A DNA stretch of 32,743 nucleotides from Nevskia sp. (lineage in GTDB: Bacteria; Pseudomonadota; Gammaproteobacteria; Nevskiales; Nevskiaceae). The notes beneath the pieces are model-generated. The model saw only the letters and a list, made by a program, of their open reading frames with translations, did not search any database and was not told the DNA's origin. Shown piece after piece: positions 1-32,743 of the stretch (position 1 is its first letter; each line of letters opens with the position of its first letter). The position numbers and the translations under genes were made by a program. The stretch is taken from assembly GCA_028291645.1 (NCBI GenBank), contig JAQGNU010000121.1:1-32743 (forward strand), in the 5' to 3' direction.

Positions 1-1626
1 CTGTGCAGCGCCTACGCTGCGCAGTACCCGCAAGCGGTGCGCTGCATCGAATTCGGCCGCACGCCGGAAGGTCGGGCCATGCTGGCGCTGGTCGCCTCGA
101 CCAGCAATGCGCTGACCCCGGCAGCGGTGCATATGCAGAACAAGCCGGTGCTGCTGGTGCAGGGCGGCATTCACTCCGGCGAGATCGACGGCAAGGATGC
201 TGGCTTCCTGGTGCTGCGCGAACTGCTCGATCAGAAAATTGCCGCCGGCGCGCTGGACCATTTCACGCTGCTGTTCGTGCCGGTGTTCAACATCGACGGC
301 CACGAACGCTTCGGCCGCTGGAACCGGCCGAATCAGGTCGGACCGGAAGAAATGGGCTGGCGCACCACTGCGCAGAACCTGAACCTCAATCGCGACTACA
401 TGAAGGCCGACGCGCCGGAGATGCAGGCGATGCTGCGGCTGATCAACGACTGGGATCCGATCCTGCAGGTCGATCTGCACGTCACCGACGGCGCCAAGTT
501 CCAGCACGATGTATCGATCCAGCTGGAGCCTGCGTACAGCGGCGATCCGGAATTGCGCAAAGCGGGCTTGGCGCTGCGCAGCGCGCTTGCGGCGAAACTC
601 GCCAGGCAGGGCTCGCTGCCGCTGACGTTCTATCCGAGCTTCGTCGTCAACGACGATCCGTCTTCCGGCTTCGAGGATCTGCCGCCGCAGCCGCGCTTTT
701 CCAGCGGCTATCCGGCGCTACGCAACCGCTTCGGCATGCTGGTGGAAACGCATTCCTGGAAGGACTACGCGACGCGCGTGCGGGTGACGCACAACACGCT
801 GGTCGATCTGTTCGAGCAGACCGCGCAGCACGGCGCCGAGTGGCTCGATACCGCGCACGCCGCCGATGCGCTCGCCTCACAGCTTGCCGGCACGACGCTG
901 CCGCTCGACTACCAGACCAGCGAGCGTGCCCGCACCGTCGACTTCCTCGGCTACGCCTACACGCGCACGCCCTCGGCAATTTCCGGCGCGCTGATGACGC
1001 GCTACGACGACACGCGGCCGCAGGTCTGGCATCTGCCGCTGCGCGACGAAGTGCAAACCAAGCTCAGCGCGACCGTGCCCGCCGGCGGCTACATCGTGCC
1101 GGCCGCGCAGGCCGCCTGGATGGCCGACAAGCTCGCGCTGCACGGCATCCGTTTCGAACGCATCGAGCAGGCGCAAGCACAGCGCGCCGTCGAAACCTTC
1201 CGTGCGGCCAAGGTTGTGTTCGCGCCGCAGAGCTTTGAAGGCCATAGCGGCGTCACGCTCAGCGGCCAGTGGGCGCCCGAACCGCGCGACATTCCTGCGG
1301 GTTCGCTGTTCGTGCCGATCGCACAGCCGAAGGCGCGGCTGCTGATGGCGCTGCTCGAACCGCAGGCGCCGGATTCCTATGCCGCCTGGGGCTTCTTCAA
1401 CAACGCTTTCGAGCAGAAGGAATACATGGAGAACTACGTCGCCGAAGACGTCGCGCGCGACCTGTTAGCGAAGGATCCGAAGCTTGCTGTGGAATTCGAA
1501 GCAAAGCTCGCCGCGGATGCCGAATTCCAGAAAGACCCGCAGGCGCGGCTGGATTTTTTCTACCGGCGCAGTCCGTCGTATGACGAGCGGCTTAATCTTT
1601 ATCCGGTGATGCGGGTTGGGCGTTGA
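1..1626 (+). CDS. M14-family zinc carboxypeptidase, 5'-truncated
   Basis: The reading frame is open from the first base, so the start lies upstream; 541 residues are visible. It resembles M14 metallocarboxypeptidases, which remove C-terminal residues from peptides using one zinc ion. Visible zinc ligands are His and Glu of HSGEIDG (His codon 172-174, Glu codon 181-183) and a later His in QVDLHVTDG (codon 478-480). The likely general-base Glu lies in MLVETHSWKD (codon 745-747). The Arg/Asn-rich FNIDGHERFGRWNRPN and NLNRDYMK segments match the substrate-binding part of the family. The C-terminal ~250 residues are a less conserved extension, as in large bacterial M14 proteins. A signal peptide, if present, is outside the window. 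It converges with the next gene over a 42-bp gap in which I see no strong terminator. Substrate is unknown. Confidence 0.85.
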   Translation: MCSAYAAQYPQAVRCIEFGRTPEGRAMLALVASTSNALTPAAVHMQNKPVLLVQGGIHSGEIDGKDAGFLVLRELLDQKIAAGALDHFTLLFVPVFNIDGHERFGRWNRPNQVGPEEMGWRTTAQNLNLNRDYMKADAPEMQAMLRLINDWDPILQVDLHVTDGAKFQHDVSIQLEPAYSGDPELRKAGLALRSALAAKLARQGSLPLTFYPSFVVNDDPSSGFEDLPPQPRFSSGYPALRNRFGMLVETHSWKDYATRVRVTHNTLVDLFEQTAQHGAEWLDTAHAADALASQLAGTTLPLDYQTSERARTVDFLGYAYTRTPSAISGALMTRYDDTRPQVWHLPLRDEVQTKLSATVPAGGYIVPAAQAAWMADKLALHGIRFERIEQAQAQRAVETFRAAKVVFAPQSFEGHSGVTLSGQWAPEPRDIPAGSLFVPIAQPKARLLMALLEPQAPDSYAAWGFFNNAFEQKEYMENYVAEDVARDLLAKDPKLAVEFEAKLAADAEFQKDPQARLDFFYRRSPSYDERLNLYPVMRVGR

Positions 1627-1668
1627 GTGCGATGGCCAATTGGCACAGGCGCCGAATCAGTCGGAGCC

Positions 1669-2025
1669 TTATTCTGCGCTATTGCGCTTTTCAATTCTGT
1701 CCATTAGCGCTTCAAGTCGAGTGACCATTTTTTCCCAGCGTACCGAATGCTCTTCAGCGCGCGTCTGATTGTTTTCAGCAAGCAGATAGAGCTTTTCGTT
1801 ACGAGCCGCGCCCTCTTCGTTACGAGCGATGTTTGCTTTTGTACGAGCGTCAGATTCTTTAACGCGTCGCCGCATGTCCTCCTCGTTCTTCTGACGTTCT
1901 TCACGCTGTAGTTTCAGGATCTCAAGGTTCTTGCGTTGACCATTGAGGCGAAGAACTGCCAGAACTACGTATGCCACCATGAAGGCGACGAGTGCAAAAA
2001 GGAAAAATGGATTTGAAATTGCCAT
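1669..2025 (-). CDS. Small membrane-anchored coiled-coil protein, unknown function
   Basis: A 118-residue protein I do not recognise as a named family. It starts with one hydrophobic helix (about residues 5-27, NPFFLFALVAFMVAYVVLAV), followed by a basic stop-transfer patch and a highly charged segment rich in Glu, Lys, Arg and Asn with predicted coiled-coil character to the C-terminus. The motif ARNE occurs twice close together (ARNEEGAARNEK), matching a short direct repeat in the DNA near 1795-1830. It lies 25 bp downstream of the RIO kinase on the same strand and may be cotranscribed. Its DNA is visibly richer in A and T than its neighbours, suggesting recent acquisition or relaxed codon use. 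A membrane-tethered adaptor or phage-type accessory protein are possible roles, without direct support. Confidence 0.7.
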   Translation of the reverse strand: MAISNPFFLFALVAFMVAYVVLAVLRLNGQRKNLEILKLQREERQKNEEDMRRRVKESDARTKANIARNEEGAARNEKLYLLAENNQTRAEEHSVRWEKMVTRLEALMDRIEKRNSAE

Positions 2026-2050
2026 AAGTTCTTCTCGCCTCTAATACCAT

Positions 2051-2911
2051 TCAGTCCTGCGACGCTTCCGCTTCTCTCCGCCCCCGCTCACGCCGCTCCG
2101 CCTCGTCGCGCGCTTCATCGATATGCAGCAGGATGTCGCCGACATCCGCGCGCGTCTGGTCGTGTTCGAACTTGCCGGTGAGCGCGACATCCGGCTGCAG
2201 TTTGCCGTCTTGATACAGCTTCCAGATTTCGTGCGCGTAGTCGGTGGTCAGCAGTTCCGGTGCGAAGTTGCCGAACGTCGTCGTCATGTTGTTGACGTCG
2301 CGTTCGAGCATGCGGAAGGCGTTGTTGTTGCTGGCGGCGTCGACGGCTTGCGGCAGGTCGATGATGATCGGGCCTTCGGTTCCGACCAGTACGTTGTATT
2401 CGGACAGATCGCCGTGGATCAGGCCGGCGCAGAGCATCAGCACGACCTGGCGCATCAGGAAGGCGTGCCATTCGCGCGCCTGTTCGGCGCTCATGTCGAC
2501 TTCGTTGAGGCGCGGCGCGGCGTTGCCTTGATCGTCGACGATCACTTCCATCAGCAGCACGCCGTCGAAGAAACCGTAGGGCTTGGGCACGCGCACGCCG
2601 GCGCGGTCGAGCGTGTAGAGCGCATCGACTTCGGCGTTCTTCCAGGCGATTTCCTGTTTGGCGCGGCCGTGCTTGCTGCGCTTGCCCATCGCGCGCGAAT
2701 CGCGGCTGCCGCGCGCGCGGCGGCCTTCCTGGTATTCGGCGAGTCGGTGGAAGCCGCGGTTGTTGGCTTCCTTGTAGACCTTCGCGCAGCGCACCTGGCC
2801 GCCGCTGGAGACCAGATAAACCGATGCTTCCTTGCCGCTTTTGAGTGGCCGGATCACTTCGTCGACGATGCCATCGTCGATCAGTGCCTGCAGGCCCTTG
2901 GGAGTTTTCAT
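2051..2911 (-). CDS. RIO1-like serine protein kinase
   Basis: A 286-residue atypical protein kinase of the RIO family, proteobacterial type. Seen: a nucleotide-binding loop KSGKEASVYLV near residues 24-34, the ATP-anchoring Lys44 in CAKVYK, the catalytic loop HGDLSEYNVL (H166, D168, N173) and the metal-binding Asp185 in IIIDLPQAV, where IDLPQ replaces DFG as is usual in RIO kinases. The basic loop around residues 64-86 (many Arg and Lys, KRSKHGRAK) is the flexible RIO1 loop. Eukaryotic and archaeal RIO1 act in small-subunit ribosome maturation; the bacterial role is poorly defined. The ATG at 2911 is preceded by AGG with a 5-nt spacer, and that AGG lies in the terminal repeat of the adjacent MITE-like element. 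The C-terminus is a charged Arg/Glu tail. Confidence 0.9.
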   Translation of the reverse strand: MKTPKGLQALIDDGIVDEVIRPLKSGKEASVYLVSSGGQVRCAKVYKEANNRGFHRLAEYQEGRRARGSRDSRAMGKRSKHGRAKQEIAWKNAEVDALYTLDRAGVRVPKPYGFFDGVLLMEVIVDDQGNAAPRLNEVDMSAEQAREWHAFLMRQVVLMLCAGLIHGDLSEYNVLVGTEGPIIIDLPQAVDAASNNNAFRMLERDVNNMTTTFGNFAPELLTTDYAHEIWKLYQDGKLQPDVALTGKFEHDQTRADVGDILLHIDEARDEAERRERGRREAEASQD

Positions 2912-2914
2912 TTG

Positions 2915-2938
2915 GGCCTGTTAACCCTTACTTTGATC
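2915..2938 (+). repeat. Left terminal inverted repeat of MITE-like element
   Basis: Matches the reverse complement of 3155-3178 at 22 of 24 positions; the mismatches are at repeat positions 3 and 22. The outer end is 3 bp from the RIO kinase start codon. Confidence 0.85.
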
Positions 2939-3154
2939 TCTGCGTTGCGAGTCAAAAGCGCGCCCGGCAAGGCGCGCGCCGCAGCGAATAGTCGTTCTAT
3001 TCGCAAGGGGTGCAACGCCGCGGGGCGCGCTTTTGGCCGCAACCCTTCGGGGCGGGGCCATTTTTGCCCACTGCGGCTTCGCTCGTCGCGCCAATGGAAC
3101 AACCATTGCCGCTCCTCTCTCATTGCATTGAGCAAAAATGTCCTCCGCCGCAGT

Positions 3155-3178
3155 GACCAAAGTAAGGGTTAACAGACC
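3155..3178 (-). repeat. Right terminal inverted repeat of MITE-like element
   Basis: Partner of 2915-2938. The core CAAAGTAAGGGTTAACAG is at 3158-3175. Confidence 0.85.
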
Positions 3179-3256
3179 TACATTGTGAACGATCTGCCGA
3201 GTAGCGGTCTGTGCGCGGGCGCGCAAGCTTCGGCGATGCGGTTTTTGCGGAAGACT

Positions 3257-3862
3257 TCAGCGCGCGGTTTTCTTCATGCCAGATTCGTCGGCAGAAGGCT
3301 GCGGATCGCGCACGAAGCCGAGTTTGGTCGGCGCATCGGCGCGGTCGAGCCGGATCAGCGTCAAGGGCTCGGCGCCGAAATCCAATTCGAGATCGGTGAT
3401 CGTGCCGGATGGTTGTTCGAGTGCCGCGGCGAGTGCCGCATCATCGATCGGTCGATGCGCGCACTTCAGTCGCGCCAGCGCCCAGTCGAGTTCCGCATCC
3501 AGCAGCAAGCCGGCGCCGAACGGCGTCATCAGCAGGAGCGAGCCTTGTTCGTCGATGTAGGCCGCGGTGGCGCTGGCGATGCGCTCGCGGGTATGCGTCT
3601 GCAGCGTCGCGCCGTCGTCGTTGGTGCTCAGCACGAATGGCGCGTAGGCCAGCGCGATGTAGCCGCGTTGCGGGCCGTTCTGGAAATACCAGCGGCCCTG
3701 CGCATCGGCAGCGTAGTTGCGGTTGATGGTGTCGACGATCTGCGGCCGCGTGATGACTTCGCCGCGGATCAGCCAGCGTCCGCGCCGGTCGAGTGCGAGC
3801 CAGCCGAACAGCGCCGGCACATCGGGCCAGCGGGCGAGGGCGCGGCTTACCCAGGCTTCCAT
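3257..3862 (-). CDS. Conserved proteobacterial protein of unknown function
   Basis: A 201-residue soluble protein with no signal peptide or membrane helix. The N-terminal segments WPDVPALFGWLALDRRGRW and GRWYFQNGPQRGYI are of a type I have met in conserved DUF proteins of beta- and gammaproteobacteria, but I cannot name the family with certainty. The second half is acidic (LELDFGAEPL), and the extreme C-terminus is basic. No catalytic signature is apparent. It lies 48 bp downstream of the DUF2235 gene on the same strand and is probably the second gene of that unit. The start at 3862 is the first ATG fitting the conserved N-terminus; the ribosome-binding site is weak. The gene ends 78 bp before the MITE-like element. 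Confidence 0.75.
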   Translation of the reverse strand: MEAWVSRALARWPDVPALFGWLALDRRGRWLIRGEVITRPQIVDTINRNYAADAQGRWYFQNGPQRGYIALAYAPFVLSTNDDGATLQTHTRERIASATAAYIDEQGSLLLMTPFGAGLLLDAELDWALARLKCAHRPIDDAALAAALEQPSGTITDLELDFGAEPLTLIRLDRADAPTKLGFVRDPQPSADESGMKKTAR

Positions 3863-3910
3863 CGTCCGAGCTTAAGCGCTGCTGGTGAACCGATCACGCC
3901 GGCGAGGCGC

Positions 3911-4927
3911 TCAGCTTTCCACCGTATAGGGGCGCTGCAGAATCCAGGGCCGGTAGGGTGGATGCGCGGCGCTCGGCTGCGCGCCGGCGCGCGCGACTAC
4001 CGACGGATGTACCACCGGCACATCGCTGCGCTCCGGCGGCCACCAGCGCGGTTCGCGCGCATAGACCAGCTTTTCCCACCACAGCGCGATCGAATCGTGC
4101 AGCGTGCCGTCTGGGTCGGGATGCACCGGCACGGTGTTTTGCGCGTAGATGCGCAGTCCTGCGCGCGCCGCTTCGTCGCGCAGCCAGCCCAATGCGATAT
4201 CCGACAGCGCCTGTTCCGGATAGCCGCCGCCGACATCGGCGTGCATGCCGCAGAACCAGACCTGCTTCAGGCTCTGGCCGGGCTCGATGTCGGCATCCCA
4301 CAACACCGGATGAAATTCCTTGCGCTGATCGTCGAGCGCCAGCGCGTGGCGCGCATGGACGACGGTCGGGCTCAGCTTGAGATCGTGGAAGCGGTGACGG
4401 AATTGCGGAATCTTATCGATCAGCGCATCGAGTTTGTGGTCCGGCACGCCGAGTGCGGAGACCGTGTCCCAGCAGCCGAGGAACTGAATGCGCGTCCACA
4501 TCGTCGTGTTGTTGCCGATCAGTTGCGTCGCGGCGGCGGCGCGCTTCGCGGCGTCCTCGATCTCGTAGACCTTGTAGGCCGCTTCGATCAGATCGACGCG
4601 CGATTTCGGCAGGATGCCGAACAGATGGATGAAGCCCGACAGGCTGCGCACGGTGGCCGCGCCGCGGCTGAAGCCGATCAGGTAAAGCTGATCGCCGGCT
4701 TCGAAATTGTCGAAGATGAAGCGATAGCAGTCGCAGATGTTCTTCGACATGCCGATGCCGGTCGCCTTCGCCAGCACGCCGTGCACGCCGATGCCCGGAT
4801 CGTAGAACGCGATCTGCGCCGGTGTGCGGTCTTCCAGCATGTTGAACAGCTTGTAGACATTGGTATTGCTGCCGAAGCCGCCTTTCTGGCCGGTACCGTC
4901 GGAAAACACCACGATGTTCTTGGCCAT
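3911..4927 (-). CDS. DUF2235 alpha/beta hydrolase (Tle1-like lipase fold)
   Basis: A 338-residue protein of the DUF2235 family, the alpha/beta-hydrolase fold that includes the type VI secretion phospholipase Tle1. Seen: an N-terminal FSDGTG strand-loop (residues 8-13), the nucleophile elbow GFSRGA with Ser87, an Asp in FLGCWDTVSALGVP and a His in MHADVGGGYPE completing a plausible Ser-Asp-His triad. There is no signal peptide or membrane helix. No vgrG, hcp, PAAR or immunity gene is nearby, so a T6SS effector role is not supported; a housekeeping esterase or lipase is equally possible. The ATG at 4927 follows a strong GGGGGA ribosome-binding site. The gene is divergent from the methyltransferase at 5139 and probably cotranscribed with the 201-residue gene downstream. 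Confidence 0.87.
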   Translation of the reverse strand: MAKNIVVFSDGTGQKGGFGSNTNVYKLFNMLEDRTPAQIAFYDPGIGVHGVLAKATGIGMSKNICDCYRFIFDNFEAGDQLYLIGFSRGAATVRSLSGFIHLFGILPKSRVDLIEAAYKVYEIEDAAKRAAAATQLIGNNTTMWTRIQFLGCWDTVSALGVPDHKLDALIDKIPQFRHRFHDLKLSPTVVHARHALALDDQRKEFHPVLWDADIEPGQSLKQVWFCGMHADVGGGYPEQALSDIALGWLRDEAARAGLRIYAQNTVPVHPDPDGTLHDSIALWWEKLVYAREPRWWPPERSDVPVVHPSVVARAGAQPSAAHPPYRPWILQRPYTVES

Positions 4928-5138
4928 TCATCCCCCGGATCGAGTGCCGCGCCGAATCGACGCCAGCGCTACGACTTTAACGCGTCCGCGCGCGTCAGCG
5001 CTGTGCGCGAGCGCAAATCGCCGGCGCACAGAACTTTTCGGGCCACCGAGTTTCGATCGCGCGATGGCGCGGCACGCAGCCCGGCGCGTGCTCGCACCGT
5101 ATGATCGCCGCTGGCCGATTACAAACAAACTTATAGCC

Positions 5139-5732
5139 ATGCCAGAAAAACCTTATTCCGAGGCTTGCGTCCGCAATCGCGAGCCGATACTCGCGGTGCT
5201 GCGGCGCCATTTCGCCGACCGTCAGCGCGTGCTCGAAATCGGCAGCGGCACCGGTCAGCACGCGCTGCACTTCGCTGCGGCCTTGCCGCAGCTGCAATGG
5301 CAGACTTCGGATCGTGCCGACTATCTGGACGGCATCCGCGCCTGGCTCGCCGAAGCGGCGCTCGCCAACACACCGCCGCCGCTGACGCTCGACGTCAACG
5401 GCGCCTGGCCCGATGCGCAGTTCGACGCGGCGTTCGGCGCCAACAGCCTGCACATCATGAGTTGGGCGGAAGTGCAGAAGACGTTCGACGGTCTCGCGAC
5501 CGTACTGACGCCGCACGCCAAGCTGGCGATCTACGGTCCGTTCAACTATGGCGGCGCGTTCACCAGCGACAGCAACGCCGCGTTCGACGCCGCTTTGAAA
5601 GCGCGCGCAGCGCAGATGGGCATCCGCGATGTCGAAGCGGTGCAGCGCCTGGCCGCGGATATCGGCCTGCAGTTGATCGAGGACGTGGCGATGCCGGCCA
5701 ATAATCGTTGTCTGGTCTGGCAGCGCGCATAG
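5139..5732 (+). CDS. DUF938 SAM-dependent methyltransferase-like protein
   Basis: A 197-residue class I methyltransferase-fold protein of the DUF938 family. Seen: the N-terminal YSEACVRNREPIL typical of the family, the SAM-binding loop VLEIGSGTGQHALHF (residues 31-45), an acidic strand end TSDRADYL, the ANSLHIMSW strand equivalent to motif IV and the YGPFNYGGAFTSDSN segment before the C-terminal part. The open frame extends upstream, but the ATG at 5139 gives the family's normal N-terminus. The upstream region is shared with the divergent DUF2235 gene. The substrate is not known for this family. Confidence 0.88.
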   Translation: MPEKPYSEACVRNREPILAVLRRHFADRQRVLEIGSGTGQHALHFAAALPQLQWQTSDRADYLDGIRAWLAEAALANTPPPLTLDVNGAWPDAQFDAAFGANSLHIMSWAEVQKTFDGLATVLTPHAKLAIYGPFNYGGAFTSDSNAAFDAALKARAAQMGIRDVEAVQRLAADIGLQLIEDVAMPANNRCLVWQRA

Positions 5733-5808
5733 GCGATGTCGAAGCCATGGCTGTAATCACGAAGGCCTTAAGCTCACATCTGTCCACTGCAAACCTCCTT
5801 CTGCTCAT

Positions 5809-6585
5809 ATGCCCACCAAAGTCGATGCACTGATTTACGCGTTTGCCGGCACCGTGCGCGGCTGGCGCGGCAGCATGGTCCGCGGCCGCTCGCTCGAGCA
5901 GCCGGCGCAGATGCTGAAGCTGTACGACATCGAAAGTTCGCCGTATTGCCGGCTGGTGCGCGAGGTGCTGACCGAGATGGATCTCGATGTGCTGATCCTG
6001 CCGTGTCCGCAAGGCGGTACGCGCTTTCGCATGGAAGCGCTGCAAGTCGGCGGCCGGCAGCAGTTTCCCTTGCTGGTGGACGGCAACACCGGCGCCACGC
6101 TGTACGAGTCTGCCGACATCGTCGACTACCTGGTGCGGACGTATCGCAAGCGCCAGCCGCGCCTGCGCAGCGTCGCACATCAGCTGACGCTGGCAAGCTC
6201 GTATCTCGCCTCGGCCTTGATGTCGCGGCCGGGCGGCATCGCCGGAGCCAAGGCGCGCAGTGCGCGCGTTCCCGAGCAGCCGCTGGAACTGTATAGCTTC
6301 GAAGCGAGCCCGTTCTCGAAGCCGGTGCGCGCGCGCCTGTGTGAACTGGAGCTGCCGTACATATTGCGCAACACCGGCAAAGGCGGCTGGAAGGACCTGG
6401 GCCCGCCGAACTTCCGCGACAAGCTGTTCAAAGGCGCAATGGGCACGACGCGCAATCGCAAATGGCTGGCCGAGCACACCGGCCGGGTGCAGGTGCCGTA
6501 TCTGATCGACGCCAACACCGGCGTGGCGATGTATGAGTCACAGCAGATTCTGCAGTACCTGGATAAAACCTACGCGCTCGGCTGA
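5809..6585 (+). CDS. Tandem glutathione S-transferase N-terminal domain protein
   Basis: A 258-residue protein with two thioredoxin-fold GST-N domains in a row. The first (about residues 36-115) has the redox motif SSPYCRLV with Cys47, a cis-Pro region QFPLLVDGNTG and YESADIVDYL. The second (about 158-256) has SPFSKPV, with Ser170 in the cysteine position, then VQVPYLIDANTG and YESQQILQYL. The GST C-terminal helical domain is absent. Such double-domain proteins occur in bacteria and in plant chloroplasts; glutathione-dependent reductase activity of the first domain is plausible, while the second looks catalytically altered. No good ribosome-binding site precedes the ATG at 5809; a downstream ATG at 5875 would lose only the non-domain leader. 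Confidence 0.83.
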   Translation: MPTKVDALIYAFAGTVRGWRGSMVRGRSLEQPAQMLKLYDIESSPYCRLVREVLTEMDLDVLILPCPQGGTRFRMEALQVGGRQQFPLLVDGNTGATLYESADIVDYLVRTYRKRQPRLRSVAHQLTLASSYLASALMSRPGGIAGAKARSARVPEQPLELYSFEASPFSKPVRARLCELELPYILRNTGKGGWKDLGPPNFRDKLFKGAMGTTRNRKWLAEHTGRVQVPYLIDANTGVAMYESQQILQYLDKTYALG

Positions 6586-6604
6586 GGCGCGATCGTCTGC
6601 AGGC

Positions 6605-7489
6605 TCAGAGACTGCGGCGGCTTTCGAACTGCAGCGGCTTAAGCGTCAGCGGGTCGGTGAACGCCAGCGTGCGTGCCAGCAATTTCAGGGGTTTGGTGAA
6701 ATCGTCTGCGGCGTCCGGTAGCGAATCCGGATAGAACGAGTCGTTGACGATCGCCGCACCGAGTGCGGCCAGGTGCACGCGCAGCTGATGTTTCTTGCCG
6801 GTGATCGGGTTCAGCGCGTAGAGATTCAAAGCACCGCGCCGTTCGAGCACGTCGATGTGCGTTTCGCTGTTCGGCGCGCCTGCGACTTCGCGCATGCGGA
6901 AGAAGGGCGTGCCTTCGACCATGCGGCTGCGCCGCACGAGCGGAAACTCGAGCTGCGGCAGGCTCGGCGCCAGCGCTTCGTAATGCTTGCCGACTTCGCG
7001 GCGCGGAAACAGCGATTGATAGAGTCCGCGCGTCGCCGCATTGGTCGAGAACAGCACGATGCCGGCGGTGCCGCGATCGATGCGATGCAGCGGCACCAGA
7101 TCGTCCAGCCCGTACTGCTTCTTCAGGCGCACCAGCAGAGTCTCGTGCAGGAAACGGCCCGACGGAATCACCGGCAGGAAGTGCGGTTTGTCGGCGACCA
7201 GCAGATGCTCGTCGCGATAGATCACCTCGGCTTCGAACGGAATCGACGGCTCGTGCTGTATCTCGCGGTAGTAGTAAACGCAGGCGCCGGCACGGTAAGG
7301 CGTCTGCGGATCAATCGGTTGTCCTGCGGCATCGACCACCTGCGCGCGCTGCATGCGTGCCTGCCAGACCGCGCTGCCGACATCCGGAAAGCGCGCCTGC
7401 AGAAAGTCGAGCACGGTCTCCCAGCTTCCGGCCGGCAGCAGGACGGTGCTCGGGCCGACGCCATCGAGAACGGGCAGTGGAGCTTTCAC
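6605..7489 (-). CDS. RluA-family pseudouridine synthase
   Basis: A 294-residue RNA pseudouridine synthase of the RluA family, which isomerises uridine in rRNA or tRNA. Seen: the catalytic motif HRIDRGTAG (Asp138; most relatives have HRLDR), the upstream strand YRDEHLLVADKP, and the C-terminal block NPITGKKHQLRVHLAALG. The N-terminal 80 residues (SWETVLDFL, YYYREI) are an RNA-binding leader seen in a proteobacterial subfamily. The open frame extends far upstream, but homology begins near VKAPLPVLDG, so I place the start at the GTG at 7489. A slightly upstream TTG is an alternative, and neither has a clear ribosome-binding site. It is divergent from DUF1415 across a 126-bp shared promoter region. 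Target site unknown. Confidence 0.87.
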   Translation of the reverse strand: MKAPLPVLDGVGPSTVLLPAGSWETVLDFLQARFPDVGSAVWQARMQRAQVVDAAGQPIDPQTPYRAGACVYYYREIQHEPSIPFEAEVIYRDEHLLVADKPHFLPVIPSGRFLHETLLVRLKKQYGLDDLVPLHRIDRGTAGIVLFSTNAATRGLYQSLFPRREVGKHYEALAPSLPQLEFPLVRRSRMVEGTPFFRMREVAGAPNSETHIDVLERRGALNLYALNPITGKKHQLRVHLAALGAAIVNDSFYPDSLPDAADDFTKPLKLLARTLAFTDPLTLKPLQFESRRSL

Positions 7490-7615
7490 GTGGAGCAAGG
7501 AAGAAGTCGAGACGCAGCAGGAAACCGCATGCGAGCTTAGCCTGATCTTCGGCGCCCGATCTTTAGCGCAGCGGACTTTCCACTTACAGTAGCGGCCCAA
7601 CTGCGGCGCCCAAGC

Positions 7616-8155
7616 ATGAATCCCATCGAAGCAGAAATACGGCAATGGCTCGACGCCGTCGTCATCGGCCTCAATCTGTGTCCGTTCGCTGCGCGTCCGG
7701 TGCGCGCCGGCAGGTTGCGCATCCATGTCAGCGCAGCGCGCACCGAGCTGGAGCTGCTGACCGAACTGCAGTTCGAACTGCAGCGGCTCGAAGACAGCAC
7801 CGCCGACGAACTGGAGACCACGATCATCGCACTGCCGCAAATGTTGGCCGAGTTTGCCGATTACAACGATTTTCTCGGCCAGGTCGATGAATTGCTGGAG
7901 CAATTCGAATGGGCTGGCGATTATCAGGTGGCCAGTTTCCATCCGCAGTACCAGTTTGCCGGTACCGCGCCGGATGATGCCGAGAACCTGACCAATCGTG
8001 CGCCGTATCCGCTCTTGCACCTGTTGCGCGAAGACAGCGTCGAGGCGGCGTTGGACAGTTATCCAGATGCGGATCGCATCGGCGAGGACAATATTCGCAA
8101 AATGCGGGAACTGAATCCGTTGCAGCGCCGTCAACTGTTTGGCTATCTGAAGTAA
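7616..8155 (+). CDS. DUF1415 family protein
   Basis: A 179-residue soluble protein matching DUF1415, a conserved gammaproteobacterial family of unknown function. Recognisable segments are the N-terminal WLDAVVIGLNLCPFA with a conserved Cys, the central Asp/Glu-rich NDFLGQVDELLEQ, the highly conserved YQVASFHPQYQFAGT, and NRAPYPLLHLLRE followed by the RIGEDNIRKM terminus. There is no signal peptide or membrane helix. The start at 7616 gives full family length. The conserved Cys and His may bind metal or be catalytic, but no activity is established to my knowledge. It is divergently arranged with the pseudouridine synthase. Confidence 0.9.
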   Translation: MNPIEAEIRQWLDAVVIGLNLCPFAARPVRAGRLRIHVSAARTELELLTELQFELQRLEDSTADELETTIIALPQMLAEFADYNDFLGQVDELLEQFEWAGDYQVASFHPQYQFAGTAPDDAENLTNRAPYPLLHLLREDSVEAALDSYPDADRIGEDNIRKMRELNPLQRRQLFGYLK

Positions 8156-8357
8156 GCAAGCTTCAGCAGTGCGCTGCTCTGGGGCTGGCTCTGGGGATGG
8201 ATTGGCACCCACACAAGCTGCCTCGCGTCTGGCCCGACTCACTACTACGAACGGACGATCTGCAGCTGCAGGCGTTCACATCGCGTTCAGAGTCGAAAGA
8301 TTATGGTGACGTCCAATCCAGATCGTTCTGGGTCACGGTAGCAGTGAGGAGAGGTCC

Positions 8358-9434
8358 ATGAAAATAGTAATGACGATGGCGGCCGGTGCGCTGATGCTGT
8401 TTGCCGCCAGCGCGCAGGCGCAGCAGGCGGTGACAGCCACCGGCACTTACCTGTATGCCGGACCGGGTGAAGATTACCCGCCGGTGGTGCAACTGGGTGA
8501 AGGCTTTCCGCTGCAGATTTATGGCTGCGTCGGCGGCTATACCTACTGCGATGTTTCCTACCGGGATTTTCGCGGCTGGATCGACGGCCGCGATATCGAA
8601 TACCCGTATCAGGACGAGCAGGTTCCGGTCGACTTGTATGGCCCGCAATTGGGTCTCCCGATCATCAGTTTTGTAATTGGCAGCTATTGGGGCTCGCATT
8701 ATCACGACCGGCCGTTCTACAGCGAGCGTCCGCGTTGGGAAAATCATGCGCCGCCGCCGCGCTACTGGGACCGCCCGCGCAGCGATTGGAATGACGATCG
8801 CCGTCAGCGCTACGAACACTTTGTGCAGCAACGCCGCGACGGTGGTCACGACTCGCATGATGGCGACCACCGCAACGACGGCAATCACGATCGCGACCAT
8901 CACGACGATGGCAACCATGATCGCGACCAGCAGCAGCGCCTGCAACAGCAGCGTCAGCAGCAGGATAGGCAGCAACAGGATCAACAACGCCAGCAACAGG
9001 ACCGTCAGCGTCAGCAACAACAGCAGCAGCACCAGCGGCAGGACCAGGAGCAGCGTCAGCAGCAGGATCGACAGCGCCAGCAGCAGGGTCAGCAACAGCA
9101 GCGTCAGCAGCAAGATCAGCGGCGGCAGCAACAGCAGGAACAGCAACAGCGCCAAGAGGAACTACAGCAGCGGGCGCAACAGCAACGGCAGGAGCAGGCC
9201 CAACAGCGCCAGCAACAAGGTCAACAACAGCAGCGTCAGCAGCAGGACCAACAGCGCCAACAGCAGGCGCAGCGCCAGCAACAGCAGCAACAACCACAGC
9301 AGCGCCAGCAACAGTTGCGGCAACAACCGCACGTGCAGCAGCAGCAACAACAGCATCAGGCGCCACAGCAGCGTCAGCAGCAGGCGCAGCCGCACGAGGA
9401 TCATCATGGTGGCGACGACCGCCCGCACCACTGA
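8358..9434 (+). CDS. Secreted SH3-like protein with Asp/His-rich and poly-glutamine tail
   Basis: A 358-residue exported protein. Residues 1-21 form a signal peptide (MKIVMTMAAGALMLFAASAQA). Residues 22-80 look like a bacterial SH3 (YraI/SH3_3-type) domain: YLYAGPGEDYPPVVQLGEG and CDVSYRDFRGWIDGRDI. Residues 85-160 are aromatic-rich with SYWGSHYHDRPFY. Residues 164-194 are a His/Asp-rich stretch in which GNHDRD repeats, able to bind metal. From about residue 195 to 345 the protein is mainly Gln with interspersed Arg and Asp, then ends in His/Asp. SH3-type domains often bind cell-wall peptides. The Q/R tail is low-complexity, probably disordered and coiled-coil or prion-like. The start has a strong GAGGAGAGG ribosome-binding site and an efficient-looking terminator follows. 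It is a single-gene unit. Confidence 0.82.
   Translation: MKIVMTMAAGALMLFAASAQAQQAVTATGTYLYAGPGEDYPPVVQLGEGFPLQIYGCVGGYTYCDVSYRDFRGWIDGRDIEYPYQDEQVPVDLYGPQLGLPIISFVIGSYWGSHYHDRPFYSERPRWENHAPPPRYWDRPRSDWNDDRRQRYEHFVQQRRDGGHDSHDGDHRNDGNHDRDHHDDGNHDRDQQQRLQQQRQQQDRQQQDQQRQQQDRQRQQQQQQHQRQDQEQRQQQDRQRQQQGQQQQRQQQDQRRQQQQEQQQRQEELQQRAQQQRQEQAQQRQQQGQQQQRQQQDQQRQQQAQRQQQQQQPQQRQQQLRQQPHVQQQQQQHQAPQQRQQQAQPHEDHHGGDDRPHH
8929..9395 (+). repeat. Degenerate CAG/CAA-rich repeat tract encoding poly-Gln
   Basis: Nearly continuous CAG and CAA codons interrupted by CGT/CGC (Arg) and GAT/GAC (Asp). Blocks such as CAGCAGCGTCAGCAGCAGGA recur several times with small changes, indicating expansion by slippage or unequal recombination. 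Mixed CAG/CAA use argues that the protein sequence is maintained by selection. Confidence 0.8.
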
Positions 9435-9495
9435 GGCCTGAGCCAACCGACTCGGGCCGCGGTCTTACCGCTGGGATCTGGTCGAGCGAATCCGA

Positions 9496-9531
9496 GGACG
9501 CCGCGTATTGCACGCCGGCGTCCTTTTCTTT
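9496..9531 (+). terminator. Rho-independent terminator after the poly-Gln gene
   Basis: An 8-bp perfect stem (GGACGCCG at 9496-9503 with CGGCGTCC at 9516-9523) with an extra 3-bp inner pairing in the loop, followed by TTTTCTTT at 9524-9531. It lies 62 bp after the stop codon at 9434. Confidence 0.8.
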
Positions 9532-9689
9532 GGGGGGAGAATGGCGGCCGCAGTCTGGTTTAGCGGTTTTCGACTGCGCGCCACAGCCGCGTTGATGCGA
9601 TCGAGCGGATGCACCCGCAACCGCTGGTCACGCGTATTCGGCTATGGTGTTGCAACCGTTCGCAGGCTGAACTCGATAATCCTCCAATC

Positions 9690-10250
9690 ATGGCGCGCCG
9701 CAGAGAACCCGAACCCGATGCTTTCCCGGATGGTCCGAGCAAGACCCAGCTCAAGCGGGCGAGTACGGCCCTGCAGGACCTGAGCATCGCCTTGCTCGAC
9801 CTGCCCGACGCGCAGCTCGATCAGATCGAGATGGACCAGCAGTTGCGCGATGCGCTGCGCGAATTGAGGAATATTCGCTCGAATGGCGCCAAGCGGCGTC
9901 AGGCGCAGTACGTCGGCAAGCTGATGCGCAATGCCGACGAGGCGCCGCTGCAGCAGGCGCTCACCGCTTATCGCATGGGCAAGACGCGCGATGCGCTGGC
10001 GTTTCAGGAAGTCGAGCGCTGGCGCGAACGCCTGCTCGCCAGCGATGAAGAACTGACGCTGTGGGCGCAGGCGCATCCGGGTGGCGACGTACAGCAGTTG
10101 CGCACGCTGATCCGCAACGCACGTCGCGACATCGCCGCCGCGCGCAGCGCCGATCCGGATAGCGACGCCGCACTGCGCAAAGGCCGCGCCTATCGCGAAC
10201 TGTTCCAGAAATTGCGCGCGGCGCTGCAGAACGCCACGCCGGCGGCCTGA
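9690..10250 (+). CDS. yjgA: YjgA/DUF615 family ribosome-associated protein
   Basis: A 186-residue basic, helical protein of the DUF615 family. The E. coli member YjgA (DarP) associates with the 50S ribosomal subunit during assembly. Diagnostic segments are the N-terminal SKTQLKRASTALQDLS, the central RELRNIRSNGAKRRQAQYVGKLMR, and the helical C-terminal half ending in GRAYRELFQKLRAAL. An upstream in-frame ATG at 9609 would add 27 residues unlike the family, so the ATG at 9690 (MARRREPEPDAF) is preferred. It precedes the LON-domain gene by 18 bp and is probably cotranscribed with it. Confidence 0.92.
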   Translation: MARRREPEPDAFPDGPSKTQLKRASTALQDLSIALLDLPDAQLDQIEMDQQLRDALRELRNIRSNGAKRRQAQYVGKLMRNADEAPLQQALTAYRMGKTRDALAFQEVERWRERLLASDEELTLWAQAHPGGDVQQLRTLIRNARRDIAAARSADPDSDAALRKGRAYRELFQKLRAALQNATPAA

Positions 10251-10268
10251 TCGTCGCGGCGAGCACGC

Positions 10269-10859
10269 ATGGATGCGATCCTCGAAATTCCGATCTTCCC
10301 GCTCGGTCATGTGCTGTATCCAGCCGGACGGCTCGGCCTGCGCATTTTCGAACCGCGCTACGTCGAGATGACCAAGGCCTGCATCCGCGACAACGCGCTA
10401 TTCGGCGTCGCGCTGATCCGCGCCGGTTTCGAAGCCGGCTTGCCGGCGATTCCTTGCGATATCGGTTGCACCGCGCGCATCGTCGAATGGGAAGTGCCCA
10501 ATCCGGGCCTGTTCACGCTGATGACGCGTGGCGAAACCGTATTCCGCATCCTCGAGCGCTGGACCCAAGCGGATGGTCTCATCGTCGGCCGTGTGCAGCT
10601 CGAAGACCCGCCGGATCCGGCGCCGCTGCCGGAGCGCTACGAACCGCTGGCGAAACTGCTGCTGCGGCTGATCGCCGAAATCGGCCCCGAACATTTCCCC
10701 AAGCCACACCGGCCGGACGATGCCGCCTGGGTCGGCAACCGACTCGCCGAACTGCTGCCGGTTGCACCCGAGCGCCAGCAGCAACTGCTGGAACTGAACG
10801 ATCCGCTGGTGGTGCTGGCCGAAGTGGAGCAACTGCTCAAGCAACTGCGCGAGGAGTAG
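10269..10859 (+). CDS. LON substrate-binding domain protein
   Basis: A 196-residue protein consisting of the N-terminal (substrate-recognition) domain of Lon protease without ATPase or peptidase parts. Seen: the family start ILEIPIFPLGHVLYPAG, LRIFEPRYVEM, the strand FGVALIRAG followed by GCTARIVEW, and a C-terminal helical bundle ending in LLKQLREE. Stand-alone LON-domain proteins are widespread in proteobacteria; no enzymatic activity is established and a protein-binding or adaptor role is likely. The start lies 18 bp after yjgA. It converges on the helicase gene with only 9 bp between the stop codons. Confidence 0.9.
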   Translation: MDAILEIPIFPLGHVLYPAGRLGLRIFEPRYVEMTKACIRDNALFGVALIRAGFEAGLPAIPCDIGCTARIVEWEVPNPGLFTLMTRGETVFRILERWTQADGLIVGRVQLEDPPDPAPLPERYEPLAKLLLRLIAEIGPEHFPKPHRPDDAAWVGNRLAELLPVAPERQQQLLELNDPLVVLAEVEQLLKQLREE

Positions 10860-10868
10860 CAGGCTAGG

Positions 10869-12785
10869 TCACGCAGCCAACTGCGCACGCACGCCATTGA
10901 CGGCGCTGGCAACGCGTTCAACAAATCCGCCTTCGCGACCGCACGTCATCACCAAGCGATCTGTCGCCCGTGTCATCGCTACGTACAGCAATCGCGCCTC
11001 GCTTTCTTCAGGTTCGCGCGTATCCGGCAGGCGGTCCAGGCCTGGGATGAAGACGGTGTGAAATTCCAGGCCCTTGCTGCTGTGCATGCTGACCAGCTTC
11101 ACCGCGGGCTCGCCTTCGAACAGCGTGCGCTTCTTGTCCGGGCCGTTGGCCGAGCGGAACGGGATGCCGCGACGCGTCAGTTGTTCTTCGAGATTAGCGA
11201 CCCATTGGTCCTTCCGATAGACGATCGCGATGTCCGACAAGTCGCGGCCACGCTGATGCGCGTCGCGAATGTGGTCGGCGATGACGATGGCTTCGGCGTG
11301 ATGCGATTTCGCGCGGATCAGTTCCGGCAACGGACCGCGGCGGCCGGCGCTTTCTGGAGAGATCAGCGGCACGCCATCGTCGTCGGCGTTTTGTGCATCG
11401 AGCAGTTCGCTGGCGAAGGCGCGCGCGACCGCCAACACTTCCAGCGTATTGCGGTAATTGAGTTTCAGGATCGTGGTACGGCCGCGCGCCTGCACGCCGA
11501 CGCTGGCGAAGCTGAATTTGCGTCGTTCGCCGCCTTTCTGTTTGGGGCTGTAGATGGCTTGCGCGTCGTCGTACAACACCAGCATGGCGTTGCTGACCGG
11601 GTCCACCATCTGCACCACCAGCTTGAACCACTCGGGCTGGAAATCATGCCCTTCATCGATCATCACGGCGCCGTACTGCGCGCGCGGAATCTGGCCGCTG
11701 TCGACGCCGGCGATGGTGCGGAGCACTAGGTCTTCACTGTAGGCGTTGATGTCGGGCGTCCACTGCGGACGGTCGACGTTGAACGCGGTCAGCATGGCCC
11801 TGCACCAATCGTGGAAGTGCAGCACCACGACCTGCTCGCCGAGGTCGTAGCCCAGCATCATCTGCCGTAGCCGGGCGGCGAGGGCGACGTTGAAGCACAG
11901 CACCAGGATCGGCTTCGACAGTTCACGTGCTAGCTTGAGGCAGCGATAGCCGAGGATCATGGTTTTGCCGGAGCCGGCGACGCCATGGATCACGCGATGG
12001 CCGTCGCCCATCGAGCGCGCCAGCAGTTCCTGATTCAGGTCCATCACCTTGATCAGATCGGGAATCGCGATCGGCGCGGTTTTCGATGGCTCTGTGCCCA
12101 GATTGGCGGCTGCAGTTGTGGACGATCCAAACAAACCGAACTGATTGGTCTGTGGATTCACGCGGATTTCCGGGAATAGATGCCAGCGGATGCGATCGAG
12201 CTGCGGCAATGTCAGCTTGCACGCAAAGACTTGCGTGAACATCGCCCAGAGGCGTTGCTGGAAGCGTTCGGCGTCGACATGATCGAGCATCTCATCCTGG
12301 CAGATGACGTGGCCGGGTTCGAGTACCTGGCCCAGGCCCTTTTCATCAAACTGTGCGCGCGTGATGTTGGCGAGCACGACGCCAAAGCCCCACGGCGCCA
12401 CCAGCTTGCCCGCATAACGGTGACTCTGCGGATTGCGCAGAGCGGCGTCTTGCCGGAGCTGCACTTCGATCTGCATTGCGTACATGCGTGCCTGTTCGAG
12501 CGGATGCGGCACCGACACCAGTCCACGCTCGGTCAGCAGGCGGCAGGACTGGCGATCGATCTGCTGGATGTGTTCGAGCTTCCAGTCTTTCACCTCCAAT
12601 ACCAGCACGCCGCGCTGCGGATGCACGATGACGAAGTCCGGGCGCAATTGTTTCGGCCCGATCGGCACGTCGAACCAGCACAGGTAATCGTCTTCCAGCT
12701 TCTTTTCGAGCCGTTCGGAAAAGCGCCTTTCGCCCGATGTCATCCGCGACAAGCAGGCGTTGCGTGCCGGCACCAGTGTGGCCAT
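10869..12785 (-). CDS. NERD nuclease-domain / UvrD-like superfamily 1 helicase
   Basis: A 638-residue fusion of an N-terminal NERD (nuclease-related) domain and an SF1 helicase. NERD residues: Glu19, Asp50 in LRPDFVIV and the Glu64-x-Lys66 of LEVKDW, the PD-(D/E)XK-like catalytic set. Helicase motifs: Walker A GVAGSGKT (Lys274), Walker B VMIDEGHDF (Asp377-Glu378), the arginine-containing LNYRNT, motif V SMHSSKGLEF and motif VI LLYVAMTRATDRL. All the key residues I checked are intact, so a DNA-cleaving and unwinding enzyme is expected. Such fusions occur both as solitary chromosomal genes and in phage-defence islands; no other defence gene is seen here. Start ATG 12785; Met15 is a possible alternative. 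Confidence 0.9.
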   Translation of the reverse strand: MATLVPARNACLSRMTSGERRFSERLEKKLEDDYLCWFDVPIGPKQLRPDFVIVHPQRGVLVLEVKDWKLEHIQQIDRQSCRLLTERGLVSVPHPLEQARMYAMQIEVQLRQDAALRNPQSHRYAGKLVAPWGFGVVLANITRAQFDEKGLGQVLEPGHVICQDEMLDHVDAERFQQRLWAMFTQVFACKLTLPQLDRIRWHLFPEIRVNPQTNQFGLFGSSTTAAANLGTEPSKTAPIAIPDLIKVMDLNQELLARSMGDGHRVIHGVAGSGKTMILGYRCLKLARELSKPILVLCFNVALAARLRQMMLGYDLGEQVVVLHFHDWCRAMLTAFNVDRPQWTPDINAYSEDLVLRTIAGVDSGQIPRAQYGAVMIDEGHDFQPEWFKLVVQMVDPVSNAMLVLYDDAQAIYSPKQKGGERRKFSFASVGVQARGRTTILKLNYRNTLEVLAVARAFASELLDAQNADDDGVPLISPESAGRRGPLPELIRAKSHHAEAIVIADHIRDAHQRGRDLSDIAIVYRKDQWVANLEEQLTRRGIPFRSANGPDKKRTLFEGEPAVKLVSMHSSKGLEFHTVFIPGLDRLPDTREPEESEARLLYVAMTRATDRLVMTCGREGGFVERVASAVNGVRAQLAA

Positions 12786-12827
12786 CCTTAGCTTCCCCGA
12801 GACTCCCCGAGTTCGATGATGCCGTAC

Positions 12828-12850
12828 GACGGCCTGCTTGTCAGGCCGTC
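12828..12850 (-). other. Perfect hairpin between the lipoprotein and helicase genes
   Basis: A 9-bp perfect stem (GACGGCCTG / CAGGCCGTC) with loop CTTGT, downstream of the lipoprotein stop on the minus strand. No T-tract follows in either direction, so it may stabilise the 3' end of the transcript rather than terminate it. Immediately beyond, TCCCCGAG occurs twice in tandem (about 12792-12811). Confidence 0.5.
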
Positions 12851-12890
12851 ACTCCGGTCCGCGTCGATCGTTGCATCTGCTCGTGGCGGT

Positions 12891-13880
12891 TCAGCCTGCC
12901 GCTGGCGGTTCCTTCTTCTTGAAGGTCGACCGCAGCCAGGCCGTCAGCACGCCAATCGCGGCGATCACCGCTACCAGCAAAGCCTTGATGCTGTCGGCCA
13001 GATGAGTCCAGGCGGCGATCAGGCGTTCCGCGGTGGTCAGCGCATCGACTTTCACCTGTAGCGGAATGTCTGGGATCGAGTCGATGCGCTCGTAAGGGCC
13101 GGCCGCGTCGCCGGCGCCGAGCACGACGATACGCACGGCCTGCGCGCGCGGGCCGGTGGCCTTGCCGTCGTCGATGCCGACCACGTTCCAGCGCCACATC
13201 ATTACGCCGGGCACCGTGGGAATATCGGGCGGATAGCCTTCCATCGCTTTGCAGCTGATCACCTGGCCATCGCCGCAATCGATGCTGGCGCGCAGATGGG
13301 TGTAGCGCGGCAGGTAGGACTGCATCGCGCCGGCACGCTCGACCGTGGGCACTTTGGCGTCTTTGAAGTGGCCATCGTAGTAGCTCTGCAGCTGCTCCGG
13401 CGTCAGGTCCAGCGACAGCAGCAGCGTGATGTCTTTGTTCTCGGGACCATGCAGCGCCTGCTCCGGTCCCGATACGTGATAGTGCGGCTGCGGCTCGGCG
13501 GCTGGCGACATGGTTACCGGTGCTTCGCCGGCGACCGGAACGGGATTCGGCGGCCGCGCATGGTGTGGCGGTAGCGCCTGTGTCGGATGTTCCGGGCGCG
13601 CCGATCCACCCGCCGCGGGACTGATGTCGTCAATGTCCGGAGGCAGCGCGCTGGTCGCGCGATCCGGCGGTGGCGCGCCCTGTGCCATCTCGGGCGGCGG
13701 TGGTGGCGGTGGACTCTCGCTGCTCGAACCGGTGGGCGCTGAGGCGGCTGGCGGTGCGGCCTGATAGTTCCGGCAGGCGCCGAGCGAGCCGATCAGCAGG
13801 CCGGCGATGGCGATGCACAGCCACAGTGGTTGACGAATCCGTGTCGCGCGTGCGGCGCGGCTAAGTGCTGCTGTCTTCAT
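12891..13880 (-). CDS. Proline-rich lipoprotein with C-terminal membrane helix
   Basis: A 329-residue protein not assigned to a named family. Start ATG 13880 is chosen for its GGGGAG ribosome-binding site and lipoprotein signal: a basic N-region, hydrophobic core and lipobox LGAC with Cys36 (+2 residue Arg). Residues about 45-150 are a Pro/Ala-rich linker with a PPPPPPP run. Residues about 165-285 form a folded domain containing ITLLLSLDLTPEQ, a Cys pair in CGDGQVISCK, the strand MMWRWNVVGIDDG and IPLQVKV. One hydrophobic helix follows (about 293-313) and a KKKE tail. The WRW-V plus IPLQVKV plus terminal helix pattern recalls a beta-sandwich membrane module found in assorted bacterial lipoproteins and TIR/caspase-associated proteins; this is from memory and tentative. 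It is divergent from the two-component system. Confidence 0.7.
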   Translation of the reverse strand: MKTAALSRAARATRIRQPLWLCIAIAGLLIGSLGACRNYQAAPPAASAPTGSSSESPPPPPPPEMAQGAPPPDRATSALPPDIDDISPAAGGSARPEHPTQALPPHHARPPNPVPVAGEAPVTMSPAAEPQPHYHVSGPEQALHGPENKDITLLLSLDLTPEQLQSYYDGHFKDAKVPTVERAGAMQSYLPRYTHLRASIDCGDGQVISCKAMEGYPPDIPTVPGVMMWRWNVVGIDDGKATGPRAQAVRIVVLGAGDAAGPYERIDSIPDIPLQVKVDALTTAERLIAAWTHLADSIKALLVAVIAAIGVLTAWLRSTFKKKEPPAAG

Positions 13881-14166
13881 CTCCGTTCTCCCCGACGCCA
13901 CGAATTCATTATTGCCGCCGCCGGCGCTTGCAACAGACATTGCCGGATTCGATTGCCGCGTTCAGCCTTCCACCAGACTTTAGATTAAGCCGCGCGCACA
14001 GGCTTCGATATGACCGGCGGCTCGATTCTGGACAGAGCTTCCCAGGTAAAGCAATCGTAAAGATGGTCGCCGCGGCGCGCGGCTGTACGAATACTGCAGG
14101 CTCACACCGGCAGGCCGCATACGCGACGACCCGCCCGCCATGGAGTGCCTGCAGTCGTGATCGCCA

Positions 14167-14925
14167 ATGGACCCCGCTAAAGTGCTCAAAGCCTGTGTGA
14201 GAAACGCCGTGACCGCATTGAGCAACCGCATCCTGCTGGTGGAAGACGATCGCAAGCTGGCGCGGCTGGTGGTCGAATATCTGCGCGCCAATGGACTGGA
14301 CGCGGTGGCGGTGCACGACGGGATCGAAGGCGCCGCCCGCGCCACCGCCGAGCGCTGGGATCTGGTGATCCTCGATGTGATGCTGCCGCAGCTGAACGGC
14401 TTTGAAGTGCTGAAGCGCGCCCGCGCGGCGTCCGATGTCGCGGTACTGATGCTGACCGCACGCGGCGGCGAGGACGACCGCATCTATGGACTCGAACACG
14501 GCGCCGACGACTACCTGCCGAAAACCGCGTCGTCGCGCGAGTTGCTGGCGCGCGTGCGCGCGCTACTGCGGCGTACGGCGCCGGCCAGCCAGCCGACCGC
14601 ATCGACGGAACCGCTGGTGGTCGGTGAGCTGTGCATCGATGTCGCGTCCCGCAGCGCGCGGCTCGACGGCAAGATGCTGACGCTGACCCCGGTCGAGTTC
14701 GATCTGCTGTTGAGTCTGGCGCAGCACAAAGGCCGTGTGCGCTCGCGTGAACAATTGATGGAACAGATTCGCGACCGTCAATACGAGGCCTTCGACCGTT
14801 CGATCGACGTTCATATCGCCGCATTGCGGCGCAAACTGCGCGACGATTCACGCCTGCCGCGCTACATTCGCACCGTGCGCACCGTCGGTTATCTATTGGT
14901 CGATCCCGCTACCGCGCCGACATGA
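14167..14925 (+). CDS. OmpR/CpxR-type response regulator
   Basis: A 252-residue DNA-binding response regulator. Receiver domain (residues about 20-135): acidic pair in LLVEDD, phospho-acceptor Asp70 in VILDVMLPQ, MLTARGG for the switch Thr, and a conserved Lys in DYLPK. Winged-helix effector domain (about 150-245): LTLTPVEFDLLLSL, the recognition region DRSIDVHIAALRRKL and the wing IRTVRTVGYLL. It overlaps the histidine kinase start by 4 bp (ATGA), so the two are translationally coupled. The start is uncertain: ATG 14167 has no strong ribosome-binding site, and GTG codons at 14182, 14197 and 14209 would give a more typical length. It resembles CpxR, the envelope-stress regulator. The divergent lipoprotein gene may be a target through the shared 286-bp region. 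Confidence 0.92.
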   Translation: MDPAKVLKACVRNAVTALSNRILLVEDDRKLARLVVEYLRANGLDAVAVHDGIEGAARATAERWDLVILDVMLPQLNGFEVLKRARAASDVAVLMLTARGGEDDRIYGLEHGADDYLPKTASSRELLARVRALLRRTAPASQPTASTEPLVVGELCIDVASRSARLDGKMLTLTPVEFDLLLSLAQHKGRVRSREQLMEQIRDRQYEAFDRSIDVHIAALRRKLRDDSRLPRYIRTVRTVGYLLVDPATAPT

Positions 14926-16463
14926 AGCCGGCGCTGCCGCTGTACGCGCGTCTGCTGCTGTGGTTGCTGCTGAATCTGCTGCTGATCATCGTGCTGTTCG
15001 TCGCCTTGCCGGGCCGCAATGGCGTCGGTTGGAACGTACTGCTGACCGAGCCGGTACGCGATCGACTGCTGACCATCGGCGCAAGCCTTGCACAGGCGCT
15101 CAGCGGCAAGGCCGATGCCGAACGCGGCGCAGCACTCGCGGCATTCGATCAGCAATACGGCGTGATCTTCGCGCTGCGGCAGGTGCCGGACAATGGCCCG
15201 CCACCGGGCGCCGGTGGTCCGCCGCCGGGCGAGCAACGACCGCCGCCGGATAGATCGCAGCGCTTCGGCGCCGGCCCGCCGCCGGATCGCGATCCGGATC
15301 GCCGGCCGCCGCCGTCGACGCGTGATTTCGACAGCGGTGCGCCGCCCGACGAAAAATTTGCCGGTTCGAATTCGCACGCCGAGGGTGGCCGCGTGGCGTC
15401 CGAGCGACAGCGCCGCGAGATGAGGGCGCAGCTGATCAACATTCATCACCTTTCGACCTTCGGCGTCTATCAAGTCTCGATACCGGCTGCGGTTGCGACC
15501 GTCGGCGGACCGCAGAAGCCGACCGACATCGTCGCCACTGCGCCGGACTTGCGCACGCTGCTGAAATTTCTCGGCATCACCGATTGGGTCGTGTTCGCCG
15601 CGCTGGTGGTGCTGGCCTCGGCGCTGCTGTGGTGGCCGTTCGTGTGGAGCATCACGCGCACGCTGGTGCGCATCACCGAAGCCACGCGCCATATCGCCGA
15701 TGGCCGCCTCGATACGCGCGTCGCGTCGCGTCGCCGCGACGAACTCGGCCAGCTTGCACAATCGGTCAACCGCATGGCCGAGCGGCTGCAGAATTATGTC
15801 GAAGGGCAGCAGCAGTTTCTGGCCGACGTCGCGCACGAAGTGACGTCGCCGATCGCGCGCATGCAGATGGGTCTGGGTCTGCTGGAACCAGGCATCGATG
15901 CCGCCGCGCGCACGACTTTCGAAGGTGTGCAGGACGATGTGCAACAGATGTCGGAGCTGCTGAGCGAACTGCTGCTGTATTCGCGTGCCGGCATGCAGAC
16001 CGAGCAGGCGCAGCTTGCAGTGATCGATCTGCAGCAAATCGTCGCCGAAATGCTGCAGCGCGAAGATCCGAGTTCGCGCGTACGCACGACGCTAGTCCCC
16101 GGCCTTGCGGTGCTCGCATTGCCGGCGCTGTTGCTGCGCGCGCTCGGCAATCTGGTGCGCAACGCGCTGCGTTACAGCGGCGACGTCAACGCGCCGGTCG
16201 AAATCGTCGCGCGTCGCGCCGGCGGCAAGGTCCACGTCAGTGTGCTCGATCGCGGTCCCGGCGTACCGGCGGCGGCGCTGGCGCGTCTCGGCGAACCGTT
16301 CTTCCGCGTGCAACAGTCGCGCAGCCGCGATAGCGGCGGCACCGGCTTGGGATTGGCGATCGTGCGGCGTTGTGTTGCGGCTTGCGGCGGCGAAGTCGTT
16401 TTTCGCAATCGCGTGGATGGCGGGTTTGAAGCGGAACTGGTGCTCGACGTCGCCGCGGATTGA
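14922..16463 (+). CDS. CpxA-like membrane sensor histidine kinase with Pro-rich periplasmic insert
   Basis: A 513-residue sensor kinase that would phosphorylate the regulator encoded just upstream. Order: transmembrane helix 1 (about residues 10-29), a periplasmic region to about 215, transmembrane helix 2 (about 222-245), HAMP (about 245-295), dimerisation/phosphoacceptor domain with ADVAHEVTSPIARMQ (His305) and an ATPase domain with N-box NLVRNALRYS, G1 DRGPGV, F-box FFRVQ and G2 GGTGLGLAIV. All motifs are intact. The H-box reads HEVTSP rather than HELRTP. The periplasmic domain carries an unusual low-complexity insert at about 88-145 with repeated GPPP and PPPD units, probably disordered. 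The start ATG 14922 overlaps the response-regulator stop. Confidence 0.92.
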   Translation: MKPALPLYARLLLWLLLNLLLIIVLFVALPGRNGVGWNVLLTEPVRDRLLTIGASLAQALSGKADAERGAALAAFDQQYGVIFALRQVPDNGPPPGAGGPPPGEQRPPPDRSQRFGAGPPPDRDPDRRPPPSTRDFDSGAPPDEKFAGSNSHAEGGRVASERQRREMRAQLINIHHLSTFGVYQVSIPAAVATVGGPQKPTDIVATAPDLRTLLKFLGITDWVVFAALVVLASALLWWPFVWSITRTLVRITEATRHIADGRLDTRVASRRRDELGQLAQSVNRMAERLQNYVEGQQQFLADVAHEVTSPIARMQMGLGLLEPGIDAAARTTFEGVQDDVQQMSELLSELLLYSRAGMQTEQAQLAVIDLQQIVAEMLQREDPSSRVRTTLVPGLAVLALPALLLRALGNLVRNALRYSGDVNAPVEIVARRAGGKVHVSVLDRGPGVPAAALARLGEPFFRVQQSRSRDSGGTGLGLAIVRRCVAACGGEVVFRNRVDGGFEAELVLDVAAD

Positions 16464-16498
16464 ATACTGCGCAGAGCGCGTCGCACAGCGGAATCCGG

Positions 16499-17239
16499 CT
16501 AGAACTCCAGATCCAGCGCGCCGCATAACCAATCCAACAGCGGCGCAGCTTGGTCGAAGCACTGCAACAGCAGCTTGGGCAGCTTGGCGCTGCACAGCTC
16601 TGCGTCGCTCAAGCTTGCCGCGCAGACATAGTCCTTGCGCTTCAGATCCTCGATCAGTTCGTGTGCCGGGTCGTAGCCCTTCGGTGGCCGGCTCAAGGAT
16701 TCGCCGCCGAGTTCGCCGAACACGCGCTCGAACGCAGCCGAGCGCGTCGCGTTTTTCCAGCTCGCCGGATTGTTCAGCATGTAAGCGCGCACACGTTTCA
16801 GCGATTCCGGCATTGGATGCCAGAGGCCGCCGCCGACGTAGCTCTCGCCGGGTTGCACATGCAGATAGAAGCTCGGTGCGTCGAGCCGGCCCAGCATGCC
16901 GCTGTTGCCGTCGGCGCCGCGCAGCACTGCGCGCGTCGCCTGGTGATACAGGTTGGCGCTGCCCCAGGGCTTGTAGGGTGTTTTGTCGCCGCCGAAGCGC
17001 GTGTCGCGATAGATGCGGAACAGCGAGCCGCCCACCGGCTTCGGATTGGCGACGTAGTGCGGGCTGATCGCCTGCAGCGGTTCGGCAAGATCGCCGAGCA
17101 GCCGCAGGAAGGGCTGACGCAGCTGTTCCTCATATGCGGACTTGTGCGCGGCGAACCACTCGCGGTTATTGTTGCGCGCGAGTCCGCGCAGGAATTTGAA
17201 GCTGGCGGGCGTGAAGTAGGGCGTGGCGGATTTCGGCAT
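16499..17239 (-). CDS. DUF2461 family protein
   Basis: A 246-residue soluble protein matching DUF2461 (TIGR02453), widespread in bacteria and some fungi, with no defined biochemical role. Recognisable blocks are YFTPASFKFLRGLARNNNREWF near the N-terminus, the family hallmark GGSLFRIYRDTRF followed by DKTPYKPW, FYLHVQPGESYVGGGLW in the centre, and a region beginning PPKGYDPAHELIEDLKRKDYV. No signal peptide or membrane helix. The gene stands alone, converging with the histidine kinase gene (36-bp gap) and divergent from the aldolase gene (101-bp gap). Confidence 0.92.
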   Translation of the reverse strand: MPKSATPYFTPASFKFLRGLARNNNREWFAAHKSAYEEQLRQPFLRLLGDLAEPLQAISPHYVANPKPVGGSLFRIYRDTRFGGDKTPYKPWGSANLYHQATRAVLRGADGNSGMLGRLDAPSFYLHVQPGESYVGGGLWHPMPESLKRVRAYMLNNPASWKNATRSAAFERVFGELGGESLSRPPKGYDPAHELIEDLKRKDYVCAASLSDAELCSAKLPKLLLQCFDQAAPLLDWLCGALDLEF

Positions 17240-17340
17240 GGCGGACGGACTCGGACGATGTTGGTAAATCTAGCTCAAACTGATGTCGGCTGACGCGGTC
17301 TCTGTCATCGTGAAAGTCGAAATTTTCTGGAGGAAGAATA

Positions 17341-18120
17341 ATGAATGTCGCTGAAAAAAAACCGTCCACCGTCAGTGTACGCGAGCAGGTTTCCGCGGAA
17401 GAATGGCAGTTGCGCGTCGATCTGGCTGCGGCCTACCGGCTGGTCGCGCAGTTCGGTTGGGACGATCTCGTGTTCACCCACATCTCGGCGCGCGTGCCAG
17501 GGCCGGAACATCATTTCCTGATCAATCCCTATGGCTTCATGTTCGACGAGATCACCGCCAGCTCGCTGGTCAAGGTCGATCTCGCCGGCAAGGTCGTGCT
17601 GAAGACGCCGCATTTCATCAATCCGGCCGGCTTCACGATTCACAGCGCGGTGCATGCGGCGCGCGTAGATGCCAAGTGCGTGATGCACGTGCATTCGATC
17701 AATGGTGTGGCGGTGTCGGCGCAGCTTGGCGGGGTACGGCCGATTTCGCAGCAGAGCCTGTTCGTGCTGGCGTCGCTCGGCTATCACGACTACGAGGGCG
17801 TTGCGCTGCTGGAGGACGAGAAGCCGCGGCTGGTGCGCGACCTCGGCAGCAATGCGTTTCTGATGCTGCGCAATCATGGCCTGCTGACGGTCGGCGGCAG
17901 CATCGCCGATGCCTTCCTGGCGATGTATCTGTTCGAGGCCGCCTGCATGATCCAGGTGCGCGCGCAGGCCGGTGGCGGCGCCTTGATCGAAATCGCCCAA
18001 CCGATTCTCGATGGCATTCAGGCGCAGGCGGCGCAGGTCACCAAGGGTCTCGGCGGTGCCTTGGCCTGGCCCGGCCTGCTACGCAAACTGGAGCGCACAG
18101 ACCCGAGCTACAAAGATTGA
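17341..18120 (+). CDS. Class II aldolase/adducin domain protein
   Basis: A 259-residue protein of the class II aldolase/adducin family, which includes zinc-dependent fuculose- and ribulose-phosphate aldolases and epimerases. Visible metal ligands are His116 and His118 in CVMHVHS and His179 in MLRNHGLL. The acid/base Glu of sugar-phosphate aldolases is replaced: the equivalent stretch reads GFTIHSAVHAAR, as in the adducin-like bacterial subfamily, so classical aldolase activity is uncertain. A strong ribosome-binding site (GGAGGAAGAAT) precedes ATG 17341. The stop codon overlaps the predicted TTG start of the hydrolase gene, suggesting that the pair act on related small molecules. Confidence 0.9.
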   Translation: MNVAEKKPSTVSVREQVSAEEWQLRVDLAAAYRLVAQFGWDDLVFTHISARVPGPEHHFLINPYGFMFDEITASSLVKVDLAGKVVLKTPHFINPAGFTIHSAVHAARVDAKCVMHVHSINGVAVSAQLGGVRPISQQSLFVLASLGYHDYEGVALLEDEKPRLVRDLGSNAFLMLRNHGLLTVGGSIADAFLAMYLFEAACMIQVRAQAGGGALIEIAQPILDGIQAQAAQVTKGLGGALAWPGLLRKLERTDPSYKD

Positions 18121-19022
18121 TCGCGCCGACGTTTACCGACTGGCGCGAGACCGGTCAGCGCTTCGCCTATCGCGGCCAGCCGATTTTCTGGCAGTCCGGC
18201 GGCGATGGCGGTGATGGCGACGTGCTGCTGTGCATCCACGGTTTCCCCAGCGCATCCTGGGATTGGCACAAGATCTGGCCGGGCCTGTGCGCGCGTTTCG
18301 CGCGCGTGATCGCGGCCGACATGATCGGCTTCGGCTGGTCGGCCAAGCCGCGCAACTACCCGTATTCGATTTTCGATCAGGCCGATCTGCACGAGATTCT
18401 GCTGCGCGAGCAGGGCGTGCGCCGCTTCCACATCCTGGCGCACGACTACGGCGACACCGTCGCGCAGGAACTGCTGGCGCGGCACCAGGAACGCCGCGCG
18501 CGCGGCGACGCCTCGCTGGTGATCGAATCGATCTGCCTGCTGAATGGCGGCCTGTTTCCGGAGACGCATCGGCCGCGGCTGGTGCAGAAGCTGTTGCTGA
18601 CGCCGTTCGGCGCGCTGATCGCAGCGGCGATGAACCCGCGCAGTTTCAGCCGCAGCTTTACCGCAGTGTTTGGCCCGCAGACGCAGCCGTCGGCGCAGGA
18701 GCTGCAGCAATTCTGGCAGCTGCTCGAGTACAACGGCGGCAGTCGCCTGATGCATCGCCTGATCCACTACATTCCGGAGCGGCGCGCGAATCGGCCGCGC
18801 TGGGTCGGTGCGCTGCAGACCACGCAGGTGCCGCTATGCACGATCAACGGTCCGCTCGATCCGGTCTCGGGCGCGCACATGGTCGAACGCTATCGCGAAC
18901 TGGTGCCGAATGCGGACGTGGTGTCGCTGCCCGGCATCGGCCACTATCCGCAAGTCGAAGCCGCGGCAGCGGTGCTACAGGCCTACCTCGATTTTCTAAC
19001 GCGTTGCGCGGCTCATGCCTGA
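18117..19022 (+). CDS. Alpha/beta hydrolase of the epoxide hydrolase/haloalkane dehalogenase type
   Basis: About 301 residues. Seen: the oxyanion-hole motif CIHGFPSASWDW, GFGWSAKP, the nucleophile elbow HILAHDYGDTVAQE with Asp110 (Asp rather than Ser points to ester-intermediate hydrolases such as epoxide hydrolases or dehalogenases), an acidic residue in NGPLDPVSG and the catalytic His in PGIGHYPQVE. The frame is open far upstream, but homology starts near WRETGQRFAYRG. The best start is TTG 18117, overlapping the upstream stop as TTGA, which implies coupled translation. The 3' end overlaps the convergent DUF4105 gene by 10 bp. Substrate unknown. Confidence 0.87.
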   Translation: MIAPTFTDWRETGQRFAYRGQPIFWQSGGDGGDGDVLLCIHGFPSASWDWHKIWPGLCARFARVIAADMIGFGWSAKPRNYPYSIFDQADLHEILLREQGVRRFHILAHDYGDTVAQELLARHQERRARGDASLVIESICLLNGGLFPETHRPRLVQKLLLTPFGALIAAAMNPRSFSRSFTAVFGPQTQPSAQELQQFWQLLEYNGGSRLMHRLIHYIPERRANRPRWVGALQTTQVPLCTINGPLDPVSGAHMVERYRELVPNADVVSLPGIGHYPQVEAAAAVLQAYLDFLTRCAAHA

Positions 19023-20296
19023 GGCTGCTTGCGCAGCGCGAACGCCAGCGCCAGCTGCGGCGGCAGCATCAGCAAGATCCAGTGCAGGTTCTGTTGCAGA
19101 TGGCTCAGGCCGTAAGTCGCCAGCGCCAGCACGCTGCCGAGCGCGATCAGGCGCGTCAGCTGCCGCACGAACGCAGACGGCTGCCAGCTTGCGCGCAGCG
19201 ACATCAGCAATGCCGGCACCAGCAGCAGGCTGAGCGGATCGAACAGCAGCAGGTTGAGGTTGTGCCAGCCGGCCCAGTGCTGGGTGAGTCCCCAGATCGC
19301 GGCGAAAATACTGCCGACGATGCCGCTCAATAAAGCAAGCAGGCTTGCGATCAGCGCGAAGCCGATCCTGGCCGCGGCATGGCTGCGCAACTCCACCAGC
19401 CCCAACAGCAGCACTGCGAAGACCAGGCCGACGACCAGGCACGCGAGCCGGTCGTCGGGCGGCTGCGCAGGCGGCTCCGCGACGCTGCCTTCGAGCAGAC
19501 GCTGCTGCGCGCTGACCAGCGGCCGCAGCTTGCCCTGCGGGTCTTTGATCTGCACCGTCTGCACCGCATCCATCAGTACCATCGGCACGAAGCTCTCGGC
19601 CCACAGATCGACCGGACGGTCGGCAGTGGGGCCGAGCGCCAGATCCATCGCCATCGACAACAGGCGATCCGGCGCAATCAGGCGCACGGCGTCGAAACGA
19701 TAGCTCGCGGTCGTGGGTTTGCCCTGCAGCTGCAGGCTCAGCGCACCATCGAGTGCGCGATCGAGTGCATCACGCACGCGGGTCGAACAGTTCGACAGGA
19801 AATAGTCGTAGCTGTAGTTGGCGTGTTCCGGCTGCGTGTTCCAGACCAGGAAATCGCGCAGGCGCACGCGCTGCTCTGGCGTCAACGCCAGCTGCTGTTC
19901 CATCACCCAGCGCTGTTCGTGCCGATAAAGATTGAGGTCGTAGCGCAACGGATCGGCGGCGACGCGGTACGTCATGTAGCCGCGCGCGAAATTGAGGAAG
20001 AAATTCTTCTGGTTGAAATCGAACATGCCGTAGTTGTACGCCAGCGCGCTGCCGTTGCTGGCATCGCGCACCAGCAGCGCGTTATGGCCGAAGCGCTCCC
20101 AGTACAGCGCACCGGGACCGAAGGTCAGCAGACTGATCGACAGTGCTTCGCCAGGGCCGGCGCTCGGTTGATCTTCATCGTCCTGTGCCTGCGCCGGCCG
20201 CAGCAGCGCGAACGCGATCAGCGCAAACGTCGCCAGTAATCGCAGCAGCAGGATTGCGCAACGCGCGCGCGTCGCGCCGGATGCCAGCTTGCGCAT
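19013..20296 (-). CDS. DUF4105/Lnb-type periplasmic-plus-membrane protein, in the lnt position
   Basis: A 427-residue inner-membrane protein. Residues 1-38 are a signal sequence ending in AQAQ. The periplasmic domain (about 45-270) matches DUF4105, now called the Lnb N-terminal domain: conserved His71 in YWERFGHNALLV, the strand YNYGMFDF, the FARGYMTYRV block and Cys170 in YFLSNCSTRVRD. A His before a helix-capping Cys is the order of permuted NlpC/P60 (LRAT-like) acyltransferases. Five hydrophobic helices follow (about 278-425). As I recall, Lnb in Bacteroides N-acylates lipoproteins in place of Lnt. The start ATG overlaps the corC stop (TGATG). The miaB-ybeZ-ybeY-corC order normally ends in lnt, so this gene occupies that slot. 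The function is inferred. Confidence 0.85.
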   Translation of the reverse strand: MRKLASGATRARCAILLLRLLATFALIAFALLRPAQAQDDEDQPSAGPGEALSISLLTFGPGALYWERFGHNALLVRDASNGSALAYNYGMFDFNQKNFFLNFARGYMTYRVAADPLRYDLNLYRHEQRWVMEQQLALTPEQRVRLRDFLVWNTQPEHANYSYDYFLSNCSTRVRDALDRALDGALSLQLQGKPTTASYRFDAVRLIAPDRLLSMAMDLALGPTADRPVDLWAESFVPMVLMDAVQTVQIKDPQGKLRPLVSAQQRLLEGSVAEPPAQPPDDRLACLVVGLVFAVLLLGLVELRSHAAARIGFALIASLLALLSGIVGSIFAAIWGLTQHWAGWHNLNLLLFDPLSLLLVPALLMSLRASWQPSAFVRQLTRLIALGSVLALATYGLSHLQQNLHWILLMLPPQLALAFALRKQPQA

Positions 20297-21168
20297 CAGG
20301 CTTGCGCCAGCGTCACTTGCAACTGGTGCACGCGACGGCTGTCGGCGCGCTGCACGTTGAAATGGAAGCGGTCGATCTGCACGCTTTCGCCGCGGCGCGG
20401 CATGTGGCCGATGCTGTTGGTGACCAGGCCACCGACCGTATCCCAGTCCTCGATCGAGAACTCGGCGCCGAAGTAGTCGTTGAATTCCTCGACCGGCGTC
20501 AGTGCATTGACCAGATAGCGGCGATCGTCCTGCTTGAGAATGTGCGCGCCCTCGGCCTCGTCGAACTCGTCGTCGATCTCACCGACGATTTCCTCGAGCA
20601 CGTCTTCAATCGTGACGAGTCCGGCGACACCGCCGTATTCGTCGGCGACGATTGCCATGTGATTGCGGCTCTTGCGGAAATCCTTCAGCAGCACGTTGAC
20701 GCGCTTCGAGTCCGGCACGAACACCGCCGGCCGCAGCCAGCGCGTCAGATCGAATTCGCCGGCATCGAAGCCGGCGACGTTGGCGGTGAACTTGATCAAG
20801 TCCTTCGCCAGCAGGACGCCGACGATCTCGTCGCGCGAATCGCCGATCACCGGAAAGCGTGAATGGCCGGCGTCGACCACCGCCCGCAGCAATTCGTCGA
20901 GCGGCGAGGCCGCGTCCAGCACCACCATCTGCGAGCGCGGCAACATGATGTCGCGCACCGACAGTTCGCAGGTCTGGAACACGCCGCGGATCATCGCGGC
21001 GGCATCGGCATCGACCAGATTGTCTTCGCGTGCGGCTTGCAGCAGTTCCATCAGGTCTTCGCGCGAGCGCGGACTGCGCGCCATGCGACTGGTCAGCCGG
21101 CGCCACCAGTTCGCACCCTTGTAAGGGCCAGTGTGCGGATCGGAGGGACTACTGGGACCGTCGTTCAT
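20296..21168 (-). CDS. corC: CorC/YbeX cytosolic CBS-pair protein
   Basis: A 290-residue protein of the CorC/HlyC family without the DUF21 membrane domain. Order: an N-terminal basic linker (WWRRLTSRMARSPRSRED), two CBS domains (about residues 65-190; VRDIMLPRSQMVVLD, HSRFPVIGDS, LAKDL, NHMAIVADEYGGVAGLVTIEDVLEEIVGEI) and a C-terminal CorC_HlyC domain (about 205-288). In enterobacteria it is linked to magnesium/cobalt homeostasis, and its gene lies between ybeY and lnt. Here ybeY ends 114 bp upstream, and the downstream DUF4105 gene is coupled through a TGATG overlap. The start ATG 21168 has AGGA 7 bp upstream. Confidence 0.93.
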   Translation of the reverse strand: MNDGPSSPSDPHTGPYKGANWWRRLTSRMARSPRSREDLMELLQAAREDNLVDADAAAMIRGVFQTCELSVRDIMLPRSQMVVLDAASPLDELLRAVVDAGHSRFPVIGDSRDEIVGVLLAKDLIKFTANVAGFDAGEFDLTRWLRPAVFVPDSKRVNVLLKDFRKSRNHMAIVADEYGGVAGLVTIEDVLEEIVGEIDDEFDEAEGAHILKQDDRRYLVNALTPVEEFNDYFGAEFSIEDWDTVGGLVTNSIGHMPRRGESVQIDRFHFNVQRADSRRVHQLQVTLAQA

Positions 21169-21282
21169 GCTGTTCCTGTATCAAATATGCCGCGCTCTGG
21201 CAAAGCCGGGCAGGCCCAAGCCCTTGACTGCTTGATGAATCATGCTGATGCAAGGATCGCCGCAAGGGCGCCGTGCCGGGCA

Positions 21283-21735
21283 TCACTCTTCCAGATAGGG
21301 ATCGGCGAAATCGAGCCGCGCCAGAATCGAGCGCTCCAGCGATTCCATGCGCTCGGCGTCCTCGTCGTCCTCGTGATCCTCGCCCATCAGGTGCAGCACG
21401 CCGTGCACCACCATGTGCGCCCAATGCGCGCGCGGGTCCTTGCCTTGCTCGGCGGCTTCGCGCGCGACCACTGGTGCGCAGATCACCAGATCGCCCAGCA
21501 CCGACTCGGCCAGACCGTCGGCTTCGTAGGGGAACGACAGCACGTTGGTGGCGTAGTGCTTGCCGCGATAGCGGCCATTGAGTTCGGCGATTTCGGCTTC
21601 GTCGACGATGCGGATGGTGATTTCACCCTGGTCGCCGGATGCGCCGAGCGCGGCCAGCGCCCAGGCGCGCAGCGCACCCGGCGTCGGCACGCCAGTCGGC
21701 GGCACGCGCCTTTGAACGGTAATGGAACGGATCAC
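21283..21735 (-). CDS. ybeY: YbeY endoribonuclease
   Basis: A 150-residue single-strand-specific metallo-endoribonuclease involved in 16S rRNA 3' maturation and ribosome quality control. The diagnostic zinc motif [11 protein letters not shown] supplies His111, His115 and His121. The family segments [30 protein letters not shown] and [11 protein letters not shown] are present. It is of normal length. It lies 27 bp downstream of ybeZ on the same strand, the usual partner order, and 114 bp upstream of corC. Confidence 0.95.
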
Positions 21736-21762
21736 GCTTTCGGGACTTGCGGAGTGGCAGGT

Positions 21763-22803
21763 TTAGTCGGAGTGGCGCGCCGACGGGTGGCGCTGCTCAT
21801 AGGCCTCGTAAGCGCCGACGATGGCTTGCACCAGCGGATGTCTTACCACATCTTCTTTGCGGAAAAATGTGAAGCCGATGTTCGGCACGTTTTCCAGCAC
21901 CGCCATCGCATGCTTCAAGCCGCTGCTGACGCCGCGCTGCAGATCGATCTGGGTGACGTCGCCGGTCACCACCGCGACCGAGCCGAAGCCGATGCGGGTC
22001 AGGAACATCTTCATCTGTTCGACGGTGGTGTTCTGCGCTTCGTCGAGAATCACGAAGGATTCATTCAGCGTGCGGCCGCGCATGAATGCCAGCGGCGCCA
22101 CTTCAATCACGTTGCGCTCGACCAGCCGCGCGACTTTTTCGAAGCCGAGCATTTCGTAGAGCGCGTCGTACAGCGGCCGCAAATACGGATCGATCTTCTG
22201 TGCCATATCGCCGGGCAAGAAGCCGAGTTTCTCGCCGGCCTCGACCGCCGGACGCACCAGCACCAGACGACGCACACGATCGCGCTCCAGCGCCTGCACC
22301 GCGCTGGCGACGGCCAGATACGTCTTGCCGGTGCCGGCCGGTCCGATGCCGAACGTCAGGTCGTGGCTGGCGATTTTCTGCAGATAGGCTTTCTGCATTT
22401 CGCCGCGACCGCGCACCACGCCGCGCTTGGTGCGGACGGCAACATCGGCCGGTCCGCGCGGCGTGCGTTCGGCGGCGCCATCGCCGGCGTCATCGGGACC
22501 ATGCTCGCGCAGCGCCAGATGCACTTGCTCGCCATCGATCGCGCTGTCTGCGGTCAGTTCGAACAGTTCGCGCAGCAGCAGTTCGGCGCGCGCGATCTCG
22601 ACCGGCGGGCCCAGCAAGCGATAACGGTTGGCGCGATTGCGAATCTCGATGCCGAGCCTAAGTTCGATCGCGCGCAGATGCTCGTCGAACGGGCCATTCA
22701 GATTGGCCAGCCGCATGCTGTCGTCCGGTTCCAGCAGCAGATCGATCGACGGTTGTGCGGCGGCAGGGGCCTCCAGGCTGCGTGGGTCCTGGGTCGAAGT
22801 CAT
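21763..22803 (-). CDS. ybeZ: PhoH-like ATPase (YbeZ)
   Basis: A 346-residue PhoH-family P-loop ATPase, the usual partner of YbeY. An N-terminal KH-like region (about residues 28-85; [30 protein letters not shown]) precedes the ATPase. Walker A is GPAGTGKT at 154-161. Walker B is in [11 protein letters not shown], and the PhoH signatures [15 protein letters not shown] and GRTLNESF are intact, as is [11 protein letters not shown]. An acidic, Ala-rich linker at about 102-115 is variable. Its ATG overlaps the miaB stop by 4 bp (ATGA), so translation is coupled. Confidence 0.95.
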
Positions 22804-24173
22804 GCGCTGACGGCCTCATCAATCGTCTCGCCTGCGGCGACGCCGATCAGTTCGCCACGCAGCGAATTGGTCAGCGATTCGGTCACGCACACTTCGGCGA
22901 AATGGCCGATCAGCGCTTCCGCGCCGTCGAAGTTGAGCCAGCGGTTGCATGGCGTTTTGCCGGCGAGCTGGCCGTCGCCGCGCCGCGAAACTTTTTCGAC
23001 CAGCACGGTCTGTACGGTGCCGATCAGACGCTCGGTATAGGCAATGCCGAAATCGCGAATGCGCGCCTGCAGGCGTTCGAGGCGTGCCTGTTTCACGTCC
23101 ATGCTGACGCCGTCGCGCAGATTCGCCGCCGGCGTGCCGGGACGCGGACTGTAGACGAACGAGAACGCGGCATCGAAGCGCGCGGCTTCGATCAGTTCCA
23201 TCGTCGCTTCGAAATCGGCTTCGCTCTCGGATGGGAAGCCGACGATGAAATCCGACGACAGCGCGATCTCTGGACGCAAGGCACGCAGCCGCGCGATTTT
23301 GTCGAGGAACTGCGCACGCGTGTAGCCGCGTTTCATCATGCCTAAAATGCGATCGGAGCCGGACTGTACCGGCAAATGCAGCACGCCCGCGAGCTTCGGC
23401 TCGCTCGCATAGGCATCGATCAGCGCATCGCTGAAATGCGCCGGATGCGACGTGGTGAAGCGGATGCGGCCGAGCGTCTCGAAGCGCGCCAGGATGTGGA
23501 TCAGCAGTGCCAGGTCGCAAGTTCCGCCGTCGGCCATCGCGCCCCCCATTGCACCTTGGTAGGCATTGACGTTCTGGCCGAGCAGCGTGATTTCGCGCAC
23601 GCCTTGGCGGACCAGCGCATCGACTTCGGCGAGCACGTCGTCGAGCGGTCGCGAGACTTCTTCGCCGCGCGTGTACGGCACGATGCAGAACGTGCAGTAT
23701 TTGCTGCAGCCCTCCATGATCGACACGAACGCGGTCGGACCTTCTTTGCGCGGTTCCGGCAGGTGATCGAACTTTTCGATTTCGGGGAAGCGGATGTCGA
23801 TCGCGGCCTTGTGCGTGCGGCGCGCCTGATCGAGCAAGGCGGGCAGCCGGTGCAGCGTCTGCGGGCCGAACACCAGGTCGACCGCCGGCGCGCGGCGCGC
23901 GATGGCTTCACCTTCCTGGCTCGCCACACAGCCGCCGACACCGATCACGCGGCCCGGCTTGGCGTCCTTCCATTCCTTCAGGCGGCCCAGTTCCGAGAAC
24001 ACTTTCTCGGACGCCTTCTCACGTACCGAGCAGGTGTTGAGCAGCACCAGGTCGGCGGCTTCGGGATCGCTGGTCAGTTCATAACCATGCGAGGCCTTGA
24101 GCACGTCTGCCATCTTCGACGAGTCGTACTCGTTCATCTGGCAGCCGAAGGTTTTGATCAGCAACTTCGACAT
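22800..24173 (-). CDS. miaB: tRNA-2-methylthio-N6-dimethylallyladenosine synthase MiaB
   Basis: A 457-residue radical-SAM methylthiotransferase that adds a methylthio group to i6A37 of tRNAs. The N-terminal UPF0004 domain has the auxiliary-cluster cysteines Cys11 ([11 protein letters not shown]), Cys48 ([12 protein letters not shown]) and Cys82 ([10 protein letters not shown]). The radical-SAM triad is Cys156, Cys160 and Cys163 in [12 protein letters not shown]. The C-terminal TRAM domain holds NRWLNFDG and ELIGV. The frame extends upstream to 24296, but the ATG at 24173 ([11 protein letters not shown]) is the family start and lies below a TATACT -10 element. It heads the miaB-ybeZ-ybeY-corC-DUF4105 unit. 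Confidence 0.96.
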
Positions 24174-24200
24174 CGAACCATTAATCGTAAAAGGGGGCGA

Positions 24201-24240
24201 AGTATAACGGACCGACCCGTCCGGCCCGGCCCGGCCGGAC
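24201..24240 (-). promoter_or_regulatory. Putative miaB promoter with overlapping palindrome
   Basis: On the minus strand a -10-like TATACT lies at 24206-24201, placing transcription start about 20 nt before the miaB ATG. The position of the -35 box is covered by a perfect palindrome, GTCCGGCC-6 nt-GGCCGGAC (24219-24240), and no TTGACA-like hexamer is visible. The palindrome could be an operator or an activator site. Confidence 0.45.
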
Positions 24241-24403
24241 TGTGGGCCGTTGCTGTTGAGGGATGCAGCATCGGTGCCGTTGTTGCACTGCGGCAACGAC
24301 AGCGGGCGATTTTTTCGCGCCGCTTAATCCAAATCCAGTTGGCTGCGCATCAAAGTCACGTTGGTCGGATGGATCAACGCGATTGATAAGAAGGATTCAG
24401 GGC

Positions 24404-24622
24404 ATGAACCACAAAATTTCCCTCTGGCAGCGTCTCAGAATCGGTACGGTACTGGCGGTGATCGCGGCATTCGGTGTCAACGCAGCGATCGGCCTGGCAA
24501 TGGCGCATTCGCCGGACGGCGCTCGCATGCTGGCGATGCATGCCGGCACCGCCCCGCGCATGGTGGCCAACTTAGGTTCGCTACCGACCGTGCAGGTTTG
24601 CGCGCGCCGCATGCCGGCCTGA
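24404..24622 (+). CDS. Small hydrophobic protein, unknown
   Basis: A predicted 72-residue protein. A ribosome-binding site (AAGGA, about 8 bp upstream) precedes ATG 24404. The N-terminus is basic (MNHKISLWQRLRIG), followed by a hydrophobic helix at about 15-34 (TVLAVIAAFGVNAAIGLAMA) that could be a membrane anchor or signal peptide with possible cleavage after MAHS. The rest has a single Cys and no recognisable domain. A perfect GC-rich hairpin follows 8 bp after the stop, which supports this being a real transcription unit. It is divergent from miaB. Confidence 0.55.
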   Translation: MNHKISLWQRLRIGTVLAVIAAFGVNAAIGLAMAHSPDGARMLAMHAGTAPRMVANLGSLPTVQVCARRMPA

Positions 24623-24629
24623 TGCAACA

Positions 24630-24669
24630 GCGACCGCGCCGGCGCGAACCGGCGCGGTCGCCTGGTTTT
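24630..24669. terminator. Shared GC-rich hairpin terminator between convergent genes
   Basis: A perfect 13-bp stem (GCGACCGCGCCGG at 24630-24642 with its complement at 24649-24661) and 6-nt loop, followed on the plus strand by CTGGTTTT. The T-tract is short. It lies between the stop of the small protein and the convergent oxidoreductase stop. Confidence 0.75.
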
Positions 24670-25642
24670 ACGGCACCAGCACGATCTTGCCGGTGACCTT
24701 GCGGTCGAGCATGTCGCGCAAGGCCTGGCCGGCATCTTTCAGCGGATAGGCTTTCGAGATGTAAGGTTTCAGCTTGCCTTCGCCGACCCAAGCGAACAAT
24801 TGCTGGAAATTCTGCAGATTCACCTGCGGTTCGCGCGCGACGAATGCACCCCAGAACACACCGACCGCGGCCGCACCTTTCAACAGCAGCCGGTTCAGCG
24901 CAACTTCCGGAATGCTGCCGGCGGCGAAGCCGATCACCAGATAACGGCCGTTCCAGGCGATCGACGAGAAGCATTCCTGCGCCAGCTCGCCGCCGACCGG
25001 ATCGAAAATCACATCCGCGCCCTGGCCGCGCGTGAGTTTCTTCACCGCTTCCTTCAGGCTTTCCTTTGAATAGTCGATCACCTCGTCAGCACCGTGCGCC
25101 TTGCACAGCGCCAGCTTGTCGGCACTGGAAGCCGCTGCGATCACGCGCGCGCCGATGATCTTGCCGAGCTGCACCGCGGCCAGACCGACGCCGCCGGCAG
25201 CGCCCAGCACCAGCAGCGTTTCACCCGCTTTCAACTGGCCGCGCTGCTTCAGCGCGTGGATCACCGTGCCATAGACCAGCGGGAAACCGCCGGCCATCAC
25301 CAGGTCGAAACCCAGCGGCAGCGGTAGCACGCCGTCGCCCGGCGCATTCACCGCTTCAGCATAGCCGCCGACCGGAATCATCGCCGCGACCGCGTCGCCG
25401 ATCTTGACGTGCTTGACCTTGTCGCCGACCGCGATCACGGTGCCGGCGACTTCCGCGCCGGGCGTAAACGGCGGCGCCGCCTTCATCTGGTACTTGCCCT
25501 GGATGATCAGCGTATCGGGAAAGTTGACGCCGGCGCTGGCGATCTGGATGCGCACTTCGCTGGCCGTCGGCGCGACCTCGCGCACGTCTTCGTAGACCAG
25601 GGATTCGGGCGGCCCTAGGGTTTTGCAGACGATCGCTTTCAT
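24668..25642 (-). CDS. Quinone oxidoreductase-like MDR-family protein (NADPH:quinone reductase)
   Basis: A 324-residue zinc-free medium-chain dehydrogenase/reductase. The GroES-like N-terminal half includes VRIQIASAGVNFPDTLIIQGKY and PFTPGAEVAGTV. The Rossmann part has the nucleotide-binding LVLGAAGGVGLAAVQLGK and IGARVIAAASS followed by KLALCKAHGADEVIDY; no catalytic-zinc Cys is present. Members reduce quinones or related carbonyls with NADPH. The start ATG 25642 has TAGGAG 4-5 bp upstream. A CATAAT hexamer at 25684-25679 on the minus strand may be its -10. It is divergent from the cytochrome locus, with 393 bp between. Confidence 0.92.
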   Translation of the reverse strand: MKAIVCKTLGPPESLVYEDVREVAPTASEVRIQIASAGVNFPDTLIIQGKYQMKAAPPFTPGAEVAGTVIAVGDKVKHVKIGDAVAAMIPVGGYAEAVNAPGDGVLPLPLGFDLVMAGGFPLVYGTVIHALKQRGQLKAGETLLVLGAAGGVGLAAVQLGKIIGARVIAAASSADKLALCKAHGADEVIDYSKESLKEAVKKLTRGQGADVIFDPVGGELAQECFSSIAWNGRYLVIGFAAGSIPEVALNRLLLKGAAAVGVFWGAFVAREPQVNLQNFQQLFAWVGEGKLKPYISKAYPLKDAGQALRDMLDRKVTGKIVLVP

Positions 25643-26035
25643 GCGGCTCCTATGAGTGATTTCAAAGTAGAGGCCGACATTATGGCGCCGCTGCGGATGC
25701 CCGGCTGGGCTTACTCGCAGTCGCTGGCTGGTGCTTCTTCAGCAGCATGCTGCTTCTGATGCTGAAACTTCAGCACTCATGCCCGTTGTGCTCACCGCGC
25801 GCGCGGTGAGCGCGCAAGTCTCAAGCCGCGCGAGGGCCGATGAAATTGCTGTTGCTGCCAAGCGCTTACGACCGCGACGCGGGCTGCGCAAGTCGACGCA
25901 TCGCGGCACCTGCTGGTTGGCGTATTAGTTGCGCTGTTGGTCTTCGCAATGCCGCTTGCGGCTGCGCAGCCAACGCAGTTGCGCACGATGCCTGCGAGCC
26001 TTTCCACGCAACACGAGCAATCAATATTTAAGCCT
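25643..26035. other. 393-bp divergent intergenic region with palindrome and possible gene remnant
   Basis: No convincing gene. Visible: a -10-like CATAAT for the oxidoreductase (minus, 25684-25679), the hairpin GCAGCATGCTGC near 25742-25753, a 22-bp perfect palindrome at 25790-25811, and an ATG at 25839-25841 preceded by GAGGG that starts a 63-codon frame beginning MKLLLLP. A different frame just downstream encodes a signal-peptide-like run (LLVGVLVALLVFAMPLAAAQ, about 25910-25969) that reads in frame into the cytochrome gene but has no good start. Together these look like the decayed 5' part of an exported-protein gene plus regulatory DNA. Confidence 0.4.
25790..25811. repeat. 22-bp perfect palindrome
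   Basis: GCTCACCGCGC followed directly by its complement GCGCGGTGAGC, about 225 bp before the cytochrome start. It has no following T-tract and could be an operator for a dimeric regulator or a cruciform. Confidence 0.6.
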
Positions 26036-26539
26036 ATGAAACCCCAATCAGTTACTGCGCGACGGATCGTAGCGGCCAGCTGCGTCTTGATTCTGAGCAC
26101 GACGTTCACGTTTGCAGTGGCCGAAGAAGCGCCTGCGCCGGCGGCCGCCTCTCCGGCTGCAAAGCAGGCCATTCAAGTGCGCCAAGCCATCTTTACCTTG
26201 ATCGGCAACAACTTCAAACCGGTCGGCGAAACCTTGCAGGGCAAGACTCCTTACGACGCGAACGACATCCAGAAACGTACCGCGCGCGTGGCGTTTCTGG
26301 CGCCGTTGTTGACCGATGCCTTCCCGGACATCTCCAGCAGTGGAGATACCAAGGCCAAGCCGGAAATCTGGAGCAATCGCGCCTACTTCGACCGCAAGCT
26401 GAAGGATTTTCAGGACCACACCGTCGCGCTGGCTCAGGTCGCCGATAAGGACAAGAGCGGTTCGGATGCCTTCAAGACAGCCGCGGCTGCAGTCGGCAAA
26501 GACTGCAAGGGCTGCCACGAAGATTACAAGGCGAAGTAG
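26036..26539 (+). CDS. Cytochrome c'-like (class II) periplasmic protein
   Basis: A 167-residue exported c-type cytochrome. Residues 1-30 are a signal peptide (ARRIVAASCVLILSTTFTFA then AEEA). The mature part is helical with the class II pattern: AIQVRQAIFTLIGNNFKPVGETLQG near the start, FLAPLLTDAFPDIS in the middle and a C-terminal haem-binding CKGCH (Cys157, Cys160, His161) six residues from the end. Class II cytochromes of this type (c' and c556) carry one haem in a four-helix bundle. ATG 26036 is preferred over an upstream TTG frame because it gives a clean signal peptide. The b561 gene begins 9 bp after its stop, so the two are an operon; a c'/b561 pair is a known arrangement. Confidence 0.92.
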   Translation: MKPQSVTARRIVAASCVLILSTTFTFAVAEEAPAPAAASPAAKQAIQVRQAIFTLIGNNFKPVGETLQGKTPYDANDIQKRTARVAFLAPLLTDAFPDISSSGDTKAKPEIWSNRAYFDRKLKDFQDHTVALAQVADKDKSGSDAFKTAAAAVGKDCKGCHEDYKAK

Positions 26540-26548
26540 GTTCGTCGC

Positions 26549-27304
26549 ATGACCTTGATCAGCTCAAGCGACCGACCGCCGGTCGTCGTCACCAGCGATG
26601 CTACGCAATCGGTAGCAAACCAGCACCGGCAAGTCTGGGACTTGCCGGTGCGTGTATTCCATTGGTCGCTGGTCGCGGCCGTGGTCGCAAGCTATGTCAC
26701 CAACAAGCTCGGCGTCGGCTATTTCAGGTATCACGTCTGGTGCGGCTATGCAGTGATCGTGCTGGTGTCGTTTCGCCTGCTATGGGGCCTGGTCGGCACG
26801 CGCCACGCGCGCTTCTGGAATTTCGTGTGTGGACCAGCGTCCACGGCACGCTACGCGCTCGGATGGATGCGCGGCGAACCGCAGCGCTATGCGGGACACA
26901 ATCCGCTGGGTGCCTTGATGGTGATGGCCCTGCTGCTGGCGCTGTTCGCTCAAGCCTGCTCCGGGCTTTTCGGCAACGACGAAATCGTCAATGTCGGTCC
27001 GCTGTATGGATACGCCAGCAACGAACTCAGCCTCCAATTGACTTCGCTGCATCGGCAACTGTTCAACTGGATTCTGGCGGCCATCGTCGTTCATGTCCTG
27101 GCGGTGCTGGTGCATCGCGTCGCCAAGCGCGAGAACCTGGTGAGCGCGATGTGGACCGGCCGCAAGCCGGCACACGTGGTTTCCATCGACGAGAGCATCG
27201 CCTCGTCGCGCCTGGGTCTCGCGCTGCTACTGATTCTTGCAATCAGCGGCGCGCTGGCCTGGATCGTCGCGAACGCTCCCGTCGCCGACGCTCAATCGTT
27301 CTAA
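26549..27304 (+). CDS. Cytochrome b561-type dihaem membrane protein
   Basis: A 251-residue integral membrane protein of the bacterial b561/Ni-Fe hydrogenase b-subunit family. It has four family helices (about residues 38-57, 65-85, 120-142, 170-192) with haem-ligand histidines in RVFHWSLV, FRYHVWCGY, TSLHRQLFNW and IVVHVLAVLVHR. A fifth hydrophobic helix near the C-terminus (about 220-240) is extra to the core. It would move electrons between membrane quinol and periplasmic partners, here most likely the cytochrome c' encoded 9 bp upstream. There is no signal peptide; the soluble N-terminal 28 residues are cytoplasmic by prediction. Confidence 0.92.
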   Translation: MTLISSSDRPPVVVTSDATQSVANQHRQVWDLPVRVFHWSLVAAVVASYVTNKLGVGYFRYHVWCGYAVIVLVSFRLLWGLVGTRHARFWNFVCGPASTARYALGWMRGEPQRYAGHNPLGALMVMALLLALFAQACSGLFGNDEIVNVGPLYGYASNELSLQLTSLHRQLFNWILAAIVVHVLAVLVHRVAKRENLVSAMWTGRKPAHVVSIDESIASSRLGLALLLILAISGALAWIVANAPVADAQSF

Positions 27305-27717
27305 TTCGGCGAATCGCGGCAACCGCTGCGCATCGACCGTTCTTCGCGGCGGCTCAGTGGCGAGTCTGCTGCGAGGCGCCGCGCCGCGATGAAGCCCAAC
27401 AGTCGACTGCACTATCCGCAGCAGCATGCTGGGAGGATTGCTGCAAACACAGCAAATGCCTTGGTTCGCTGTGCAATCGCGGTCCCGTCCGAGCTTAAGT
27501 AAATCCGACTTTACATTCTGAATGTCTAGCTCGAACAAGCGCATAGGATGCGGGCTTCGTGATGCGTAGCGGTTTTGCGGCGCCCTCGAAAGCTTGGCTC
27601 GCGAGTTGCAATTTAGCTGCGGGTGGATCGCTGCAGAACGTTGCTGCCGATCCGGTTTCCTCGTCGTCGAACCCATTAACGATGTGCTCGCGGGCTTATA
27701 GGTTTAGGAAAAAGGGA
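27305..27717 (+). other. 413-bp intergenic region upstream of the DUF1549-DUF1553 gene
   Basis: No gene supported. It contains a small inverted repeat TTGCTG-6 nt-CAGCAA near 27439-27456 and an AT-richer patch (27496-27530) that may hold the promoter of the downstream gene, but I cannot define -35/-10 boxes. The open frame from 27559 into the next gene lacks a signal-peptide-compatible N-terminus and is treated as untranslated leader. The length suggests a separate transcription unit from the b561 gene. Confidence 0.4.
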
Positions 27718-30126
27718 ATGAAGAAGAATCGGACATATCTCGCCTTTGTATTGGGTGTTTCGATCGCGGCGGCGGCCGTCGCCGCGGGCGAGCCGCCGGC
27801 TGTCGATGCGGCGGTATCGGCGGCTGCGGCTGACGCTACGAAAGCCGAAGCCGGTGCGGCCAAGCAAGCCGATGCCAAGCTGTCGACCTCACCATCGTCG
27901 CCCGCGACCAAGCCCTCACAGCTGTGGTCGTATCAGCCCGTGCAGAACCCGACCGTACCCACGGTCAAAAACAAGCAGTGGGTGCGGACGCCGATCGATG
28001 CGTTCGTGCTGGCCAAGCTGGAGGCGAAGGGCATCAAGCCTTCACCCGCTGCCGATCGCGCCGCGTATGTACGTCGCGCGACGCTGGATGTCTGGGGCGT
28101 GATCCCGACGCCGGAAGAAGTCAAAGCCTTCGTCAACGACCGCTCGCCGGATGCCTACGAAAAGCTCGCGGATCGTCTGCTGGCCTCGCCGCATTACGGC
28201 GAACGCCAGGCGCGGCGCTGGCTCGATCTCGCGCGCTACGCGGACAGTGCCGGCTTCCAGGGCGACGAGACGCGGCCCAGCATGTGGCGTTATCGCGACT
28301 ACCTGATCAATTCGTTCAACGAGGACAAGCCGTATACGCGCTTCGTCCAGGAACAGCTCGCGGGTGACGAGTTGTATCCCGGCGACCAGAGCGCCCTGGT
28401 CGCCACCGACTTCCTGCGCGGCTATCCGGACAATAGAAACTCGCGCGATCTGGTGCAGAAGAAATACCAGGTCACCACCGACATCACCGATACGGTGGGG
28501 CAGGTATTCCTGGCGCAGACGGTCGGTTGCGCGCGCTGCCACAACCACAAGACCGACAAGATCTCGCAGAAGGAGTACTACCAGCTGCAGGCCTTCTTCT
28601 CGAATGTCAGTGCGGTCGATGACATCCCCGCCGCGAAGGGCGAGCAGGAAGTCGCCTACGAGAAGGCCAATGCCAAATGGGACGACGCGACCAAGGACAT
28701 TCGCGCGCAGCAGAAGGCGATCATCGATTCGGTCCGCGACAAGGCCAAGCTGTACAACATGGACCGCTACTCGCAGGCGACCCAGCTCTCGCTGAAGAAG
28801 GCCTACGACGTGCCCGAAAGTCAGTGGACTTCGCAGGATCGCTGGGTGATTCACCATTACGGCGAATACGGTAACGACGACGACGTGCTGTCGGCCTACC
28901 TGCAGGATCACTCGAACAAGAACGCCGAAGGCTACGATCCGGCATACGCCGAGAAGTACGCGGCCTACAAGAAGCTGCAGGACGAGCTGAAGAAGTTCGA
29001 CAAGCTCAAGCCGGCGACCGGCTCGGATACCGTGACGGCGATGACGGAACTCGGACATGCCGATGCACCGCCGACTTACCTGCTGTTCGGCGGTGATTTC
29101 GAGCGGCCGCTGGACGAAGTACAGCCGGATTTCCCCGCGGCAATGGCCAATGGCGCGAAGCCGAACATCGTACCCACCGCAACCTCGTCGGGACGCCGCA
29201 CCGCGCTGGCGAACTGGATCGCCAGCCCGCAGAATCCGCTGACGGCGCGCGTGTTCGTCAACCGCGTCTGGGATCAATACTTCGGCAAGGGCATCGTCGA
29301 GACGGTCAGCGATTTCGGCAAGGCAGGGCAGAAGCCGAGCAATCCGGAACTGCTCGACTACCTGGCCGACAACTTCGTCAAGCAAGGCTGGAGTGCGAAG
29401 AAGCTGCATCGCGAGATCCTGCTGTCGAGCGTCTATCGTGAATCGTCGGCCTACCGCGCGGACGCATTCAAGGCGGACCCCGACAACAAGCTGCTGGCAG
29501 TATTTCCGCGGCAGCGTCTGGACGCCGAAGAGATTCGCGATTCGCTGCTGGTCGCCTCGGGCGAGCTGACGGACAAGGTCGGCGGTCCCAGCGTGTTTCC
29601 GCCGGTTCCATCGAATCTCGCTGCCGGCAACGCCTGGCAGGTTTCGAAAAATCCGGAGGACTGGAATCGCCGCAGCCTGTACATCTTCACGCGGCGCAGC
29701 ATTCCGTATCCGCTGCTAGAGCCGTTCGACATGGCGAACGCGCAGCAGGCGCATAGCAAGCGCGATGTGACGACCACGCCGCTGCAGGCGCTCACCTTGT
29801 TCAACAGCGACGTCGTGTTCGGCTGGTCGAAAGCGCTCGCCGGCCGCGTGATCCGCGAGGAGGGCAGCAATTCCTCGGCGCAACTCGATCGGCTCTACGA
29901 GATTCTGTATGCGCGTACGCCAGACAAGCTGGAGAAGGCCACGCTGCTGTCGTTCCTCGACAGCCAGGAAAAGGTTCTGAAGGAGCAGGCCCTGAGCGGC
30001 AAGCTGACCATCAATGTGCCGACCGGTCTGAAGGAAACCAAGAATCTCGATCCGATCCGCGTGGCCGCGTTCGTCGATCTGACGCATGCGGTGGTGAACT
30101 CGAACGAGTTCGCGTACCGGTTCTGA
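27718..30126 (+). CDS. DUF1549-DUF1553 (PSCyt2-PSD1) protein with internal haem-c motif
   Basis: An 802-residue exported protein. ATG 27718 is chosen for its AAAGGG ribosome-binding site and signal peptide (MKKNRTYLAFVLGVSIAAAA). An Ala/Lys/Ser-rich linker runs to about residue 65. DUF1549/PSCyt2 (about 70-295) has IDAFVLAKLEAKGIKPSPAA, RRATLDVWGVIPTPEE, the ERQARRWLDLARYADS block and a haem-binding CARCH (Cys271, Cys274, His275) followed by HKTDKISQKEYY. A charged helical region (300-480) leads to DUF1553/PSD1 (about 490-800; RTALANWIASPQNPLTARVFVNRVW, RRSIPYPLLEPFD, TTPLQALTLFN). The family is abundant in Planctomycetes and of unknown activity. The usual N-terminal PSCyt1 haem domain is missing. 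DUF1501 follows 49 bp downstream. Confidence 0.93.
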   Translation: MKKNRTYLAFVLGVSIAAAAVAAGEPPAVDAAVSAAAADATKAEAGAAKQADAKLSTSPSSPATKPSQLWSYQPVQNPTVPTVKNKQWVRTPIDAFVLAKLEAKGIKPSPAADRAAYVRRATLDVWGVIPTPEEVKAFVNDRSPDAYEKLADRLLASPHYGERQARRWLDLARYADSAGFQGDETRPSMWRYRDYLINSFNEDKPYTRFVQEQLAGDELYPGDQSALVATDFLRGYPDNRNSRDLVQKKYQVTTDITDTVGQVFLAQTVGCARCHNHKTDKISQKEYYQLQAFFSNVSAVDDIPAAKGEQEVAYEKANAKWDDATKDIRAQQKAIIDSVRDKAKLYNMDRYSQATQLSLKKAYDVPESQWTSQDRWVIHHYGEYGNDDDVLSAYLQDHSNKNAEGYDPAYAEKYAAYKKLQDELKKFDKLKPATGSDTVTAMTELGHADAPPTYLLFGGDFERPLDEVQPDFPAAMANGAKPNIVPTATSSGRRTALANWIASPQNPLTARVFVNRVWDQYFGKGIVETVSDFGKAGQKPSNPELLDYLADNFVKQGWSAKKLHREILLSSVYRESSAYRADAFKADPDNKLLAVFPRQRLDAEEIRDSLLVASGELTDKVGGPSVFPPVPSNLAAGNAWQVSKNPEDWNRRSLYIFTRRSIPYPLLEPFDMANAQQAHSKRDVTTTPLQALTLFNSDVVFGWSKALAGRVIREEGSNSSAQLDRLYEILYARTPDKLEKATLLSFLDSQEKVLKEQALSGKLTINVPTGLKETKNLDPIRVAAFVDLTHAVVNSNEFAYRF

Positions 30127-30175
30127 GCATCGGCCACCAAGCATCATCACTGACATCGATCAAGGAAACAGCATC

Positions 30176-31627
30176 ATGAAAATCATCGACAAGAAAACCA
30201 CGCGCCGCGAACTGCTGGTGAATGCCGGACTCGGGCTGGGCGGCGCGGCATTGAGTGGTTTTCTGCCGGGTGGCGGATTCTTCGGCGCAGCGCGCGCGGC
30301 CGACCTGGTCGATCCGCTGGCGCCGAAACCGACGCATTTTCCGCCGAAGGTGAAATCGGTCATCTGGCTGCATATGGATGGCGCGCCGAGCACGCTCGAT
30401 CTGTACGACTACAAGCCGGAGCTGATCAAGCTGGCGGGGCAGGAAGTGCCGGCGTCCTTCATGAAAGGCATCAAGGAAGGCGTGCGCGGCAGCACCGGCA
30501 AGCTGTTCGCGACCCAGCGCAGCTGGAAGCAGTACGGTGACAGCGGCGCCTGGTTTTCCGACCTGCTGCCGAATCTCTCGCAACACGCCGACAAGCTGGC
30601 CTTCATCAAGTCGAGCACGACAATCGGTGCGACGCACGACATCTCGGTTCTCAAGCTCAACACCGGCGACCTCAATCCGGGGCGCCCCTCGCTCGGCTCC
30701 TGGGTGCAGTACGCACTCGGTTCCGCCAACCCGGATCTGCCGGCCTACGTCGTGCTCTACAACGACAAGAAGGAGCCGCGCGGCGGATCGATCAACTGGA
30801 GCTCGGGCTTTCTGCCGGCGGTCTACCAGGGCATCGCATTCCGCCCGGGCGATTCGCCGATCCTGCATCTGACGCGGCCCGACCTGGTGGCCGATACCGA
30901 ACAGCGCGGCACGCTGGATCTGCTGAATCGCCTGAATCAGCAGCGCGCGACGCGCTATCCGGAAGATACCGAGCTGCAGGCGCGCATTCGTTCCTACCAA
31001 CTCGCCGCGCGCATGGAAGTCGCCGCACCGGAGGCGGTTGATCTGTCGAAGGAAACCGATGCGATCAAGGAGCTCTACGGCCTCAACGACGACGGCAGCA
31101 AGAGCTACGGCCAGACGCTGCTGCGCGCACGACGCCTGGTCGAGCGCGGCGTGCGTTTCATCCAGGTCGTCTCCGGACCGGTGGATGTGGACGGCGACAG
31201 CAAGAACTGGGACGGCCACAACAATCTTGAAGAGAACCACGGCAAGAATGCGCGGCAGGTCGACAAGCCGATCGCCGGACTGCTCGCCGATCTGCAATCG
31301 CGCGGCCTGCTGGATTCGACGCTGGTGGTGTGGACCTCGGAGTTCGGTCGCACCTCGTTCGGTCAGAGCGGCAACGGCCGCGATCACAATCCCTGGGGCT
31401 ACACGCAGTGGCTCGCCGGCGGTGGCGTCAAGGCGGGCACGACGTTCGGCGAAACCGACGAGATCGGTCTGCAGGCGCAGGGCAAGAAGGTCGACACCTA
31501 CGACCTGACCGCCACCGTGCTGTACCTGATGGGCCTGGATCACCTGAAGACCACGTTCCTGCACAACGGTCGCTCGGAACGTCCGACCGTCGTCTATGGC
31601 GAAGTCGTCAAGGAGCTTCTCATATAG
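30176..31627 (+). CDS. DUF1501 family protein, Tat-exported
   Basis: A 483-residue protein of the DUF1501 family, related to the sulfatase/alkaline-phosphatase fold. The N-terminus is a twin-arginine signal (TTRRELLVNAG, Arg10-Arg11, hydrophobic core, AARAADL cleavage region), implying export folded, possibly with a metal. Family blocks seen: VIWLHMDGAPSTLDLYDYKP, TTIGATHDISVLKLNTGDLNPGRPSLG, GVRFIQVVSGPVDVDGDSKNWDGHNN, VVWTSEFGRTSFGQ followed by NGRDHNPWGYTQWLAGGGVKAG and TDEIG. The Asp/His residues of GHNN and GRDHNP are candidate metal ligands. It is the standard partner of DUF1549-DUF1553 in Planctomycetes. It is 49 bp downstream of that gene and is followed by a strong terminator. Confidence 0.93.
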   Translation: MKIIDKKTTRRELLVNAGLGLGGAALSGFLPGGGFFGAARAADLVDPLAPKPTHFPPKVKSVIWLHMDGAPSTLDLYDYKPELIKLAGQEVPASFMKGIKEGVRGSTGKLFATQRSWKQYGDSGAWFSDLLPNLSQHADKLAFIKSSTTIGATHDISVLKLNTGDLNPGRPSLGSWVQYALGSANPDLPAYVVLYNDKKEPRGGSINWSSGFLPAVYQGIAFRPGDSPILHLTRPDLVADTEQRGTLDLLNRLNQQRATRYPEDTELQARIRSYQLAARMEVAAPEAVDLSKETDAIKELYGLNDDGSKSYGQTLLRARRLVERGVRFIQVVSGPVDVDGDSKNWDGHNNLEENHGKNARQVDKPIAGLLADLQSRGLLDSTLVVWTSEFGRTSFGQSGNGRDHNPWGYTQWLAGGGVKAGTTFGETDEIGLQAQGKKVDTYDLTATVLYLMGLDHLKTTFLHNGRSERPTVVYGEVVKELLI

Positions 31628-31663
31628 CGCTGCATCTTCAGCTTGGTCGACCTGATCGATGGT

Positions 31664-31693
31664 GCCCGGGAGGTTCGCCTCCCGGGCTTTTTT
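31664..31693 (+). terminator. Strong Rho-independent terminator after the DUF1501 gene
   Basis: A perfect 10-bp stem (GCCCGGGAGG at 31664-31673 with CCTCCCGGGC at 31678-31687), tetraloop TTCG and T6 (31688-31693), 37 bp after the stop at 31627. It closes the DUF1549-DUF1501 unit. Confidence 0.92.
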
Positions 31694-31774
31694 CGCACAG
31701 CGGCGATCGATTCGAATCACCGCACGGTGCACAGCAAGCCTGGCGTGAACAGCTGCAAAGGGGACGAAGTCGTA

Positions 31775-32167
31775 ATGCGTAAGTGGGTCATGGTTGCCGG
31801 GATTTTTGCAGTGATGTCCGCCAGTCCCGTATTCGCCGGCATCGATTTGAGTGACTTCGATGACGACACGATGCGTGGCATGGACGACGCGAACAAGGAC
31901 CTGGGTCCTGCCCTCGGTGCCGGCAATGCAGAGGCTGCGCTGGCGGACGCCCAGGTGATGCAGGACGGCCTGAAAGTAGCGGAGGAATACTTCGTCAAGA
32001 AAGGCGGTGCCGACGATGCGGTGAAGATCGCGCAACAGGGCGAGGAGTGGGTGGCTGCGGTTCTGGCGGCGCTGGGCAAGAAAGATTTCGATGCGGCGAC
32101 GACGGCCGCCCGTGAAACCGCGAAGAATTGCCGCAGCTGCCACGATCTCTACAAGCCGCTCAAATGA
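31775..32167 (+). CDS. Small periplasmic c-type cytochrome with C-terminal haem
   Basis: A 130-residue exported protein. ATG 31775 is chosen because it gives a signal peptide (MRKWVMVAGIFAVMSASPVFAG) and has AAAGGGG upstream; the longer frame from 31643 would run through the terminator. The mature part is acidic at the start (DLSDFDDDTMRGMDD), then helical with Ala-rich segments, and ends in NCRSCHDLYKPLK (Cys119, Cys122, His123), like a class II cytochrome but shorter (about 108 mature residues). It resembles the cytochrome at 26036 in overall plan. Its stop overlaps the next cytochrome's start (ATGA), so the two are translationally coupled, downstream of a terminator that separates them from DUF1501. 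Confidence 0.88.
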   Translation: MRKWVMVAGIFAVMSASPVFAGIDLSDFDDDTMRGMDDANKDLGPALGAGNAEAALADAQVMQDGLKVAEEYFVKKGGADDAVKIAQQGEEWVAAVLAALGKKDFDAATTAARETAKNCRSCHDLYKPLK

Positions 32168-32743
32168 GCCGGCGCTCTTTCATTCCGCGGATCGGCAGGC
32201 TGCTCGCGTCGGTGCTGCTCATCGTGGCATTCGGCAGTTCGGCCCAGGTGCCGGTTGCGGACGACGATGCAGAGGAGCTTGCCGAACGTATCGGCGGCGG
32301 CAATCCGGTTGCGGGCAAGCTCAAAGTGGAGTCCGCCGGTTGCCTTGCTTGCCACGCCGTGGATGGCCGCGGCACTGATGCGGATTCGCCGAAGCTCGGC
32401 GGGCAATACGCCGACTACCTCGTCAATCAACTCCGCAGTTTCCGCTCCGGCGAACGCAGGCATCCCGCTGTGGACGGCGAGGCCGCGAACATCGGTGATG
32501 CCGATCTGGCCGACATCGCAGCCTATTTCGCCGGCAGTAAAAAAATGCAGGGAGAGCTTGCAGCGGACGACGAGCCTGCAAAGAACCTGTTCGTCAAAGG
32601 CGATATCAAGCGCGACATCCTGCCCTGCGTCAGCTGCCATAGCGTCAGCGGCAAGGGCAAAAGCGCGGGCAGCGATATCTATCCGGTGATCGGCGGTCAG
32701 CGCGGGCTCTACCTGCGCGAACAGTTGCGCGACTTCCGCAAGG
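32164..32743 (+). CDS. Dihaem cytochrome c4-like protein, 3'-truncated by the window
   Basis: The frame starts at ATG 32164 inside the upstream stop (ATGA) and is open to the window end, giving 193 residues. Residues 1-28 are a signal peptide (RLLASVLLIVAFGSSAQ). First haem domain: AGCLACHAVDGRGT (Cys60, Cys63, His64), then SPKLGGQYADYLVNQLRSF, a cytochrome c4-type block. Second haem domain: LPCVSCHSVSGKGK (Cys155, Cys158, His159), then PVIGGQRGLYLREQLRDF. In domain 1 the expected distal methionine (usually in an R-x-x-P-x-M segment) is absent: the stretch reads RRHPAVDGEA. The second Met ligand would lie beyond the window. It is a likely periplasmic electron carrier for this locus. Confidence 0.9.
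   Translation, partial: MSRRSFIPRIGRLLASVLLIVAFGSSAQVPVADDDAEELAERIGGGNPVAGKLKVESAGCLACHAVDGRGTDADSPKLGGQYADYLVNQLRSFRSGERRHPAVDGEAANIGDADLADIAAYFAGSKKMQGELAADDEPAKNLFVKGDIKRDILPCVSCHSVSGKGKSAGSDIYPVIGGQRGLYLREQLRDFRK

Follow-up and report, generated by a model that had tools for sequence, protein, structure and literature searches.

The gene directly behind corC in the analyzed window, the whole 32,743-nucleotide stretch of Nevskia sp. DNA, is very probably a gammaproteobacterial Lnb, a protein unrelated to Lnt that appears, judged from its sequence and genomic setting, to have taken over both the job and the operon place of that enzyme. In gammaproteobacteria this position is normally occupied by lnt. 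The lnb-like gene (19013..20296, minus strand) encodes a predicted lipoprotein N-acyltransferase of 427 amino acids. It follows four genes on the same strand that all scored above their family cut-offs, namely miaB (22800..24173) for a tRNA methylthiotransferase (TIGR01574, 555.8 bits, cut-off 355.3), ybeZ (21763..22803) for a PhoH-like ATPase (PF02562, 315.6 bits, cut-off 27, E 1.6e-94), ybeY (21283..21735) for an rRNA maturation RNase (PF02130; TIGR00043, 140.1 bits, cut-off 45) and corC (20296..21168) for a protein with a CBS pair and a CorC_HlyC domain (PF00571; PF03471, 72.6 bits, cut-off 27). The gene order given in a preliminary description of this DNA was recovered in this way, and the TGATG junction at which corC and lnb were said to overlap is present in the sequence as a one-base overlap. 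Beyond the slot lie a gene that we take to be class II aldolase-like (17341..18120, plus strand) and, as a second flank, a presumably DUF2461-like gene (16499..17239, minus strand), both of which served as homology anchors only. The aldolase-like flank is common to some relatives of both types (L063 with Lnb, L090 and L092 with Lnt), and the DUF2461-like flank is likewise found at loci of both types, for example L045 (Lnb) and L088 (Lnt).

Domain searches bore out the claim that a DUF4105 protein stands behind corC. Residues 50-195 matched Pfam Lnb_N (PF13387, which we take to be the former DUF4105) with 84.7 bits against a cut-off of 22.2 (E 7.6e-24), and residues 291-378 matched 5TMH_Lnb (PF25221) with 29.9 bits against 25.2 (E 6.5e-7). 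The LNT_N and nitrilase domains that define Lnt were both absent from the Pfam matches of the protein, which separates it from the enzyme whose slot it occupies. The NCBIfam Lnb model NF051878 aligned to residues 24-369 (E 1.2e-56, 192.2 bits), but the equivalog cut-off of 550 bits was missed, and because of this score the protein is assigned to the wider Lnb architecture and not to the equivalog itself. The same cut-off was reached in none of the 58 genomes of the family and in none of 200 genomes of a second order (see below), and among 14 control genomes the model matched only in a Bacteroides. The N-terminus, read by eye, is an apparent signal peptide ending in PAQAQ, and an AlphaFold model (pLDDT 88) shows a single helix at the N-terminus, an alpha/beta domain and, at the C-terminus, five long helices. 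Together with PF13387, these features agree with the signal peptide, periplasmic domain and five C-terminal helices described earlier. Papers citing Armbruster 2024 present Bacteroides Lnb as an experimentally identified lipoprotein N-acyltransferase. The window protein shares its two-domain plan (PF13387 and PF25221) and the near full-length match to NF051878; it differs in its score (192 against 550 bits) and in its gene neighborhood, as the annotated Bacteroidales copies stand beside an alkaline phosphatase family gene (2/2) and not in a corC operon. The Lnb-type sequences of Bacteroidota that were found are 31-34% identical to the window protein over about half its length. A further, long DUF4105 protein of gammaproteobacteria (frames of 627-834 amino acids) has part of Lnb_N in common with Lnb, approximately profile positions 44-156. 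Unlike Lnb it is longer and scores 19-30 bits, and it was rejected as a stand-in for Lnt because its host genomes include Lnt-bearing as well as Lnb-bearing ones.

The two residues singled out in the preliminary description, His71 and Cys170 in this order, which is that of the permuted papain-like site, exist in the protein and were invariant in all 145 gammaproteobacterial sequences, a set in which several genes were fetched twice, and in all five Bacteroidota sequences. Gly70, Pro238, His340 and Asn346 were equally invariant (145/145 and 5/5), so that the Bacteroidota Lnb proteins have all six residues in common with the window protein. Lnt employs a Glu-Lys-Cys nitrilase site. In the AlphaFold model, His71 is placed at the start of a strand and Cys170 at the start of a helix. 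Foldseek returned no match for the model at E <= 0.001 (TseH, E 0.021), and the fold assignment thus rests on a second look with VIA-align, in which the nearest solved folds were TseH (Z 12.1), YiiX (Z 10.4) and Bacillus cereus 3kw0 (Z 10.4), a list from which the absence of a family excludes nothing. When the Lnb alignment was searched against PDB sequences, no meaningful match emerged (best E 0.12). The VIA-align neighbors of the model are permuted papain-like proteins, which suggests the same fold for the periplasmic domain and, with the placement of the two residues in the model, would indirectly fit a site that brings His71 and Cys170 together. The solved chains of TseH, YiiX and 3kw0 have 182-189 residues, lack the five-helix membrane domain and serve other roles. 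In the available text of PMC12994826, the TseH, YiiX, LRAT and DUF4105 clades are grouped as permuted NlpC/P60 enzymes, and the permuted catalytic core described there for the TseH and YiiX clades resembles the predicted domain of the window protein.

A plausible course of the reaction can be drawn from these features. Lgt and Lsp would supply an S-diacylglyceryl apolipoprotein at the inner membrane, and in the periplasmic permuted papain-like domain His71 would activate Cys170, which may then accept an acyl chain as a thioester, presumably from a phospholipid. This chain would be passed on to the free alpha-amine of the first cysteine of the lipoprotein, while the five-helix membrane domain, in which the invariant His340 and Asn346 would lie close to the periplasmic side, may position the lipid substrates. 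The reaction, the acyl donor and the triacylated lipoprotein product are what we infer for the window protein, and its substrate could differ. Literature searches turned up no experiments on lipoprotein N-acylation, or on any Lnb, for these gammaproteobacteria.

To follow the two enzymes across relatives, 58 genomes of the family that contains Nevskia, Solimonas and Hydrocarboniphaga (f1) were searched. Lgt was present in 54 of the 58, including the genome of the window. A family profile search of this genome (91% complete), which the preliminary description had envisaged, found no Lnt. Lnb was detected in 44 genomes, full-score Lnt in eight, both in none and neither in six. At all 44 Lnb loci corC lies upstream on the same strand, an order far beyond chance, and in 42 of them it lies no more than approximately 100 bases from where Lnb is expected to start (the other two are at 282 and 550). 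Among named species, Solimonas terrae and S. flava have lnb behind corC. Full-score Lnt is located in the same slot at 8/8 loci. The corC slot is one place that holds two unrelated enzymes, and no locus with lnt and lnb both behind corC was found among those fetched. Fisher tests on this distribution were disregarded, since related genomes do not count as independent observations. Five of the six genomes with neither enzyme also lack a close CorC (best match below 120 bits), and in the sixth the contig ends about 90 bases past corC. Two of these five (G041 and G044) are without Lgt as well, which points to assembly gaps; true loss is also possible, one of the genomes with neither enzyme (G035) being 98% complete. 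Elsewhere in the class, one genome (G130) carries the operon but neither Lnt nor Lnb; its corC is followed by short genes, and a search there for an Lnt relic found none.

The survey was extended to 200 sampled genomes of the order of genome G096, which is Xanthomonadales by its named members. Lnb was found in 189 of them, full-score Lnt in three, where it stood behind corC in every case, both in none, and eight were without either. A mutual exclusion of Lnb and full-score Lnt, anticipated in the preliminary description, is hence seen in both groups (0/58 and 0/200 with both), and a normal lnt elsewhere in the genome, which was named there as evidence against a replacement, was found in 0/44 Lnb genomes of the family and 0/189 of the other order. 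The initial suggestion had been a replacement or a partner of Lnt. The position of lnb next to corC, the usual place of lnt, would suit a helper of Lnt as well, but the complete lack of co-occurrence makes such a role extremely improbable and, for the genomes searched, refutes a partnership with a canonical Lnt of full score, while the idea of replacement stands. Family f18 would correspond to the Xanthomonadaceae. Xanthomonas, Xylella and Stenotrophomonas had no record among the 80 named loci.

The exclusion may be less than absolute once weaker matches are considered. Weak matches to PF20154 were obtained in 41 of the 200 genomes, 40 of which have Lnb, and within the family in a single Lnb genome (G006, 44 bits). 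It is conceivable that N-acylation is performed by such a divergent Lnt-like nitrilase encoded elsewhere, with Lnb being redundant or serving something else, and in all eight Lnt-like proteins that were examined, the Glu, Lys and Cys that we take to form the Lnt catalytic triad are conserved. The same eight proteins, however, retain only 19-28 of the 43 positions at which 19 canonical Lnt sequences are invariant, and the canonical C-x-E reads CLDD or CLDA in six of the eight and CKDM in one. No corC was found at the nine scanned Lnt-like loci of the order with flanks of approximately 1.5 kb, and the genome of the window, like 149 of the order's 189 Lnb genomes, gave not even a weak PF20154 match. 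This explanation is considered very unlikely. One of the genomes with such a weaker match (G992) combines an Lnb whose fetched surroundings contain no corC with an Lnt-like protein that keeps 28 of the 43 residues.

Exchange of the two enzymes in the slot was counted on a quick combined tree of MiaB, YbeZ and YbeY, whose genes neighbor the slot. At least four Lnb/Lnt switches were required within the family, and five switches on the whole tree are forced by well-supported branches; the placement of one row (G843), on a very long branch, is unsure. As to the direction of replacement, parsimony makes Lnb ancestral in the family at a cost of four changes, against seven if only changes from Lnt to Lnb are permitted. 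In the gene tree, however, the Lnt proteins of the family form one clade adjoining the other Lnt proteins of the order, and for these rows the tree of the neighboring genes was not rejected (AU 0.39; 0.035 with outgroups). Lnb rejected the tree of its neighbors (AU, p 6e-6), but the control CorC did so too (p 2e-4) and most genes rejected most other genes' trees in cross tests, so the AU test is uninformative on movement of Lnb between genomes. Close relatives within one genus-level group (g11) differ in the enzyme they hold. Repeated exchange of DUF4105 proteins and Lnt has previously been noted in general terms in the available text of PMC12994826.

A missing Lnt does not by itself call for another enzyme: according to the available text of PMC11784454, N-acylation is dispensable in some gammaproteobacteria, where loss of lnt is tolerated. 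This would be in keeping with lineages that make diacylated lipoproteins only, in which the DUF4105 protein would have another envelope role such as that of a phospholipase or of acyl transfer to another acceptor. A proposed case of this kind is Xanthomonas campestris B100, whose lnt eluded the authors of PMC10368991, in the portion available, so that their model was given a diacyl anchor. Such an account leaves unexplained why Lnb is present in the Lnt slot where full-score Lnt is absent, at least four times in one family, and why the catalytic and membrane-domain residues match those of Bacteroidota Lnb, and it is regarded as unlikely. The Lnb described here may instead be the answer to the failed search for Lnt in X. 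campestris, and its distribution suggests that lineages thought to be without the N-acylation step do perform it by other means.

It seems probable that the Xanthomonadales, by extension with Xanthomonas, Xylella and Stenotrophomonas, and the Nevskia/Solimonas family largely gave up Lnt for a Bacteroides-type Lnb, that the slot was exchanged repeatedly and that lineages regarded as diacylated actually make triacylated lipoproteins by means of Lnb. According to the available text of PMC11784454, it is N-acylation that qualifies lipoproteins for the Lol pathway in model gammaproteobacteria, and the lipoprotein enzymes are being explored as drug targets. If a large order uses an unrelated enzyme, Lnt inhibitors would miss N-acylation there, and readings that equate the absence of Lnt with diacyl lipoproteins, as for X. 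campestris (PMC10368991), would need correcting. The claim is directly testable, even inside g11, where close relatives carry different enzymes. If true, the common operon slot would offer a clean natural experiment on the handover of one step between two enzymes.

The genes miaB (22800-24173), ybeZ (21763-22803), ybeY (21283-21735) and corC (20296-21168) lie on the minus strand of the window and are followed on that strand by an lnb-like gene encoding 427 amino acids (19013-20296), which overlaps corC by one base within TGATG. In the classic arrangement, lnt is located behind corC. The gene product was assigned to the Pfam families Lnb_N (PF13387; 84.7 bits with a cut-off of 22.2) and 5TMH_Lnb (PF25221; 29.9 bits with a cut-off of 25.2). 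Gene order, overlap and both domain matches above cut-off verified the preliminary description of a DUF4105/Lnb-type gene in the lnt slot of the operon. The NCBIfam Lnb model matched residues 24-369 (E-value 1.2e-56) with 192 bits, far under its equivalog cut-off of 550, and among 14 control genomes it was matched in a Bacteroides alone. This kind of enzyme is already known; identification of the Bacteroides Lnb dates from 2024 (Armbruster et al., PNAS, as described in citing papers). The window Lnb is regarded as a predicted enzyme with presumed N-acyltransferase activity.

Conserved residues were identified in 145 gammaproteobacterial Lnb rows, in which some genes are represented twice, aligned with five Bacteroidota rows from named plasmid records. 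His71, Cys170, Gly70, Pro238, His340 and Asn346 were invariant in all 150 rows. His340 and Asn346 are positioned just past the second C-terminal helix, which places them on the periplasmic face according to the helix count, and they could form part of the lipid site. In the AlphaFold model of the window protein (mean pLDDT 88, pTM 0.79), His71 opens a strand and Cys170 opens a helix. TseH was the top solved structure re-aligned to this model (Z 12.1, 151 residues, 3.1 A), followed by YiiX (Z 10.4), the B. cereus structure 3kw0 (Z 10.4) and Aichivirus 2A (Z 8.0). Passages of PMC12994826 assign the clades of DUF4105, TseH, YiiX and LRAT jointly to the permuted NlpC/P60 enzymes.

No LNT_N match was detected in the window's own genome (3.83 Mb, 91% complete). 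Among 58 genomes of the family, strong Lnb matches (E below 1e-40) were present in 44 and full-score Lnt matches (112 bits or more) in eight, and no genome contained both; one Lnb genome (G006) showed an additional weak Lnt-like match of 44 bits. Six genomes contained neither enzyme. Five of these also lack a close CorC (best matches below 120 bits), so that the slot itself is absent from their available sequence, and two of the five lack Lgt as well. The contig of the sixth (G009) stops approximately 90 bases past corC. Assembly gaps are the likely explanation for the six genomes, with true loss as the alternative. Lgt, which makes the substrate, was found in 54 of the 58 genomes including that of the window. 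The latter encodes two Lgt genes, G000:C28:210-962 (E 3.1e-77) and the divergent G000:C61:4123-4830 (E 1.1e-41), and a second Lgt was likewise observed in G050 and G025.

The slot was compared between the window, 43 other Lnb loci and the eight full-score Lnt loci of the family. A corC gene was found upstream on the same strand in 44/44 Lnb and 8/8 Lnt loci, and the distance from its stop to the expected start was within about 100 bases in 42 and eight of them, respectively (282 and 550 bases in the remaining two Lnb loci). Beyond the slot, genes that we take to encode class II aldolase-like and DUF2461-like proteins occur in loci of both types. Outside the family, 11 of 14 Lnt loci had corC upstream. 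A tree was built from MiaB, YbeZ and YbeY (73 rows, 915 columns). In it the family's Lnb and Lnt rows are interleaved, and Lnt is carried by groups g6, g5 and g12 and by a pair within the genus-level group g11. The tree contains six enzyme changes, four of them within the family, and branches with SH-aLRT values of 95 or more make five of the six unavoidable; FastTree with CorC added gave identical counts. Parsimony required four changes with Lnb at the family base versus seven if only Lnt-to-Lnb changes were permitted. However, the Lnt tree within the family resembles ordinary descent, and topology tests for transfer did not discriminate because control genes behaved alike. Overall, the exchange at this single operon slot is real and orderly and represents non-orthologous gene displacement.

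Two further observations concern other genomes. In G130 (reported 100% complete), miaB-ybeZ-ybeY-corC is present (L116, 5468-8848) and neither Lnt nor Lnb was found in the genome, short reading frames alone lying between corC and a presumed formamidopyrimidine-DNA-glycosylase-like gene. In family f6 of the window's order (G062, G071, G084 and others), single genomes carry as many as four LNT_N matches.

At E 1e-15, Lnb was detected in 5/369 genomes of an even class sample and 10/398 of an even phylum sample, in the window's family, f18 and f185 alone, and corC was upstream in all nine f18 and f185 loci. These two families belong to another gammaproteobacterial order (that of G096, Xanthomonadales by its named members), in which 189 of 200 sampled genomes contain Lnb (by row count, 36/36 in f18 and 33/33 in f185). 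PF20154 matches were obtained in 44 of the 200. Three are full-score Lnt (G832, G841 and G843; 93 to 117 bits), all behind corC and in genomes without Lnb, and the remaining 41 score lower (E 1.8e-20 to 9.5e-4), with Lnb present in 40 of these genomes; eight genomes had neither Lnb nor full-score Lnt. In 16 of 17 fetched Lnb loci of this order corC was upstream, and in seven of the 16 no miaB, ybeZ or ybeY was found within the fetched stretch, which indicates that the tie is to corC. Such a pattern suggests a possible connection of CorC with lipoprotein N-acylation, whichever enzyme is present. Loci L242, L244, L246 and L248 exemplify lnb next to corC with the other three genes outside the fetched stretch. 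The best 80 of 499 relatives in a scan of named genomes include Nevskia, Solimonas, Hydrocarboniphaga, Rhodanobacter, Dyella, Luteibacter, Dokdonella, Tahibacter, Rudaea and others. Here corC was upstream in 75/80 (within 200 bases in 68, at 203-335 in six and at 853 in one); of the others, the upstream sequence of L220 includes the end of a corC-like frame, the Lnb match of L193 starts at a contig end, and no corC was found at L169, L199 and L216.

Eight weak Lnt-like proteins were compared with 19 canonical Lnt sequences. They retain 19 to 28 of 43 canonical-invariant residues, the canonical C-x-E being replaced by CLDD or CLDA in six and by CKDM in one, and they resemble offshoots of the Lnt family. 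The most canonical of them (28 of 43, CWEN) is L229 of G992, a genome in which no corC was found near Lnb (L253:7827-9023). G992 is the strongest candidate for having both enzymes and an exception to the exclusion pattern. In the order of G096, Lnt-like nitrilase proteins at L224 and L230-L235 lie in open frames of 821-1079 amino acids and may therefore be fusions with a further domain; the six of the seven that entered the comparison carry CLDD or CLDA, not C-x-E. A long DUF4105 protein (open frames of 627-834 amino acids; for example G019:C1:1553367-1553723 and G021:C1:496612-496968) matches about positions 44-156 of the Lnb profile alone and occurs in both Lnt-bearing and Lnb-bearing genomes.

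Passages of PMC12994826 report repeated displacement of DUF4105 proteins by Lnt across three genomic contexts, which these passages do not name, so that the exchange principle is already in print; the corC slot may be one of the three. They also describe the DUF4105 clade as primarily, not exclusively, Bacteroides, with one Firmicutes-rich branch. In a literature collection with a minority of subscription journals and preprints, the term DUF4105 occurs in two papers, and listings and passages yielded no description of Lnb in Nevskiaceae or Xanthomonadales, or of a tie to the missing Xanthomonas Lnt. The MiaB, YbeZ and YbeY tree places f185 together with Luteibacter and Rhodanobacter, and f18 together with Dokdonella and Rudaea. 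Judging by its share of the sample, f18 probably represents Xanthomonadaceae. This agrees with the reported absence of lnt in Xanthomonas and Xylella as given in passages of two papers: the authors of a study on X. campestris B100 failed to identify lnt and modelled diacyl anchors (PMC10368991), and a table shows that two Xanthomonas species and Xylella lack apolipoprotein N-acyltransferase, which is counted there as a universal single-copy gene (PMC7828034). What seems new is the spread of Lnb in these gammaproteobacteria, its mutual exclusion with full-score Lnt, and what this would imply for lineages that have been called N-acylation-less.
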